Assembly (NCBI RefSeq): GCF_001887595.1
Contig: NZ_CP017480.1
Location: forward strand, 2,322,001-2,386,000
Source: Luteibacter rhizovicinus DSM 16549
Lineage (GTDB): Bacteria; Pseudomonadota; Gammaproteobacteria; Xanthomonadales; Rhodanobacteraceae
Direction of reading: 5' to 3'
DNA length: 64,000 bases
This document shows positions 1 to 64,000 of the stretch, piece by piece. The translations under genes and the position numbers were made by a program. Below the pieces are notes generated by a model, which saw only the letters and a program-made list of their open reading frames with translations, did not search any database and was not told the origin of the DNA. Each line of letters opens with the position of its first letter. The first letter of the stretch is position 1.

Positions 1-683
1 TTAGAGAGCTGGGAGAGCGGCTCGTGGGCCGTCCGCATGTTGCATTGGCGGAGCTCGTCAAGAACGCGTACGACGCAGATGCGTCCGAGGTCTTGATCGA
101 TTTCGCTAATGACGCCATCACTGTCACCGACAATGGTCATGGAATGACTCGTGATGAATTCCTTTCATTCTGGATGCGTGTCGGCACAACGCACAAGCAA
201 CGTGATTTTCGGTCAAGGGGCCTGGATCGGCAGGTAACGGGATCGAAAGGCGTTGGTCGCCTCTCTGCTCAATTTCTCGGTGACACGCTTCAACTGAGGA
301 CCATTGCCTCCGGGGAGCAGCGAATTGGCGTTCGCGCCGACGTCGATTGGCGCGGTGCCAAGGCGGCTGGAGATCTAATTAGAGCTGGGGCGACGGTGCG
401 TAACCTAGTTGCACCTAGCGCGCTTGCGAACCGGTACAAGACGGGTGTCCAAGTCCGTATCGGCGCACTAAAGCACGAGTGGGGGCATAAGGAGCTGCAG
501 GAGCTCGCACGCGAGTTATGGTTTCTTCGTCCGCCACGCGCATTGCACGGGGATTTGGGCGCCGACGACGATTTTGTCGTTCGCCTTGCTGGTGTTTCAT
601 CTGAGGATGCTCACGCCTTTCACCGAAGTCATCGTCTGGAGTGTCGAGGTCAAGTCGAATGGCGATCTCAACCTCAATGGTGA
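1..683 (+). pseudogene. GHKL/HSP90-type ATPase, N-terminal fragment, cut by the window edge and by a rearrangement
   Basis: The reading frame is open from base 3, so the true start lies left of the window. The first 100 or so residues carry the GHKL ATP-binding fold: the N-box in AELVKNAYDADA, the G1 box in VTDNGHGM and a GSKGVGRLSA lid/G2 motif. These are hallmarks of HSP90/MORC/MutL-like ATPases, which in bacteria often sit in conflict or DNA-repair loci. Homology appears to fade after about residue 190, and the last 20-30 codons run in a different frame over sequence coding a GH18-like enzyme. The gene therefore looks truncated at about 600-625 and fused out of frame to the next gene. The C-terminal part of the ATPase is missing. 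Confidence 0.75.
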
Positions 684-1374
684 ATTCCCCATCGTTTCCA
701 ACGGTGCCTACATCGGCAACAAGATGTATCCCGGCTTCGTCTCCAACCTTGCCGCTCTGAAATCGGCAGGCGTCAAACGCATCACCTTCAGCATCGGCTC
801 GTCCAACGTCGGCGACTTCCAGGACATCAAGGCTCTCGTGAACAGCACGGGTGCCGGCGGTGGCACGGGTACGCAGAGCACGCTCTATCGCAACTTCCAG
901 GCGCTCAAGCAGGCCATCCCCTCGATCGATGCGATCGACCTGGATGACGAGAACAGCTACGACGCGGCTTCGACCGTCGCCTTCTCCGTGATGCTCGGCA
1001 AGCTCGGCTATCACGTGATGCCGGATGCCTATACGAACGCTTCGTACTGGAAATCCGTGGTGACGCAGATCAACAGCCAGCGCGCCGGCACGGTCGATGG
1101 TGTGCATTTGCAGGCCTATGCCGGCGGCGCGGGCAACAGCCCGTGTTCGGGTTGGGACTTCGGCGGCGTGCCGGTCTATCCGGGGCTCGGCGATTCGTCG
1201 ATCGGCGGCGACACGGTGCCCAGCGCACAGAGCAAGATCGCGGGCTGGACGGCACAGTGCAACATCACGGGTGCCTTCCTCTGGCTCTACGACGATGTGG
1301 CAGGGAAGACCTACCAGGGCAAGACGCTCTCTGCGGCGTATGCCGGGGCGCTCGATGCGGGCCTCAGTCCCTGA
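610..1374 (+). pseudogene. GH18-like glycosidase, 5'-truncated
   Basis: The frame from about 610 encodes a (beta/alpha)-barrel enzyme of the glycoside hydrolase 18 type. It has a beta-strand ending RITFSIGSS and the catalytic signature DAIDLDDE (DxxDxDxE), coded at about 928-951. The mature part to the stop at 1374 looks intact. There is no convincing start: the only candidate upstream is a TTG without a ribosome site, and the signal peptide plus the first strands expected of a secreted chitinase-like enzyme are missing. The gene begins abruptly inside the preceding ATPase fragment in another frame, so it is probably a non-expressed remnant of a deletion or recombination. Substrate cannot be stated. 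Confidence 0.75.
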
Positions 1375-1417
1375 CGGTTTGAAACCGCGCACCGCTCTGA
1401 CGGGTGGTGCGTGGTCT

Positions 1418-1981
1418 TTAGTCGAACAACCCCGACGCATGATAAGCCTCGATAATCCGATCAAACGAAGCCAGATCCGCACGACCTCGCGCCACCAGCT
1501 GCGCACCTTCGATCGCAGCAAAGATGGCCAGCGAGCGCGCCTCGAGCGCATCGTGAGGGGCGTTAGGGTGGCGATCCGTCAGAACCCGAAGTAACCAACG
1601 CGTGTTGACGGCGGTAAAGCGATCGACTTCGACACGAGCGATGTCGGGGAGGTCCGTGTACTCGGCCGACATGATGCCGCACAGGCACATCTTGTTGTCG
1701 TCTTCGAGCGCCTTGCGGAAGGCCGAGGTGTAAGCGCGCATGAGCGCATCGTGCGTTTGCGGGGTGGCCAGCAACTCGTCGAAGAACACTTCCGCTTCGT
1801 CGGCGTAGCGCTTGGCGAGCGCCGCCGCGAGATCGCCCTTGGTAGGGAAGTGGTAGTGGACGCTCGCGCTCTTGATGCCGACCGCCTTGGCCAGTTCCCG
1901 GAAGCTCAGGGCGTTGTAGCCGTGGCCCTGCACGGCCATCCGGGCGGCCGACATGATGGATTCGCGCATGTTCGTGTTCAT
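1418..1981 (-). CDS. TetR-family transcriptional repressor
   Basis: This 187-residue protein has a typical TetR N-terminal helix-turn-helix, with FRELAKAVGIKSASVHYHFPTKGDL forming helices 2-3 and the start of helix 4, followed by an all-helical ligand domain. CLCG around residue 98 is a possible electrophile-sensing cysteine pair, as in regulators of detoxification genes; that role is inference. It is transcribed divergently from a glutathione S-transferase. The 130 bp between them holds two identical perfect palindromes flanking a sigma70 promoter, so it very probably represses both itself and the transferase, with release by an electrophilic ligand. Confidence 0.9.
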   Translation of the reverse strand: MNTNMRESIMSAARMAVQGHGYNALSFRELAKAVGIKSASVHYHFPTKGDLAAALAKRYADEAEVFFDELLATPQTHDALMRAYTSAFRKALEDDNKMCLCGIMSAEYTDLPDIARVEVDRFTAVNTRWLLRVLTDRHPNAPHDALEARSLAIFAAIEGAQLVARGRADLASFDRIIEAYHASGLFD

Positions 1982-2004
1982 GGACCGAAGTATAGCAGGG
2001 CTGG

Positions 2005-2022
2005 CTATCTATCGATCGATAG
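2005..2022. promoter_or_regulatory. TetR operator, copy 1
   Basis: The 18-base sequence CTATCTATCGATCGATAG contains a perfect 14-base palindrome at 2009-2022. It is repeated exactly at 2072-2089. It lies upstream of the -35 box of the transferase promoter and 24 bp from the TetR start codon, well placed for autorepression. Confidence 0.8.
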
Positions 2023-2025
2023 GGG

Positions 2026-2054
2026 TTGACAGGGGCAATGAGGCGGCCTAATCT
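2026..2054 (+). promoter_or_regulatory. sigma70 promoter of the glutathione S-transferase gene
   Basis: Consensus TTGACA at 2026-2031 is followed after 17 bp by TAATCT at 2049-2054. The promoter sits exactly between the two TetR palindromes, so bound repressor would bracket RNA polymerase. Confidence 0.75.
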
Positions 2055-2071
2055 CCGCTCATTCCTTCTAA

Positions 2072-2089
2072 CTATCTATCGATCGATAG
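2072..2089. promoter_or_regulatory. TetR operator, copy 2
   Basis: Second exact copy of the 18-base operator (palindromic core 2076-2089). It lies just downstream of the -10 box, covering the probable transcription start of the transferase gene. Confidence 0.8.
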
Positions 2090-2111
2090 ACAACCTAACT
2101 CACGGAATCTC

Positions 2112-2798
2112 ATGAAAATCTATGACCGCCCCGGCTTTCCCAACCCCTCCCGCATCCGGATCGTCCTTGCCGCCAAGGGGCTCGACCAGGCCGTTGAGTT
2201 CGTCCCGGTCGACCTGATCGGCGCCGAGCACAAGCAGGCCGCCTTCTTGAGCAAGAACCCGTCCGGCGTCGTCCCCGTGCTCGAGCTCGACGACGGCACG
2301 CTGATCTCGGAGTCCACGGCGATTACCGAGTACTTCGACAACCTAGACGGTAACCCGATCCTCACCGGCCGCACCCCTAAGGAAAAGGCGGTCATCCACA
2401 TGATGCAGCGCCGTGCCGAGGCGTATGTCACCGATCCGATCGGCCTGTATTTCCACCACGCCACGTCCGGTCTGGGCGACACGCTCAAGGCATACAAGAG
2501 TCCCGACTGGGACGGCCGCGAGGCCATGGGTCAGCGCGAGGGCGACAAGGTGCGCGCCAGCCTGACGTACTTCAACGAGCTTCTCCAGAGCCGCCCCTAT
2601 CTTGCCGGCGACGCCTTCTCCATGGCCGACATCACCCTGTTCGCCGGCCTCATGCACGCCGACGTTTCCGGGATCACGGTACCGGCTGACTACACGGCAT
2701 TGCTGGACTGGCGCGTGCGCGTGTCGGAGCTACCCAGCGTCAAGAACCGCAGCGGCCAGAACTTCCTCCAGGAAGACCTGACGCGCCTCGGCTTCTAA
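2112..2798 (+). CDS. glutathione S-transferase
   Basis: This 228-residue cytosolic GST has an N-terminal thioredoxin-like domain (MKIYDRPGFPNPSRIRIVLAAKG, then the cis-proline segment SGVVPVLELDDG and the glutathione-contacting ISESTAITEYF) and a C-terminal helical domain with the N-capping motif AGDAFSMADITLF. The family conjugates glutathione to electrophiles or acts as a glutathione peroxidase or isomerase; substrate is not predictable. RIRIVLAAK places a Ser/Pro-rich loop at the catalytic helix. Transcription starts at the TTGACA-N17-TAATCT promoter and is controlled by the adjacent TetR. Confidence 0.92.
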   Translation: MKIYDRPGFPNPSRIRIVLAAKGLDQAVEFVPVDLIGAEHKQAAFLSKNPSGVVPVLELDDGTLISESTAITEYFDNLDGNPILTGRTPKEKAVIHMMQRRAEAYVTDPIGLYFHHATSGLGDTLKAYKSPDWDGREAMGQREGDKVRASLTYFNELLQSRPYLAGDAFSMADITLFAGLMHADVSGITVPADYTALLDWRVRVSELPSVKNRSGQNFLQEDLTRLGF

Positions 2799-2818
2799 AC
2801 GTGGCCTGATTGACCGCG

Positions 2819-2850
2819 AGGACGCACAGCCCTCATGGGGTGTGCGTCCT
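2819..2850. terminator. bidirectional hairpin terminator
   Basis: A 10-bp perfect stem AGGACGCACA / TGTGCGTCCT extends, after one mismatch, through CCC/GGG to a TCAT loop. It lies between the convergent transferase and cusF-like genes. It has no long T tract, but strength and position support a two-way terminator. Confidence 0.75.
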
Positions 2851-2859
2851 TCGGCCGAC

Positions 2860-3201
2860 TCAGTTCGCCGGCATGATCGACGTCACCGTGCCGCCCATGC
2901 CACTCGGCCTCAGGCCGAAGTGCACGCGATCCCCGACCTTCGCAGCCGACAACAGGTCCGGCGAAGCAACCTTGAACACCATCGTCATGGCCGGCCAACC
3001 CATCGCTGAGATGGCTTCGTGCTGCAGGGTCACCGTGCCTTTGGTCGTGTCGACGGCCTTGATCACGCCAACGCCCTGTGCGTCTGCAGGTTGCGCGGCG
3101 TGTTCCATACCGGCCATGTGCGGATCCATGGCTTGCTGGGCGCTGACGTTAGTGGCGATAGCCAGGCCAGTCATCGCCATAAGTGCAAACATCGTTTTCA
3201 T
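2860..3201 (-). CDS. cusF: CusF-like periplasmic copper/silver-binding protein
   Basis: This 113-residue protein has a signal peptide ending near ANVSAQQ-type residues 16-22 and then a small beta-barrel. The CusF metal site is visible: His61, Trp69, Met72 and Met74 in HEAISAMGWPAMTM, where the Trp makes a cation-pi contact with Cu(I)/Ag(I). A His/Met-rich linker (MDPHMAGMEH) precedes it. It is the last gene of the cus operon, 11 bp after cusA, whereas in E. coli cusF lies between cusC and cusB. It should shuttle periplasmic copper or silver to the CusCBA pump. I chose the ATG at 3201 because the signal peptide starts there; a longer in-frame extension runs antisense-like through cusA. Confidence 0.92.
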   Translation of the reverse strand: MKTMFALMAMTGLAIATNVSAQQAMDPHMAGMEHAAQPADAQGVGVIKAVDTTKGTVTLQHEAISAMGWPAMTMVFKVASPDLLSAAKVGDRVHFGLRPSGMGGTVTSIMPAN

Positions 3202-3212
3202 CAAAGTATTCC

Positions 3213-6200
3213 TCAGTGGGGGGAGTGGAGCGTTCCGGCACGCCGACGCAAGCGCCGACGAACCAGAAGGTGAAAAGCGGCAGGAAGAACCAACATGGAA
3301 AGAAGCGGTGCCGTCAGCATCCCGCCGACCATGGGAGCCGCAATGCGTTGCATGACTTCGGATCCGGCGCTTTGGCCAAGAAGAATCGGCAGGAGACCGG
3401 CAAGAATCACCGCCACCGTCATCGCCTTGGGTCGCACACGCTGCACCGCGCCTTCGCGGATTGCTTCGTCCAGCTCGAGTTCGCCGGCATCGGGATGCAC
3501 CGCCAGCGTGCGGTCCCACGCATGCCGCAGGTACAGCAGCATCACCACGCCGAACTCCGCGGCAACGCCGCCCAGCGCGATAAAACCGATGATCGTCGCA
3601 ACCGACACCGCGTGGCCCATCATCCAGATCAACCACAAGCCGCCGACCAGGGCGAGGGGCACGCTGGCCATGATCAGCAGCGCCTCGCTGGCACGACGGA
3701 ACACCGCATAGATCAGCGCAAAAATGATGATCACGGCCGCAGGTACGACCCACACCAGACGCGCCATCGCACGAGCGAGATACTCGAACTGACCTGACCA
3801 GGCGAGCGTGGTACCCGGTGGCAGCGCAACGTGCGCGCCGACCGTACGCTGCAGGTCGGCGACGACGGAGCCGAGATCGCGTCCGGCGGTGTCGATGTAG
3901 ACATACGTCGACAGTGAGCCGTTCTCGCTCTTGAGCATGGGCGGACCAGCTACCACGGCGATGTCGGCCACTTGCGACAAGGTCACTTGCGCGCCGCTGG
4001 CAGCGACCAGGGACAGCTGTCGTAACGCCGCCACGGAATCGCGGTCGACGCGCGGGTACCGCACGACGATGGGATAGCGTTCGCGTCCCTCGATGGTTTC
4101 GCCAACCGGATCGCCGCCGACGACGGTGGCAATCGTGCCTTGTACCTGGGCCTGGGTGAGACCGTAACGCGCCGCATCCTCCCGGCGCACGTGTACGTCG
4201 ACGTAGCGCCCGCTTGCCGACCGCTCGGCCACGGCGGAGGCCACGCCCGGTACGCCGCGCGCGACCGACTCAATGCGATCGGCCACCTGCTGCAGGCTCG
4301 CCGGATCGCTCCCCAACACCTTGATCCCGATCGGGCTCTTGATGCCCGTGGCCAGCATGTCGATGCGATTGCGGATGGGCGGTACGAAGAGATTGGTCAA
4401 TCCGGGCACGTGGACGGCCTGGTTCAGTTCGTCCTTGAGCTTCGCCATCGTCATGCCAGGACGCCACTGCGCCTTGGGCTTGAAGGTGATCGTGGTCTCG
4501 AACATCTCCAGAGGCGCGGGATCGGTCGCGGTCTCGGCGCGTCCGGCCTTACCGAAGACATGATCGACCTCGGGTACCGTCTTGATCATCCGGTCGGTCA
4601 GTTGCAGCAGTTGCGCGGCCTTGCCAGCGGACAGGCCCGGCAAGGCGGTGGGCATGTACAGCAGGGTGCCTTCGTCCATGGGCGGCATGAACTCGCTACC
4701 GAGCCGGCTCCACGGCAACAGTGCACTCAACAGGAGCAAGCCGGCCAGCGCGAGCGTCGTTCTCGGATAACGCAGCGCCGCATCGAGGATCGGCCGGTAT
4801 ATGGCAACCAGCACACGGTTGAGCGGATTGTCTTGTTCCGCGCGGATGCGACCACGCACGAGGTAGCCCATCAGCACGGGCACGAGTGTTACCGCGAGGC
4901 CGGCGGCCGCGGCCATGGCATAGGTTTTGGTGAAGGCCAATGGCTTGAACAGCCGGCCTTCCTGCGCCTCCAGCGCGAACACCGGCACGAAGGACAGCGC
5001 GATGATCAGCAGGCTGACGAACAGTGCCGGACCGACCTCGACCGAGGCCTCGGCGATCAGCGTCCATCGATCGGATGCAGAGGGCTCCTCGCCGTCGTGG
5101 CGATCCCGCCAGTGCTCGAGGTGCTTGTGCGCGTTCTCGATCATCACGACGGCGGCGTCGACCATCGCACCGATGGCGATCGCAATGCCGCCTAGCGACA
5201 TCAGGTTGGCCGAGACGCCTTGCAGGTGCATCACTACGAAGGCGGCCAACACGCCCAAGGGCAAGGTAATGACCGCGACCAGTGCGGAGCGCAGATGCCC
5301 GAGGAACAGCACGCAGACCAGTGCGACGACGAGAAACTCCTCGACGAGCTTGCCGGAGAGGTTGTCGACGGCGGCGTCGATCAGTTGGGAGCGGTCGTAG
5401 GTCGGTACGATCTGCACGCCGACGGGCAAGCTGCGCTGCAAGGTATCCAGCTTTGCTTTCACGGCGGCGATGGCAGCCTTCGCGTTCTTACCCGAACGCA
5501 GCACGATCACGCCGCCAGCCACCTCGCCTTGACCGTCGAGCTCGGCGATACCGCGGCGGAACGTCGGACCACGTTGCACGCTGGCTACCTCGCGCAGCAG
5601 TACGGGCGTGCCGCTGGCCGATGTCGTGACCGGCAGGGTGGCGAAGTCCTCCGCCGTTCGCAGATAGCCCTCGCTACGGACCATGAACTCCGCTTCGCCT
5701 TGCTCGATCACGGAGCCGCCGTTGGCGCCGTTGGCGCTGCGCACGGCATCGACGAGACGATCGACAGTGATGCCGTGTGCGGCGAGTGCCGCTGGGTCGG
5801 GCACGATCTGCCACGCGCGCTCCATGCCACCGACGCTGGCGACCTCTGCGACATCCGGCACGGTCTTGAGCTGGTAGCGAAGGAACCAGTCCTGGAGGCC
5901 TCGCAATTGCCCGAGATCGTGCTTGCCGGTGCGATCGACCAGCGCATACTCGTAGATCCAGCCCAGGCCTGTCGCATCGGGACCGAGCGCTGGCGACACG
6001 CCTGAGGGCAAGCGGTCGCGCACCTGGCTCAGGTACTCGAGAACGCGCGAGCGCGCCCAGTACAGATCGGTCTGCTCGTCGAACAGCACGGTGACGTACG
6101 AGTCGCCGAAGAAGGAGTAGCCGCGTACGCTGGTCGCGCCGGGTACCGAGAGCATGGTGGTGACGAGAGGATAGGTGACCTGATCCTCGACGATCTGCGG

Positions 6201-6371
6201 CGACTGGCCGGCCCAGCTCGTACGAATGATGACCTGTGTGTCGGAGAGGTCGGGCAGGGCGTCGATCGGCGTTCGCACGGCGGCGTAAATACCGGCGGCG
6301 GCGAGGACCAAAGCGACCAGAAGCACCCAGCCGCGATGTGCGATGGATGCGCGAATCAGGCGCGCGATCAT
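3213..6371 (-). CDS. cusA: heavy-metal RND efflux permease, CusA type
   Basis: The 1052-residue inner-membrane proton-driven RND transporter matches the normal CusA/CzcA length. It has an N-terminal membrane helix, the HME-RND signature [16 protein letters not shown], periplasmic porter domains and a second membrane block. [14 protein letters not shown] and [19 protein letters not shown] segments and [19 protein letters not shown] are characteristic of copper/silver CusA, where methionines line the relay path. It exports Cu(I)/Ag(I) with the adaptor and outer-membrane channel encoded just upstream. Its ATG overlaps the cusB stop by the ATGA arrangement (6368-6371), implying coupled translation. 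Confidence 0.95.
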
Positions 6372-7591
6372 GGGTGATGCTCCAGACGGTTCAGCGCACC
6401 GGACAGGTTGGCTTCGGAGTCGATCAGGAACTGGCCGGAGACGACGATGCGCTGTCCTTCCGTCAGCCCACTGCGAATCTCCGTCATGCCACCGGTGGAG
6501 CGGCCTGGCGTCACTGTGGCTGCACGAAAGCGACCGTCCTGTTCGGCGACGATGACGCGCGCGCTCTCGCCATCGGCGATCAAGGCCTCATCGGGTACGG
6601 CGATAACGGGCGCGTCCGCCACAGGCGTGAGCGTGACGTGCGCAAACATGCCCGGTGCGAGGGCGTTGTCCGGGTTGCTCAACACGATCCGCGCGCGTTG
6701 AGTACGCGTGGCGCCATCGATGTCCGGCAATAGAGCCTCGACGTGTCCGGTAAAGGCACGACCGGGCCACGCGTCGGCGCGTACCGTGACCGGTGTGCCC
6801 GGACGTATCGCCGATGCCTGTCCCTGTGGCACGGCAGCTTCCACCCAGACCGACGTCGTGCCGTTGATCGTCATCAGTGTCTGACCGGCGTTGACGCGCT
6901 GGCCTTCGCGTACGTCGAGCGTGGTGACGATGCCGCTGACCGGGGCGTTCAGCAGAATCGCCGCGCCATCGCCGCGCGACATAACGCCATCCGCTGCGGA
7001 CAGGCCGAGCACTCGCAGGCGTGCTTGCGACGCGTCGCTAAGGGCCTTGGCATCGGGCGATTGCACATGGCGAAGGGCGTTGGCCTCGGCCAGTGCACTG
7101 CGCCATTGCGGTGCAAGCAGTGCGAGCAAGGGGGAACCCTTGGTCACCGTCGTATACGTGGCGCGGACATCCAGATGCTCGACGATCCCGTCGACGCGTG
7201 CGCTGATCGTCACCACCTGACGCATGTCCCACGTGACGTTTCCTGGAACCTCCACAGTCGATGCCATGGCGTGGCGCTCGACCGGGGCGGTTCGCAGGCC
7301 GAGGTTCTGCACTGTTGACGCGTCGATATGGATACTGCCTGAGGGCGTGCTGGCGTCGTCGACCCTGGGAACCATCTGCATGCCCATGGGCGACAGGCCG
7401 GGGTGATCGAAGTGCTGTTCGGGAACCATCGGGTCGTACCAGTAGCGGACGGACTTGGTCGTCGGCTTGGCCATGGTCTGCATGGGCGTCAGTCCGGACG
7501 GCGTCGTGCCATGGCGGCCAGCGAGATAGGCAGCGGTGGCGATCACGGTGATAAACACCGCACCGAGAGCAAAGCGGGCGGTGAGGTTCAT
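6368..7591 (-). CDS. cusB: CusB-like periplasmic adaptor (membrane fusion protein)
   Basis: This 407-residue adaptor has a signal anchor (residues 5-24) and an N-terminal heavy-metal-binding segment rich in Met and His ([16 protein letters not shown], then GMQMVP, residues 50-75). Lipoyl/beta-barrel halves follow ([12 protein letters not shown]...[12 protein letters not shown]). It links the RND pump to the outer-membrane channel and receives Cu(I)/Ag(I) from CusF. The start at 7591 overlaps the stop of the upstream TolC-like gene as ATGA and the end overlaps the cusA start in the same way. This C-B-A order with both overlaps argues for a single transcript. Confidence 0.94.
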
Positions 7592-8844
7592 TGGTCGGCT
7601 CCGGTAGGAATGAGGTAAGCCAGGACTGCCCACGCACGGCCGTATTCGGCTTGCATGCGTGCGTAGTCGGCATGGTGGGCGAGCTCGTCGCGGCGAGCGC
7701 TGAGCAGGGGCGCGATGTCGCCGCCGCCGCGGTAGGCGGCCAGGGCCAGCGCGACGCGATCGCGGGCGAGTGGCAGCAATACGTCGCGGTGGCGACGCAC
7801 TTGCGCACCCCACGCTTCCCATTGCGACCAGGCGCGCTGGATGGCTTCGATCTGCGCGCGCCTCGCGTCGGCGTGTTCGAAGCGCACCGCATCCAGGTCG
7901 GCGGTACGCGCGGCGATACCGCGATCCTGCCGGTTGCGCGTGAACAACGGCAGGCTCACGCCCACTTGCAACGAGACCATGTCGGACAGGCCCCGAACGC
8001 GCGAGCCGTAGGTCACACCGAGATTCCAAGCGGGGCGTTTGTCTGCTTGTGCAGCGGAGAGTGCCGCTGCGGCCGCATCCTCGCGCGCCGGCCAGGCCAG
8101 AAGGGCACCCTGCGCATCGACGTGGGCGAGCAGGCCCGTTTCGTCGAACGGCAGCACGCTGAAATCCGGTGGATCCGCCAGCGTCGTATCGGCTTCGGTG
8201 TCGACCCATCGCGCTAGGCTGGCGCGCGCCTGTACTTCCTGCGCGGCTGCCTCGTCGAGACGGTTGTCCAGATCCAGCGCTTCCATACGTGCCGCGAGGA
8301 CATCCGCCGCGCTGCCGGAGGCGGCACTCAATCGCGAGGTCGCCACGTCGATGTCCTGGTTCCAGGAGGTGCGAAGCGCGCGGAGCATCGCAATCTGTTG
8401 ATGCGCACCCCATGCGCCGACCCACGCTTCGGCAGCGGCCTGGCGAATGGATACGGAGGTTGCCACTTCGGTGGCGCCTGCCTCCACGGCCTGGGCCTGG
8501 CCCATCGCGCGTTCTGCCTGGCGTTTGCTGCGCGATGGCAGTGCCTGGCTGATGCCAACGGTGCGCATGGTCATGTCGTCGCCACCGGCGGTGAATGCGC
8601 CTGGCCCTTGCGTGGCGAGGTTGTCGATGCCGAAGGTGAGTTGTGGATCGGGCAGGGCACCGGCCCGGGCTGCTTCCTGGCGCGCGGAGTCCGCCTGCGC
8701 ACGGCGCGCCTGGAGAAGCGGCGCCTGCGCCACGGCCCGATCGGCGGCGGTTTGAAGGGTGAGTACGGATGGCGGCGTGGCAGCCGCCATGACAGGAACT
8801 AACGCAAGAACGAGAGCGGCACGAAGCCGCTTGAACGAATCCAT
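7588..8844 (-). CDS. cusC: TolC-family outer-membrane efflux channel, CusC type
   Basis: The 418-residue protein has a cleavable signal peptide (ALVLALVPVMAAA) and two repeats of the outer-membrane efflux protein fold, each with long amphipathic helices rich in Ala/Gln/Arg (residues 40-200 and 240-400). It supplies the outer-membrane duct of the CusCBA copper/silver pump. I chose the ATG at 8844 over one 24 bases upstream because GGAGATC sits just before it and the signal peptide starts at once. It overlaps cusB by four bases. No lipobox cysteine was seen, unlike E. coli CusC. Confidence 0.92.
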   Translation of the reverse strand: MDSFKRLRAALVLALVPVMAAATPPSVLTLQTAADRAVAQAPLLQARRAQADSARQEAARAGALPDPQLTFGIDNLATQGPGAFTAGGDDMTMRTVGISQALPSRSKRQAERAMGQAQAVEAGATEVATSVSIRQAAAEAWVGAWGAHQQIAMLRALRTSWNQDIDVATSRLSAASGSAADVLAARMEALDLDNRLDEAAAQEVQARASLARWVDTEADTTLADPPDFSVLPFDETGLLAHVDAQGALLAWPAREDAAAAALSAAQADKRPAWNLGVTYGSRVRGLSDMVSLQVGVSLPLFTRNRQDRGIAARTADLDAVRFEHADARRAQIEAIQRAWSQWEAWGAQVRRHRDVLLPLARDRVALALAAYRGGGDIAPLLSARRDELAHHADYARMQAEYGRAWAVLAYLIPTGADQ

Positions 8845-8911
8845 GGTGATCTCCGATCGCAGGCACACACGGCCGTGCGCACACGGCCGACGAGGGACGT
8901 GCGATCGGGGT

Positions 8912-9328
8912 CTAGATCAGGAGCGTGCAGAACCGCAGCGAGGGCGGTGGGTCGGGTCGAAGCAGGGTCGCGTCGGGCAGTGCCACACGCTCCGGACGAT
9001 CGGTCATCGTGGCGCTGAGGACGGGCCAGTCGGCTGGCAGGAGCAGAGGCGGCAAGGACGGCACGCGCGCATCGGGCACGGCCGAGGTGTGGTCGCTGCA
9101 GTGTTCCGCGCAACGCGGATCGGTAGCGTGCACGTCAGGCGCATGGCTGGCTGGCGCGGCGCCCATGCCCATCTCGGCGCACGCACCGGTCATGGCCATC
9201 GTGGCCGATTGCGCCGGCAGGGTGCACACATAGGCCGCCATCGCCAACTGCTGGAACAGCAGGCAGAACATCACCAGCCCGATGGAGAGGGCTCGACGAC
9301 GACGACTCAGGCGGAAGCGAGGACGCAT
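8912..9328 (-). CDS. small Cys/His/Met-rich exported or membrane protein at the head of the cus operon
   Basis: This 138-residue protein has an Arg-rich start (RLSRRRR) and one hydrophobic segment (residues 14-33), then a stretch with potential soft-metal ligands: ACAEMGMG, SHAPDVH and RCAEHCSDH. The Pro-rich C-terminus has no recognisable fold. Small proteins of this kind (CopL-like or DUF2946-like) commonly precede copper efflux genes in Xanthomonadales and Burkholderiales; assignment to a named family is inference. Its position 67 bp upstream of cusC suggests it is the first gene of the operon and may sense or buffer copper in the periplasm. Confidence 0.72.
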   Translation of the reverse strand: MRPRFRLSRRRRALSIGLVMFCLLFQQLAMAAYVCTLPAQSATMAMTGACAEMGMGAAPASHAPDVHATDPRCAEHCSDHTSAVPDARVPSLPPLLLPADWPVLSATMTDRPERVALPDATLLRPDPPPSLRFCTLLI

Positions 9329-9337
9329 AGGGGAGGC

Positions 9338-9369
9338 ATTCTATCCGAGCTGGAGCCGGGTCCTGTCAA
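9338..9369 (-). promoter_or_regulatory. candidate metal-operon promoter with long spacer
   Basis: On the minus strand TTGACA (9364-9369) and TAGAAT (9338-9343) are separated by 20 bp, the stretched spacing typical of MerR/CueR-activated promoters. The spacer has no clear dyad, and TAGAAT is only 10 bp from the start codon at 9328, so the assignment is tentative. Confidence 0.35.
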
Positions 9370-9372
9370 GTA

Positions 9373-9412
9373 CCCCGCCGATGGCGGGGAAACATGTTCG
9401 ACAGAATCGAAC
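9373..9412. promoter_or_regulatory. hairpin and inverted repeat between the cus operon and the hydrolase gene
   Basis: CCCCGCC-GAT-GGCGGGG (9373-9389) is a perfect 7-bp hairpin. Right after it comes GTTCGA-N5-TCGAAC (9396-9412), a 6-bp inverted repeat in the divergent promoter region. Either could be an operator; no regulator gene lies next to them. Confidence 0.4.
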
Positions 9413-9490
9413 GTGTTGGTCGGGCCCAACGTACGTCTTGTCGCTTTCTCCGGCGCAGCATAGCCATTAATTCCTCGCTGGAGTTCTCCC

Positions 9491-10453
9491 ATGAAGCGCT
9501 TCGTCTACGCCGCCGCCCTGTTCCTCGGTGCCTCGGCCCTGTTCTCCCCGGTGTCATCGCACGCCCAGGCCGCACCCCTCCCGTCGGCCGAAGATCAGGC
9601 GCTGGTTCACGAGGGCAAGCAGGAGGTCAACGGCGTTCGCTATCACTACCTGATCGCCCGTGGTGGCCCCCAGGTGATCGTCCTGCTGCATGGCTGGGGC
9701 TCGACCTCGTACATGTGGCGCTACGTCATGCCGGCGCTGGCCCATCGCGGTTACACCGTCCTCGCCCCGGATCTTCGCGGCCTGGGTGACACCAGTCGTC
9801 CCGCCACCGGTTACGAGAAGGCCACCATCGCCCAGGACATCCACGCCCTGGTCGCAGCGCTGAAGCTCGGCCCGGAGGTAAGCGTGGTCGGCCACGACAT
9901 GGGCGGCATGGTGGCGTATGCCTATGCAAGCCAGTACCCCAGTGAAACGCGTACGTTCACCATCATGGACGTGCCGCTGCCCGGTATCGATCCCTGGGAC
10001 AAGCTCGTTGGCACCGATCGCGTCTGGCACTTCCACTTCTTCGGTCAGCGCGATGTGGCCGAGCTGCTGGTGCAGGATCACGTTGCCGAGTTCCTGCCGT
10101 GGTTCCACAACAACGAGGCGGTCAATGCTGGCGCGTTCACCAAGGAAGTCGACGACTACTACGTTCGCAAATACAGCATGCCGGGCGCCCTGCGCGCCGG
10201 GTTCGAGTACTACCGCGCCTTTGGCCAGGATGCGAAGGACAACGCCGTCTTCTCACGTACCCCGTTGACCATGCCGGTGCTTGCCCTGGGTGGCACCGGT
10301 AGCTTCGGTCCCTTGATCGGCGACCAGATGAGCCATGTGGCGACCAACGTCCGCACCGTCCAGATCGAGAACGCCGGCCACTGGATCGCCGAAGAACAGC
10401 CGGACCAGGTCATCGCCGCCTTAGTCAGTTTCCTTCCTTCCGCTCGTAAGTAA
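9491..10453 (+). CDS. exported alpha/beta hydrolase, epoxide-hydrolase/dehalogenase-like
   Basis: The 320-residue protein has a signal peptide (residues 1-26, cleavage near SHAQA). The alpha/beta-hydrolase core has the oxyanion motif HGWG (67-70), APDLRGLGDTSRP and a nucleophile elbow GHDMGG with Asp136 in place of Ser. An Asp nucleophile is the hallmark of epoxide hydrolases and haloalkane dehalogenases. The catalytic His is in AGHWIAEEQP near the C-terminus. It should act in the periplasm; substrate is unknown. It lies 28 bp upstream of an SDR gene and probably shares its transcript. Confidence 0.88.
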   Translation: MKRFVYAAALFLGASALFSPVSSHAQAAPLPSAEDQALVHEGKQEVNGVRYHYLIARGGPQVIVLLHGWGSTSYMWRYVMPALAHRGYTVLAPDLRGLGDTSRPATGYEKATIAQDIHALVAALKLGPEVSVVGHDMGGMVAYAYASQYPSETRTFTIMDVPLPGIDPWDKLVGTDRVWHFHFFGQRDVAELLVQDHVAEFLPWFHNNEAVNAGAFTKEVDDYYVRKYSMPGALRAGFEYYRAFGQDAKDNAVFSRTPLTMPVLALGGTGSFGPLIGDQMSHVATNVRTVQIENAGHWIAEEQPDQVIAALVSFLPSARK

Positions 10454-10481
10454 TTATCACCATCCCTCTCGGAGTAACGTC

Positions 10482-11231
10482 ATGAACCGTTTTACTGGTA
10501 AGAACGTGGTCGTCACCGGTGGCACCAGCGGCATCGGCCTCGCCGTCGCCAAGGCTTTTATCGACGAGGGCGCTACCGTGCTCGTCACCGGTCGCGATCC
10601 CGCCGGCATCGAGCGCACTGCGGCTCTGCTCGGCGACAAGGCCATCGTCATTCGCAACGACGCCGGTGTCCTCAGCGATGCCCGCGCCCTCGCCGCCAAG
10701 GTCAGTGAGCTGGGTCTGCGTCTGGACGCCGTATTCATCAACGCCGGTGTGGCCAAGTTCGCTCCTCTGGCGCAGGTCGACGAGGCGCTGTGGGATCTCA
10801 GCTTCGACACCAACGTCAAGGGTGCGTACTTCCAGCTGCAGGCGCTGGCGCCGCTGCTCAACAAGGGCGCGTCGATCGTCTTGAACGGCTCGATCAATGC
10901 ACACATCGGCATGCCGGGTTCGTCGGTGTATGCCGCGACCAAGGCTGCGCTGATCTCGTTCGCCCGCACCCTGTCGGCCGAACTGATTCCGCAGGGCGCT
11001 CGCGTCAACGTGGTCAGCCCGGGCCCGATCGAGACCCCGCTCTACGGCAAGCTCGGCATGGACGAAGCCACCCTGAAGGAAACGGCGGCAGGCATCCTGG
11101 CGCAGGTGCCGGTCGGTCGCTTCGGTCGCTCGGAAGAAGTCGCCGCGGCCGTGCTGCACCTGGCCTCACCGGAGTCGGCCTTCATCGTCGGCACCGAGAT
11201 CATCATCGACGGCGGTATGAGCCAGCTGTAA
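10482..11231 (+). CDS. short-chain dehydrogenase/reductase
   Basis: This classical 249-residue SDR has the dinucleotide motif TGGTSGIG (12-19), the structural NAG motif (INAGVA), the catalytic Ser in LNGSINAH and YAATK (Tyr-x3-Lys), then the PGPIETPL segment. TGR after strand 2 favours NADPH. It sits behind the alpha/beta hydrolase with a GGAG ribosome site (ctctcGGAGtaacgtc) and converges on a LysR gene ten bases downstream. Substrate cannot be inferred. Confidence 0.92.
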   Translation: MNRFTGKNVVVTGGTSGIGLAVAKAFIDEGATVLVTGRDPAGIERTAALLGDKAIVIRNDAGVLSDARALAAKVSELGLRLDAVFINAGVAKFAPLAQVDEALWDLSFDTNVKGAYFQLQALAPLLNKGASIVLNGSINAHIGMPGSSVYAATKAALISFARTLSAELIPQGARVNVVSPGPIETPLYGKLGMDEATLKETAAGILAQVPVGRFGRSEEVAAAVLHLASPESAFIVGTEIIIDGGMSQL

Positions 11232-11240
11232 GGCGTCGCG

Positions 11241-12155
11241 CTAAGCGGTAATCGGCAGCCCCTGGATCAGGCGTTTCGCCAGCCGGGGCTGCCGCATCTG
11301 TTCGACCCACCAGGCAAGGGCTCGGCCTTCCGAGTCACCGCGCCAGGCGACGTACAAAGTGTTGGGCTCGCGTGGATCGGCCACGCGTTTTTCGACAAGC
11401 TGGCCGGCGGCGATCAACGCTTGCGCCCGATGCTTGGGCACCCAGCCCACGCCGAGTCCGTCGCGCTGGGCAAGGATCTTCGCCCGCATGCTGGGCACGG
11501 CAAGCCGGCCTTGCCCACCGACGGTGCCGTAGCCACGCGACGCGGTCCGGGATGAGTCAGCGACGACGATCGCGCGATGCTTCGCTACGGTGTCGGCGTC
11601 CAGCGGTTCAACCACCTTCGCCAAGGGGTGTCGCGGCGAGACAGCGAACACCCATTCCATGACACCGAGCTCATGCCAGCGAAGCTTGGGAATGGCCGGC
11701 GGCTCATTGGTCGCACCGACGACCAGATCGGCACGACCTTCTCGCAAGGCTTCCCAGGTACCACCGAGCACTTCGTGGGTCAGGCGCAGTTGCACGCCGG
11801 AGTCGAGCGCGTCGAAGGCACGCAGCGAGGGGAACAGCAGCTCGAACTCGAGGATCTCGTCGGTCACGATCGAGAGGCGATCCTCCCACCCACTGGCGAC
11901 CTGTTTGACGCGCTGGGTGAGACGCGCGTGGTCGGCCATGAGGCGGGCGGCCTCGTTGGTGAGGAGTTGCCCGGCCGGGGTGAGCTGGAGACGGTAGCGC
12001 CGACGATCGAAGAGCAGGGCGTCGAAGCGCTCTTCCAGATGGCGTGCCGCGTTCGACAGCGTCGAAGGGGCCTTGCCCAGGCGTGCAGCGGCGCGGGACA
12101 GGCTGCCGGTTTCGCGGATCGCCTCGAGGAGGGCCAGTTCATCTTCCGACAGCAT
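11241..12155 (-). CDS. LysR-family transcriptional regulator
   Basis: The 304-residue protein has the LysR winged helix at residues 1-60 (ETGSLSRAAARLGKAPSTLSNAARHLEERF) and the two-lobed effector domain at about 90-290. It converges on the hydrolase-SDR pair, so regulation of those genes would need action at a distant promoter. The next gene upstream is transcribed in the same direction from its own region. The natural target is not evident. Confidence 0.9.
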   Translation of the reverse strand: MLSEDELALLEAIRETGSLSRAAARLGKAPSTLSNAARHLEERFDALLFDRRRYRLQLTPAGQLLTNEAARLMADHARLTQRVKQVASGWEDRLSIVTDEILEFELLFPSLRAFDALDSGVQLRLTHEVLGGTWEALREGRADLVVGATNEPPAIPKLRWHELGVMEWVFAVSPRHPLAKVVEPLDADTVAKHRAIVVADSSRTASRGYGTVGGQGRLAVPSMRAKILAQRDGLGVGWVPKHRAQALIAAGQLVEKRVADPREPNTLYVAWRGDSEGRALAWWVEQMRQPRLAKRLIQGLPITA

Positions 12156-12214
12156 GGCGGTCCTCGAGGCGCGTTGGGATGGGGTGATGGTAAGGCAAAG
12201 GCATCACCGGGCCG

Positions 12215-12730
12215 CTACTTATTCCAGCGATAATCCTTGCGCGGAATCACTTCATAGACCCACGACCGCCAGTGGAACTCGTTGCAGCCGTGAGCTTCGT
12301 CGCAGAGGATAAAGAACTCTTCGCCCTTGTCGTCGATCCCCATCGCTGAAGGCGGAATGCGTGAGCCGTGCTCCATCACCTTTTCGACTTTCGGTCCGGC
12401 GATATCGTGCACCATGACCCGATAGGCCGAGCCGGTTGTCCAGACGCTGATGAATCGGGTGGATCCGTCCTTCGGCAGCGTTACGGAGGTGGGTGCGGCG
12501 TCGACATGCTCGCGATAGACGGGCGCATTCTTCTTGCACTTTTCGATGCAGCGGATGGTGATGTCACTGCCATTTGCACCGGCGGCGCTGGCGTCGAACT
12601 GGAAGACCGCGCCGGCCTCATTCGAGGTTCGTCCCCGGATAGCTGGGCCGGCCTGGTCGGCCAAGGCGTTCGTCGCGAAGACGGTAGCCAGTAGTGCCAA
12701 GCCCAGGATGCGTGGATTCCTTTCAGCCAT
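12215..12730 (-). CDS. secreted protein of unknown function attached to the arsenic cluster
   Basis: The 171-residue product has a signal peptide (GLALLATVFATNALA) and four cysteines in two pairs (IRCIEKCKK and LCDEAHGCNEF) that could form disulfides. I do not recognise the family. The ATG at 12730 overlaps the arsC stop by 8 bases and is preceded by GGCGAG within arsC; a second ATG lies five codons further upstream. Coupling to arsC suggests co-expression with the arsenic genes. A periplasmic arsenic role is speculative, since the pairing of cysteines could be purely structural. Confidence 0.75.
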   Translation of the reverse strand: MAERNPRILGLALLATVFATNALADQAGPAIRGRTSNEAGAVFQFDASAAGANGSDITIRCIEKCKKNAPVYREHVDAAPTSVTLPKDGSTRFISVWTTGSAYRVMVHDIAGPKVEKVMEHGSRIPPSAMGIDDKGEEFFILCDEAHGCNEFHWRSWVYEVIPRKDYRWNK

Positions 12731-13127
12731 GAACGATCTCGCCATCTTCCTTGGTGAACGGACCCGGCAGCGGCGGGATGATCTCGAGTACCACCTCGGA
12801 CGGACGACACAGGCGCGTGCCTTTCTCGGTCACCACGAATGGCCGTTCGATCAGGATCGGATTAGCCAGCATGGCGTCGAGCATCGCCTCGTCGCTGACG
12901 GACGGATCGCGCAGGCCGAGTTCCTCGAACAGCTTCTCTTTCTGCCGCGCGCCCTCGCGCGGTGTACGACCGGCGTCGACCAGCAGGCGGAGCAGGGTGG
13001 CCCGGTCCGGTGGCGTCTTCAGGTATTCGATGATGGTGGGTTCGATGCCGGCGTGACGGAGGATCGCGAGCGTGTTGCGCGAGGTGCCGCAGCGGGGGTT
13101 GTGGTAGATCGTTGCATTCATGGTCAT
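12723..13127 (-). CDS. arsC: arsenate reductase, glutaredoxin-coupled ArsC
   Basis: The 134-residue thioredoxin-fold reductase has the active-site Cys in [13 protein letters not shown] (Cys13). The downstream arginines expected of the R773 ArsC class fall in [11 protein letters not shown] and TRLCRPSE. It reduces arsenate to arsenite using glutathione and glutaredoxin. Its start overlaps the arsH stop as ATGA (13124-13127). No arsenite efflux gene follows; instead a secreted unknown overlaps its end. Confidence 0.93.
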
Positions 13128-13849
13128 GAGGTAGGTTCCACGACAGCCGCCGCGGCGGCCAGTGCTCGTGCTTCGGTAGCGCCTTTGCGCTCGCTGTAGC
13201 GATCGACCAGATAGTCGCTTCGCCCGCGAACCAGAAGGGTGAATTTCATCAGCTCTTCCATGACGTCGACGACGCGATCGTAATACGGTGAGGGCTTCAT
13301 CCGGCCAGCGGCGTCGAACTCGTTCCAGGCCTTCGCCACGGAGGACTGGTTCGGGATGGTGACCATGCGCATCCAGCGGCCGAGTACGCGCAGGGCATTG
13401 ACCACGTTGAACGACTGCGAGCCGCCCGATACCTGCATCACGGCCAGGGTCCGGCCCTGGGTAGGACGCACGCTACCGTCTTCGAGGGGGAGCCAGTCGA
13501 TCTGGTTCTTGAAAACGCCAGTGACCGAGCCATGACGCTCAGGGCTGATCCACACCTGTCCTTCGGACCATAAGGAAAGCGTACGCAGTTCCTGCACCTT
13601 GGGGTGGTCGGCGGGCACGCTGTCGAGCATGGGCAGTTCGGCGGGATCGAACACGCGGGTTTCGGCGCCAAGATGCTGAAGGATGCGCTCGGCTTCGTAG
13701 GCGAGCTTGCGACTGAACGACTGCGGACGAAGCGACCCGTACAGGATCAGGATGCGCGGCGGATGGCCGGCGTCTCCGGCGACGGCGAGGCGCTCCCACT
13801 CGGGCGGCGGCAGGTCGCCTGTGAGGTGGGGAATATCGACTGGCGTCAC
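13124..13849 (-). CDS. arsH: ArsH-type NADPH-dependent FMN reductase
   Basis: This 241-residue flavodoxin-like protein has the FMN phosphate loop [18 protein letters not shown] and the ArsH segments [23 protein letters not shown] and QVSGGSQSF. ArsH oxidises trivalent organoarsenicals and reduces quinones or chromate in vitro. It is the first gene of the minus-strand arsenic operon, divergent from arsR across 73 bp that must hold both promoters. Confidence 0.95.
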
Positions 13850-13897
13850 GATGCGCTCCGAGGCTTGCTCGAGGTTGACGATTCCATCATTCTAGAG

Positions 13898-13920
13898 ATA
13901 TCGAAACATACAATGTCGAC
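13898..13920. promoter_or_regulatory. candidate ArsR operator/promoter in the arsH-arsR divergon
   Basis: TCGA-N11-TCGA (13901-13919) overlaps a good -10 hexamer TACAAT (13909-13914) lying only 8 bp from the arsR ATG. ArsR would occlude this element. The -35 region is weak and the dyad is imperfect. Confidence 0.4.
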
Positions 13921-13922
13921 GC

Positions 13923-14300
13923 ATGCAAACATCGGACGCCATCAAGATCCTTTCCGCGCTCGCCCAGGAATCGCGCCTGGCGATTTTCCGCCTGCTGATC
14001 GAGCAGGGACCGGAAGGCGTGCCGGTGGGCGTCATCGGTGAGCGTCTCCGTCTGCCGAGCGCCACGCTCTCGTTTCATCTGAAAGAGCTTCTGCATGCGG
14101 GCCTTGTGACCAGCACGCAGAGTGGTCGTTTCATTTACTACGCGCCGGTGATTGACGCGGTGGACGGTTTGGTCGGTTACCTGACCGAGAACTGTTGTGC
14201 CGCGAGCGGTGGCAGCTGCGCCCCGGTGACGAAACCCGTGCGTGCGGTCGGCAAGCGCACGGCCGCGGCCAGACCGCGAGGCGTAAAGGCCCCTGGATGA
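13923..14300 (+). CDS. arsR: ArsR-type arsenic-responsive repressor
   Basis: The 125-residue winged-helix repressor has the recognition helix in LPSATLSFHLKELLHAGLV. The classic CxC site in that helix is absent. Instead Cys91, Cys92 and Cys99 sit after the wing (ENCCAASGGSC), matching the C-terminal three-cysteine site described for Acidithiobacillus-type ArsR. The basic tail (KRTAAARPRG) is unusual. It faces arsH and should control both directions, releasing DNA on binding As(III). Confidence 0.93.
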   Translation: MQTSDAIKILSALAQESRLAIFRLLIEQGPEGVPVGVIGERLRLPSATLSFHLKELLHAGLVTSTQSGRFIYYAPVIDAVDGLVGYLTENCCAASGGSCAPVTKPVRAVGKRTAAARPRGVKAPG

Positions 14301-14380
14301 TCGCGCGACGTCTGCGGCTATGATTCATCGCGGACCCGGAGTCCGCCTCCGTCCCCACCCACTCATTCGCCGAGCCTTTC

Positions 14381-16336
14381 ATGCATTCAGTGTCCTTCGC
14401 CGGTCTGCCGGCCGCTTCACGTCGCAAGTTCTCGCGCCTCTCCCTGGCCCTTGCCCTGGCGCTCGCCGCCGGCACGGCTTCGGCGGACGTTCCTTCCGAC
14501 CAGGTCCCGCCGCCGCAGGACACGCCGTACGTCGGCACGGTGGCACTCCATGTCGATGCCAACGATACGGCGCAGGGCATCTTCCGCGTTCGCGAATCGA
14601 TTCCGGTGAAGGCTGGCGCCTTGACCCTGCTGTACCCGCAGTGGATTCCGGGCGACCACTCGCCGACCGGTCCGATCGCGATGCTCGCCGGCCTCAAGAT
14701 CAGTGCGAACGGCAAGCCGGTCCAGTGGAAGCGTGACGAGTACAACGTCTACGCCTTCCATCTCGACGTGCCGGCCGGCGTCTCGGCGATCGACGTGGAG
14801 TTCCAGTACCTTTCCGAGCGTGCGGACGATGCGGACTTCGAGATCACCGACCGCATGCTGTACATGGAGTGGAGCAAGGTGGCGCTCTACCCGGCGGGTT
14901 ACTACACGCGCGGCATCACCTTCGCGCCGAGCGTGACACTGCCGAAGGGCTGGCAGCTCGGGACCGCCCTGGAGACGGGGTCGAAGTCCGGCGACACCAC
15001 CACGTTCAAGTCGGTGAGCTTCGAGAACCTGGTCGATTCGCCGATCTACGCGGGCCAGTACTTCAAGCGTGTTCCGCTCAACCCGGGTGACAAGGCACCG
15101 GTGTTCCTCGATGTAGTCGCGGATGAGCCGAAGTTCCTCGAGATCACGCCCGAGCAACTGACGGCGCATCGCAACCTGGTGACCCAGGCGACGAAGCTGT
15201 TCGGCTCGCATCATTACGACCACTACGACTTCCTGTTCTCGCTGTCCGACCAGCTGGCGGGCAACGGCACCGAGCATCACCAGTCGAGCGAAGACGGCCT
15301 GGGCGCCGACTACTTCACCGCCTGGAAAGAAAACGCATCGGAGCGCGACCTGCTTGCCCACGAGTACACGCATTCGTGGAACGGCAAGTTCCGTCGCCCG
15401 GCGGACCTGTGGACGCCGAACTTCAACGTCACGATGGGTGACTCGCTGCTGTGGGTGTACGAAGGCCAGACGCAGTACTGGGGCTTCGTTCTGACCGCGC
15501 GCGCCGGCATGTGGACGCCGCAGGAGTTCCGCGACGGCCTGGCCATGGTCGCAGCGAACTACGAGCGCAACCGCGAAGGTTTCCAGTGGCGCACGCTCGA
15601 GGACACCACCAACGACCCGACCGTCGCCCGCCGTTCGCCGCTGCCGTACCGCAGCTGGCAGATGAGCGAGGATTACTATAGCGGCGGCCAGATGATGTGG
15701 CTGGACGTGGATGCGAAGCTGCGCAGCCTGACCAAGGACAAGCACTCGCTCGACGATTTCGCACAGGCGTTCTTCGGTGTCGAGAACGGCAGCTACGTAC
15801 CGAAGACCTATACGTTCGACGACGTGGTCGCCGCCTTGAACGGCGTCGCGCCGTTTGATTGGGCCAGCTTCATCAAGGCACGCGCTACCTCGCTCAACCC
15901 GCCGTTGCAGGACGGCCTCGCGGCTTCTGGTTGGAAGCTGGTCTACGACGATAAGGAAAGTGAGTTCGAGACGCAGTCCGACAGCCGTCCGGAATCGTCG
16001 CGCCACATGCTCAACTTCACTTGGTCGATCGGCCTGACGCTGACGAGCAGCGGCAAGGTCAATGACGTGCGCTGGGATGGCCCTGCGTTCAAGGCAGGCG
16101 TCAGCACGGGTGCCACGGTGATTGCGGTGAACGGCACCGTGTATTCGAAGGATGCGATGACGAGTGCGATCACGGCCGCCAAAGACAGCAAGACGCCGAT
16201 CGACCTGACGGTGAAGTACCAGGGTCGCATCCGTACGATTCCGGTGGATTACCACGGTGGGCTGCAGTATCCGCATTTGGTGCGGATTGCGGGGACGCCG
16301 GATTACTTGAGCGAGATTATTGCGCCGCGGAAGTAA
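14381..16336 (+). CDS. M61-family glycyl aminopeptidase with PDZ domain
   Basis: The 651-residue exported zinc peptidase has a signal peptide (LSLALALALAAGTASA) and an N-terminal beta domain. The catalytic domain has HEYTHSWNGKFRRP (zinc ligands His327, His331; Glu328 catalytic) and the downstream LWVYEGQTQYWG glutamate ligand. The C-terminal PDZ-like domain includes VRWDGPAFKAGVSTGATVIAVNG. The family removes N-terminal Gly or Ala in the periplasm. It converges on the MerR gene across a hairpin terminator. A catalytically degenerate relative is encoded at 51704-53155. Confidence 0.93.
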   Translation: MHSVSFAGLPAASRRKFSRLSLALALALAAGTASADVPSDQVPPPQDTPYVGTVALHVDANDTAQGIFRVRESIPVKAGALTLLYPQWIPGDHSPTGPIAMLAGLKISANGKPVQWKRDEYNVYAFHLDVPAGVSAIDVEFQYLSERADDADFEITDRMLYMEWSKVALYPAGYYTRGITFAPSVTLPKGWQLGTALETGSKSGDTTTFKSVSFENLVDSPIYAGQYFKRVPLNPGDKAPVFLDVVADEPKFLEITPEQLTAHRNLVTQATKLFGSHHYDHYDFLFSLSDQLAGNGTEHHQSSEDGLGADYFTAWKENASERDLLAHEYTHSWNGKFRRPADLWTPNFNVTMGDSLLWVYEGQTQYWGFVLTARAGMWTPQEFRDGLAMVAANYERNREGFQWRTLEDTTNDPTVARRSPLPYRSWQMSEDYYSGGQMMWLDVDAKLRSLTKDKHSLDDFAQAFFGVENGSYVPKTYTFDDVVAALNGVAPFDWASFIKARATSLNPPLQDGLAASGWKLVYDDKESEFETQSDSRPESSRHMLNFTWSIGLTLTSSGKVNDVRWDGPAFKAGVSTGATVIAVNGTVYSKDAMTSAITAAKDSKTPIDLTVKYQGRIRTIPVDYHGGLQYPHLVRIAGTPDYLSEIIAPRK

Positions 16337-16361
16337 CCCCTGCCGTTGCGATTATCGATGG

Positions 16362-16391
16362 ACGCCGTCGCATCTCACGATGCGGCGGCGT
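16362..16391. terminator. bidirectional hairpin terminator
   Basis: ACGCCG-T-CGCATC / GATGCG-G-CGGCGT forms a 12-pair stem with one mismatch and a TCAC loop between the convergent peptidase and MerR genes. Confidence 0.65.
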
Positions 16392-16412
16392 TCTCATGTG
16401 CGCGATGGAAAA

Positions 16413-16796
16413 TCAGTGAGCCAGCGTCCGCACGACGCTGCACGTAGCAACCGTCTCCTGCGCACACGAAGCAAGCATCCCCCGCAAATCAGCCGCCATC
16501 TCCGCCAGCGCCTTCTGCTTCGCTTCGATCTGCTCGAGGTGTGCCTGGACGATCACGTCGACCGCCGCGCAGGACGTGTCCTGTTGGGTGCTTAGCCCGA
16601 GCAGACTCCGCGTCTCCTCCAGGCTGAAGCCGAGATGCCGGCATCGCATGATGAAGTCCAGGCGCGCCACATCGTCGGGCCCGTACTGGCGATAGGTGCC
16701 GAGCCGAGGCGGTTCGGGGAGTAGGGCGATCCGCTCGTAGTAGCGAATCGTCTCCAGGTTGCACCCGGTGGCGGTGGCCAGTTCGCTGATGCGCAT
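16413..16796 (-). CDS. cadR: MerR-family heavy-metal regulator, CadR/PbrR type
   Basis: This 127-residue MerR protein has the winged helix (ISELATATGCNLETIRYYER), the YRQYG wing and the long dimer helix. Cys76, Cys111 and Cys119 match the Cys77/Cys112/Cys119 pattern of the cadmium sensor CadR, which points to Cd/Pb rather than Cu or Hg. It is divergent from a cation transporter, and the 40-bp gap contains a perfect MerR-type operator inside a stretched promoter, so it should activate the transporter by DNA distortion. Confidence 0.9.
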   Translation of the reverse strand: MRISELATATGCNLETIRYYERIALLPEPPRLGTYRQYGPDDVARLDFIMRCRHLGFSLEETRSLLGLSTQQDTSCAAVDVIVQAHLEQIEAKQKALAEMAADLRGMLASCAQETVATCSVVRTLAH

Positions 16797-16799
16797 CGG

Positions 16800-16831
16800 T
16801 TGACTCCGTAGTTACTACGGACCTCATTCTA
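16800..16831 (+). promoter_or_regulatory. CadR-type operator within a stretched-spacer promoter
   Basis: TTGACT (16800-16805) is followed directly by the perfect dyad CCGTAG-TTA-CTACGG (16806-16820). The -10 is CATTCT (19 bp spacer, 16825-16830) or ATTCTA (20 bp). This is the diagnostic layout of MerR-activated promoters. The start point predicted about 7 bp on falls at the transporter ATG at 16837. Confidence 0.85.
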
Positions 16832-16836
16832 GTCGC

Positions 16837-17460
16837 ATGACCTGTTGCCAACACGATAGCTGCGACGCCCGCCCCCTGGCCGATACCGGGGCGCATCGCC
16901 GCGTTCTTTGGCTGGTGCTGGCGATCAACCTGGTGATCTTCGGCGGGGAGTTCGGCGTCGGCTGGGTCGCCAGCTCCAGCGCCGTGCAGGGCGACTCGCT
17001 GGATAGCCTGGGTGATGCCCTGGTCTACGGGATCAGCCTGCTGGTGGTGGGGCGTTCCTTGCGTGCCCGGGCGATGTCCGCATTGACGAAGGGAGCCCTG
17101 CAGGTCGCTTTCGCGGTGGTGGTGATGGCCGAGGTGGTCTATCGCCTGTCCCACGGTGTGCCGCCCGCGACCGCACTGATGAGTCTGGCTGCCGCCGGGG
17201 CACTCGTCCTCAATGGCGCCTGCCTGGCCTTGCTGACGCGCTACCGAGCCGACGACATCAACATGCACTCGGTCTGGCAGTGTTCGCGCAACGACGTCAT
17301 CGGCAACGCGGGCGTCCTGGTGACCAGCGGGCTGATCGCCTGGACCGGCTGGTGGTGGCTGGACCTGATCTTCGGTGCTGCGCTTGCTGCCTTGTTCCTG
17401 AAGACGGGGTGGTCGGTGATTCGGGCGGCGGTGCCGATGGTGCGGACGTCCGCGGCGTAG
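16837..17460 (+). CDS. short CDF-type cation efflux protein
   Basis: The 207-residue membrane protein has about six predicted helices and an N-terminal cysteine cluster (MTCCQHDSCDA). Membrane motifs DSLDSLGDALVYGISL and SVWQCSRNDVIGNAGVL correspond to the paired metal-site helices 2 and 5 of cation diffusion facilitators. It lacks the cytosolic C-terminal domain of full-length CDF proteins. Under CadR-like control it probably exports Cd/Zn/Pb in exchange for protons. There is no ribosome site, and the promoter geometry predicts a leaderless message. Confidence 0.85.
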   Translation: MTCCQHDSCDARPLADTGAHRRVLWLVLAINLVIFGGEFGVGWVASSSAVQGDSLDSLGDALVYGISLLVVGRSLRARAMSALTKGALQVAFAVVVMAEVVYRLSHGVPPATALMSLAAAGALVLNGACLALLTRYRADDINMHSVWQCSRNDVIGNAGVLVTSGLIAWTGWWWLDLIFGAALAALFLKTGWSVIRAAVPMVRTSAA

Positions 17461-17508
17461 ATGGCGGCCCCATCCTGTAGAAGTAAGTCAGCGATCGCAG
17501 CGATGTAA

Positions 17509-17531
17509 TCGCCCACCAGAACGGTGGGCGA
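17509..17531. terminator. bidirectional hairpin terminator
   Basis: TCGCCCACC-AGAAC-GGTGGGCGA is a perfect 9-bp stem with a 5-base loop between the convergent transporter and XVIPCD effector genes. Confidence 0.75.
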
Positions 17532-17539
17532 CTCTGCCT

Positions 17540-19138
17540 TCAGGGGCCGTGCGACTGCTGCGGCGCCTGCGGTTGCTGCGTCTGCACCGGCTGCGAAACC
17601 ACCGGCTTCTCGGCCTGCTGCTGATCCATCCGCGCGTATTCGGCACTGCTCTGCTCAAGCGGCTTCGCCACCGACTGCGCGACATCCACTTCAGCCACGC
17701 GCTTGAACGGCGAGCTCGTCTCGCCCTGCATGGCGTAAGCACGCTTGCCGTCGTCGCTGATCTCGACGTGGTTCACCCGCGAGAGGTCCTCTTTCCTCGC
17801 CGCGACGGCCAACGACCCTGCGAGGTTCTCCGACATGTGGTCGGACGGGCGACCCATCTTGGCATCGATGATCTTTACGCCGTCGAGCGCCTGCTTATAA
17901 ATCCCATTGCCCGGGTGGCCGGGATCGGCGAGGCTGCCGACGTTCGGATGGCTGACTGGCGCCGCAGGACCTGCTTGCGTCGGATGAGCGACCTGCGGCG
18001 GATGCGCCGCCTTCTGCACGGCCTCGAGCGTTTTTGGCCCGGCCACGCCATCGGCGGTCAGCCCGTGCTCGCGCTGGAATTTCTCCACCGCAGCCTTGGT
18101 GCCCGGACCAAAGTCGCCATCCGGACGCAACGCGCGGCCGTGAGCATCCGTGATGCCGAGCTTTGCGAGATCGGTCTGCAAGGCCGTCACCTTCTCGCCG
18201 TGCGAACCATCCTTCAGCGAGCCGTGGCTGGCTGGCGCATGCGCACGGCCACCCTGGCCGATCGCCTTGAGCGCTGCCTTGATGTCGGCATCGTCGCCGG
18301 CCTTGGACGGATCGAAGTTGGCGTTACCGACCTTGGTGTGCGCGCGATCGAGGGCGGCGGCCTTCTCCGGATCCTTGTAAGCGTTCTTGTACTGCTCGGC
18401 CAGAGCGGCGGCTTTCGGGCCGTCGTAGTACGAGTAGGTTTCCTTGATCTCGTTGGCCTTGGCGAGCACGGCGTTGTAGTCACCGCCATCCTGCAGGACT
18501 TTCTCGAACTTCTTCATCTGTGACGGAATCTGGTTCTCCGTCTTGGCAAGGATGGCGACGGTCTCCAGGCGATGATCTTCCGGGATGTTCTTGCCGTACT
18601 TGTCGAGCGTGTCCATCGCCGACTGCGTCGCATTCTTGATTTGCGGGTAGTCGATGTTCGTATGGACCCACTTCTGGCCGTCCTGCGAACCTGCCCACGC
18701 ATTGATGCTGTTGCGCGTGTCCGCATCGATGAAGTGCAGCGTGGTGCGGCCGTGCTCGCCGTTGCCGTGCGTCAGCAGGTCGCTGCGCAGCTTGGCCGTG
18801 TCACCGGTGTAGGTGAGGCCATGGTCCTTTGCGTATTTCGAGGACTGGTCGATGATGCCGTCGACGTAGGTGGTCTCGCCGGGCTTAAGCGCGGCGCCGT
18901 CGGTGGCGCCGAGCGCCCAGGTGCCGCGCTTGCCGAGGTCGACCTGGATGGTGCCCAGCGAATAGCCGCTGTCCGCGATGATCCTGTTGGCGTGACCCCA
19001 GTTGGGATCGGACGTGCCGGACGTGACGCCGGTGATGGACAGGTGGTAGGAAGACGGGCCACCTTCGGTGCCGCGTCCGACCACGAAATACGTGGCGCCT
19101 GCGAGCGAGTTCACATCGTGCGTATCGATACCAGCCAT
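17540..19138 (-). CDS. XVIPCD-tagged type IV secretion effector with peptidoglycan-binding domain
   Basis: The 532-residue protein has three parts. Residues 1-190 form an unidentified, probably enzymatic domain with SGYSLGTIQVDLG, reminiscent of lysozyme-superfamily segments. Residues 305-378 are a peptidoglycan-binding_1 repeat (GEKVTALQTDLAKLGI, GDFGPGTKAAVEKFQ, GVAGPKTLEAV). Residues 404-510 are the XVIPCD secretion signal (DRVNHVEIS-like SRVNHVEISDDGKRAYAMQG) with a Gln-rich tail. XVIPCD directs toxins into the antibacterial X-T4SS of Xanthomonadales. The predicted target is the cell wall of competitors. A periplasmic DUF1311 protein lies immediately upstream as the likely immunity factor. 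No secretion machinery is in the window. Confidence 0.85.
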   Translation of the reverse strand: MAGIDTHDVNSLAGATYFVVGRGTEGGPSSYHLSITGVTSGTSDPNWGHANRIIADSGYSLGTIQVDLGKRGTWALGATDGAALKPGETTYVDGIIDQSSKYAKDHGLTYTGDTAKLRSDLLTHGNGEHGRTTLHFIDADTRNSINAWAGSQDGQKWVHTNIDYPQIKNATQSAMDTLDKYGKNIPEDHRLETVAILAKTENQIPSQMKKFEKVLQDGGDYNAVLAKANEIKETYSYYDGPKAAALAEQYKNAYKDPEKAAALDRAHTKVGNANFDPSKAGDDADIKAALKAIGQGGRAHAPASHGSLKDGSHGEKVTALQTDLAKLGITDAHGRALRPDGDFGPGTKAAVEKFQREHGLTADGVAGPKTLEAVQKAAHPPQVAHPTQAGPAAPVSHPNVGSLADPGHPGNGIYKQALDGVKIIDAKMGRPSDHMSENLAGSLAVAARKEDLSRVNHVEISDDGKRAYAMQGETSSPFKRVAEVDVAQSVAKPLEQSSAEYARMDQQQAEKPVVSQPVQTQQPQAPQQSHGP

Positions 19139-19162
19139 GACTTCTCTCCTTGAAGCGTTGGG

Positions 19163-19606
19163 TTATTGGTCGTTGGCGATGGTGAGGTACTTGTCCAGGG
19201 CATCGGCGCGTTCGGCGATGCTGAAGATTTCGTTCTGCGTGACCTGAAGATCGGCTACAGGCTCGTCGCCATACAGGGCGGCTTCGAAGTCGCCGTTCCG
19301 GTTGTGGAACTCGAGCCAGGCGCGTTCGGACGTCAGCAGATTGGCCTTGGCGTTGCCGGTGAGCTTGGCGGTCAGCGCCTTGTAGGTGGTGTTGAGCCGC
19401 GTGTCCTGGGTCTTCTTTTCGGTGGCGAGGCAGGCGCCTTGCGCCGTGGCGTCGGAACCGGCCTTGTCGACGCACGTATAGAACGTGGCCGTGATGCCTT
19501 TGGGGGCCTGGCGCTTGATGACCTGGCTGGTGCTGTCGGCGGCGAAGGCACTGCTGCCGGTGACGAGAAGGGCGAGAGTGATGGCGAGCGTGTGGACCGT
19601 TCTCAT
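19163..19606 (-). CDS. LprI/DUF1311-type periplasmic protein, candidate immunity to the XVIPCD effector
   Basis: This 147-residue protein has a signal peptide (HTLAITLALLVTGSSAFA) and a DUF1311 (LprI-like lysozyme-inhibitor) domain: CLATEKKTQDTRLNTTYKAL, then LLTSERAWLEFHNRNGDFE. LprI family members inhibit lysozyme, which suits an immunity protein against a wall-degrading effector. It precedes the effector by 24 bp on the same strand, the usual order for such pairs. AGGAG (19614-19618) places the start at 19606, or at the adjacent ATG 19609. Confidence 0.82.
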   Translation of the reverse strand: MRTVHTLAITLALLVTGSSAFAADSTSQVIKRQAPKGITATFYTCVDKAGSDATAQGACLATEKKTQDTRLNTTYKALTAKLTGNAKANLLTSERAWLEFHNRNGDFEAALYGDEPVADLQVTQNEIFSIAERADALDKYLTIANDQ

Positions 19607-19868
19607 CATGGAGCTCCTGATCGTGCGTGTGTCGGGGTTTCTTGCGCCCCCGCAGCTTGCCGAACGTGGGCTCAAAAGCCAAGAGACGCGGGTCTCAGTT
19701 AAGCCGTCTTCACATAACCATCATGAATTTCCGAAATGGCGCAATGCGTGGAACGGATGCCTCATTGGTGCTGTCCGATCAACACCATGCGCACACCATT
19801 CCGCCTATCCAGCGTCATATTTGACCCCTACATTCGAAGGCTAGCCAACGCCAGCACGGGAACCTGCC

Positions 19869-21389
19869 ATGTCTAACGATTCTGACTCCGCACCCGTCGG
19901 TCCCGATTTCAGCCAGGGCGTGTATGCGTCCACGATTCCCGAGGACGGTGTCTTCGCCGGCCATGTGAACGGTGAAGCGATCATCGTGGCGCGCACCAGC
20001 GACGGCATCGTGGCGCTGGGTGGCGCCTGCAGTCACTACAGCGGTCCCTTGCACGAGGGTCTGCGCGTCGGCGACACCATTAACTGTCCACTGCATCACG
20101 CTTGTTTCGATCTGAGGACGGGCCGCGCGCTGAAGGCGCCGGCACTCGCGCCCGTCGCGCGCTGGAAAGTGGACGAGGAGGGCGGCAAGGTGTTCATTCG
20201 TGAAGCGTTGCCTGATGAGGTGCCGCCGGCTCCGGCGTTGCTGGCGGACAAGCATTTCGTGATCGTGGGTGGTGGGGCGTCCGGCTTCGCGGCGGCGCAG
20301 CGCCTTCGCCAGCATGGGTTTGCCGGCGGTATCACCATGATCAGCGCCGATGCGGACGCGCCGTACGACCGGCCGAACGTGTCCAAGGACTATCTGGCCG
20401 GCACGGCCGAGCCGGAGTGGATGCCGCTGAAGGACGAGGCGTTCTACGCGGATCTGAAGATCGTCGTGAAGCTGGATACGGTCGTCCGTTCGATCGATGC
20501 GGGTTTGCGGTCGGTCGCGCTCGCGTCCGGCGAGTCCCTGGTCTACGACAAACTCCTCCTGGCGACGGGCGCGGAGCCGATTCGCCCCGCGGCGCCGGGC
20601 TTCGATCAGCCGCACGTGCATACCTTGCGGAGCATGAAGGACGCCGAGCGTGTGATCGCCGATGTGGACAGCCACGATGTCGTCGCGGTGATCGGCAGCA
20701 GCTTCATCGGTCTCGAAGCGGCAGCATCGCTGCGCCATCGTGGTATCGAGGTGCACGTGATCGGGCCGGAGCTGATTCCCCTGCGTAGCAAGTTCGGGCC
20801 GTCGATCGGAACGATGATCAAGGCCTTGCACGAGGAGAACGGCGTGGTGTTCCATCTCGGTCGTCGCGCGGAAGGCTATGCCGACGGCGCCGTGCAGCTC
20901 GATGACGGCAGCTCGGTGCGCGCGACACGTGTGGTACTCGGTATCGGCGTCAAGCCGCGTCTACAACTTGCCGAGGCGGCCGGTGTGCGCATCGAAGGCG
21001 GCGTCCTTGTCGACGCGTCGATGCGCTCCTCCGATCCGGACATCTTCGCGACCGGCGACATCGCCCGCTACCCGGGCAGGCACGGCGAGCCTGCACGCGT
21101 CGAACACTGGGTGCTCGCCGAGCGCCACGGCCAGGTCGCGGCGGCGGGCATGCTCGACATCGACGATCCGTTCGAAGAGCCGCCATTCTTCTGGAGCGTC
21201 CATTACGACACCACCATCCGCTACGTCGGCCATGCCGAGGACTGGGATGCGATTCGCGAGGAAGGCTCGGTGGCGGACAAGGACGCCGAGGTGCGCTACG
21301 AGAAAGATGGGCGCGTGATTGCTGTGGCGACGATCAATCGGGACCTGGATTCGCTGAAGGCGGCGGAGATGTTGAAGGGAGTGGCCTGA
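19869..21389 (+). CDS. Rieske [2Fe-2S]/FAD-dependent oxidoreductase (AIFM3-like)
   Basis: The 506-residue fusion has an N-terminal Rieske domain (cluster ligands Cys54-x-His56 and Cys73-x2-His76, in ACSHYSGPL and CPLHHACFD) and a pyridine nucleotide-disulfide reductase module. The FAD motif is VIVGGGASGFAAA (about 132), the NAD motif is VAVIGSSFIGLEAAA, and IFATGDIARYPG binds FAD. The architecture equals AIF-like/rubredoxin-reductase-type ferredoxin reductases with a built-in Rieske electron acceptor. Its electron partner is not evident. It converges on the three-gene operon that ends at 21400. Confidence 0.92.
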   Translation: MSNDSDSAPVGPDFSQGVYASTIPEDGVFAGHVNGEAIIVARTSDGIVALGGACSHYSGPLHEGLRVGDTINCPLHHACFDLRTGRALKAPALAPVARWKVDEEGGKVFIREALPDEVPPAPALLADKHFVIVGGGASGFAAAQRLRQHGFAGGITMISADADAPYDRPNVSKDYLAGTAEPEWMPLKDEAFYADLKIVVKLDTVVRSIDAGLRSVALASGESLVYDKLLLATGAEPIRPAAPGFDQPHVHTLRSMKDAERVIADVDSHDVVAVIGSSFIGLEAAASLRHRGIEVHVIGPELIPLRSKFGPSIGTMIKALHEENGVVFHLGRRAEGYADGAVQLDDGSSVRATRVVLGIGVKPRLQLAEAAGVRIEGGVLVDASMRSSDPDIFATGDIARYPGRHGEPARVEHWVLAERHGQVAAAGMLDIDDPFEEPPFFWSVHYDTTIRYVGHAEDWDAIREEGSVADKDAEVRYEKDGRVIAVATINRDLDSLKAAEMLKGVA

Positions 21390-21399
21390 GCGTCGCTCG

Positions 21400-22458
21400 C
21401 TACGGAATGGGCTTGGTCGTCGCGACCTTCATGTTCGGTTGCGCGACGTAGGCCTGGGCATTGGGCGGTGTGTACTTGGGATCGTTGCCCGAAAGACGCG
21501 TGATCACCGAGGTATGGATCGCCTCTTCCCCATGGGCCTGTGTGCCGATCGGCCGAAGGTAGGCGCCCATGAGTCGATACTTGAGGTCCATCGAGTCGTA
21601 CAGCTGGCCATCGGCGTGCGGCACAAAGGGCTTGAGGTAGCGAGTGTCGATGGCCAGGCCAAGGGCTGCAGCTTCCCCAGCGAGCCACCACAAGGCTTCG
21701 TTGGCGAGTCCATCATGCGGATAGCCACCGCCGACATTGCAGTGGACCCCGGCGAACCAGACCTGCTCCAGGTGCCCCCTCCAGCCGGGCGGTTTCTCCC
21801 ACAGTGTCGGCACGAAGGGCTTGCGCCGTTCGTCGATGGCCAGCGCGTGGAAGGCGTTCTCTATCTCGTCGGATAACCCGACCTGGTGGTAGACGTACTT
21901 CTTGTCGTTGAGCACCTGGCCCAGCAGCCCGGGCGCTCCCAGGGAGCCGACGGTGTCCCAGACGCCGATCATCTTGATCGTCGGGAAGATGCGCTCGCCT
22001 TCCAGATGGTGGATGGCCGTCGCCCATGCCTCGCTGCCCGGCCCCTGCCCGCTTTCGTAGCAGGCGTAGAAATCGGGGGTGTAGTAATCGTCGGTCTTCC
22101 TCAGCAGGCCGGCGAACGTCAGGAAGCCGGCCAGGCTGCGTGCCGTGAAAGCGCCACGGCTGAAGCCGAAGAAGAACAGCTCGTCACCGGGTTCGTAGTT
22201 GTAGAGGATGCTTCGATAGAGCGCGACGATGTTGTCCTCTATGCCATCGCCGAACGCGCCGCCGGTCCATTTGTCCATGCCCGGTCCGGTGCCGACGCCT
22301 TCGCGATAGATCACCAGCTGGGTGATGCCGTTGGCATCGGTGGGCAGGATGGCGCGTGCCAGCTTGGTGACATTGGTCGGGCGCCGTGTCTTGCTGCCGT
22401 CGTTGATCTGGTCCTGCACGTTCCAGGTACCATCGGCGCACACAATGATCCGTTTCAT
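21400..22458 (-). CDS. DUF2235 alpha/beta hydrolase (Tle1-like phospholipase fold)
   Basis: This 352-residue protein opens with the DUF2235 signature KRIIVCADGTWN, followed by GVGTG and the nucleophile elbow FFGFSRGAFTARSLAG (Ser100 in GxSxG). Asp168 (GVWDTVGSLG) and His239 (FAGVHCNVGGGY) complete a plausible triad. The same domain forms the phospholipase Tle1 of type VI secretion. Here it is compact, without the membrane-insertion or VgrG-binding extras, and no signal peptide is seen. It is the third gene of a tight operon with an MBL-fold protein and a metalloprotease. Confidence 0.88.
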   Translation of the reverse strand: MKRIIVCADGTWNVQDQINDGSKTRRPTNVTKLARAILPTDANGITQLVIYREGVGTGPGMDKWTGGAFGDGIEDNIVALYRSILYNYEPGDELFFFGFSRGAFTARSLAGFLTFAGLLRKTDDYYTPDFYACYESGQGPGSEAWATAIHHLEGERIFPTIKMIGVWDTVGSLGAPGLLGQVLNDKKYVYHQVGLSDEIENAFHALAIDERRKPFVPTLWEKPPGWRGHLEQVWFAGVHCNVGGGYPHDGLANEALWWLAGEAAALGLAIDTRYLKPFVPHADGQLYDSMDLKYRLMGAYLRPIGTQAHGEEAIHTSVITRLSGNDPKYTPPNAQAYVAQPNMKVATTKPIP

Positions 22459-22468
22459 CGTTGTTCCC

Positions 22469-23800
22469 TCATAGCTTCACCCATGTCACCACCTGTTCGT
22501 CGCCCGTTGTCGTGCGCGTATCGAACAGATCGGACTCCTTGGTCAGTGCCGTGACGAGTGGATCCCGCGGCACTTCCGTGCCCGCCGTCTCATTGCCGTG
22601 CACGCCGGCCAGGGTCGACAGCACCGAGATGAGCCGACCCTTCTTCGTCTTGGTTCCCCGGGCCGTGAATCCGTTCCAGAGGTCCTTGGGTGTGGCGTTG
22701 AGGCTGCCGTGGTGACCGACCTTGTAGAGGTCGACCTTGGCGAGCCGGGCCACGATGGCCGGGTGCGATAGCGCATACATCCAGTTCTCGTATTGCGCAT
22801 CGCCGGGGAAGAGGAAGCTCTTGCCGGCCACTTCGAACAACAGGACGACACTGGTGTTGTTCATGGCGCTGTCCAGTGTGCGGACGATCGACAGCAGGTT
22901 CTCGGCCTGCTCGCGCTGGGCCTGGTATCGATACCAGCGCATGTCCCAGGGATGCCGCTTCTCGACATGGCGGGGAAATAGCACGCCGTCGGTCGCTTTC
23001 GCGTACCTGGCGATCTGTCCGTGTTGTGCCCAGAAGTCCGCCCGCGCTGCAAGTTGCATCCAGAACTGATCCGGGTCCTTGGCTCGCTGGGTCGCGATGC
23101 CCGGGGACTGCTTCAGCGTGGGTGGGCCTAGTACGGTGGTGGTGACACCGGGCAGCACCGATTCCAGCCCTGACTTGGCGCCGAAGTACACGTAGCGTTT
23201 CTTCCGCCCCATCTTCATCAGGTTGGTGATGGCATCGCGATTGGTCAGGTCGTTGTCATCGCCAAGGAAAGCCAGTTGCTCCCGGGTGGCCTTGAGGTGA
23301 TTGCCGCGTAAGCGCTTGCTGGCGGAGACGACGTAGCCGGCGAACTCGTTCATGTCATGCAGGGCGTCGATGTGCTGGATTGCCGCCTTGGTATCGCCAT
23401 TGCGCATGGCGCTGGTGGGGCCCTTGGCATTACGTCGCGCCTTGGGGTCTTCGGTCCAGGGCTGGATGACCAGGTCAGGATCGAGTCGACGAATCACGGC
23501 GCCCGGGCCCTTCCCGCCGCTGTAAGTGAAGCCGCTGATGTGGTCCTTGTGCCGGTGCGTGACGACGAGCGCGTGCAGCTTGCCCTCGCAATCGGTCTCG
23601 ATCTGTTTGGCGATGGCCATCATGTGCGCGGCCATGACCTTGCCTTTGGGCGCGCGCGTGGAGCCGAAGTCGATCAGTACGTGGCGGTCGAAGTCGGTGT
23701 AACGAAAGGTCAGCAGGAAGCAGTCGCCGAAGCCGACGTTGTAGCTGCGCAGGACCATGTCGTGGGGTGCGGTGGCTTTGGGTTTTCGTGTCGTCGCCAT
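22469..23800 (-). CDS. metallo-beta-lactamase-fold hydrolase (ComEC/Rec2-like)
   Basis: The 443-residue cytosolic protein has the full di-metal motif HxHxDH (THRHKDHISG, His82, His84, Asp86, His87), the later Asp in FLFPGDAQYENW and the His pair in YKVGHHGSLN. This order (DxGfGD..., HRHxDH, FPGD, GHHGS) is that of ComEC/Rec2-type MBL proteins, which include nucleases acting on DNA or nucleotides. An insert of about 200 residues separates the metal motifs, with basic segments such as RGNHLKATREQ. It starts one base after the protease stop and ends 10 bases before the DUF2235 gene. The target is unknown. Confidence 0.88.
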   Translation of the reverse strand: MATTRKPKATAPHDMVLRSYNVGFGDCFLLTFRYTDFDRHVLIDFGSTRAPKGKVMAAHMMAIAKQIETDCEGKLHALVVTHRHKDHISGFTYSGGKGPGAVIRRLDPDLVIQPWTEDPKARRNAKGPTSAMRNGDTKAAIQHIDALHDMNEFAGYVVSASKRLRGNHLKATREQLAFLGDDNDLTNRDAITNLMKMGRKKRYVYFGAKSGLESVLPGVTTTVLGPPTLKQSPGIATQRAKDPDQFWMQLAARADFWAQHGQIARYAKATDGVLFPRHVEKRHPWDMRWYRYQAQREQAENLLSIVRTLDSAMNNTSVVLLFEVAGKSFLFPGDAQYENWMYALSHPAIVARLAKVDLYKVGHHGSLNATPKDLWNGFTARGTKTKKGRLISVLSTLAGVHGNETAGTEVPRDPLVTALTKESDLFDTRTTTGDEQVVTWVKL

Positions 23801-23801
23801 C

Positions 23802-25541
23802 TCACCATTGCTCCCTTGTCGAAAGCAGCGGGCGCAGAACCCGATCCCGGTGCAGGCTGGCGATCCGCGCGGATGCAGTGATCTGCTGGCTGAAGTAGCC
23901 TCGATCCCAGAGGCTCTGCAGTCGATCGGATTGACGCGGACTCTTCACGCCCGTGCCGATATGGAACTTCAGCAAGCCGTATTCGTTGAAAACCAGCGTC
24001 CCGCCGCCGTACAGTTGGATCAGCCGGTTGGTCGGCATGCCGTCGGGCTTCCTGATGCCGAGCGACTTCAGCTCGCTGGCGTAGACCGATAGCTCCTGGA
24101 TGTACTCCACGACAGTCTCACGCAGTAGCGTCTGGTCGTTGCTGATGCGCAGCACGGGTCGCACCGAGGTGACCCGGGAGAAGGCATTGCGCTCGATACC
24201 GAGTGCCGCCTTGTTCTCCCAGATGAAGCGGAACACTTCCAGCGGCTCGCGTTGCATCCGTTCGAAGTGCGTGCCGGTGAGGGTGAATTCACTGGCCGGC
24301 GGCGGTTGCCAGGCACCATCGGGTCGTGCACGCGCCGCGGGGTTGACGCCGTAGGCTTCAAAGGACGTCATCAGCACCTCGCGATACCGGTATCTCGTGT
24401 CGTCCGGATAAAGCTGCATATCGGCGGTGATCACGGCGCTGAGGAAATCGGGGAACGTCAGGTCGACCGGTGGCATGTAATCGAGCGCGCGGATCAGGAT
24501 GCGCAGCAATTGCTTGGCGGCCGTCGTGCCTTCGTCGGTGACGACCGAGCGTGCGATGCCGTTGGGATACCCCTGGGCAAGCGGTTTGAGTCGGCGCGCC
24601 CAGACCTCGAAGAACGCCCGCAGCACGATGGCGACCAGCAGCTCCCCACGGTCGTGTTCCTCCGCGAACCGTGCGCTGGTGTAGTGGCCCTTGTTCGGCT
24701 TGATCCGGAGCGAGGCGCGTAGCGAGGACGTGGGGACGCCACTGAGCGCGGCCCCCATCTGCTCGGCGAGCTTGGCGATCTGCGTGCCACCCAAGGCCGC
24801 CGCCGTGAGATGTTGCAAAGGGATGCGGCCGCTGCGGTCGGTCAGGGGCACCAGGAGGCGCTCGATGATGCTTTCGCCCTGGAAGACCGACAGCAAGGCC
24901 ACGATGTCGGAGAAGCCTTCATGGAAGGCCGCCTGGTCCGGCGACGACGGCAGGAGGTAGCTGGGACGGAGTCCATCCAGCAGGGCGTGCGTGGTTTCGT
25001 GCACCACGATGTCGTGGGATAGACATGTGAAAACCTGCTTGCCCTTGCTATCCGGGAAGTAGCCGAAGTTGAGGCTTTCGGATTCGCGCGAGTAGTAGGC
25101 GTTGGCATCGGCAAACGCGTGCGGCGCCACCTTGATCTGGTGGCTCGGGGTCGGGAATCCCCACGGCACGGGCCGACCCAGGGCGCCCTCGAAGGCCTGC
25201 AGGGTCGACATCACGATGGCGTAGACATTCTGCTGATGGAAATAGGGATTGCGGACCAGCTTCTCGATGTCGGTCACCTTGGCGAAGGTGTCCTTGTCGA
25301 TATCCTTGTCGCGTGCGCGATAGAACGTATCGGACGAAGCGTCGTAATCGATCACGTGGACGCGATAGCCCTTGGGGCCACGCTCCAGACGCTCGGAAGG
25401 CACGCTTACCGTGCTTGTCAGCGCCTTGCCGCCCGCGCCGAGGATCGACGGATCCTGGGCAAGGATGGTCCACGACCGCATGGGCACGTCCTGCCGCAAG
25501 GTGTCGTACGCAGTCTTCCCTGACGGGCGCTGGATAGTCAT
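23802..25541 (-). CDS. thermolysin-like (gluzincin) zinc metalloprotease, first gene of a three-gene operon
   Basis: The 579-residue protein has HETTHALLDG (zinc ligands His181, His185; Glu182 catalytic), and 22 residues on, FHEGFSDIVALL. The Glu of this segment (Glu208) is the third zinc ligand in gluzincins such as M4 peptidases. No signal peptide, propeptide or membrane segment is visible, so it probably acts in the cytosol or is released with partners. The other 400 residues show no known domain. With MBL and DUF2235 hydrolases in a one-transcript arrangement it may be part of a defence or effector module; that is inference. Confidence 0.82.
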   Translation of the reverse strand: MTIQRPSGKTAYDTLRQDVPMRSWTILAQDPSILGAGGKALTSTVSVPSERLERGPKGYRVHVIDYDASSDTFYRARDKDIDKDTFAKVTDIEKLVRNPYFHQQNVYAIVMSTLQAFEGALGRPVPWGFPTPSHQIKVAPHAFADANAYYSRESESLNFGYFPDSKGKQVFTCLSHDIVVHETTHALLDGLRPSYLLPSSPDQAAFHEGFSDIVALLSVFQGESIIERLLVPLTDRSGRIPLQHLTAAALGGTQIAKLAEQMGAALSGVPTSSLRASLRIKPNKGHYTSARFAEEHDRGELLVAIVLRAFFEVWARRLKPLAQGYPNGIARSVVTDEGTTAAKQLLRILIRALDYMPPVDLTFPDFLSAVITADMQLYPDDTRYRYREVLMTSFEAYGVNPAARARPDGAWQPPPASEFTLTGTHFERMQREPLEVFRFIWENKAALGIERNAFSRVTSVRPVLRISNDQTLLRETVVEYIQELSVYASELKSLGIRKPDGMPTNRLIQLYGGGTLVFNEYGLLKFHIGTGVKSPRQSDRLQSLWDRGYFSQQITASARIASLHRDRVLRPLLSTREQW

Positions 25542-25869
25542 GGTCGTTCCCCGTTTCTCCCGCGATCACACTACGCGATTCCCGACGCAGTGAAGAGGCC
25601 CCGTTGCCGGAATTGCCCACTAGTTCCGCCCCCGGCAGATATGCCATCTGGCCAAGACCCCATGTAGGAGCCGATTCATCGGCGAAAGCCAACGGAGCAA
25701 AGACGCGGAAGCCTCCACTCGTGGCGAGATCCGGGGCGGCCCCGTGCCGGAACGGCCTAAGCGAGACGCGGGCGCGCCCGACGTTACGGGCGCTCGGCGC
25801 TGATACCGCTACGATGCGCCAATCAGGAAGATCGTCAGGCCGAATTACCGGCCGAAGATGGAGGATTGT
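25542..25869. other. 328-bp spacer with one REP-like element
   Basis: It must carry the promoter of the three-gene minus-strand operon. A single REP-like copy (GTAGGAGCCGATTCATCGGC) lies at 25664-25683. An open frame across it looks non-coding because its composition reflects the repeat. No other gene is seen. Confidence 0.6.
25664..25683 (+). repeat. single REP-like element
   Basis: GTAGGAGCCGATTCATCGGC upstream of the metalloprotease operon; the leftmost full copy in the window. Confidence 0.75.
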
Positions 25870-26277
25870 ATGGAAGCAATAATCAGACCCGCCCGCTCGC
25901 CTTTTTATCGTGGGGCTCTCGCCGCCGCGTTTCTGGCCGCCTCAAGCGGCGCAGTCGCCGAGGTGCAGTATCCGCCGATATCGAGCATGTCTGACTTCGA
26001 GAAAGCGGCGCTCGAAGCGAGGCTGACGTCGCTTGCAACCCTGGGTGCGAATGAGAGCGAGGGCTGCGAGCACTGCGATGTCAAATTGGCGGTGTCGCTA
26101 GATGCAGAACACAACCGCGTCCAGGTCGATGTCATTGGCAGCACTAGCCCCTCCGAGGACGACGTGGGAGATGAGCACCTGGGCCGAGGGATTGCTCGCC
26201 GAATCGATCCGTTGGTGCAAAAGATCACAGGGGTAAAAGGGGTTACCTACCGCTCGGACGGGAACGATTTCTGGTGA
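25870..26277 (+). CDS. small secreted protein of unknown function
   Basis: This 135-residue product has a signal peptide (FYRGALAAAFLAASSGAVA) and a mature part with one Cys pair (GCEHCDVKL). GGAGG at 25860-25864, five bases upstream, selects the ATG at 25870 over the one at 25858. The acidic middle (SPSEDDVGDEHLG) and C-terminus are not assignable. It ends four bases inside the start of a decayed HipA-like gene; any functional link is doubtful. Confidence 0.65.
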   Translation: MEAIIRPARSPFYRGALAAAFLAASSGAVAEVQYPPISSMSDFEKAALEARLTSLATLGANESEGCEHCDVKLAVSLDAEHNRVQVDVIGSTSPSEDDVGDEHLGRGIARRIDPLVQKITGVKGVTYRSDGNDFW

Positions 26278-26288
26278 TGGCTGGTATG

Positions 26289-27160
26289 GCAACGCTCCCC
26301 AAGATCGGCAGGCGCGACGTACGAGGGCTCGGGTCGACGTGGCCTCTATATCGCATCGACACTCACGGTCGGCCGCGCGACTTCGGAATCTTGACGGCTC
26401 TTCGTGGCTCCGCAAGCCTGGTGGTCCCGTCACTTCAGACGGACTGGAGTTCACCACGACAATCGACGACGGCGAGGGGAGCTTTCGCCACGTCATCGTG
26501 AAGTTCAGCGAGCCCGTTGACGATCGTCCAGCGGCGCGTCGATGGGCCGATCTGCTCATCAGCGAACACTTGGCCGACCAGTTGCTCGCCGAACAGGAGG
26601 GAGCCGACGCCCGCACTGATCTGGTGTGGTCGCAAGGACGCGTCTGTCTGGAAGTGACTCGATTCGATCGCGTGGGGGTGCACGGATGGCGAGGATGCTT
26701 GACGCTTGCAGCATGGAGCGACGCACATGACGGCGACCGGGATGATTGGCCCGGCACGGCATTACGCATGCAACAGCATGGGTGGATCGAGAGCGACGCC
26801 GTGGAACAGGTGCGGAAGCGTTGGTGGTTCGGACGCCTGATTGCAAACAGCGACATGCATTTTGGCAATCTAAGCTTCTTCCTGGGTGACGCGCTTCCGC
26901 TTCAACTTACCCCGAGCTATGACATGTTGCCGATGTTGTATCGGCCGGCGACAAGCGGTGAACTGGTCGCGCGAGAGTTCCGGTCACCGTCGCCGACGCC
27001 TGCTGATCTCGCATTCTGGACGGTGGCTGCCGAGTGGGCTGACGCCTATTGGCAGCGCGTGTCTGCACACGCAGAGATCAGTGCGGACTTTCGACACATT
27101 GCTGCGACCAACCGGGAAGCCATCTCGAGAGCACGCATTCGATTCGAAGTCGGTAGCTAG
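26289..27160 (+). pseudogene. HipA/YjjJ-like kinase toxin, decayed
   Basis: Two frames together cover a YjjJ-type HipA protein. Frame one (26289-26420) gives the conserved VRGLGSTWPLYRIDTHGR segment. From about 26400 a second frame gives the kinase: VIVKFSEP (ATP-binding lysine), VCLEVTRFDRVG, RLIANSDMHFGNLSFF (catalytic Asn-Asp region) and LTPSYDMLPMLY (metal-binding Asp). The usual N-terminal winged helix and roughly 100 residues between the two parts are missing. The catalytic half is well preserved, so decay is recent. Intact relatives are about 440 residues. No antitoxin partner is visible, in keeping with solitary YjjJ genes. Confidence 0.72.
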
Positions 27161-27327
27161 CCAACTGCCACGGACGTAAATCTCAAGCGGGATGCGCTAC
27201 TGTCATGGATCGTGCCGATAACGCACCGCAGATGTCTATTTTACCGCATGAAGTTTCCGAAGAATTGACACGCGCTTAACGTGTGCGGGACTTACTCTCT
27301 CGACACTCGATCGCTAAGGAGAGCGTC

Positions 27328-27606
27328 ATGGGTCAGGCATTTGAACAAGCGCAATTGGATGTGAAGCAGTTGAGTGGCAGTCCGTCAGATGACGAATTGC
27401 TGCAGCTCTACGGGCTTCTTCGCCAAGGGACGGTCGGCGACGCCGACCTAAGCGGTAATCCAGGCATATTCGACATTCGAGCCAAGGCGAAATTGGATGC
27501 CTGGAAGCGCGTGTCGGATCAAGGCTTGTCTCAGGATGAAGTCGAAAAGCAGTACGTAGAACTCGTCGAGCGGCTAAAAAAGAGCTACGGATCCGACGCA
27601 GGTTAG
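27328..27606 (+). CDS. acyl-CoA-binding protein
   Basis: The 92-residue protein fits the ACBP four-helix family throughout: FEQAQLDVKQL, DDELLQLYGLLRQGTVGDAD, the signature NPGIFDIRAKAKLDAW and the C-terminal YVELVERLKKSYG. It binds medium- and long-chain acyl-CoA esters in the cytosol. AAGGAG seven bases ahead decides the ATG at 27328 rather than an upstream in-frame start. It converges on the truncated nuclease gene 30 bp away. Confidence 0.93.
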   Translation: MGQAFEQAQLDVKQLSGSPSDDELLQLYGLLRQGTVGDADLSGNPGIFDIRAKAKLDAWKRVSDQGLSQDEVEKQYVELVERLKKSYGSDAG

Positions 27607-27636
27607 CGGGCGTGGGATTCACGATTGCCGCGCTTG

Positions 27637-28308
27637 TCACTGGTCCAATGGAGCGGTCGTCTTCTCCAGAATCCGCATCGATTCCGCGTTCTTTCGTTCC
27701 CACTCCTGTGCTTCCTTCTTGCTCATCTTTGAAATTGCTGGAGGAGGCGTCGGATCAGCGAGCACGTTGTCGGACACATGGCCTGTCGGTGCCGGAGTAC
27801 GCGGCATCGAAGGCTTCACAACGGGCGCTGGCTGTGGGACCGACACGTGTTGAGACGCGTGAACGAGCGAGGTCGTCATGTTCTTGAATATGGCGGGGAT
27901 GACGAGGTAGTAGCCGAGCAGCAGAACGCCGATCGTCAGTCCTGCCTGGATGAGCAAGAACACGCCTTTTCGATCCTTTTTCGTCCACGACGGTTTCGAT
28001 GGCTTATTACCGGCCATGGTCGACAGCGGATCCCCGGCCCAGTGAGCCGTCGGCAGATCGCCGGTTTCCGAGAGCATGCGCCGCAGACCCACGCCATCGA
28101 TCAACTCGATCTGCGGGAACTCGGCGGCTGCGGTGATGGCGGCCGCGCTGAACGCTCCCGTGATGACGACGATAGCCCGCGTGGCGTGCTGGGTATGCAT
28201 CACGCCGATCAGCTGGTGAACGACGTTATGCGTTACCTCGTAGAAATTCTCTCGCTTGCACTGCACAACGATGTATTCGCCGTCGCGGTAGAGCTTGAGG
28301 TCGCTTAC
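27637..28308 (-). pseudogene. Mrr-like membrane nuclease, second tandem copy lacking its N-terminus
   Basis: The frame runs from the end of the preceding paralogue (about 28308) as SDLKLYRDGEYIVVQCKREN, VVHQLIGVMHT, a membrane helix (FLLIQAGLTIGVLLLGYYLVI) and a Pro-rich tail. It parallels the upstream gene from the catalytic Asp onward, but some 60-70 N-terminal residues are absent and replaced by the upstream gene's stop. The only usable start is GTG 28266, inside the QCK motif, which would omit the catalytic Asp. It is best read as the remnant of an unequal duplication, though a coupled truncated product is possible. Confidence 0.7.
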
Positions 28309-29123
28309 TGATCTTTCAGCACGGTGGCGATCGGCTTCTTGTCTTCCAGCGCAGCGACGACTTCGTGCTCATCGGCGGCATGGTGGATCACAGGCGGACG
28401 CGTTCGCATCGTCTCGACCATCCTCAGGCCGGACGTTAGTCCTGGCAGGACAGAGGGCGGCGGAGCGGCCGCGCGTTGCTGGGTCGCCACTGGCTTTTGA
28501 GCATCCAGCAGCCTCGCCATCTGCGCCTGCTGAATCTCATGAATGTAAAAGGTGTAAAGCATCACCAGCGCCCCGGCCATCACGACGACGGCCGCCACCG
28601 CGGCGACTGCTGCGGCACGATCTGTCCGGTGCTGGCGCGTCTGTCTCACGGGCGGTCGCGCTGCGCCGGTCCAGGCGGGAAACGCGGGCAAGGCCGGTGC
28701 CTCGTCGATCGGCTCAGCAACCGGCCCGAGCATCGCCCGGATGGTCTTGCCGTCGATGAGCTTGATGTGCCGGAACTTCGCGGCGGCCTCGCAGGCCGCG
28801 GTGGTGAACTCACCCGAGGTGATCACGATGGCGGCTGTCGCTCCCGCGGTATGCATCACGCCGATGAGCTGATGTACGTCGTTGTGGGGCACCTGGAAGG
28901 AGTTCCAGTGCTTGCACTGGACGACGACGAGTTCCTGTTCGCGGTAGAGCGTGAGGTCGATACCGCCGTCCGTGAGCCTGCTGCTTTCACCGGTACCGGT
29001 GTGCTCGACGCGATAGCCTTGCCGACGGAAGTGCTCCGCGACCAGGTGCTCGAAAGCACCCCAGGTGACCCGGCTCAGTGCATCGTCGTGACGATGGCGC
29101 ACGGACTTCATGCCAGGTCTCAT
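28305..29123 (-). CDS. Mrr/PD-(D/E)xK nuclease-like membrane protein
   Basis: The 272-residue protein has an N-terminal restriction-endonuclease-like domain: FEHLVAEHFRRQGYRVEHTG, then GGIDLTLYRE (Asp) and VVVQCKHW (QxK), the Mrr_cat pattern. After HQLIGVMHTAGATAAIVIT comes a linker and one membrane helix (AVAAVAAVVVMAGALVMLY, about residues 172-195), then a Pro-rich tail. Fusion of an Mrr-type nuclease to a membrane anchor is seen in uncharacterised proteins and some defence genes. A beheaded copy follows directly downstream. The role is unknown; foreign-DNA restriction at the membrane is inference. Confidence 0.82.
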   Translation of the reverse strand: MRPGMKSVRHRHDDALSRVTWGAFEHLVAEHFRRQGYRVEHTGTGESSRLTDGGIDLTLYREQELVVVQCKHWNSFQVPHNDVHQLIGVMHTAGATAAIVITSGEFTTAACEAAAKFRHIKLIDGKTIRAMLGPVAEPIDEAPALPAFPAWTGAARPPVRQTRQHRTDRAAAVAAVAAVVVMAGALVMLYTFYIHEIQQAQMARLLDAQKPVATQQRAAAPPPSVLPGLTSGLRMVETMRTRPPVIHHAADEHEVVAALEDKKPIATVLKDQ

Positions 29124-29275
29124 CGACTCGGCTCCGCAAGGTACGGTATCGAACGGCGCTGACGCGCGCTGGGCAGGACTTCCATGACTTCCCCCGTTAG
29201 CGTCCTAAGACGACGCAGCCCCCCGGCTGCCTCGATCGGACCCGTGGAATATAGCGGGTTCTTCTGTGGATTCCT

Positions 29276-29291
29276 GTAGGCCGATTCCTAC
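29276..29291. repeat. short hairpin resembling the REP core
   Basis: GTAGG-CCGATT-CCTAC forms a 5-bp stem and keeps the GTAGG...CCGATTC...CTAC elements of the window's REP family. It may be a collapsed REP copy. Confidence 0.35.
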
Positions 29292-29307
29292 AACGCACCC
29301 TCGGTGG

Positions 29308-29715
29308 CTATGCCAATTCGGTGGGTCTGGCGTCATACGCCGCGCGGGCCTGCATAACGGCGGGGGAGTGATCGACCGTCCAGTCGAAGAGCACCCGGAA
29401 CGGCTCTTCCAGGGTTCGGCCCAGCGGCGTGACGCTGTATTCCACCGCGACCTGAGAGCTTGGGATGACACGCCGGGCGAGGATGCCGTTGCGTTCGAGG
29501 CGGCGCAGGCTCTGGGCGAGTGCTTTTTGGGTGATCCCGTCGAGCCGGCGCCTGATTTCGTTGAAGCGGAGCGGTCCCGCGCAGAGTGCGGCCAGGATCA
29601 GGATGGACCACTTATCGGCAATCTGATCGAGCAGGAGGCGGTTGGACGTGTCCGAAGTCTCGGCGTTGTCGACGGGCACGGCGGCGAGCTCGGCGGACAG
29701 TTTCTTGCGCGGCAT
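29308..29715 (-). CDS. HxlR-family winged-helix regulator
   Basis: The 135-residue protein has a central HxlR domain: LLLDQIADKWSILILAAL, LRFNEIRRRLDGITQKALAQSLRRLERNG and the wing EYSVTPLGRTLEEP. The family responds to electrophiles and redox signals. GAGGAAACCAGC precedes the ATG. It is divergent from a SnoaL-like gene, and GTAT-N7-ATAC (29768-29782) lies between them as a candidate operator. Confidence 0.9.
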   Translation of the reverse strand: MPRKKLSAELAAVPVDNAETSDTSNRLLLDQIADKWSILILAALCAGPLRFNEIRRRLDGITQKALAQSLRRLERNGILARRVIPSSQVAVEYSVTPLGRTLEEPFRVLFDWTVDHSPAVMQARAAYDARPTELA

Positions 29716-29767
29716 GCTGGTTTCCTCGGCGATACCTGATGGCTTGAAAGTGCGTTATTTACACTAA

Positions 29768-29782
29768 GTATCCAACGTATAC
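29768..29782. promoter_or_regulatory. candidate HxlR operator
   Basis: GTAT-CCAACGT-ATAC is an inverted repeat placed centrally in the 99-bp divergent spacer. Arms are only four bases. Confidence 0.35.
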
Positions 29783-29814
29783 CATGAGGTCATTCCCTCA
29801 TCGAGCGACTTCTC

Positions 29815-30282
29815 ATGACCACCGCCGCGCACGTTTCGTCCGCTACCGACCAGCTCGCCGTCACCGACGCCCTCTATCGCTTTGCCACCGGCATCGATCT
29901 CAAGGACCGCGATCTGCTCGCATCGTCACTTGCAGAAGATGCCGTATCCGACTTCCGCGCCGCTGCGGCGAAGGCCGGCTTTGAGTACCCCGTGCTTGAA
30001 GGACGGGACACGATCGTCAGTGCACTGTCGACCTCGCTGACTTCGCTCGACACGACACATTCGGTGAGCAACCCGCGCGTGACCATCGACGCGGACACAG
30101 CCCGCCTGGAGGCCATGGTGGAAGCCCAGCACGTACCGAAGAACAATGCCTCCATGCACTACCTCATGAAGAACCGCTACGACGTGCAGCTGATCCGGCA
30201 GGGTGACGCCTGGGTCATCAAGCATGTCGCGATCGACAACGTGTGGCGCGACGGCGACCCGGCGGTGCTTGCGGGCGTCTGA
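29815..30282 (+). CDS. SnoaL-like (NTF2 fold) protein
   Basis: This 155-residue protein has the SnoaL_4-type pattern: DALYRFATGIDLKDRDLLASSLAEDAVSDF, then a central GRDTIVSAL and LDTTHSVSNPRVTID, with a closing sheet. Family members are isomerases, hydratases or ring-hydroxylating accessory enzymes, and many are uncharacterised. It is probably regulated by the divergent HxlR protein. It converges on the AraC-type gene five bases downstream. Confidence 0.85.
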   Translation: MTTAAHVSSATDQLAVTDALYRFATGIDLKDRDLLASSLAEDAVSDFRAAAAKAGFEYPVLEGRDTIVSALSTSLTSLDTTHSVSNPRVTIDADTARLEAMVEAQHVPKNNASMHYLMKNRYDVQLIRQGDAWVIKHVAIDNVWRDGDPAVLAGV

Positions 30283-30287
30283 GCCCA

Positions 30288-31193
30288 CTACGGGGCGGAA
30301 GAAACCCCATGCCGCCGCGCCTCGGCAACGATGCGTGCGGCGTCCTGCGTGGGTGGCAAGCCGAAGGCACGCGCGTATTCGCGGCTGAACTGGGTCGGGC
30401 TTTCGTAGCCCACATCCAGTGCGACCGTGGTGACGTTACCCGCGCCGCCCATGAGCAGCTTCCGCGCCTGCAACAGGCGGAGACGTTTCTGGTACTGCAA
30501 GGGACTGAGCGCGGTAACGGCCTTGAAGTGACGATGGAACGCCGAGGAGCTCATGGCCGCCCGCTCCGCGAGTGCCTCGATGCGTAACGGTTGCGCGAAG
30601 TCACGCCGGATCCACTCGATGGCGTGACCCACGCGCGACAGCGCACTGTCGGGCGTGGCGATGTCGCTGAGCATCCAGCCGAGGGGGCCCTGCAGGACCC
30701 GGTACAGAATCTCGCGCTCGTACGCAGGCGCCAGCGCGGGAACGTCCTGTGGGCGTTTCATCAGACGGAGCATCCGCACCCAGGCATCCATGAGTTCCGG
30801 TGTCACGGCGGCAACCGAGAACGCTGCCACGCCACGATTCTCTGCCGACGGGCGGGGCAGGTCGGCCAGCAAGGTGGCGACGATCGCGGGATCGAGCGTG
30901 AGGCTCACTGCGAGATAAGGCTCGCCCTCTGCGGAGGGCCGTACCGCGCCGACGGCAGGCAGATCCACGGACATGACGAAGTAGGTCGCCGGATCGTAGT
31001 GCAGGGTCCGGTCGCCCACGGTCATGGATTTTCCGCCCTGCAGGATCAGGTTGATCATGGGGTCGTACACGCCGGCCAGTTCATGCTGTGGGATCGCTCC
31101 CTGCACCATGGCCACGCGCGGAATGCCGGTGGCGGTGGCGCGGTTCTGCGCCCCGGCGGCGAGAGCCCTCAATTCCTGCAGTGCGTCGTTCAT
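30288..31193 (-). CDS. AraC-family regulator with AraC_N domain
   Basis: The 301-residue protein has an N-terminal AraC_N/cupin domain (GAIPQHELAGVYDPMINLILQGGKSM) and two C-terminal helix-turn-helix motifs (LRIEALAERAAMSSSAFHRHFKAVTALSPLQYQKRLRL and VTTVALDVGYESPTQFSREYARAFG). The start at 31193 begins the domain; a longer frame upstream would run across the SDR promoter. It is divergent from the SDR gene and most likely activates it. Confidence 0.93.
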   Translation of the reverse strand: MNDALQELRALAAGAQNRATATGIPRVAMVQGAIPQHELAGVYDPMINLILQGGKSMTVGDRTLHYDPATYFVMSVDLPAVGAVRPSAEGEPYLAVSLTLDPAIVATLLADLPRPSAENRGVAAFSVAAVTPELMDAWVRMLRLMKRPQDVPALAPAYEREILYRVLQGPLGWMLSDIATPDSALSRVGHAIEWIRRDFAQPLRIEALAERAAMSSSAFHRHFKAVTALSPLQYQKRLRLLQARKLLMGGAGNVTTVALDVGYESPTQFSREYARAFGLPPTQDAARIVAEARRHGVSSAP

Positions 31194-31329
31194 GGGTCCA
31201 TGGTAGCGGCAGACTGCGCCCCATCCGCGTGAGGTGAGAGGAATAGGCAGGTATGCGGCAGGAACCGGTGCGACGCCCGCCGACGCGACTCCTAGAGTGA
31301 ACCTCGTACCCACTACAACGAGTTTCCTC

Positions 31330-32073
31330 ATGAAAGTCATTGTCATCACCGGCGGTAGCCGAGGCATCGGTGCCAGCACCGCCATCCAGTGCGCCGAGCT
31401 GGGCATGGGCGTGATCCTTACCTATAAGAACCAACCCGAGGCCGCGGCGTCGGTCGTCGAACGGATCGAAGCGCTCGGTGGCAAGGCGGTCGCCCTGGCT
31501 CTCGATGTGGCCGACGCGAACAGCTTTGCTTCGTTTCGCGACGATGTCCGCCGCACCTTGGCCTCTACCTGGGGCGACAGCTCACTCGCTGGCCTCGTGA
31601 ACAACGCCGGCTATGGCCTGTTCAATCCGTTGGAAACCGTGACGCAGGAACAGTTCGATGGCCTGATGAACGTCCATCTCAAGGGACCGTTCTTCCTGAC
31701 CCAGGCGCTGCTGCCGCTGCTGGCCGACGGCGCCAGTATCGTGAACCTGACGAGCGCGACGACGCGTGTCGCCACCGCGGGTGTGGCGCCTTACGCCGCC
31801 TTCAAAGGTGGCCTCGAAGTGCTGACGCGCTACATGGCGAAGGAGTTTGGCGGCCGTCGCATTCGGGCGAACGCGGTCTCGCCGGGTGCCATCCGTACCG
31901 AACTGGGCGGCGGCCTGAACGACGAGTTCGAAGCGATGCTCGCCGGGCAGACAGCGCTCGGCCGCGTCGGCGAGCCGGAGGATGTGGGTCGCGTGATCGC
32001 GAGTCTGCTGTCTGACGACAGCGGCTGGATCAATGCGCAGTCGATCGAAGTCGCCGGTGGCTACAATATCTAA
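31330..32073 (+). CDS. short-chain dehydrogenase/reductase
   Basis: The 247-residue SDR has TGGSRGIGAS for the cofactor, NNAGYG, the catalytic Ser in NLTSATT and YAAFK, and ends GGYNI. The start at 31330 puts the Rossmann strand directly after the initiator, as usual. It lies opposite the AraC-type gene and 14 bp upstream of a VOC gene, so the two enzymes probably form one AraC-controlled unit. Confidence 0.92.
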   Translation: MKVIVITGGSRGIGASTAIQCAELGMGVILTYKNQPEAAASVVERIEALGGKAVALALDVADANSFASFRDDVRRTLASTWGDSSLAGLVNNAGYGLFNPLETVTQEQFDGLMNVHLKGPFFLTQALLPLLADGASIVNLTSATTRVATAGVAPYAAFKGGLEVLTRYMAKEFGGRRIRANAVSPGAIRTELGGGLNDEFEAMLAGQTALGRVGEPEDVGRVIASLLSDDSGWINAQSIEVAGGYNI

Positions 32074-32087
32074 GTCGAGGGTTTGCC

Positions 32088-32489
32088 ATGTTGGATCATG
32101 TTTTCATCTCCGTCAGCGATATCGATCGTTCCATCGCTTTCTATACGACCGCGCTCGCGCCGCTCGGCATCACGCAGCGGGTCGATTACGACGGTAAATA
32201 CGGTCCGCCAGGGCATCCGGACCTCAAGGGGTTTGGTGTGGACGGACGCATCGTCTTCTGGTTGAGGAAGGGCGTCGTGGAAGGTAGGTCCGCGCATGTT
32301 GGCTTCGTGGCGTCGAGTAACGCCACGGTCGATGCGGCTTATGACGCCGCGATCGCTGCGGGTGCGACGGACAACGGTGCACCGGGTGCGCGCCTGTACT
32401 ACGACCCGCGCTACTACGCGGCCAATGTGTTCGACCCTGATGGTTACAGCCTGGAGTTCGTGTACAAGAGCTGGCAGCACGCGGCATGA
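32088..32489 (+). CDS. VOC-family (glyoxalase/dioxygenase-like) protein
   Basis: This 133-residue protein has two beta-alpha-beta-beta-beta modules starting MLDHVFISVSDIDRSIAFY and ending in the typical NVFDPDGYSLEFVYK. Candidate metal ligands are His4, a mid-strand His (SAHVGFVA) and the closing Glu. The specific reaction (glyoxalase, fosfomycin-type or dioxygenase) cannot be told. It follows the SDR with a GAGGG ribosome site. Confidence 0.9.
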   Translation: MLDHVFISVSDIDRSIAFYTTALAPLGITQRVDYDGKYGPPGHPDLKGFGVDGRIVFWLRKGVVEGRSAHVGFVASSNATVDAAYDAAIAAGATDNGAPGARLYYDPRYYAANVFDPDGYSLEFVYKSWQHAA

Positions 32490-32542
32490 AGACACCCCCT
32501 GAGCCACGGTATGCACGACCTCGACATCCCATGGAAATGAAA

Positions 32543-32560
32543 GAGCGCTTCCCTGCGCTC
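32543..32560. terminator. weak hairpin between convergent genes
   Basis: GAGCGC-TTCCCT-GCGCTC is a perfect 6-bp stem between the VOC gene and the oppositely directed membrane-protein gene. Confidence 0.45.
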
Positions 32561-32570
32561 AGGCAATCGT

Positions 32571-33614
32571 TCAGGCGTGCTGGGACGGGGTCACCCGGTC
32601 ATCGATTACGACCACATATCGACGCCCGGCGAGCGCGCCACCCAATGCGGCAGCCATTGCACCGAGGATCAACGCAATCGCGGCACCCAACGAAGCTTTG
32701 GCGGCGGCTTTAGCCGCGGCGTCAGCAGCCTCACGGGCCTTCACTTCAGCGTCGGCCTTGGCTTGAGCGATCTTCGCCTTGGTCTGCTGATACTGCGCGA
32801 TCCACGTGTCGACACGCTGCTCCGCTTCCTGCTGGGAAACGCCGGTGCGCGCCACCACGACGTTCACCAATGCCTGCTTGTCGGCCTGCTGAACTGTGTC
32901 GGTGCCGGACGCGATGATGCGTTGGGCCACCGTCTGCACGTCTTCGCCGGTGTCGCCGTTGCCTTGATTTTGTGTGGCGTTGTTCAGCTGATTGGCGGCG
33001 CCGTTCGCTTGCTGCTTGATGGCGTCCGGCTGCAAGGCCGGTTTGCCAGTCTGCGCCAGCAACTGCTGGGCCTGGCCTTTCACTGAGTCCATCGTAATGC
33101 CGCTGTCCTGCAGCTGTTTTTTAGCTGCATCAGCCATGGGGCCTGCGGCGGCCGCAAGACCCGTGCCTGCGGCCGTTGCTGCAGTTCCCACGGCTGTGGC
33201 GCCGCTCTTTACGATCGACGTGACAGCCGTGGCTACCAAGTAGGCGCCCAGCAAGCTGGCTAAACCCCAAGCCACCAGACCATGAAGCATGGCGTCGGTG
33301 CGACCAGGTGCGCCGGCAAGATGGCCGGCAACCCATCCGCCAGTGAACAGCGCCACCACGCTGCTGACCGCCCACCAGATGGCGGCACCCATGCTCACGC
33401 TCGAGGCGTCGGGGGAGTCGTGCGCGATCGGGTCTGCGGTGCTGAACCCGACGCCCGCCCCGATAAGGCTCAGGACGAGTTGAATCACGATTGCAATGAT
33501 CACTCCGGCGAAAATGGACCCCCACGACATGCGGCGGAGGAGGCGCGAATCCTGCCTCACGATGTCGGAGTGAACGGGCCGGTCAAAGCTGGAGTCGGTA
33601 CGGATAGTATTCAT
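32571..33614 (-). CDS. multi-helix membrane protein with Ala/Gln-rich soluble domain
   Basis: The 347-residue protein has four membrane segments: MSWGSIFAGVIIAIVIQLVLSLIG, a pair around SSVVALFTGGWVAGHLAG and LGAYLVATAVT, and a C-terminal glycine-rich helix (LGAAIALILGAMAAALGGALAG). Between them is a long helical region rich in Ala and Gln with coiled-coil character (KAKIAQAKADAEVKAREAADAAAK). Similar proteins are annotated only as PhnA-like or hypothetical. The glycine-zipper end recalls stress-induced envelope proteins. AGGGAATCTC precedes ATG 33614. It borders a stress-gene island. Confidence 0.78.
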   Translation of the reverse strand: MNTIRTDSSFDRPVHSDIVRQDSRLLRRMSWGSIFAGVIIAIVIQLVLSLIGAGVGFSTADPIAHDSPDASSVSMGAAIWWAVSSVVALFTGGWVAGHLAGAPGRTDAMLHGLVAWGLASLLGAYLVATAVTSIVKSGATAVGTAATAAGTGLAAAAGPMADAAKKQLQDSGITMDSVKGQAQQLLAQTGKPALQPDAIKQQANGAANQLNNATQNQGNGDTGEDVQTVAQRIIASGTDTVQQADKQALVNVVVARTGVSQQEAEQRVDTWIAQYQQTKAKIAQAKADAEVKAREAADAAAKAAAKASLGAAIALILGAMAAALGGALAGRRYVVVIDDRVTPSQHA

Positions 33615-34059
33615 GAGATTCCCTGAGATGTTCGCCGCGTTGGTAATTGCTTGAGGACGGCCGAGGCGAGCGGCCGGAGCAGTGCTTCTGACAGTCCGCT
33701 GCCCTACGTGATCAGGCTGTGTGGGGCGCGTGTGGTCATGCATCGCGGCGGCGTTTGACCCATCACCCTTCTGGCTTCCTGCATGAGGCCTACGGCACTG
33801 CTCCATTGGGGCCAGCGCCCGACCCGCGATCTGCTCAGTGATGCCGCCACAGATTCGCCGGCCCCCAATGGCCCGGTCGCTTTCTGCGAGACGAAAATTC
33901 AGTCCCCTCCCAGGTTCATTCGCGGGCAGGCGACCGGCGTTTTGACGCCAAATCGATGAGGCAACGCGCAGAGCGGGTGAGGAGAGAGACCGCGACCGTA
34001 TCCATGCCAGTCACAGAACGCGGCACACGCTGCCGTTGCCCTTCGTTCGGAGATCTTCC
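33615..34059. other. 445-bp gene-poor spacer
   Basis: I found no credible gene, repeat or clear promoter. Open frames here lack ribosome sites and homology. It opens the mosaic region that extends to about 44.5 kb. Confidence 0.5.
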
Positions 34060-34434
34060 ATGGTAAGTAATGATGACGCGGGGCGACCGGTCGGCGCAGT
34101 AGGGTCCGAGTTTTTCGATGCCGAGACCGCACCGCCCGCCGCACTCATGACGCCTCAGGATCTCCTCGCTCTGGCGCTGGACCTCGTGGCATTAACGGAA
34201 GCACTTGCAGACAGCGACGACATTGAAGCGCTGTTTCGGTGCCAGCGCATTCGTCAACGAACAAAACTTCCTTCACTGCAAGGGACACACAACGCCACGT
34301 CTACGTTGGAGATCGCGATCGCGGAGGATACTTTCATGTTCACCCGTGAACGGTGCGCGCAGCATCTCGTCGATAACGTGCAGCAAGAGCTGTGCGTCGC
34401 TTTACGACCACTAGGCGCATCGCCTTTAGATTGA
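34060..34434 (+). CDS. hypothetical protein
   Basis: This 124-residue product starts at ATG 34060, preceded by GGAG with seven-base spacing. It contains an acidic helix LLALALDLVALTEALADSDDIEALF followed by a basic patch (CQRIRQRTKLP). I do not recognise a family. The neighbours are orphan genes of the stress island. Confidence 0.5.
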   Translation: MVSNDDAGRPVGAVGSEFFDAETAPPAALMTPQDLLALALDLVALTEALADSDDIEALFRCQRIRQRTKLPSLQGTHNATSTLEIAIAEDTFMFTRERCAQHLVDNVQQELCVALRPLGASPLD

Positions 34435-34544
34435 GGGGGCGGAGCCCGCAATGGTGCCGGCGTGGCTTATCGTCACACCAGTATCCGAGTTCGTAAGGCG
34501 TGGCAGGAACTACGCCAACCGCCCTTGTCCGAACCGTCCTGTGT

Positions 34545-35108
34545 TTAGGGTAAGCGCTCCACTGGATGTTCACCGTCCAACCAACCTGCGGGTTTACTCG
34601 CCGCCCATTCAATGTCGCGAGCGACAGAGTCGGATATAGGGCCGCCTTCGAGCATTGTTCTGAGATCGGATTCCGGAATACCGAGGACCCTTGCGGCAAG
34701 AGGCAGACCCATAGCGAGATCCGCTCCAAGATCGTCAAGAACAGACGCAAGGTTCGTCCTGCGATGGCCCGACCTCTCATCTATCGAACTGGCGACGCGC
34801 AAGACGTGCGCTACCGCTAGAGCCGCAGCATCTTGTTTCGAAGCAGCGAGTTTGTCTGACGTGGGCACGAAGACTCCCGTGATTTGGACCGCGCGCACTC
34901 GTGCGCGTATGTCCGCCTCGAGATGTTCCGGTGCCTCCGAGGCCCCCATTAACTCCGCAGGCGGCTCGCCTGTATCGCGGAACACGGCACGCCAGACCCA
35001 CGGCTTGTGGCCAGACTCTTGAGTCGCGACCACCTTGGCCGTGACCTGATTGCCGGCACGGTCGGAGCAGCGAAACGAAAGCCTATGGGGCTCGGGTAGC
35101 GTATGCAT
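34545..35108 (-). CDS. hypothetical protein with a C-terminal GWLD helix-turn-helix-like domain
   Basis: The 187-residue protein has an excellent ribosome site (AAGGAGG). Residues 1-90 are a beta-rich domain of unknown type. Residues 110-180 (RRTNLASVLDDLG, AARVLGIPESDLRTMLEGGPIS, ARDIEWAASKPAGWLD) follow the layout of small repressor-like HTH domains ending in PxGWLD. The same C-terminal pattern recurs in the protein at 43178-43609. DNA binding is inference. No partner gene is adjacent. Confidence 0.72.
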   Translation of the reverse strand: MHTLPEPHRLSFRCSDRAGNQVTAKVVATQESGHKPWVWRAVFRDTGEPPAELMGASEAPEHLEADIRARVRAVQITGVFVPTSDKLAASKQDAAALAVAHVLRVASSIDERSGHRRTNLASVLDDLGADLAMGLPLAARVLGIPESDLRTMLEGGPISDSVARDIEWAASKPAGWLDGEHPVERLP

Positions 35109-35487
35109 TGGACCTCCTTGGCCAGAGGCCAGGGAGAATCCCTGTGGGCGCTCGGCGCAAGGTGGCCGGTGCCGTTCTCTTAACTACCCTACGATGGCAC
35201 AGCATGCGCATGGCCTCGGTGACGGCTTCCATTCACGCATCCCCGGTAGCGACGGCGTCCAAGAGTGAGAACGATTGGTCGAGGAGATTTGCGAGAATGA
35301 CCGTCAAGCGCCGGAACCCGGCACCCGCAGACCGTGCAGCTTTAAACGCCCCAATGGACTATTTGCTTCAGTTCCGGAGATGCGAGGCACGCAAAGACAA
35401 GCAAGAAGAGGCCAGACATGACGGCAAGCAGCGGCGGGCGACACCTGAACGGGTGCCGCCGACGAGCAAACAACCGCTCCGCACGGG
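35109..35487. other. 379-bp gene-poor spacer
   Basis: No credible gene was found. Frames crossing this stretch continue antisense into the Mn-catalase gene and lack support. Confidence 0.5.
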
Positions 35488-36378
35488 TCACTGGTCCTTG
35501 GGCTCCTGGCTGAGAACGCCAAGATCGGCTCCAGTGACGGGGTCCCGCGATGGGTTGGACGCTCCTCTGGCGGCGAACGCGTCAACTGCCGCTTTATCAT
35601 CGCTCGCGAGTTCGACCGACGCGGTGCCTTCGCCGCCGTCCAAAGGCGTGTTTTTGTCGGACGGAACTAAGACTTGCCACTTCTCGCCGCTGTTCCACGG
35701 GCCCGCCATGTCGCCCTCACCTGGCGAGGTGTTCACATAGAGGTCCGTAAATCGCGGATCGCCTGGCAGCTTGCCCGGCGGGAAGCTCTTGTCCATCGAG
35801 TAGAGAGCTTTCTCAAAAGACTTCTGATGTGCGATCTCACGTGTCATCAGGAAGGTCAGCGCATCCTTCACGCCTACATCTTCGGTCACATTTATAAGGC
35901 GCTCGTAGATGATTTTGGCCCTCGCCTCGGCAGCAATATTTGAGCGCAAGTCGGCTGTGGGCTCACCGATCGAGTCAACATAGGCCCCTGAGAACGGGAC
36001 GCCCGCCGAATTGATGAGGGCGGGACCGCCGCCGAACAACACTTGGGTGACATGGGAGTCGTTGCCCGCGCCTTGGAGGGACCGAAACAAGTCGGCCTCA
36101 GAATCGACAGCTTCAGCGAGTCGACCTTTCGCGCCCCGGTTCAGCATGGCAACGAGCGAGCCAATGATCTCAAGGTGAGACAATTCTTCGGTTGCGATGT
36201 CGAAAAGCATATCCTTCCGGCCCATGTCCTCCTCGGCCAGTGCTTGTGTGAAATACCGCATGGCAGCGGCTAACTCGCCTTGCGGGCCGCCGAACTGCTC
36301 GAGCAACAAGTTAGCAAGACCGGGATTGCTCTCTGACACGCGGACGGTGTACTGCAATCGTTTGTTGTGACTAAACAT
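35488..36378 (-). CDS. manganese catalase
   Basis: This 296-residue ferritin-like dimanganese catalase has ligand motifs in order: AEEDMGRKDMLFDIATEELSHLEIIG (Glu...Glu-x2-His), ANIAAEARAKIIYERL-like NIAAEARAKIIYERL and REIAHQKSFEKAL (Glu-x2-His). It disproportionates hydrogen peroxide in the cytosol and is typical of general-stress regulons. The start at MFSHNKRLQYTVRV (36378) matches the family's beginning. It is flanked by two tiny hydrophilic proteins on the other strand. Confidence 0.94.
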   Translation of the reverse strand: MFSHNKRLQYTVRVSESNPGLANLLLEQFGGPQGELAAAMRYFTQALAEEDMGRKDMLFDIATEELSHLEIIGSLVAMLNRGAKGRLAEAVDSEADLFRSLQGAGNDSHVTQVLFGGGPALINSAGVPFSGAYVDSIGEPTADLRSNIAAEARAKIIYERLINVTEDVGVKDALTFLMTREIAHQKSFEKALYSMDKSFPPGKLPGDPRFTDLYVNTSPGEGDMAGPWNSGEKWQVLVPSDKNTPLDGGEGTASVELASDDKAAVDAFAARGASNPSRDPVTGADLGVLSQEPKDQ

Positions 36379-36608
36379 CGGCTGGCACCTGATTTGGCTG
36401 GCTGGAGTGGACACAATGGGCTGCACGCTGTGTCGGGCAAGAGCCGCTTCCGTGAGTGCCCATCCACGTTCGTCAATGGGACACGTTCGAATTGGAGCGC
36501 TGGGTTTGGGTGAGTGTTACCTGTATGCGCGCGTTCACGTGAGCTTGCCGTCCGCTTACAAACACGGGCGGAGATTTAGATGCTATTCCCGCCCTGAGAG
36601 CCCAGCCC

Positions 36609-36743
36609 ATGACGACGCCCAGCGATACCCAGAAGCCCCGTAGCCCTCTCGAATTTGACGAAAGCACGGGCAACCGTGTCGAAAAGAAACCGAAGGAACG
36701 CGAGTCAACGCAGCAGACCCATGACAACGAAGATCAAGGTTAA
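36609..36743 (+). CDS. 44-residue hydrophilic protein
   Basis: ATG 36609 opens a 44-codon frame (MTTPSDTQKPRSPLEFDEST... ending HDNEDQG) of strongly charged, disordered composition. GAGAG lies eight bases upstream. It sits 16 bases before a second small hydrophilic gene. Such proteins are common in stress-response clusters near Mn-catalases. Unrecognised. Confidence 0.5.
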   Translation: MTTPSDTQKPRSPLEFDESTGNRVEKKPKERESTQQTHDNEDQG

Positions 36744-36759
36744 CGAAGGAGCCAACGCC

Positions 36760-36915
36760 ATGGCCGACCAGGACCATAAGCCCCAATCGGGCGACCGCAA
36801 TCTCAACTACGTCGCCAAGCAGGACAAGCCTCAGCAAGACCGTCGTGACAAGGCCATAGCCGATGGCGAGGAGAAGATGGATGAGGCGTCCAAGCGTGAC
36901 GAAGGGATTCGCTAA
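36760..36915 (+). CDS. 51-residue hydrophilic stress-type protein
   Basis: ATG 36760 is preceded by AAGGAG at nine bases. The product (MADQDHKPQSGDRNLNYVAKQ... DEASKRDEGIR) is Lys/Asp/Gln-rich with no hydrophobic core, as in small desiccation- or stress-associated disordered proteins. No family is assigned. Confidence 0.55.
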   Translation: MADQDHKPQSGDRNLNYVAKQDKPQQDRRDKAIADGEEKMDEASKRDEGIR

Positions 36916-37135
36916 AACGAAAGAGGGTTGAGAAGGCCGCCTGATTTCCCTGTAACCGTCGCCGCCGAACCTGTTCATCAGCGCAGATCATGTGGGATGC
37001 CGTTTGGCGGCGGTGGTGGAGGGGCATCCGGACGTTCTAGACCTATGTGAAGCCCTGGCCGCGGGCGAGGTCACGACGCTCGTCAATTGGAGTAGTCTGG
37101 CGAGTCGGGACGTCAAGGTAGTCATATCTCAGCAC

Positions 37136-37559
37136 ATGGAACGCGAGGCGAGCGAGCACATCGGTATTGCCCTGATGCAGCGCGTGCAAAGCGGTGTCGA
37201 TAGCGCAGGCTTGGCAGACGATAGTTGGCGTGTGGCGCCAGATTGAAGGCGTATTGGCCCCGATCCTTGGGCGTCGCGGGACGACGGTTCTATTCAAGCG
37301 CGCGCTATCCCTTACCGGTGCGACCGTTCCGTGGCTTGCTGCGGTCAACCTACAGTCCATGACCGAAATGGACTTAGACGCCCTGAGGGCTGCCTGTATG
37401 GCCCAGTCTGCTTCCGTTGTCGCCGATGGCGGAAAAGCCTTTTTCAAGTCTTTCTACGACCTCCTCAGCAGCTTGATCGGTGCCTCTCTGACCGCACAGC
37501 TACTCTCTTCGGTCAGTGTGACCCCCCCCTCACGATGCCAGCAGGACCCCAGGCCATGA
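37136..37559 (+). CDS. small protein upstream of the KaiC-like gene, apparently split by a frameshift
   Basis: ATG 37136 gives HMEREASEHIGIALMQRVQSGVDSAGLADDSWR and then a stop at 37246. A second frame, usable from GTG 37194, gives WRQIEGVLAPILGRRGTTVLFKRAL and continues to 37559. Joined, they look like one protein of about 138 residues. The shift coincides with an imperfect 7-bp tandem repeat TGGCGTG/TGGCGCC (37226-37239). The second frame alone is a complete 121-residue protein, so function may survive. Its stop overlaps the KaiC-like start as ATGA. Mostly helical; role unknown, probably an accessory of the KaiC-like ATPase. Confidence 0.6.
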
Positions 37560-39040
37560 GCAGTAACGTCAACATCCGCCGCTTGCCGACGGGCGTCGAG
37601 GGCCTGGACGAAGTCCTTGGCGGCGGTATTCCCGAATATTCGTTCAACCTCATTGCGGGTGCGCCTGGTTGCGGCAAAACCACGCTGGCCCATCAGATGA
37701 TGTTTGCCATGGCGACCGCAGAGCGGCCAACTCTGTATTTCACGGTGCTCGGCGAGCCGCCGCTGAAGATGCTTCGCTACATGCAGCAGTTTCCATTCTT
37801 CGATCAGGATGTAGTTAGCCAATCGGTGCGCTTCATTAACCTCACCGATGAAACCTTGGTGGGCGATCTCGATGCGGTCCTTGACCGTATCGTCCAGGAA
37901 GTCGAAACACACAACCCCGGGTTGATTTTCGTCGACTCGTTCCGCTCTGTGGCCATGGCAAGTACGGCCTTGGGCAATGCTCAGCATCATCTGCAGCGAT
38001 TCGTTCAGAAGCTGGGCATGGTGATGACCAGTTGGCAGGCGACCACGTTCCTCATTGGCGAGTATTTTGACGAGGCAGACGCCAATCCGGTGTTTACCAT
38101 CGCGGATGGTCTCCTATGGGTTCGTCAGAGCGTCTTGCGCAATTCGATGGTCCGCAAGCTTGAAGTGATGAAGATGCGGGGCCAGCCATCCTTGCCCGGC
38201 CTGCACACCTTTCGCATCACCTCGACAGGGATCAAAGTGTTCGCACCTGTCGCCGCCGCTTCACGCAAAAGGGCGGACGCGCTGCCCCCGCTGGATGACC
38301 GTCTAGGCATGGGCGTTGCGGGGCTGGACGCGATGATGGGCGGCGGACTGCCACGCGGCTATTCCTTGCTGGTCGCTGGGCCTTCAGGGTCCGGCAAGAG
38401 CATCATGGCTGCCGCGTTTCTTGCCGCGGGTGCGCAGGCCGGGGAAACCGGGGTTATGGTGTCGTTCGAGCAGCACTCGAATCGCACCCACGCCCTCGTT
38501 CTGCGAGACCTTATCGAAGCCGGAAAAATTGGTGTGGTGGGGGTTCCGGTATCCGGCCTGTCCATCAATGAAGTTTTGTTGCTGATTTTGGGCGAGGTTC
38601 GCAAGCTGCAGGCTACGCGCGTGGTTATTGATTCTCTGTCTGGATTTGAACTCGCCATCGCGCCGAGTTTCAAAGCGGACTTCCGGGAATCGTTGTCACA
38701 GATGGTCTTCGCGTTGGCGGATGAGGGCGTGACGGTGTTGATGACCTCAGAGCTGGAAGATCGCTACGGCGACCTCCGCTTCAGTCCTTACGGCACGGCG
38801 TTCATGACCGACGCCATCATCGTTCAACGCTATGTGGAGATTGATAGTCGTCTGCTGAGGGTTTTGGCCGTGGCTAAACTGCGCGCCAGCGCACACTCCG
38901 ACGAGTTGCGCTTGTTCCAAATCGACGATCAGGGGCTGCATATCGGGGAGCGGGCGACCGGCTACCAAGGCTTGCTTGGCGGCAGGCCATCTCAGGTATC
39001 GCAGCCGGCATCCGGTTTGCTATCGGACGAGCCGCCGTGA
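37556..39040 (+). CDS. KaiC-like double RecA-domain ATPase
   Basis: The 494-residue protein has two KaiC/RadA-type ATPase domains. Domain 1 has LPTGVEGLDEVLGGGIP, Walker A GAPGCGKTT (35-43) and Walker B LIFVDSF. Domain 2 has GVAGLDAMMGGGLPRG, Walker A GPSGSGKS (275-282) and RVVIDSLSG. The paired glutamates of circadian KaiC after Walker A are only partly kept (VLGEPP; VSFEQH). There is no KaiA or KaiB here, so clock function is unlikely; such KaiC homologues occur in stress-signalling operons. It is coupled by overlaps to the gene before (ATGA) and to the kinase after (GTGA). Confidence 0.9.
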   Translation: MSSNVNIRRLPTGVEGLDEVLGGGIPEYSFNLIAGAPGCGKTTLAHQMMFAMATAERPTLYFTVLGEPPLKMLRYMQQFPFFDQDVVSQSVRFINLTDETLVGDLDAVLDRIVQEVETHNPGLIFVDSFRSVAMASTALGNAQHHLQRFVQKLGMVMTSWQATTFLIGEYFDEADANPVFTIADGLLWVRQSVLRNSMVRKLEVMKMRGQPSLPGLHTFRITSTGIKVFAPVAAASRKRADALPPLDDRLGMGVAGLDAMMGGGLPRGYSLLVAGPSGSGKSIMAAAFLAAGAQAGETGVMVSFEQHSNRTHALVLRDLIEAGKIGVVGVPVSGLSINEVLLLILGEVRKLQATRVVIDSLSGFELAIAPSFKADFRESLSQMVFALADEGVTVLMTSELEDRYGDLRFSPYGTAFMTDAIIVQRYVEIDSRLLRVLAVAKLRASAHSDELRLFQIDDQGLHIGERATGYQGLLGGRPSQVSQPASGLLSDEPP

Positions 39041-40554
39041 GTCCGCAGCGGGACGCCGACGGTTCGCCTGGCATGGAGAACGCGCAGGTGGCCCCGACCA
39101 ACGACGAATTGGCGGCGAGCCTCAGGGAAGCACAAGAGCGCGCTCGCATCAGCGCGCGGTTGCTCGACGATATGTCGCGCACACTGGGGCCGGATACGCT
39201 CACGTTGCTTCCCAACAGGGTATTGCTGCTCGATCGAATCGTGCAGGCCATGGCCGTCGCCCGGCTACATCAGTGTCGATTGGCGTTGCTCTCCATAAGT
39301 CTCGATAACTTCAGCGACATTTTGCATAAGTTTGGCCGGGAAGAAGGCGATGCCGTCCTTCGACTCGTCGCAGGGCGTCTCACGGGGGCGGTCGGCACGG
39401 TGGAGACCGTCAGCCGTCATGGAACCCATGCATTTCTGATTCTGTTGCCCGAAATTTTGCTCGATGAAACCGACGTTATTGCCCAGCGTGTGCGAGAAGC
39501 GTTGGAGGCTCCCGTGGAGTTGCATGCGGAAATGCCACAGCTCGCGGTGAGCATTGGCGTGGCCTTTTTCCCAGACCACGGGCAATCGCCACTGGAGTTG
39601 ATAGGCGACGCTGATGCCGCCATGCGCCGCGCCGCGCAAGTCGGGGACCGCACTCCAGCAATTTTCGACCGCTCAATGATAGTGGCATCCGCCGAGATCG
39701 CTGCCGAGCGGAGCGATGCGGCTGCGGGGCCGGCGGATCTCGGTAGTCTCGATGGCGCTGCTTCGCCCTTGCTTAATTATTTGCGCGACGCCAACGAGCA
39801 ACTGCTGCTGGCTTCCATCAGCTCGTTAGACAAGAAAGAGCTGGCGGAATTGGCACTCCACCGCCACACGGATTTTCTCGCCGTGCTTGCCCATGAATTG
39901 CGCACCCCTCTGACGCCCATCGGACTAGCGTCCGCCATGATGAGCGAGGTGGAGAGCGATCAGATTGCAAGGTTGCAAGGTGTCATCTCGCGGCAGATCG
40001 CCCACATATCGAGGTTACTGACCGACCTCCTTGAAGTATCTCGCTTCAACACCGGCAAAGTCAGGCTTAAGCGGGAGGTGGTGCCCATTGGTGCCGTCAT
40101 CAGTCAGGCGCTCGACACCTGCGGTCCAGCCATTCGATCACGCGGCCAAACTCTGACAACGGCCTTACCACGGGTGCAGGCGCGCGTCTTCGGCGATCCC
40201 GTGCGACTGGCCCAGGTGTTCACGAACCTGCTGGACAATGCATCGAAATACACTCCGGGCGGTGGTACGTTGGATCTGCGTGTGGAGGCGGACGCCGAAT
40301 CCGTGAAGGTGACCATTGCCGACAACGGCATCGGGATATCGGCTGCGGCGCTTCCCCACATTTTTGAACCGTTCGTCCAGGACCGTAGTGCAGTGGCGTT
40401 CAATGGCACCGGTCTTGGCATAGGGCTCACGGTGGTCCGTGACATGGTTGAAGCCCACGGCGGTCGAGTCCAGGTATTCAGCCCGGGGACTGACCTCGGC
40501 ACGAGTTTCGAGGTCACGTTGACCCGTGTGCACGACCCAGTTCGCCGGGTCTAG
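39037..40554 (+). CDS. histidine kinase with N-terminal degenerate GGDEF domain
   Basis: This 505-residue cytosolic protein has a coiled start, a diguanylate-cyclase-like domain (about 50-205) whose catalytic GGDEF is replaced by GTHAF (127-133), and a full kinase core: HisKA with LAVLAHELRTPL (His286), N box VFTNLLDNASKYTPGGG, G1 DNGIGI and G2 GTGLGIGL. It cannot make c-di-GMP but could bind GTP or c-di-GMP as a sensor. It starts at GTG 39037, overlapping the KaiC-like stop. No cognate response regulator is adjacent. Confidence 0.9.
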   Translation: MSPQRDADGSPGMENAQVAPTNDELAASLREAQERARISARLLDDMSRTLGPDTLTLLPNRVLLLDRIVQAMAVARLHQCRLALLSISLDNFSDILHKFGREEGDAVLRLVAGRLTGAVGTVETVSRHGTHAFLILLPEILLDETDVIAQRVREALEAPVELHAEMPQLAVSIGVAFFPDHGQSPLELIGDADAAMRRAAQVGDRTPAIFDRSMIVASAEIAAERSDAAAGPADLGSLDGAASPLLNYLRDANEQLLLASISSLDKKELAELALHRHTDFLAVLAHELRTPLTPIGLASAMMSEVESDQIARLQGVISRQIAHISRLLTDLLEVSRFNTGKVRLKREVVPIGAVISQALDTCGPAIRSRGQTLTTALPRVQARVFGDPVRLAQVFTNLLDNASKYTPGGGTLDLRVEADAESVKVTIADNGIGISAAALPHIFEPFVQDRSAVAFNGTGLGIGLTVVRDMVEAHGGRVQVFSPGTDLGTSFEVTLTRVHDPVRRV

Positions 40555-40582
40555 CGTCTGACGATGCGTTGAGCCTGCTGTC

Positions 40583-40810
40583 TCAGACGTCGGGCGATTT
40601 GAGGTCCGGCCCGAACAGCCGCCACTTACCGTCTTCGCCTTCGATGCTGAGGAAGACTTGGCGACCTTTGCTTGTGGTGAGCCGCGAGGCCTCCCTGGCA
40701 GCAAATCGTACCGCTTCGTGACGCGCTGAGAAGGCGTGCTGCGCTCCGGACGGGAGTGCAATGGTCCACGTGTCTTGCGGCGGATGGAACGGGATGTCGA
40801 AGACGACCAT
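40583..40810 (-). CDS. small DUF2188-like protein
   Basis: This 75-residue protein reads DTWTIALPSGAQHAFSARHEAVRFAAREAS and SIEGEDGKWRLFGPDLK, the two-strand/helix/strand plan of short DUF2188-like proteins. The start is uncertain: ATG 40810 begins the conserved part but has no clear ribosome site, and an open frame extends 109 codons upstream over non-conserved sequence. Role unknown. Confidence 0.55.
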   Translation of the reverse strand: MVVFDIPFHPPQDTWTIALPSGAQHAFSARHEAVRFAAREASRLTTSKGRQVFLSIEGEDGKWRLFGPDLKSPDV

Positions 40811-41027
40811 GGCACCGCAGGGGGGAGACGATGATTCGACTATGCCCAAGCCCTCGTTGTCATGTGTCAAGACGGTTTCGACATATGTGTACTCGTGACG
40901 TCGGCCGTTTTTGTGCTGATACGCGTAACTGGAGCGGCCCGCGCGCGTGCTTTGGCGTTCATGGCGGACCAGATGAAGCCAACCCCGCAAGTGCCCGATC
41001 GATAGCGGCCTCAAGTCTGAAATCAGG

Positions 41028-41047
41028 GACCCGTCTTCGGACGGGTC
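41028..41047. terminator. UUCG-tetraloop hairpin
   Basis: GACCCGTC-TTCG-GACGGGTC is a perfect 8-bp stem with an extra-stable tetraloop. No T run follows. It abuts the SDR stub. Confidence 0.5.
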
Positions 41048-41049
41048 TT

Positions 41050-41091
41050 GCCGCTGGAGGCGCCTGTTATAAGGACGGTCGTGGTGTCCAT
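41050..41091 (-). pseudogene. start of an SDR gene, truncated after 14 codons
   Basis: From ATG 41091, with GGAG upstream, the frame reads MDTTTVLITGASSG, an exact SDR cofactor-loop beginning, then breaks into the UUCG hairpin and loses all similarity. The rest of the gene has been deleted. Confidence 0.6.
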
Positions 41092-41327
41092 GCCTTGCTC
41101 CGCGGTTGGTAGAAGGAAAGACAACATCACGCCGCACGTGCAGGACGAGTGTCGCCGCCGTATTGCTAGCGCGACATAAACGATGTTTTCGAAAGGGATG
41201 ATGGCAAGCGCCTTCACGTCATTCAGTGAAGTGGGCCTCCGTCTTGACGGCGCGTGTCCCTGATCATCACCGACGCCAGCGCAACGTCCGCCGTGCCCAC
41301 CAATGGGTTGGATACCGGGATAGGCTC

Positions 41328-41747
41328 ATGAAAAAGATTCTTCTCCTCAGTATGGTCGTCGGCATGGCTGCCGCCACGACGTGTGTCGCCGCGCAGACGG
41401 CAGGTGGATCGGCGTCCGGGTCGGCGTCGGGTGCCGCAGGCTCGCAGGCCGGGCAGTCGGGGCAGGCCGGAAGCAGCAACGGTTCGATGTCGAACGGGAG
41501 CAACGGATCCATGTCGAACGGCGCTAACGGTTCAATGTCTAACGACAGCAATGGATCCATGTCCAACGGCACCAACCATGGTTCGTCGACGGGGACTGGC
41601 GCGACGAAGCATTCCCCCAAGTCGACCGGAGGCATGAAATCGAGTGGAAGCGACGGTTCGAATGGCAGCAGCACATCGGGCGGCACGTCCGGGAGCGACA
41701 GGACCGGCGGCGGTACCCAGCCTGAGCCGACATCCGGCGGACACTGA
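41328..41747 (+). CDS. secreted Ser/Gly/Asn-rich low-complexity protein
   Basis: The 139-residue product has a signal peptide (KKILLLSMVVGMAAATTCVAA) and then almost only Gly, Ser, Asn, Thr and Met. Residues 49-84 are tandem NGSMSNGSN-type units of eight to nine residues, coded by a DNA repeat at about 41476-41575. No fold is expected. It is probably an envelope or stress protein; repeat number may vary by slippage. Confidence 0.65.
   Translation: MKKILLLSMVVGMAAATTCVAAQTAGGSASGSASGAAGSQAGQSGQAGSSNGSMSNGSNGSMSNGANGSMSNDSNGSMSNGTNHGSSTGTGATKHSPKSTGGMKSSGSDGSNGSSTSGGTSGSDRTGGGTQPEPTSGGH
41476..41575 (+). repeat. in-frame tandem coding repeat
   Basis: About four degenerate units (GGTTCGATGTCGAACGGG-like, 24-27 bases) encode the repeated Gly-Ser-Met-Ser-Asn segment of the secreted protein. 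Confidence 0.6.
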
Positions 41748-41825
41748 GCCACGGTCGCCGACCTCAGCCTTCAAAGACTGCGGTCGGCGGCGGTTTCTTC
41801 ACGCGGTTGACGGGATGCTCCACGC

Positions 41826-42781
41826 ATGTCGACCTTTTGTACCGCGATGGCAGCTTCACCGGGTGAGCTCCGCGCTTACGACTGCCTGATCATCGGGGCA
41901 GGGCCGGCCGGCCTGACGGCAGCGACGTATCTGGCGCGTTATCAACGACGAGTGCTAGTCGTGGACGCTGGTCAGTCACGTGCCCGGTGGATTCCGGCCA
42001 GTCACAACTGCCCTGGTTTTCCCTTCGGCGTGGCGGGCAACGAGCTACTCGCCCGCTTCCGTGCACAGGCAGAGAGCCATGATGTGCCCATCGTCGCCGG
42101 ACGCGTCGATGCCATCACGCATGACGGGACCTTCTTTACGGTCGAAAGCGGGACCGACTGCTGGCATGCACGCGCCGTGCTGCTGGCCACATCGTTGACC
42201 GGCTGCCCCCCGCCGAGGGTGCGGAGGAGGCCATTGCTTCGGGCGTGCTTCGCCTATGTGCAGTGTGCGATGGCTACGAGGCACGCGATGAGGCCATCGG
42301 CGTTTACGCCCCCACGGGGAAAGGCCTCAACCACGCGATCTTCCTGCGTACGTTCTCTGCCAACGTGCATGTGCTCTCTCCGGACGATGAATTGCCGACC
42401 GCCGAGGAAAGCGAGCGGGCCGAGCAAGCCGGAGTCACGCTGCATGCGAAAGTCGAGGCGCTGCGCTTCTCCGCCGACGGCTGTGAGGCGTTGCTGGATG
42501 GTGGGGGCACGCAGTCACTCGACACCGTTTATCCCATGCTCGGATGCGACCCCCGAACCGCGCTTGCTCGTGCCATGGATGCTGCCACCGACGACGTCGG
42601 CAAACTCGTTGTCGACGATGCTATGCAGACGAGCGTCCCAGGATTGTTCGCGGCCGGCGACGTGGTCAGCGGGCTCAACCAGATAAGCGTCGCGGTAGGC
42701 CATGCGGCGATCGCCGCGACGGCTATCCACCGACGACTTCCTTTCAATCCAAGGCCACTCGTTAAGCCAATTCGGCAGTGA
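41826..42781 (+). pseudogene. thioredoxin-reductase-like FAD oxidoreductase, frameshifted
   Basis: The first frame (from 41826) gives [25 protein letters not shown] contacts and AVLLATSLT. The protein then continues in another frame as [31 protein letters not shown] (CxxC-like CAVC), VHVLSPDD and [31 protein letters not shown] to 42781. Loss of one base near 42193-42197 (TCG(G)TTGACC would restore Val-Asp) explains the split. Both halves are otherwise well preserved, so this is a recent mutation or a sequencing error. Intact, it would be about 318 residues. Confidence 0.8.
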
Positions 42782-42875
42782 TGTCAGGCGGGGCGAAAAG
42801 CGCCTTCTCTGTGGGTTGTCACCACGCCGCATCGCCGCTAACTTCGAAAGAAGACGGAAGCGAAGAGGGGGCGGG

Positions 42876-43307
42876 ATGGCGTTACGCGATGAAAGCGAGG
42901 TTCTGTTAAATCGTGCCCGGGACATATGTCGTGTCCAGGAAGCCCGGTGCGCCGACGCCATTGTTGTGGCAGATATCGACGGAAGGATTGTCTTCGCCAA
43001 TGCGCGCGCCAATGTGCTCCTTGGTTGCGTGCGCATCGGCTCCGGCGTCGAGGACTACAGCTGCATGCATGGCCTTTTTACCGAGGACGGCCGTCCGTAT
43101 CCGTCTTCCGACCTTCCGCTATCGCGTGCGATCCTGCGCGGGGAAACCGTGTTTGACGTGCGGCTGGAAGTCCGACGTTACGACGGCACGGTATCGCTGC
43201 TCTCGGTAGACGCGGAGCCGCTATACGGTGCCGGCGGTAAGCAGATTGGCGGCGTCGCGATGTTCGACGTCACCAGGCTATCCGGGGAGCCCGGATCGAC
43301 CATCTGA
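42876..43307 (+). CDS. stand-alone PAS-domain protein
   Basis: The 143-residue protein has one PAS domain: ADAIVVADIDGRIVFANARANVLLGC, then PYPSSDLPLSRAILRGETVFDVRLEVRRYDGT and GGVAMFDVT, a PAS/PAC core. There is no output domain. GAGGGGGCGGG precedes ATG 42876. Its last 130 bases overlap, tail to tail, a gene on the other strand. It may feed a kinase elsewhere. Confidence 0.8.
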   Translation: MALRDESEVLLNRARDICRVQEARCADAIVVADIDGRIVFANARANVLLGCVRIGSGVEDYSCMHGLFTEDGRPYPSSDLPLSRAILRGETVFDVRLEVRRYDGTVSLLSVDAEPLYGAGGKQIGGVAMFDVTRLSGEPGSTI

Positions 43308-43609
43308 TTGAGCGCTGCCCGATCGCAAAGACAGTCGGAACGTCCGGTAAGGAACGGGCCAACGTCGAAGGCGTCGGATTGGTCCAGGTGTTGCTCATCC
43401 AGCCATCCCCTCGGTTTACAGAGGCTGTGCTCGACACGTGACGCAAAGAGCGCCGGAACGGGCGTACCTTCGAGCATGGACTGAAGCTTGAACCCCGTCG
43501 TGGCGCACCCCAATAGCGCCGCCTGCGCATCGCGCCCGGTCACTCCCAGGTGCTCAAAAGATTGGATCAAGGCCTGCAGATTGGCAAGGCGGATAGCTTG
43601 TACAGGCAT
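43178..43609 (-). CDS. GWLD helix-turn-helix-like protein
   Basis: This 143-residue protein has its conserved part in residues 1-72: RLANLQALIQSFEHLGVTGRDAQAALLG, FKLQSMLEGTPVPALFASRVEHSL and KPRGWLDEQH. It parallels the C-terminal domain of the protein at 34545-35108. The last 50 residues are unconserved and run antisense through the PAS gene, so the natural stop may have been lost. AAAGAG precedes ATG 43609. Function unknown; DNA binding is inferred. Confidence 0.65.
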   Translation of the reverse strand: MPVQAIRLANLQALIQSFEHLGVTGRDAQAALLGCATTGFKLQSMLEGTPVPALFASRVEHSLCKPRGWLDEQHLDQSDAFDVGPFLTGRSDCLCDRAALNQMVDPGSPDSLVTSNIATPPICLPPAPYSGSASTESSDTVPS

Positions 43610-43884
43610 AACGGCTCTTTGGAGATGACATCGGGGGGCGCGATCATCCGACATCTGGTGTTTTTGGATAAGTCCCCCCTCGTCACGTTCGTGAAGGATC
43701 TTGCGAAACTAACGAATTGACCACTTTTGTTAATTCTCGTTGCGCGACAGGAGGTCGTCACGCCGGGCTCGGCACTCAATAATCCCTACCGCGATTTAGA
43801 TAAGTGAAGCCGAAGACAGAGTGCTTACATCCGTTCCTCATCAAGGTGGCGCCTACAGTGGCCGGTCCTTATCCTGGAAGCGCG
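43610..43884. other. spacer, promoter-like sequence only
   Basis: AT-richer than its surroundings (for example 43710-43745). It probably carries the promoter of the GWLD gene. No gene is seen before the CheB fragment. Confidence 0.4.
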
Positions 43885-44034
43885 ATGCGCATCAGGCGCG
43901 CCGGCGGTCGCACGCTTGCGCAGGATCCGCGGGAGGCCGTTGCGCCAGGGATGCCGCAGCACGCGATCCTTCGCGGTGCGGCGGACGAAGTGGCAATCCT
44001 CGCCGACATTCCCGCTCGCGTGTCGGCGGCGTAA
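43885..44034 (+). pseudogene. C-terminal remnant of a CheB-type methylesterase
   Basis: The frame reads AGGRTLAQDPREAVAPGMPQ, then AILRGAADEVAILADIPARV and stops at 44034. This is the closing helix-loop of CheB catalytic domains (normally GG-x-x-x-AQDP...PGMP..A...GAVD.VLPL..I). The preceding 250-300 residues are absent and no start exists, so it is a gene stump left by deletion. Confidence 0.65.
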
Positions 44035-44076
44035 GTAGATCACCTGGCCGACACGTCTGATGCCAGAAAAGCGCCG

Positions 44077-44361
44077 CTATTCCCGGGCGTGGAAAGCAAC
44101 GACATCGAGAGCATCGGCGATCAAAAGCATTCCTGCTCCGTAGCCCGAGCACATTGGGGTTCCGGGCCGGCCGAGCGTTTGCGTCAACCTTGCGGCGGCT
44201 TGCGCAAGGTCGTTAAGCCCGTTTTTCTTGGCGGTAGCCTGGAGCTGCCTGATCCGAAAGCAAGCCTCTTCGATGTCGCCAGCTAGCACGGCTTCGCTCA
44301 TGGCCGCAGCCTCATCAAGGACAGCGGCAAGGTTCTTCAGTTCGTGCTCGCGAATGTTCAC
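44077..44361 (-). CDS. small helical protein of unknown function
   Basis: This 94-residue, GTG-started product consists of amphipathic helices (ELKNLAAVLDEAAAMSEAVLAGD, ACFRIRQLQATAKKNGLNDLAQAAARLTQTL). The up-down pattern recalls HPt-like four-helix bundles, but no phosphorylatable His is visible at the expected place. There is no clear ribosome site. Possible accessory to nearby signalling genes. Confidence 0.5.
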   Translation of the reverse strand: MNIREHELKNLAAVLDEAAAMSEAVLAGDIEEACFRIRQLQATAKKNGLNDLAQAAARLTQTLGRPGTPMCSGYGAGMLLIADALDVVAFHARE

Positions 44362-44546
44362 GTGGCGATTGTAGGTAGCCGAAGTGATCCGGCCGTCCCA
44401 TAGGCTGGGCTCATGCCGTCACGTTCCTGAATGCAGGATCTTGCGGTCGCGGAAGAAAAGGTGAGCAATAAGGCATCAGGCCTTGCCATGAGGGTCACCA
44501 GCTACGTGATTTGCTCGTGCTCTTGCCCCTGCAAACGAGCAAACCC

Positions 44547-46832
44547 ATGGCGAAGAAGGCGGATGCCGTCCAGCACGAAGCGCCGGCGGGAGGTTGGGGC
44601 TCCGTTGCAGGAATGGCAAAGGTTCTCTTTCGAGAGAAGCCCACGCCCGCCGCCCTCGGAACGCTCCTGGATCAGAACAAGGCCGGCGGCTTCATGTGCA
44701 CCTCGTGTGCGTGGGGCAAGCCGAAGCATCCGCACGCTTTCGAATTCTGCGAGAACGGTGCCAAGTCCACACTCTGGGAACTGACCTCCGACCGGTGCAC
44801 GCCCGATTTCTTTGCGGCGCACACCGTGACCGATTTGCTGAACTGGCCCGACTACGACCTGGAGATGCAAGGACGCCTGACCGAGCCGTTGCGTTACGAC
44901 GGGGCGACCGACCGCTACGTCCGTTGCAGCTGGGACGAGGCATTCGTCGGCATCGGCGCCTCGCTGCGCTGCCTCGAGCCGGACTCGGTTGTCTTTTATG
45001 CCTCGGGCAAGTCGGCACTGGAGCAATCGTATCTGTACGGGCTGACTGCACGTTTTTACGGGACGAACAATCTTCCCGACAGTTCGAACATGTGCCACGA
45101 AACGACGTCCGTGGCGTTGAAGAAAGTGATCGGCTCGCCCGTGGGCACCTGCGTGCTTGAAGACTTCGAGACGTGCGATGCCATTTTCTACTTCGGACAA
45201 AACCCGGGTACCAATAGCCCCCGCTTCCTGCATCCGCTCCAGGAGGCGGTGAAGCGTGGTTGCAAGATCGTCACCTTCAATCCCGTTCGCGAGCAGGGCC
45301 TCGTACGCTTCATCAACCCGCAGAATCCGCTGCAGATGCTTTCTGGTCAGGCGACCGAGCTGTCACACCTGTACCTGCAGGTGCGTCCCGGCGGAGACAT
45401 CGCGGCGATCATGGGCGTGTGCAAGCACATCTTTGCACTGGACGCCGCGCGTTCCCTGACCACGCAGGCAAGCATCATCGATCGTGCTTTCCTCGCAGAA
45501 CACACGAGCGAGTACGCCGCCTTCGAACGGACGGTGGAAACGACATCGTGGACCGATATCGAGCGCGAAGCGGGCTTGACGAGGGCGCAGCTCGAAGCCG
45601 CGGCCGCGGTGTATGCCGAGGCGAAGAATGTGATCGCCGTCTACGGGATGGGCCTGACCCAGCACGTTCATGGGTCGCAATCGGTCGGCATGCTGGTCAA
45701 CCTGCTGCTTCTGGGCGGGCACATCGGCCGGCCGGGCGCCGGGGTGTGCCCCGTGCGTGGGCATTCCAATGTGCAGGGCCAGCGGACGGTCGGCATCTCG
45801 GAGAAGCCCGAACTCGTGCCTCTCGATCTGCTGGCCGGTCAGTTTGACTTCGAGCCACCTCGGGAGAAGGGAATGGGCACGGTGGAAGCCTGCGAGGGCC
45901 TTCTCGCGGGCACGGTGAAGGGCTTCATCAGCCTCGGCGGTAATTTCGTTCGGGCCATTCCCGACCACGAGCGCATGGAGGCTGCATGGGCGCGCCAGGA
46001 GTTGACCGTATACATCGCGACGAAGCTCAACCGTAGTCATCTCGTGCATGGCCGCGCCTCTTATCTGTTGCCCTGTCTCGCGCGTTCCGAAGATGACGTG
46101 CAGGCCGATGGCAGTCAGTCCGTCTCGATGGAGGACAGCTTCAGCCACATTCATGGCTCCATCGGGAAGCGGTCGCCGGCCAGCACGTCACTTCGTTCCG
46201 AGGTCGCAATCGTCGCGGGCATCGCTAAGGCGACGTTTCCACCTCATCCGAAATGGCAGTGGGATGCGTGGACGGCCGATTACGGGAGAATCCGCGATCT
46301 CATCGAGACGACGTATCCCGACCAGTTCAAGGATTACAACCGGCGGATGTTCGATGCCGGCGGCTTCTACCGCGGCAATCCCGCGCGCAAGCGCGACTGG
46401 AAAACCGAAACCGGAAAGGCTCGCTTCACCGACCCGACGGTCCTCTCAGCCGTCGGCGTCGGCGACGCGCCGGGGCGCTATCACCTGATTACGATGCGTT
46501 CGAACGACCAGTTCAACACGACGATTTACGGCCACAGCGATCGACTCCGCGGTCTGGAAGGATCGCGCATGCTGCTTCTCATGAACCCGGACGACATGAT
46601 CCGCGACGGGCTGAAACAGGGCGAAGTCGTTGCCCTGATGGGTGATGCCGGCGATGGCGCCACGCGCGCCGTCGAAGGTCTGGCGGTTACGCCTTTCAAT
46701 CTGCCCTCGGGCTGCGTCGGTGGCTATTACCCCGAAATGAACCCGTTGGTCCCCCTCTGGTACCACGACGTTGAGTCGAAGACGCCTGCCGCGAAGGGCG
46801 TACCTGTACGCATACAAAAGATCGCTCGATGA
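44547..46832 (+). CDS. YdeP/FdhF-like molybdopterin oxidoreductase
   Basis: The 761-residue protein belongs to the DMSO-reductase superfamily, YdeP branch: GGFMCTSCAWGKPKHPHAFEFCENGAK near the start, SSNMCHETTSVALKKVIGSP, FGQNPGTNSPR, NLLLLGGHIGRPGAGVCPVRGHSNVQGQRT and the C-terminal cap RSNDQFNTTIYGHSDR. It should bind bis-MGD cofactor in the cytosol. The reaction is unknown; E. coli YdeP is linked to acid resistance. ATG 44547 is preferred over an upstream TTG. A Tat-exported oxidoreductase follows after 22 bp. Confidence 0.9.
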   Translation: MAKKADAVQHEAPAGGWGSVAGMAKVLFREKPTPAALGTLLDQNKAGGFMCTSCAWGKPKHPHAFEFCENGAKSTLWELTSDRCTPDFFAAHTVTDLLNWPDYDLEMQGRLTEPLRYDGATDRYVRCSWDEAFVGIGASLRCLEPDSVVFYASGKSALEQSYLYGLTARFYGTNNLPDSSNMCHETTSVALKKVIGSPVGTCVLEDFETCDAIFYFGQNPGTNSPRFLHPLQEAVKRGCKIVTFNPVREQGLVRFINPQNPLQMLSGQATELSHLYLQVRPGGDIAAIMGVCKHIFALDAARSLTTQASIIDRAFLAEHTSEYAAFERTVETTSWTDIEREAGLTRAQLEAAAAVYAEAKNVIAVYGMGLTQHVHGSQSVGMLVNLLLLGGHIGRPGAGVCPVRGHSNVQGQRTVGISEKPELVPLDLLAGQFDFEPPREKGMGTVEACEGLLAGTVKGFISLGGNFVRAIPDHERMEAAWARQELTVYIATKLNRSHLVHGRASYLLPCLARSEDDVQADGSQSVSMEDSFSHIHGSIGKRSPASTSLRSEVAIVAGIAKATFPPHPKWQWDAWTADYGRIRDLIETTYPDQFKDYNRRMFDAGGFYRGNPARKRDWKTETGKARFTDPTVLSAVGVGDAPGRYHLITMRSNDQFNTTIYGHSDRLRGLEGSRMLLLMNPDDMIRDGLKQGEVVALMGDAGDGATRAVEGLAVTPFNLPSGCVGGYYPEMNPLVPLWYHDVESKTPAAKGVPVRIQKIAR

Positions 46833-46854
46833 CCTCTGAACCGGGGAGAACAGC

Positions 46855-48105
46855 ATGCAAAATAAGAGCCCGCGTCGACACTTTCTACAGATGGCGGGCG
46901 GTGGTCTCGCTGCCTTGGCATCCGGTGCGACCATGGCGGCCTCGACCCCGGCCAGCGCCGGTGTAACGGTCAAGTTGCCGCCTATCCTTAACGCGACGGA
47001 AGCCCAAACGAAGGATCCGGTCATCAGCCCTCCCGGCAAACGCGTGGGTTTTGCGATCGTCGGCCTGGGTCACCTTGCACTGGAAGAGGTGCTGCCTGCC
47101 TTCGCCCAATCCCGCTTCGCCCGGCCGGTAGCGTTGGTCAGCGGCGACGGTAACAAGGCGCAGAGCGTGGCTGCGCAGTACGGGATCGCTCCGAAGGCGT
47201 TGTACAGCTACGACGATTTCGACCGCATCGCCCATAACAAGCAGGTGGAAGTGATCTACATCATTCTGCCGAACAGCATGCATGCCGAGTTCACCGAACG
47301 TGCGGCGAAAGCGGGAAAGCATGTGCTCTGCGAAAAGCCCATGGCCACGTCCGTGGCGGAGTGCGAGCGAATGATTGCCGCCTGCCGTACGGCAAAGGTG
47401 CGGCTCATGATCGCTTATCGCAGCCAGTACGAACCGATCGATCGCGCCATCGCGAAGATGGCACAGAGCGGTCAGCTGGGCGCGCTACGCGAGTTCATCG
47501 CCGGCAATTCGCAACGCCAGGGTGACGTCAACCAGTGGCGGCATCGTAAGGCGTTAGCCGGCGGTGGAGCGCTACCGGACATTGGGCTCTATTGCCTGAA
47601 CGCAGCGCGCTTCCTGTCGGGCGAAGAGCCCACTGAGGTGATGGCGCGTGTCTGGTCACCCCCTGGCGACGCGCGATTCACCGAGGTAGAAGCGGCCGTC
47701 CGCTTTACCATGACGTTCCCCAGCGGCTTCGCCGCGACCGCGGTGAGCAGCTACGACAGCCACGAATCACGCTTCTTCCGCTTGCAGGGCACCGATGCCT
47801 GGGCGGGAATGAATCCCGCCTTCGCCTATGAGGGACTGAAAATGCAGTCGGCGCGCCTCATGGACGGACACGACACGCTGATCGAACCCCACTTTCCCGC
47901 GGCCAACCAGTTCGCCCGTGAGTTGGACCACATGGCCCGTTGCGTGCGCGAAAACCGAATCCCGCACACGCCGGGTGAGGAGGGTCTGCAAGATCACAGG
48001 ATCATGGAAGCCATCTACCAGTCGGCGCGCGAGGGTCGGGTGGTTACGATTGCCCCGCCGCCGGGGCCCACTCGCGGTCCCGCCCCCGACGATGGTGAGG
48101 TCTAG
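46855..48105 (+). CDS. Tat-exported Gfo/Idh/MocA-family oxidoreductase
   Basis: The 416-residue protein has a twin-arginine signal (SPRRHFLQMAGGGLAALASG) and a glucose-fructose-oxidoreductase-like core: Rossmann motif FAIVGLGHLALEEVLPAF, then VLCEKPMATS (catalytic EKP) and the C-terminal alpha/beta domain. Like GFOR it probably carries NADP(H) tightly bound into the periplasm after folding. GGGGAG lies upstream of the ATG. It is likely co-transcribed with the molybdoenzyme. Confidence 0.92.
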   Translation: MQNKSPRRHFLQMAGGGLAALASGATMAASTPASAGVTVKLPPILNATEAQTKDPVISPPGKRVGFAIVGLGHLALEEVLPAFAQSRFARPVALVSGDGNKAQSVAAQYGIAPKALYSYDDFDRIAHNKQVEVIYIILPNSMHAEFTERAAKAGKHVLCEKPMATSVAECERMIAACRTAKVRLMIAYRSQYEPIDRAIAKMAQSGQLGALREFIAGNSQRQGDVNQWRHRKALAGGGALPDIGLYCLNAARFLSGEEPTEVMARVWSPPGDARFTEVEAAVRFTMTFPSGFAATAVSSYDSHESRFFRLQGTDAWAGMNPAFAYEGLKMQSARLMDGHDTLIEPHFPAANQFARELDHMARCVRENRIPHTPGEEGLQDHRIMEAIYQSAREGRVVTIAPPPGPTRGPAPDDGEV

Positions 48106-48266
48106 CGCTGGCGCCCGCCGCCATTCTTGAAGAGGGCGTGTCGAGAACGCTCCCTCTGGTGAGCGTGTGGCTCCGCCCTGACGAGGCGGAGCTCTTGCCG
48201 CTATCCACTGCTTTTGTTCAAGATGCAGGTGTTGCCGTCATTCGCCGGCAAGACGAAGGATCGCCT

Positions 48267-49604
48267 GTGTCCAAGAAGTTACGAGCTGCCGGAGCCGCGC
48301 TGCTGCTGACCGCGCCGCTGATGGCCCATGCCGCCAGCTTCGACTGCGCCAAGGCGGGTACGCCCAGTGAGAAGGCGGTCTGCGCCGCGCCGACGATCTC
48401 GGCGCTCGATGGCAAACTCGGGGATGCCTTCCGCGCGGCACTCAAGAATCACCCGGACAAGGCCGACGCGCTCAAGCTCGACCAGCGCCATTGGCTCGCC
48501 ACCCGCGACGACACGGCATGGACTTACCTCAGCGGTGGCCTCGGCAAGGAGCTGGTCAACGTCATGGCCGGCCAGTATCGACAACGCATCGAGTTCCTCA
48601 CCGGGCTGGATAAGGGCAAGCCAGGGGCACCGCTCGCGATGGTTGCCGACGGCCTGACCAAACTTCCCTCCGGCTCGCACGACGTACTCAACGACCTGAA
48701 GGCGCAGGGTGTGCCGATCGTTCTCGCCACGGACGTGGAGATGAAGAACGTCGCCGCGTTGCCCTACCAGCCAGACGAGGCGCTGAAAAAGGCCATCGCC
48801 GGGCTCGACGACAGCCTGACCAACCGCGTACTCGCCGGTTCGCCTTTCAGCTCGGCGTACTCGATGGGCGGCACGGCGCACTGCCTTTCCGAGGCGCCCT
48901 ATCGCATCGATGGCAAGAAAGCCGTCGCCATCGACGGGCCGCCGGTATGGGGCGACGATTGCATGACGAATCACCTCGTCGCGAAACTGGGTGATGACTA
49001 CGCGGCGCTGAACGTCGATACGGGCAGCCCCGATCAGCAATCGATCGAGGCCAGTCGCTGGGTGGCCAGGGGCTTTGGACCGGCCGTCGAGCTGGTCCTG
49101 CGTTTCGATCACGCACTGAAGCTCGATGGTGCCGTATGCGCGCCGAAGCAGTCTCCCTGCGACGAGTTCGGCACCACAGCGATGACGTATGTCGCCAAGT
49201 ACGATCGCAACCCTCAGGGCGGTAGCCTGGACCGGGCGCTGAAGGGCGACGAGAAAGCTTCGTATGAGGCCGCCGTGGCGCGGGCGAAAGCACCGGGCGG
49301 CATCGCTTCAAAGGGTGACGCACCGACCCTTCCGGATTTCGGTAGCGACGACCTCGCCGTCGGCTCCATGACGGGCTACGACAGTGAAGCCACCCTGTTC
49401 CCGCTCACCTTCCGCGGCGAGACCCTGGTCGGCTACATCGGGCATGGTCACGTGGGCTGGCGCGCGAACGACGACTGGATGGTCTCGGCGTGGCGCCTGA
49501 AGAACGGCAAGCTCGAGCCGGTCGCCTCGGCGTACGTGAATGTGGTGCGCGGCAGCCTGCTGTTGTCGGCACCTGTCACACCGCCACCGCCCGAGTCGCA
49601 CTGA
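48267..49604 (+). CDS. exported protein with N-terminal LprI/DUF1311-like domain
   Basis: The 445-residue product starts at GTG 48267 with AAGGA ahead and a signal peptide (GAALLLTAPLMAHA). Residues 22-100 (FDCAKAGTPSEKAVCAAPTISALDGKLGDAF, QRHWLATRDD) form a DUF1311 domain. The remaining 340 residues are a unique beta-rich domain with four further Cys. It is the second DUF1311 protein in the window, but unlike the one at 19163 it has no toxin neighbour. Role unknown; lysozyme inhibition is possible. Confidence 0.78.
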   Translation: MSKKLRAAGAALLLTAPLMAHAASFDCAKAGTPSEKAVCAAPTISALDGKLGDAFRAALKNHPDKADALKLDQRHWLATRDDTAWTYLSGGLGKELVNVMAGQYRQRIEFLTGLDKGKPGAPLAMVADGLTKLPSGSHDVLNDLKAQGVPIVLATDVEMKNVAALPYQPDEALKKAIAGLDDSLTNRVLAGSPFSSAYSMGGTAHCLSEAPYRIDGKKAVAIDGPPVWGDDCMTNHLVAKLGDDYAALNVDTGSPDQQSIEASRWVARGFGPAVELVLRFDHALKLDGAVCAPKQSPCDEFGTTAMTYVAKYDRNPQGGSLDRALKGDEKASYEAAVARAKAPGGIASKGDAPTLPDFGSDDLAVGSMTGYDSEATLFPLTFRGETLVGYIGHGHVGWRANDDWMVSAWRLKNGKLEPVASAYVNVVRGSLLLSAPVTPPPPESH

Positions 49605-49617
49605 GCGAGGTGTAGCC

Positions 49618-50118
49618 ATGACGACCTTTTCGACGAGCATGTCCGCCAACGTCCGTTGGCTCGGACTGACGACGCTAGCGATTCTCGTCATTGCGTTGGG
49701 CATCCTGCTCGGTCGCGACGCGGGGCGCTCGGTCGGTCCTTATCTCGCCACCGTTCTGGTGCTCATCCTGCTCGTGACATATCTGGTTTCGACACGTGAG
49801 TATGCGATCGGCAACGGCGAGCTCGTCGTGCGGAAGGTGATCGGCAGTAAATCGTTCGAGCTGCGTGGCGCTTCGATCGGGCGCGATGCGCTGGCATTCC
49901 AGGGCATGACCCGCGTGTTTGGCAACGGAGGCTTCTTCGCGTTCGACGGTTTGTTCTATTCGCGTCGGATCGGTTTGGTACGCAGCTATGCGCGCAACCG
50001 TGAGCATGGCGTGCTGGTTTATCTGGCCGGCGGCAGCAAGCTGTTGCTCTCGCCGGATGATCCCGACGCCTTCGTCACTGCGGCGCTGGCGCAGGGCGCT
50101 GTGCTAGCCGCCCCCTGA
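49618..50118 (+). CDS. membrane protein with bacterial PH-like domain
   Basis: The 166-residue protein has two N-terminal membrane helices (LGLTTLAILVIALGILLG and GPYLATVLVLILLVTYLV) and then a beta-sheet domain (STREYAIGNGELVVRKVIGSKSFELRG) ending in a helix (SPDDPDAFVTAAL), as in bacterial PH-like membrane proteins. It lies 13 bp after the DUF1311 gene and may be co-transcribed. A REP pair lies beyond its stop. Confidence 0.75.
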   Translation: MTTFSTSMSANVRWLGLTTLAILVIALGILLGRDAGRSVGPYLATVLVLILLVTYLVSTREYAIGNGELVVRKVIGSKSFELRGASIGRDALAFQGMTRVFGNGGFFAFDGLFYSRRIGLVRSYARNREHGVLVYLAGGSKLLLSPDDPDAFVTAALAQGAVLAAP

Positions 50119-50130
50119 CGCCGCTTCTTT

Positions 50131-50211
50131 GTAGGAGCCGATTCATCGGCGATAGGGTGCTTGCGCCACCCTGGCCCGCTGCCGCGGGTTCGCCGATGAA
50201 TCGGCTCCTAC
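50131..50211. repeat. REP-like inverted pair
   Basis: GTAGGAGCCGATTCATCGGC (50131-50150) and its reverse complement CGCCGATGAATCGGCTCCTAC (50191-50211) face each other across about 40 bp. They lie between the convergent PH-like and cycA genes and could act as a shared terminator. Confidence 0.85.
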
Positions 50212-50230
50212 CGAAAGCGCGATCCCGCGG

Positions 50231-51607
50231 TTACGCCCGCTTGCGACGCAACGCGTAGCCGATCCCAAGGATCGCAAACCACACCGGGCTCGCGATCAAC
50301 GCCTTGCGCGTATCGTCTTCCAAGGCCAGCAGCACCAGCACGAAGGCGAAGAACACAAGGCACACCCAGCACATGAACACGCCGCCGGGCATCTTGTACT
50401 TCGACGCCGCGTGCAGTTCCGGACGCTTGCGGCGGTAGGCGATGTAAGCGGCCAGGATCAGCGACCACACGAACATGAAGAGGATCGCGGCCAGCGTCGT
50501 CACCAGGGTGAAGGCGGTGACCAGATCGGGAATGACGTAGACCAGGGTCGCGCCGCCGAGCAGGCAGATGCACGAGAACAGCAGGCCACGCGACGGCACG
50601 GCCGCCTTCGACAGGCGCTTGAAGGCGGATGGCGCGTGGTCTTCCTCGGCCAGGCCATAGAGCATGCGGCTGGTGGAAAAAATGCCGCTGTTGGCGGACG
50701 AGGTGGCCGAGGTGAGCACCACGAAGTTGATCAGGCTCGCCGCTGCCGGGATGCCGGCAAGCACGAACAGTTCCACGAACGGGCTCTTGCCCGGCAGTAC
50801 TTCGCGCCACGGTGTCACCGACATGATGACGACCAGGGCCAGCACATAGAACAGGATGATCCGCACGGGGATCGAGTTGATCGCCTTGGGCAGGTTGCGC
50901 TCCGGATCGGCCGTTTCGGCGGCGGTGGTGCCGACCAGCTCGATGCCGACGAAGGCGAACACGGCGATCTGGAAGCCGGCGAAGAAGCCGCCCACCCCCT
51001 TGGGGAACATGCCGCCGTCGCTCCACAGGTTGCTGAGCGAGGCCACGTGGCCGTTCGGCGAGTGGAAGCTCCAGGCCACCATGCCGAAACCGCAGACGAT
51101 GAGCGCGCAGATGGCGATGATCTTGATCAGTGCGAACCAGAACTCCAGCTCGCCGAAGAGCTTGACCGTGGTGAGGTTGAGCACCAGGAGCAGGAGCACG
51201 CAGAGCAGGGCGGGTACCCATGGCGCGAGGCCGGGGAACCAGAACTGGGCGTACGAGGAGATGGCGATCACGTCCGCGATGGCCGTGATGATCCAGCAGA
51301 ACCAGTAGGTCCAGCCGCAGAAGAACCCTGCCCAGGGACCGAGCAGGTCGGTCGAGAAGTCGATGAACGACTTGTAGTCGAGGTTGGACAGCAACAGCTC
51401 GCCCATGGCGCGCATGACGTAGAACAGCATCACGCCGATGATCAGGTAGACGAACAGGATGGACGGCCCGGCGAGGCTGATCGTCTTGCCGGAGCCCATG
51501 AACAGGCCGGTGCCGATCGCTCCACCAATGGCGATCAGCTGCAGATGCCGGTTCGACAGGCTACGCCTGAGGTGCTGTTCGGGTGGCGATTCCTGCGGGT
51601 GCGACAT
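50231..51607 (-). CDS. cycA: D-serine/D-alanine/glycine:proton symporter CycA
   Basis: This 458-residue APC-family permease has twelve predicted helices and reads close to E. coli CycA along its length: NRHLQLIAIGGAIGTGLFMGSG, MRAMGELLLSNLDYKSF, LLGPWAGFFCGWTYWFCW, FVGIELVGTTAAET and LTSATSSANSGIFSTSRML. It imports D-Ala, D-Ser and Gly with protons. MSHPQESPPEQHLRRSLSNR (51607) is the natural start; a longer frame has no support. REP elements flank it on both sides. Confidence 0.93.
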   Translation of the reverse strand: MSHPQESPPEQHLRRSLSNRHLQLIAIGGAIGTGLFMGSGKTISLAGPSILFVYLIIGVMLFYVMRAMGELLLSNLDYKSFIDFSTDLLGPWAGFFCGWTYWFCWIITAIADVIAISSYAQFWFPGLAPWVPALLCVLLLLVLNLTTVKLFGELEFWFALIKIIAICALIVCGFGMVAWSFHSPNGHVASLSNLWSDGGMFPKGVGGFFAGFQIAVFAFVGIELVGTTAAETADPERNLPKAINSIPVRIILFYVLALVVIMSVTPWREVLPGKSPFVELFVLAGIPAAASLINFVVLTSATSSANSGIFSTSRMLYGLAEEDHAPSAFKRLSKAAVPSRGLLFSCICLLGGATLVYVIPDLVTAFTLVTTLAAILFMFVWSLILAAYIAYRRKRPELHAASKYKMPGGVFMCWVCLVFFAFVLVLLALEDDTRKALIASPVWFAILGIGYALRRKRA

Positions 51608-51691
51608 CGGCGGTAACTCGATCGGGACGGAAGCACGCAACATACGGGGGAGACCGCGATCCGGCAAGGCGACCCAGGAACGGCTGCTTCT

Positions 51692-51769
51692 GCAGGAGCC
51701 GATTTATCGGCGATTTGGGGCTGCCTCATCGCCGCTTCGTTGGCTTTTCGCCGATGAATCGGCTCCTAC
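51692..51769. repeat. REP-like inverted pair overlapping the end of a gene
   Basis: A variant copy GCAGGAGCCGATTTATCGGC (51692-51711) and an inverted copy CGCCGATGAATCGGCTCCTAC (51749-51769). The second lies wholly inside the 3' end of the minus-strand M61-like gene and the first overlaps its stop region. Confidence 0.82.
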
Positions 51770-53155
51770 GCATAGCGTTGGCGGCTTGGCGAAGGCGTGT
51801 TGCTCCTGCCAGCCATAGTCGTAAGCAACGGTGCCGATGCTGTAGCACGGGCCGAGCGTATCGGTGGGAAGCTGCAGTAGCTCGCCGTCCACGATGTAGC
51901 GCTGGTAGAGCGGCGTGATGTCGCCGCCGCCCTCGGCGGCCACGGCGGCGATCAGGGCTGGACCGGGGTCCGGGGTTTGGATGTCCATCCGGTTGAGCGC
52001 ATCCGCCAGTTGCTTCCGGCCCTGGGTGGCCTCCCGCAGATGCGCGTCGATCAGCCACGCGAAGAGCTCGCCCCGGGCCCCCGGTAACTGCCGCGCCTCG
52101 TAGACGCGCGGAGCCACTTCAACGAGACCGGCATTCGAGGTTCGCCGGAAGGGCGAGCCGCCGTACTTGCCAAGGATGTCGTTCACGTGCCGGGCGAAAT
52201 CGACGCGATCGAGCTTGCCTTCGGTGCGGAGGGCGCTGGCGACGCGGTACCCCGCGAAGCCCCGGCTGAACCATGCGTTGGCCGTGCCGCCTTGGGCAGT
52301 CCCGGTGGACGCGAATTGCCTGATCACTTCGAACGGCCAGGGCGGAGACGGCGCGCCGGGTGTTATCAGCAGCGTTGCCGATGTGCCGGTCGCCGTGGAG
52401 CCGTAGCCTGTTCCCTCGTCGAAGTTGAGCACGTTGACGGTAAGGAGGCTCGGCAAGTTCGCGTTGCGGTCGACGAGAACCAGTGTCGAGGCGATGAGGT
52501 CAGCGATCTTCTCGACATCCCAGGGCCGGCCACCCAGCGCACCCACGTGCAGCGTGGTCGCCTTGCCGATGCGGCGGGTTGTCAGGGTGAGATGGCGGGC
52601 GACCAGGTACGACGTGAGCCAGATGTCGTCGACCGTCTGAATGGGGCTACCTGAGGCGCCGACGGTGTGCCAGCCCTCGGGCAGCGTTACCGTCGACGAG
52701 GCTGGTCGTGTCGTGGGGCCTTTCGGGCGTGCTAGCAAGGCGCCACCGAAGGCGAACATTGCGCCGGGTCCTCCGAGCACCTGGGGATGAAAGACGTCCC
52801 ACTTGCCCCAGTCGAGTGGTTGTGGCCTGGCAGTGCGCCACGCGACGACCACCTCGGCATGCGGCGAGGTGGTCACACGCCAGCGGTCCGGCATGGACGT
52901 GTCGAGGGTGCCGCTTTCGACGTGGACGTCGACAGGAGGCTGATCGGGCGGGGTGAAATCGACGATGCCGTCGTCGCCACTGCGCAGCGTGGCTCGCACG
53001 GTGATGGCGTCGAGGTCCCCCTGCTTCAGGTCCAGTCCGATGTCGTAGTGGATCGGTGGTGGTTCGGTCGCATGGACGAGTGGCGTGATGCCGCTCGCCG
53101 TGAGAACGCTCGCCGCCACGATGAAAAACCTGACCCTTCTCGATATGCCTGCCAT
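51704..53155 (-). CDS. exported M61-like protein lacking the HExxH motif
   Basis: The 483-residue product has a signal peptide (RFFIVAASVLTASGITPLVHA). The layout resembles M61 peptidases: an N-terminal beta domain with TLPEGWHTVG, then a helical domain. Where HExxHxWNGK is expected it has FEVIRQFASTGTAQGG and WFSRGFAGYRVA, with no zinc ligands, so it is probably a pseudoenzyme. The last 20 codons (VGADSSAKSQ...) are supplied by a REP element, hence the native C-terminus was altered. AAGGAG precedes ATG 53155. Confidence 0.72.
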   Translation of the reverse strand: MAGISRRVRFFIVAASVLTASGITPLVHATEPPPIHYDIGLDLKQGDLDAITVRATLRSGDDGIVDFTPPDQPPVDVHVESGTLDTSMPDRWRVTTSPHAEVVVAWRTARPQPLDWGKWDVFHPQVLGGPGAMFAFGGALLARPKGPTTRPASSTVTLPEGWHTVGASGSPIQTVDDIWLTSYLVARHLTLTTRRIGKATTLHVGALGGRPWDVEKIADLIASTLVLVDRNANLPSLLTVNVLNFDEGTGYGSTATGTSATLLITPGAPSPPWPFEVIRQFASTGTAQGGTANAWFSRGFAGYRVASALRTEGKLDRVDFARHVNDILGKYGGSPFRRTSNAGLVEVAPRVYEARQLPGARGELFAWLIDAHLREATQGRKQLADALNRMDIQTPDPGPALIAAVAAEGGGDITPLYQRYIVDGELLQLPTDTLGPCYSIGTVAYDYGWQEQHAFAKPPTLCVGADSSAKSQRSGDEAAPNRR

Positions 53156-53289
53156 CGCCGCTCCTTGTGATCGGAAGCGTCTCTGCAAACGGCGGGCCAA
53201 AGGGCATGCACCGGAGAAACGGGGATGGCTGCCCTCAGGGCGTGTCCGCGGACGGTCGACGCGGACACGCGGACGCCTGCGGTGCGCAT

Positions 53290-53310
53290 CGCCGATGAAT
53301 CGGCTCCTAC
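53290..53310 (-). repeat. single REP-like element
   Basis: CGCCGATGAATCGGCTCCTAC just past the stop of the aldo/keto reductase gene. Confidence 0.8.
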
Positions 53311-54371
53311 CAGAGCTTTTTGACGCTGGCGCCGCCGCGGACGGTGTCGTGGACGCGGGGAAGGAAGGAGTGCGGGAAGATCGGGCCGATCGCGCTGGCG
53401 TCATCGAGCGTGCGGATCTGCTCGTCGGTCAAGGCGACATCGAGTGCCGCAAGGTTCTCTTCGAACTGGGCGGCGGTCCGTGCGCCGAGGATCGGGATGA
53501 TCGACGGCGCCTGTTTGGCCAGTAACCACGCGATGGCCGTTTGTGCGGGCGTGTGGCCGACATCGCCGGCGACCGCCTTGAGCGCATCGACGATATCGAG
53601 GTTGTGTTCGCTCAGCGATCCCATGCCGGATGCCACGGCGGCGCGACCGCCGGCGAACATGTCGCCGCCCTTGTGCTTTTCGACATCGGCCCGGCTGTAC
53701 TTGCCCGAGAGCACGCCACTGCCCAGCGGCGACCATGCAAGCACGCCGAGGCCGAGTTCCTGTGCCATCGGCAGGAGGTCGTGTTCCACCGTGCGCTCGA
53801 TCAGGCTGTGCTCGATCTGCAGCGCGACGAGGGGCGCCCAGCCGCGAAGGTCGGCCAGCGTCTGCATGCGGGCGATCTGCCAGGCGGGCGTGTCGGAGAT
53901 GCCGGCGTAGACGATCTTGCCGCTGCGGACGAGATCGTCGAAGGCGCGCATGATCTCTTCGACCGGCACCAGGCCATCCCAGACATGCAGGTAATAGAGA
54001 TCGATGTAGTCGGTATCGAGGCGACGGAGGCTGTCTTCCACCGCGCGGACCATGTTGCGCCGGTGATTGCCAGATGCATTGGCGTTGGTGGGGTCCGTCG
54101 TCAGTGAGTACTTGGTCGCGATCACGGCGTGGTCGCGACGGCCGGCGAGGAACCGACCGAGCAGGGTCTCCGAGGTGCCGCCGGTGTAGAAGTTGGCGGT
54201 GTCGATGAAGTTGCCGCCGCGCTCCATGTAGCTGTCGAGCATGCTCCGGGATTCGGATTCCCCGGCACCCCAGCCCCATTCCTCGCCGAACGTCATCGTG
54301 CCCAATGACACAGGGCTGACGCGCAGGCCGGAGCGGCCGAGGGTGACGTAGTCGTTGAGGCGCTTGCTCAT
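53307..54371 (-). CDS. aldo/keto reductase
   Basis: The 354-residue (beta/alpha)8 NADPH oxidoreductase has FIDTANFYTGGTSE (catalytic Asp and Tyr), VIATKYSL (Lys), the YYLHVWD segment (His) and the cofactor helix SIIPILGARTAAQFEENLAAL. It resembles YajO/general-stress AKRs. Its first codons (MSKRLNDYVTLGRSGLRVSPVSLG) fit the family, so ATG 54371 is chosen. It is divergent from a LysR gene and probably under its control. Confidence 0.93.
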   Translation of the reverse strand: MSKRLNDYVTLGRSGLRVSPVSLGTMTFGEEWGWGAGESESRSMLDSYMERGGNFIDTANFYTGGTSETLLGRFLAGRRDHAVIATKYSLTTDPTNANASGNHRRNMVRAVEDSLRRLDTDYIDLYYLHVWDGLVPVEEIMRAFDDLVRSGKIVYAGISDTPAWQIARMQTLADLRGWAPLVALQIEHSLIERTVEHDLLPMAQELGLGVLAWSPLGSGVLSGKYSRADVEKHKGGDMFAGGRAAVASGMGSLSEHNLDIVDALKAVAGDVGHTPAQTAIAWLLAKQAPSIIPILGARTAAQFEENLAALDVALTDEQIRTLDDASAIGPIFPHSFLPRVHDTVRGGASVKKLW

Positions 54372-54451
54372 GGCATGTCTCCGTGGAGGGATGCCGCTGA
54401 CGATAGTCCCGTGATTGCCTCTGGATAAACCAGTGATCAGGGGATAGGCTT

Positions 54452-54466
54452 TGAAGCATTGCTTCA
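54452..54466. promoter_or_regulatory. candidate LysR operator
   Basis: TGAAGCA-T-TGCTTCA is a perfect 15-base palindrome centred 23 bp upstream of the LysR start within the divergent spacer, well suited to autoregulation and control of the aldo/keto reductase. Confidence 0.65.
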
Positions 54467-54481
54467 TAATGGAAGGCTGCG

Positions 54482-55405
54482 ATGCCACCCGAGCTGTTAC
54501 CCGCGATCTCCGCCTTCGCCCGTGTCGCGCACCACGAGAGCTTTACCCGGGCGGCGCGCGAAATGGGTATCTCGCCCTCGGCGCTGTCCCAGGCCGTTCG
54601 CTCGCTGGAGAGTCGCCTGGGCGTGCGGCTGCTCGATCGCACGACGCGCCGGGTGGGCGTGACCGAGATCGGTCGTCGTTTCCTGGCCGAGGCGCAGACG
54701 GGGCTCGCCGCCATCGCCCGGGCGGTCGATGCCGTGGACGAGTCCCGCGAGGCGCCGGCCGGCGTGCTGCGCATCAATCTTTCGCGCGTCGTGGCGGACC
54801 TGGTAGTGATGCCCCATCTCGGCGACTTCATGGCGATGTACCCGGACGTGGTTGTCGAACTGCATTGCGACAACCGCTTCAAGGACCTCGTGGCGGGTGG
54901 TTTCGACGTGGGCTTCCGGCTGGGCGAAAGCCTGGCCAACGATGTCGTCGCGGTACCTATCGGCGGCCCGCACCGGCTCGCGACGTTCGCCGCTCCCGCG
55001 TATCTGCAGCGTCACGGTGAACCGCGCACGCCCGCCGACCTGCTTGCCCACCGTTGTGCCTGCGTCCGCCTGGACGAGGAGCGCAGCCTGATGCTCTGGG
55101 ACTTCGCGCAGGACGGCCGCCTGATCGAGGTGGAGGCTAACCCGTCGATGATCAGCAACGATGCCGACTTGCTGATCGAAGGTGCGCGGCAGGGTATCGG
55201 TATCGGCTGCCACTTCGAGGCGCTGGTGCGGGCGGATCTCGACAGCGGACGCCTGCAGCCCGTGCTGGAAGATTTCTGGCCCACCTTTGGCGCCTTCCAT
55301 CTGTACTATCCCAGTCGTGTACACGTGCCGCGCAAGCTGCGCGTGTTCATCGACTTTTTCCGCGAACGCCTCGCCCCATCACTACCCAGGGACCCGCGAT
55401 CATGA
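54482..55405 (+). CDS. LysR-family transcriptional regulator
   Basis: This 307-residue protein has the winged helix ESFTRAARE MGISPSALSQAVRSLE-type motif (residues 15-40) and a CrgA-like effector domain (NLSRVVADLVVMPHL, FDVGFRLGESL). GGAAGG precedes the ATG. It is divergent from the aldo/keto reductase; a perfect palindrome lies between them. Its stop overlaps the next start as ATGA, so it is co-translated with a SnoaL-like protein. Confidence 0.93.
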   Translation: MPPELLPAISAFARVAHHESFTRAAREMGISPSALSQAVRSLESRLGVRLLDRTTRRVGVTEIGRRFLAEAQTGLAAIARAVDAVDESREAPAGVLRINLSRVVADLVVMPHLGDFMAMYPDVVVELHCDNRFKDLVAGGFDVGFRLGESLANDVVAVPIGGPHRLATFAAPAYLQRHGEPRTPADLLAHRCACVRLDEERSLMLWDFAQDGRLIEVEANPSMISNDADLLIEGARQGIGIGCHFEALVRADLDSGRLQPVLEDFWPTFGAFHLYYPSRVHVPRKLRVFIDFFRERLAPSLPRDPRS

Positions 55406-55785
55406 TCGACGCCGCACGCCACGCCCTCATCGATGCCTACATCGACGCATACAACCACTTCGACATCGAGCGCATGCTGGCCCTGGTCACGGACGACGTG
55501 CGCTTCGAGCACCACACCGGCGACGAGCTGAGCGTGGCGACGAACGGCAAGGCCGAGCTGGAGAAGCTGGCGCGCGTGGGCGCGGCGTTGTTCGCCTCGC
55601 GCCACCAGAAGCTGTTGAAGATGCACGAGGAGGGCACGGTGGTGATTGCGACGATCGACTTCCACGGCGAGATCGCCGAGGACATTCCCGACGGCCCGGG
55701 TGCGGGCAGCATCATCGAGATGCAAGGCACCTCGGAATTCGGCTTCCACAACGGCAAGATCAACCGCATCATCGACCGCGGATGA
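55402..55785 (+). CDS. SnoaL-like (NTF2 fold) protein
   Basis: The 127-residue protein has the pattern HALIDAYIDAYNHFDIERMLALVTDDVRFEHH, then GKAELEKLA and a sheet ending FGFHNGKINRIIDRG, typical of SnoaL_2-like proteins. It may be an isomerase or binding protein; substrate unknown. Co-transcribed with the LysR gene and followed by a lipoprotein gene 77 bp on. Confidence 0.85.
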   Translation: MIDAARHALIDAYIDAYNHFDIERMLALVTDDVRFEHHTGDELSVATNGKAELEKLARVGAALFASRHQKLLKMHEEGTVVIATIDFHGEIAEDIPDGPGAGSIIEMQGTSEFGFHNGKINRIIDRG

Positions 55786-55862
55786 GCCGCGATTTCTTGC
55801 TGAAAGCTTCTCGACAGGTGGGTTTCCCAAGCTTCGCCTCATCGAAAATGAGGGTGCCTGCG

Positions 55863-56612
55863 ATGGTCAGGGTATGGAGAAACGCCGCGACCGTGTGCGT
55901 GGTGATGTCGCTGGCAGCGTGTGCAGCAGCGCTGCCGCCGAGGGAAACGCCGCAGTCGGAGAAAGTCGTCAAGCAGAGTAGTGACGACAAGGAAGTTGCC
56001 GACGCCATCAGCATGATCCACGCCGGGAAGATACAGGAGGCGATCGATGGTCCGTTGACGGACGTCGTCACGCGCCTCGAGAAGCAGTACGCGAACAGCC
56101 CCGACCAGGTCTATTCGCCGCGAGGGCCGGCACTGCGGGCCGATTACGCCGCGTTGGAAGTGGGCGACAAGAAGCACCCGGGCCACGGCAAGCGCATCGT
56201 CAACATTGGCCCGGCCTGGGCGATGGCCTATTGGGCGCGCGGCTACGGGTATAGCGACCTGGGTCGTTACGCGGAGGCCGAAGTCGAATTGAACAAGGCG
56301 CTGCAGCTATCGCCGAAAGATTCGCAGTTTCTCGGTGAGCTTGCCTTCGTCGCCCAGCGGGAAAACCGCTATGACGACTCGTTCAAGCTGTATCGCGCGG
56401 CGATCAGGAACATCGACCTGATGGATACCTGGAAGGACCCGGAGAAGAACGACTTCCTGTGCCGGGCGTATGGCGGGCAGGGGTTCGATCTGCTGCAGTT
56501 GAAGCGGTATGACGAGGCGGACAAGGCCTACCAGAACTGCCTGAAGATCGCGCCGAACGATGCCAAGGCGAAGGCCGGGGTGGAGAGTGTTCGGGCTTCG
56601 AAGGGCAAGTAG
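55863..56612 (+). CDS. TPR-containing lipoprotein
   Basis: The 249-residue protein has a lipobox signal peptide (VCVVMSLAAC, Cys20). Two or three tetratricopeptide repeats are visible: AMAYWARGYGYSDLGRYAEAEVELNKALQLSPKD, then FVAQRENRYDDSFKLY and GQGFDLLQLKRYDEADKAYQNCLKIAPND. AGGG at eight bases favours ATG 55863; in-frame ATGs at 55848 and 55782 would place 5 or 27 residues ahead of the signal peptide. An envelope scaffold role is likely. Confidence 0.8.
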   Translation: MVRVWRNAATVCVVMSLAACAAALPPRETPQSEKVVKQSSDDKEVADAISMIHAGKIQEAIDGPLTDVVTRLEKQYANSPDQVYSPRGPALRADYAALEVGDKKHPGHGKRIVNIGPAWAMAYWARGYGYSDLGRYAEAEVELNKALQLSPKDSQFLGELAFVAQRENRYDDSFKLYRAAIRNIDLMDTWKDPEKNDFLCRAYGGQGFDLLQLKRYDEADKAYQNCLKIAPNDAKAKAGVESVRASKGK

Positions 56613-56632
56613 GCGAGGTGTTCGCCAGCACC

Positions 56633-56757
56633 CATCGCCGATGAATCGGCTCCCACAGGGGGGCTGAGGGCATCGCCGATGCATCGGCTCTCACAGGGGG
56701 CTGAGGGCATCGCCGATGCATCGGCTCCTACCTGTGGGAGCCGATTCATCGGCGATG
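56633..56757. repeat. cluster of four REP-like elements
   Basis: Three direct copies of CATCGCCGATGmATCGGCTC begin at 56633, 56671 and 56708 (period 37-38 bp, separated by near-identical CACAGGGGGGCTGAGGG-like spacers). A fourth inverted copy (GTGGGAGCCGATTCATCGGC, 56734-56753) follows. It lies between the convergent lipoprotein and response-regulator genes. Confidence 0.85.
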
Positions 56758-56782
56758 CTCTTCGATCAGTCAGCGATACCGT

Positions 56783-57136
56783 TCAGGCCGCAATACCCTT
56801 GACCGCCGCCAGCAGCGACTTCCGGTCGTACGGCTTGGCCAGGTAGGCCATCGATGCCTGCAGCCAATCGTGCTGCTCCTTCGCTTCACCCGAGGTCACC
56901 AGTACGCGCATGTCGGTGTGGCGGGTGGCGAGGTCCTGGCCGGAAATCTTGCCCGGCATGCGCACGTCGGTGAACAGTACATCGGCCCTGCCGGTTTTGA
57001 GCCACTCCTCTGCTTCGTCGCCGCTGGAGACGGTATGCACCGTCATGCCGGCATCCTCCAGGATCATCGCGGAGATCTCGCGGATGGACGGGTCGTCCTC
57101 GACGAGCAGGACGAACAGGGGATGATCAGTGGTCAT
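56783..57136 (-). CDS. single-domain response regulator
   Basis: The 117-residue receiver domain has LLVEDDPSIREIS (acidic pocket), LFTDVRMPGKISG (phospho-accepting Asp), VLVTSGEA (Thr/Ser switch) and YLAKPYD (Lys). There is no output domain. Its DVRMPG-x-SGQDLA style matches receivers that work with hybrid kinases. It is divergent from the stressosome operon that encodes two kinases, so a phosphorelay link is plausible. Confidence 0.92.
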   Translation of the reverse strand: MTTDHPLFVLLVEDDPSIREISAMILEDAGMTVHTVSSGDEAEEWLKTGRADVLFTDVRMPGKISGQDLATRHTDMRVLVTSGEAKEQHDWLQASMAYLAKPYDRKSLLAAVKGIAA

Positions 57137-57284
57137 GGAGGGCACTTCATGGGCTAGGCGACGAGGATATCGGCGACGCAGATAGCGGGTTCGGTGTGAA
57201 CCTCGCGTCAACGCACCTGAGGGGCCGGGCGCTATTCCCTTGGCCCCGGCTGGGCCGCATCATAGAGCTTTTAGGGGGATGACC

Positions 57285-58142
57285 ATGAGCGTACTGAGCC
57301 AGCAGACCATCGATGCGACCCGCAAGAACGAAGGCCACCTCCTGGCCAGCTGGCAGGCCAACTTGGATGCGAGCGGTGCGTCACGCGATTCCCGGATCAA
57401 GCAGGCCGAGTTCGAGGGACAGACCCGCGAGTTCCTCCGCCTGTTCCTTGCCAGCGCGAACGGTAGCGACACCGCCAACATCACCGGTAGCGAATGGGCC
57501 GACGTCCGTGGCTTCCTCGATGGCCTGTCACGCAGTCGTGCGCTGCAGGGCTTCGATTCGCAAACCACGGCGAGTTTCATCTTCTCGCTGAAGCGCCCAC
57601 TGTTCGAACTTCTGCAGGCGCAGTATGCGAGCGATGCGAGCGAACTTGCCGCGCAGCTCTGGGCGGTGACCGAGCTGCTCGACACGCTCGGCATGTACAC
57701 CGTGCGCGCGTTCCAGAAGTCGCGCGAAGAAGTGATCGCCCGCCAGCAGGAAGAACTGCTCGAGCTGTCGACACCGGTGGTGAAGCTGTGGGACGGCGTG
57801 CTCGCGCTGCCGATGATCGGCACGCTGGATTCGCAGCGTACCCAGGTGGTGATGGAATCCCTGCTCCAGCGCATCGTGGAAACCGGTTCGGAAATCGCCA
57901 TCATCGATATCACCGGCGTACCCACCGTGGACACGCTTGTCGCGCAGCACCTGCTGAAGACGGTCACGGCCATCCGCCTCATGGGCGCCGATGCCATCAT
58001 CAGCGGTGTCCGCCCCCAGATCGCGCAGACCATCGTGCACCTGGGCCTGGACCTGCAGGGCATCGTGACCAAGGCCAACCTCGCCGACGCCCTGGCATTG
58101 GCACTGAAGCGTTCGGGTCTTACCGTCACCAAGGCGAGCTGA
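57285..58142 (+). CDS. rsbR: RsbR-like stressosome co-antagonist
   Basis: The 285-residue protein has an N-terminal helical sensor domain (1-150, RsbR_N globin-like) and a C-terminal STAS domain: STPVVKLWDGVLALPMIGTLDSQR, IIDITGVPTVDTLVAQHLLKTV and AIISGVRPQIAQTIVHLGLDL. The threonines in GVPT and IAQT correspond to the phosphorylated Thr171/Thr205 of Bacillus RsbRA. AGGGGG six bases ahead selects ATG 57285 over one two codons upstream. It should build a stressosome with RsbS. Confidence 0.93.
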   Translation: MSVLSQQTIDATRKNEGHLLASWQANLDASGASRDSRIKQAEFEGQTREFLRLFLASANGSDTANITGSEWADVRGFLDGLSRSRALQGFDSQTTASFIFSLKRPLFELLQAQYASDASELAAQLWAVTELLDTLGMYTVRAFQKSREEVIARQQEELLELSTPVVKLWDGVLALPMIGTLDSQRTQVVMESLLQRIVETGSEIAIIDITGVPTVDTLVAQHLLKTVTAIRLMGADAIISGVRPQIAQTIVHLGLDLQGIVTKANLADALALALKRSGLTVTKAS

Positions 58143-58143
58143 C

Positions 58144-58506
58144 GTGGAACGCATCCCCATCTTGCGCATGGGCGACTTCCTGCTGGTCACCATCCAGGTG
58201 GACATGCACGACGAACTCGCCATCACGCTGCAGGACGACCTCTCCGAGCGGATCAGCAAGACCTCCGCACGCGGCGTCCTCATCGACATCTCCGCGCTGG
58301 ACATGGTGGACTCCTTCATCGGCCGCATGATCGGCACGATTTCCGGCCTGTCCAAGATCATGGATGCCGAAACCGTGCTGGTCGGCATGCAACCGGCGGT
58401 GGCGATCACCCTGGTGGAGTTGGGTCTGACCCTCCCCGGCGTGATCACCGCACTGAACGTGGAGCGTGGCATGAAGCTGTTGCGTGAGCGCGTGCAAGCC
58501 GAATGA
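58144..58506 (+). CDS. rsbS: RsbS-like stressosome scaffold (STAS protein)
   Basis: This 120-residue single STAS protein has GVLIDISALDMVDSFIGRMIGTI with the serine (Ser57) equivalent to phospho-Ser59 of Bacillus RsbS, and the typical start RIPILRMGDFLLVTIQVDM. The GTG start lies one base after the rsbR stop, with AAGGCGAG inside rsbR. In stressosomes it holds RsbT until phosphorylated. Confidence 0.95.
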   Translation: MERIPILRMGDFLLVTIQVDMHDELAITLQDDLSERISKTSARGVLIDISALDMVDSFIGRMIGTISGLSKIMDAETVLVGMQPAVAITLVELGLTLPGVITALNVERGMKLLRERVQAE

Positions 58507-58907
58507 ACGTCCTCAAGAGCGGCAGCCAGGCGGTTCGCATCGAACAGGACGTGGTGATGGCGCGACAGACCGCGCGCAAGCTCGCGGTGGAAGCCGGCCT
58601 GCGCCTGGTCGACCAGACCAAGCTGGTGACGGCGGCCAGCGAGCTGGCGCGCAACACCGTGGTCTACGGCCGCGGTGGCGACATGGATTGGGAAATCCTC
58701 GAGGACGAGCGCCGCAAGGGCCTGCGCCTCACCTTCCGCGACCAGGGCCCGGGCATCGCCGATATGAAGCTGGCGATGACCGACGGTTGGACCTCGGGCA
58801 GTGGCCTCGGCCTCGGCCTTACCGGCGCAAAGCGTCTCGTCGACGACTTTTCGGTGCAGAGTGCACCCGGGGAAGGCACCCGGGTAATGATCTGCAAATG
58901 GACCTGA
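58503..58907 (+). CDS. rsbT: RsbT-like serine/threonine switch kinase
   Basis: The 134-residue GHKL kinase has TAASELARNTVVYGRGG (N box), FRDQGPGI (G1) and TSGSGLGLGLTGAKRLVDDF (G2). RsbT phosphorylates RsbR/RsbS and on release activates a downstream partner, RsbU in Bacillus. The start overlaps the rsbS stop as ATGA. No rsbU is present; an RsbX-like gene overlaps its end. Confidence 0.95.
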   Translation: MNVLKSGSQAVRIEQDVVMARQTARKLAVEAGLRLVDQTKLVTAASELARNTVVYGRGGDMDWEILEDERRKGLRLTFRDQGPGIADMKLAMTDGWTSGSGLGLGLTGAKRLVDDFSVQSAPGEGTRVMICKWT

Positions 58908-59911
58908 CCTTTGCCGGGGCGCCGACCCTGGTGCTGCCGCTGGAAGACACCAGCCAGATCGGACACGCGCGCCGCGTGGCGCTGAAGGAAGCCGCGCGCG
59001 CCGGCTTCGACGAGACGGATGCGGCCCGCGTGGCGTTGATCGCCACGGAGCTGGCGACCAACGTACTCAAGCATGCGCGTACCGGCGAGATCCACATCGC
59101 CCTCGTTCCCGGGGTCGCGACAGGCGGCGTCGAAGTCATTGCCGTCGACCGGGGTCCCGGCTTCAATCTCAGCGACTGCCTGCCGGACGGCTATTCCACC
59201 GGCGGCACGCGCGGCGAAGGGCTGGGCGCGGTGAAGCGCGTGGCCGATGTGCTCGACATGTATGCCGACCATCGCGGATCCGTGGTGATGGCGCGCATGT
59301 ATCCGAAGGGTTTCTCCGGCGCCGATCTGCATTTCGGCGCCAGCCATCATGCCTTGCACAGCGAGGCGGTGAGTGGCGACGGCTGGGCGATGAGCCTGGG
59401 CGACGAGGTCGTCGCTGCGATGATGGTGGATGGGCTCGGCCACGGTCCGCAGGCGCATGACGCCGCGAAGGCGGGCACCGACGCCTGGCTGGCCGATGCG
59501 CTGGCCGACCCGCTCGACGGCATCGGCAACATGGATGCCTCGATGCGCGGCACGCGGGGCGGAGCGGTCGCCATCGCCCGTTACGATCGCACTTCCGATA
59601 CGCTGCGCTATGCCGGCATCGGTAACATCGCCGGCAGCCTGCAGACCGTCGACGGATCGCGCGGCCTGGCCTCGCACCCCGGTATCGTGGGCGTGCAGGC
59701 CCGGCGCAGCCGTCCTTTCGAGTTCTCGCCGGTGCACGGCCGTTTGCTTATCCTGCACAGTGACGGCCTGCAGTCGCGCTGGAACCTGCTCGATTACCCC
59801 GGACTGGTGACACGCCACCCGGCGGTGGTGACCGCGCTGCTGCACCGGGACTTCTCTCGTGGCCGCGACGATGCGACCGTGCTTGCGATTCGATTGGAGA
59901 CTTCCGCATGA
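58898..59911 (+). CDS. rsbX: RsbX-like PP2C phosphatase fused to an RsbW-like ATPase domain
   Basis: The 337-residue fusion has residues 1-135 as an anti-sigma-type HATPase (VALIATELATNVLKHARTGEI, VDRGPGF, GGTRGEGLGAVKRVAD) and residues 145-335 as a SpoIIE/PP2C phosphatase (AMMVDGLGHGPQAHDAA metal site, LILHSDGLQSRW, GRDDATVLAIRL). RsbX dephosphorylates RsbR/RsbS to reset the stressosome. The kinase-like half is an extra not found in Bacillus RsbX. It overlaps rsbT by 10 bases and the next gene by ATGA. Confidence 0.92.
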   Translation: MDLTFAGAPTLVLPLEDTSQIGHARRVALKEAARAGFDETDAARVALIATELATNVLKHARTGEIHIALVPGVATGGVEVIAVDRGPGFNLSDCLPDGYSTGGTRGEGLGAVKRVADVLDMYADHRGSVVMARMYPKGFSGADLHFGASHHALHSEAVSGDGWAMSLGDEVVAAMMVDGLGHGPQAHDAAKAGTDAWLADALADPLDGIGNMDASMRGTRGGAVAIARYDRTSDTLRYAGIGNIAGSLQTVDGSRGLASHPGIVGVQARRSRPFEFSPVHGRLLILHSDGLQSRWNLLDYPGLVTRHPAVVTALLHRDFSRGRDDATVLAIRLETSA

Positions 59912-60745
59912 ATGGCGCCGACGACAGCGATAAACTTCGCGCCGAGAACGACGCGCTGCGTGCCGAACTGGACGAGACGAACCAGGGCGTGCTGGCGCTG
60001 TATGCCGAACTGGACAACCAGGCCGAGCAGCTGCGCCAGGCCTCCGAGCTGAAGAGCCGGTTCCTGTCGTACATGAGCCACGAGTTCCGCACGCCGTTGG
60101 GTTCCATCCTGAGCATGACGCGCCTGCTCGACGACGAACTCGACGGCCCGCTGACCACGGAACAACACAAGCAGCTGGCCTTCGTCAGCACGGCGGCGCG
60201 CGACCTCAGCGACATGGTCGACGACCTGCTCGATCTGGCCAAGATCGAGGCCGGGCGGATCACGATCTCGCCGGCCTGGTTCGAGCTGATGGACCTTTTC
60301 TCGGCCCTGCGCGGCATGTTCCGTCCAATCGTGGACACGACCGAGGCGGACCTGATCTTCGAGGCGCCGGAAGGCATGCCCAGGCTCTATACCGATGACA
60401 AGAAGCTCGCGCAGATCCTGCGCAACTTCATTTCCAACGCGCTGAAGTTCACGCCGCGCGGCGAAGTGCGCGTCACGGCGCAGATGGAAGGCGCCGATCG
60501 CGTGCGCTTTGCGGTGAGCGATACCGGGATCGGCATTCCGGAAGAGTTGCAGAACGTGTTGTTCGAGGACTTCGCCCAGATCGATTCGCCGCTGCAGAAA
60601 CGCCTGCGTGGCACGGGCCTGGGCCTGTCGCTGTGCCGCCAGTTCGCCCACCTGCTCGGTGGCGAGGTGGGCCTGGAGAGCGCGGCCGGCGTGGGTTCGG
60701 TGTTTCATGTGGTCTTGCCGCTGAAGCTGGCGGAGGATACGGCCG

Positions 60746-60759
<14 letters not shown>
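59908..60759 (+). CDS. soluble histidine kinase of the stressosome operon
   Basis: The 283-residue kinase has a short N-terminal coiled coil (ENDALRAELDETNQGVLALYAELDNQAEQL), HisKA with SYMSHEFRTPLGSILS, N box LRNFISNALKFTPRG, G1 DTGIGI and G2 GTGLGLSLCRQ. It has no membrane segment or sensor domain, so the coiled coil probably receives a signal from a partner such as RsbT. It overlaps rsbX by four bases and the next kinase gene by 14. Confidence 0.93.
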
Positions 60760-62680
<1,921 letters not shown>

Positions 62681-62765
62681 GGACCTGCCCAAAAAGCCGA
62701 TATCTTTCCGTCGCTTATCCCCCTATGATGCGGCCACGATCGGCAGGCGTTTTCAGGGGAACGGG

Positions 62766-64000
62766 ATGTCGGAAGCGAAGGCAGGTACGCTGTTGGGCGA
62801 CCGTCGGTTCGCCGCGGAAATGGATGCCTTGCAGCGATTCGGATCGCTGGAAAGGGACGCCCAGCTCGGCGACGCGCAGGCGCAGTTCCGCGTGGCCACC
62901 ATGTATTACGAGGGTGAGCACATCACCCAGGACCGCTCACGCTCCGTCCATTGGTTTCGTCGCGCGGCCGAGCAGGGCCACCTGGAAAGCCAGTATCGGC
63001 TCGCCACGCACTACGCCGAGGGCACGGGTGTGCCGCGCGACCCGTTCGAGGCGGCCGGGTGGTTTCGCCGTGCCGCGGAGACCGGCTTCGCCGAGGCGCA
63101 ATGTGCCCTGGGCACCCTTTACGCCCGTGGCCATGGGGTCAACGCGGACCGTGTGCAGGCCCTGCACTGGTGGGGTCTGGCCGCCGACCAGGGCCACGTG
63201 CAGGCCTGTGTAAACCTGGGCGTGTCGCACTATTTCGGTCGCGGCGTCCCGCGCGATGCGGAGCTCGCCTTCGCCTTCTACAGCAAGGCCGTGGAGCGCG
63301 GACAGCCTGAATCGCGTGGTTTCAGCGATGCGCTCTGCAGCCTCGGCCGCATGTATGTGGACGGCATCGGCGTGGCGCGCGATACCGCCATGGGAGCGCA
63401 TCACTTCCGTCGCGCCGCCGAGCTGGGCAACAGCATCGCCCAGTTCACCCTGGGTAAGATGTACCTCGACGCCAGCGATCTGCCCGGCGACCGCGAGCAG
63501 GCCAGGCTATGGCTGGGCCGCGCGGCCGAGCAGGGCGACAGTGAAGCGAAGCAGCGCATGGTCGAGCTGGACGCCGAGGCGGATGCCGTGCCCGACGGCA
63601 CCGAGCGCCTCAGTCAGATCGGCCCGCAGGATGCGCCGGCCCAGTTTCTTCTCGGTCAGCGCCTCGCCTCGGGCGACGGTGTGGCGCGTAACGAACCCGA
63701 GGCCGTGCGCTGGCTGGCCCTGGCCGCGGACCGCGGTCACGTCCCGGCCCAGTACGCCCTGGCCCAGATGATCGATAACGGCCGCGGCGTGCCCCGCAAC
63801 CTCGGCGAGGTGGTGCGTCTGTACCGCGCCGCCGCCGGTGCCGACCACGCGGACGCCCAGTTCGAGCTTGGCCTGCTGCACGAGCGCGGCGAGGGAGTCC
63901 CCCGCAACGCCGCCATCGCCCGCGCCTGGTACCGCAAGGCGGCCAAACGCGGCCACCTGAAAGCCATGCGCCGCCTCGAAAAGCGCACTTGGTGGCGCTT
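62766..64000 (+). CDS. Sel1-repeat protein, running off the right edge
   Basis: ATG 62766 (AGGGGA upstream) opens a frame with no stop to the window end, at least 411 residues. From about residue 35 it is built of some nine Sel1-like repeats of 36 residues with the pattern AQFRVATMYYEG...D...A..WFRRAAEQGH (for example AQCALGTLYARGHGVNADRVQALHWWGLAADQGH). No signal peptide is seen. Sel1 proteins are scaffolds for signalling complexes; the position after the stressosome operon fits, although an 85-bp gap suggests its own promoter. Confidence 0.9.
   Translation, partial: MSEAKAGTLLGDRRFAAEMDALQRFGSLERDAQLGDAQAQFRVATMYYEGEHITQDRSRSVHWFRRAAEQGHLESQYRLATHYAEGTGVPRDPFEAAGWFRRAAETGFAEAQCALGTLYARGHGVNADRVQALHWWGLAADQGHVQACVNLGVSHYFGRGVPRDAELAFAFYSKAVERGQPESRGFSDALCSLGRMYVDGIGVARDTAMGAHHFRRAAELGNSIAQFTLGKMYLDASDLPGDREQARLWLGRAAEQGDSEAKQRMVELDAEADAVPDGTERLSQIGPQDAPAQFLLGQRLASGDGVARNEPEAVRWLALAADRGHVPAQYALAQMIDNGRGVPRNLGEVVRLYRAAAGADHADAQFELGLLHERGEGVPRNAAIARAWYRKAAKRGHLKAMRRLEKRTWWR

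Follow-up and report, generated by a model that had tools for sequence, protein, structure and literature searches.

A widespread, patchily distributed protease–MBL gene pair with exchangeable lipase partners at a variable site in Luteibacter rhizovicinus

The window analysed here is a 64,000-nucleotide stretch of the Luteibacter rhizovicinus DSM 16549 genome (contig NZ_CP017480.1). At positions 21400–25541 the ORF list gives three minus-strand open reading frames separated by 1 bp and 10 bp, which confirms the layout described in a first-pass annotation of the sequence; they encode a gluzincin protease, an MBL-fold hydrolase and a DUF2235 lipase-like protein (Table 1). That annotation also credited each product with a complete catalytic motif and none with a signal peptide. 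The motifs are present and conserved in alignments, and hydropathy gives neither a signal peptide nor a membrane helix for the operon proteins, the highest 19-residue mean being 1.52.

Table 1. Features of the operon and its genomic site (window coordinates)
Feature	Position	Strand	Remarks
Variable site	21390-26338	.	Between reductase-like gene and apparent HipA-like remnant
Conserved reductase-like gene	19869-21389		Named by reading translation
Core gene 1, gluzincin protease	23802-25541	-	579 aa
HETTH, residues 181-185, zinc-binding and catalytic motif of protease	24987-25001	-	Sequence, alignment
Protease Glu208 (in HEGFSD), predicted third zinc ligand	24918-24920	-	Alignment
Core gene 2, ComEC/Avs1a/LmuA-like MBL hydrolase	22469-23800	-	443 aa
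MBL metal motif THRHKDH, residues 81-87	23540-23560	-	Sequence, alignment
MBL insertion 1, residues ~115-197	23210-23458	-	Limits judged from model's secondary structure
MBL insertion 2, residues ~228-290, predicted mostly disordered	22931-23119	-	Model, alignment
MBL metal motif FPGD, residues 331-334	22799-22810	-	Sequence, alignment
MBL metal motif GHHGS, residues 362-366	22703-22717	-	Sequence, alignment
Exchangeable third gene, PF09994 (DUF2235, Tle1-like) alpha/beta-hydrolase, presumed phospholipase	21400-22458	-	352 aa
Lipase GFSRGA nucleophile elbow, residues 98-103	22150-22167	-	Sequence, alignment
Lipase Asp168	21955-21957	-	Alignment of partner genes
Lipase His239	21742-21744	-	Alignment of partner genes

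By homology the protease and the MBL-fold hydrolase represent real gene families, since homology at E <= 0.001 holds for 7412 of the 7996 candidates scored for the protease and for 6303 of the 8000 scored for the MBL. His181, Glu182, His185 and Glu208 of the protease are invariant among 25 aligned sequences, the window's included; from the M4/M36 pattern we take Glu208 to be the third zinc ligand. Residues ~20–405 are predicted to adopt a thermolysin/M36-type fold, and the protein shows the gluzincin pattern of HExxH with a downstream Glu in that predicted fold. The fold is, on the model, shared with M4/M36 peptidases, in which we claim no family membership (the Pfam M36 score is 13.1 bits, below the cut-off of 23.3). 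The nearest named homologue, at 81% identity, belongs to a Luteibacter MAG, and a PADLOC search with the protease gave no match. A C-terminal beta-rich part (residues ~440–546, window 23904–24224) has weak NTF2-like fold matches and may serve in sensing or assembly. At some other loci the metalloprotease domain lies at the back of frames of ~1030–1240 aa (L085, 4168–7878; L124, 4708–7806), and frames of this length recur in L136–L139, L144 and L145. Pfam (L085) and annotation (L124) identify the front of the frame as an S8 subtilase, so that at these loci the MBL gene is preceded by a fusion of two protease classes. At L142 (8816–10584) the protease is split over two frames, possibly through decay or sequencing error, yet MBL and patatin genes follow.

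ComEC is the best match of the MBL-fold hydrolase in both fold and sequence, and the best family models are LmuA, RTasMBL and Avs1a. Its metal-motif residues are invariant or more than 90% conserved (25 sequences, one incomplete). About 180–190 residues have no counterpart in the ComEC domain, and the distance from the HxHxDH block to the GD block is 217 positions as against 71 in ComEC, the second block aligning weakly. The structural model is of low confidence at residues 131–134, 235–241 and 249–282. Among the 70 loci whose MBL had good model coverage, the two insertions are retained (gap fractions 0.09 and 0.13), with conservation of 0.39 and 0.36 compared with 0.57–0.59 for the core. In the disordered stretch of insertion 2, the residues LFP at 274–276 keep their identity in 59, 77 and 70% of these MBLs, respectively. 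Thermolysin-like enzymes favour bulky hydrophobic residues after the cut, and it is tempting to speculate that LFP is a candidate cleavage site.

The protease alignment was scanned against one genome per species (84,980 species), which gave at least 593 matching stretches, at least 466 of them encoding a protease relative. The locus survey comprised the best 80 of these at least 466 relatives, found by the protease alone. An MBL gene lies directly downstream of the protease in 75 of the 80 loci; of the other five, L022 and L083 end at a contig edge and L016, L050 and L053 lack the gene. An MBL gene is likewise present at 15 of the 16 plasmid loci viewed (the exception being L131) and at 10 of 14 loci from searches of the family and phylum, where the four without it (L140, L141, L146 and L147) all carry distant protease relatives. 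Protease and MBL distances correlate at 0.68 over 70 loci, common host descent being left in. DUF2235 adjoins the pair in only seven of the 80 loci, which rules out the trio as the conserved unit: the unit is the protease–MBL pair. Thus, of the three-family co-occurrence for which the first-pass annotation had proposed a search, the pairing of protease and MBL stood and the place of DUF2235 as a fixed member did not.

The third gene is exchangeable. In the window its product matches PF09994 (Pfam, E 3.6e-75) and has the catalytic arrangement of Tle1, a PF09994 domain with Ser-Asp-His; the GFSRGA elbow, Asp168 and His239 are invariant in all 13 DUF2235 partner genes, the window's included. A second, weaker PF09994 match lies elsewhere in the same genome, in a 790-aa frame (C1:1065996–1066691, minus strand). 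The seven loci with adjacent DUF2235 are L004, L051, L058, L059, L061, L073 and L074, whereas a patatin partner is found in 14 of the 80: adjacent in L005, L014, L015, L023, L029, L030, L033, L043, L047, L078 (across a gap of 309 bp), L079, L080 and L083, and one gene away in L027. Patatin (PF01734) was assigned by Pfam for L005 and L078 and by homology for the remaining loci, and the 14 do not include two further matches, one on the opposite strand 1.6 kb away at L012 and a weak one 2.7 kb away at L016. Partner genes occur either upstream or downstream of the pair. The Ser of SGGS and Asp302 of DGG, presumably the patatin catalytic dyad, are kept in 17 of 17 patatin partners. Other same-strand neighbours encode astacin-like (L013, L025, L032), M14 (L010) and S8 (L069) peptidases, a rhomboid protease (L012) and a deaminase-like frame (L066). 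Protease matches were found in 63 plasmid records, and from 40 of these that were listed we hand-picked the 16 plasmid loci, of 12–14 kb each. Here the partners are DUF2235 (L084, L088 on the divergent strand, L124, L128), patatin (L086, L130), a PLD-like protein resembling DISARM DrmC (L087), an S1/P1 nuclease (L091) and an LCAT-like lipase with an S1/P1 gene downstream (L126); none of these partner types stands beside the pair at the remaining seven. Seemingly unrelated genes (cupin, ABC/methyltransferase frame, FtsK, GH43, MacB, BNR, WG repeats, asparagine synthase and helicase) were not counted as partners. Pfam gave no match for close neighbours at L024, L041, L054, L085, L088 and L127, nor for eight of ten further close neighbours, and such genes may hide further partners.

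On a quick tree of 99 proteases, the 16 rows with patatin need at least 11 gains or losses on well-supported branches and the 12 rows with DUF2235 at least nine; patatin versus DUF2235 alone requires at least five changes. With all partner labels the tree needs 27 changes against a shuffled mean of 31.3, and three of 200 shuffles were as low. The tree omits near-duplicates (L039, L057, L128, L135, L145), split, weak or MBL-less loci (L126, L131, L140–L142, L146, L147) and copies of the window (L001, L092). The clade of the window protease (support 100) itself contains DUF2235 (the window and L004), patatin (a Nitrospira MAG, L005) and neither (L134). A lipase is not essential, because 66 of the 99 rows have no counted partner type. 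Of the 21 strong PF09994 matches in a set of 57 carrier genomes or records, 13 are no more than 8 kb from the protease, where 0.38 would be expected; 11 of the 13 are within 2.5 kb, and one is the window itself. This comparison excludes seven of 28 matches as weak (E > 1e-60); its 35 genome loci were hand-picked, mostly for long contigs, and include five of the seven DUF2235 loci, a mild over-representation, and the W01 and W12 operons in it are very similar. Protease distances correlate with those of DUF2235 at 0.71 and of patatin at 0.32, with nine loci each, too few to use.

The widespread but patchy occurrence of the pair with swapped lipases is real. Hosts of the best 80 proteases include Pseudomonadota, Acidobacteriota, Actinomycetota, Myxococcota, Nitrospirota, Planctomycetota, Chloroflexota and others, together with one Thermoplasmata MAG that could reflect a binning error. 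Even so, the protease occurs in nine of the 233 family genomes (counting distant forms), in eight of 398 genomes sampled from the phylum and, among 23 genomes of the genus, in the window's own genome only. In two congeners (L132, L133) the flanks are retained and the stretch between the reductase-like and HipA-like genes differs, so the operon lies at a variable site. This site was considered as a defence hotspot and rejected, since the genes that L132 and L133 carry there lack a defence look when their translations are read. The HipA-like gene itself (26339–27160, plus strand) encodes 273 aa, compared with 462–469 aa for its counterparts in L133 and L132, and by its length looks like a remnant. 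Carriage as phage cargo was set aside, since partial matches occur in two of 50,697 phage records and a viral-contig scan, which works best at close relatives, returned 228 pattern matches and no relative.

The first-pass annotation suggested scoring enrichment near defence genes, and the outcome differs between chromosomes, where the marker tests are flat, and plasmids, where the association is only suggestive. Two of 68 N6_Mtase matches lie within 20 kb of the protease, and two of 46 SIR2_2 matches lie near it, both on one plasmid; neither family is enriched. HamA has two matches in the 57 genomes or records, both less than 4 kb from the protease, the family having been chosen post hoc. Five of the 16 plasmid loci stand beside CBASS, HamA or SIR2 genes, namely a Hachiman-like DUF1837-helicase (L086, L091), CBASS (L128, L130) and SIR2 (L124), and defence-type neighbours rise to seven of 16 when caspase and N-6 methylase genes are added, on a term list drawn up after the loci had been viewed. 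Seven 40-kb control stretches, taken from seven of these plasmids, contain one Shedu and one TIR gene but no CBASS, HamA or SIR2. Core sensor genes of the STAND, SMC and HamAB types were found neither in the operon nor, by PADLOC, in eight neighbours (five of them also searched by Pfam), and the window's genome has no HamA.

The known systems that come closest are the pairs of an MBL pro-nuclease and a trypsin-like protease in Hachiman (HamMAB), AVAST type 1, Lamassu and DRT (PMC12799240). As described in the main text of that report, two disordered insertions gate the Hachiman MBL nuclease, a pro-enzyme that its partner protease cuts, AVAST works alike, and the MBLs of both act as nucleases; in canu, the caspase–nuclease loci, the same principle holds with the nuclease gene downstream, and MBLs are also noted beside 'other diverse families' of proteases (PMC12799240). 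Like these pairs as described there, the window has a related MBL adjoining a protease, the MBL is larger than the competence nuclease and partly disordered in the model, and the pair is spread over distant hosts. The differences are that the window protease has a predicted thermolysin fold, that it is encoded by a separate gene preceding the MBL, with no fusion to HamA, LmuA or any other sensor component, and that the third gene encodes a lipase. Canu, in the same account, shares the standalone protease gene 5' of the MBL gene and the varying extra genes, but has a caspase instead of a metalloprotease; no TPR or Ig-like partner was recognised at window-type loci, which have lipases instead. 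The first-pass annotation knew of no described system of this composition. MBL–protease pairs with trypsin-like and caspase proteases were described in 2025 (PMC12799240), whereas a metalloprotease–MBL–lipase set was absent from the literature matches listed. The words 'metalloprotease', 'thermolysin', 'lipase' and 'patatin' do not occur in the main text of PMC12799240, although a metalloprotease–MBL group may be present in the trees of its figures or supplements.

Among PADLOC candidates, PDC-M48B has an MBL model that matches the window MBL (E 1.6e-9), and its name presumably points to an M48 metallopeptidase partner, unlike the window protease with its thermolysin/M36-type predicted fold and lack of a PADLOC match. 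CBASS has patatin effectors such as CapV, and the patatin partners may be membrane-killing effectors of this kind, although the operon has no CD-NTase and the one partner patatin run in PADLOC gave no match.

Our preferred explanation, of moderate confidence, is a conflict module spread by lateral transfer, whose function would most likely be anti-phage cell suicide, with a gated core and an optional lipase. In the core, a thermolysin-fold protease of the cytosol would be paired with a ComEC-type MBL whose activity would be restrained by insertions close to the active site; upon infection, cleavage of these insertions by the protease would convert the MBL to an active DNase. As an optional, exchangeable second effector the third gene, in this operon a presumed DUF2235 phospholipase, would act on the cell's own membrane, perhaps likewise controlled by the protease. 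A metalloprotease releasing a gated DNase, with an exchangeable lipase, is the likeliest reading because the MBL anatomy matches that of the pro-nucleases; the pair would then be a metalloprotease version of the protease-gated pro-nucleases reported in 2025, as far as the text of that report describes them (PMC12799240), and, by analogy, a new form of nuclease–protease immune pair. We infer phage defence and self-killing from these likenesses. The conflict module foreseen in the first-pass annotation gains from the swapped partners, the patchiness, plasmid carriage in some lineages and the kinship with defence MBLs, and loses the trio itself as the system (7/80). Against cell suicide stand the operon's want of a recognised sensor gene, the 66 of 99 tree rows without a counted partner, distant protease relatives without an MBL (L131, L140, L141, L146, L147) and the flat chromosomal island tests. 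A tentative version of the idea is a cascade in which the protease doubles as the sensor of infection, perhaps by way of the beta-rich C-terminal domain, and then sets free the MBL DNase and unlocks whichever lipase is present.

The same flat island tests, and the many loci at which the pair has no counted partner, would suit a housekeeping or stress module for protein and lipid turnover, moved as an accessory trait and without any role in conflict. This seems unlikely given a distribution that is rare and patchy even inside a genus, the repeated exchange of lipase type and the kinship of the MBL with defence MBLs. Were the MBL a phosphodiesterase or lipid head-group enzyme instead of a nuclease, the module would attack membranes only, but with ComEC its best fold and sequence match, LmuA, RTasMBL and Avs1a its best family models and the Hachiman and AVAST MBLs acting as nucleases (in the text of PMC12799240), we think this rather improbable. 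Quite improbable too is co-delivery, in which the three enzymes would be injected or secreted into rivals by a T6SS or otherwise, with DUF2235 as a Tle1-type effector. Pfam does name PF09994 after T6SS Tle1 effectors, whose catalytic domain the third gene shares, the host genome has a T6SS sheath gene, and an X-Tfe/inhibitor pair lies ~2 kb from the operon. However, of 43 carrier genomes 14 have a match to the sheath gene TssC/VipB, never near the pair and in just two of them on the same contig, more than 1 Mb off; the sole TssC match of the window's genome lies 1.58 Mb from the operon, and four of the seven carriers in this set with adjacent DUF2235 have no TssC match. Pfam detects no XVIPCD signal in the three operon proteins, and there is no recurrent same-strand immunity-like family (of at least 80 aa) near the pair. 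The window lipase thus belongs to a protease–MBL locus with no T6SS linkage found, and the suggestion of co-delivered effectors, along with the linkage to secretion loci on which it was to be checked, is disfavoured.

In 2025, pro-nucleases were shown to be released by proteolysis where the partner is trypsin-like or a caspase (PMC12799240, main text). If the gated reading is true, the pair would add a third protease class to pro-nuclease activation and lipases as further partners, and such switches may govern attack on membranes as well as on DNA. This thermolysin-fold version has thousands of relatives, in distant phyla and with interchangeable lipases, and the unit is small, with two or three genes in ~4.1 kb. 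If the sensorless cascade is true, a single protease would drive two kinds of self-destruction with freely swappable effectors.

Further genes of interest flank the operon within the window. The X-Tfe type effector (17540–19138, minus strand) carries XVIPCD PF20410 and a peptidoglycan-binding domain; it adjoins an LprI-type inhibitor gene (19163–19675, minus strand), and both are found at the same place in two congeners. A large protease-like ORF (14381–16336, plus strand) with HEYTH and a signal-like N-terminus, which we take to be M61-like, had no PADLOC match. Two Mrr-like proteins (27637–28266 and 28305–29123, both minus strand) have relatives in three congeners, the second matching Mrr_cat at 7.7e-29 and PADLOC PDC-S02 at 4.7e-12, with ZorD and mREase_IV weaker.
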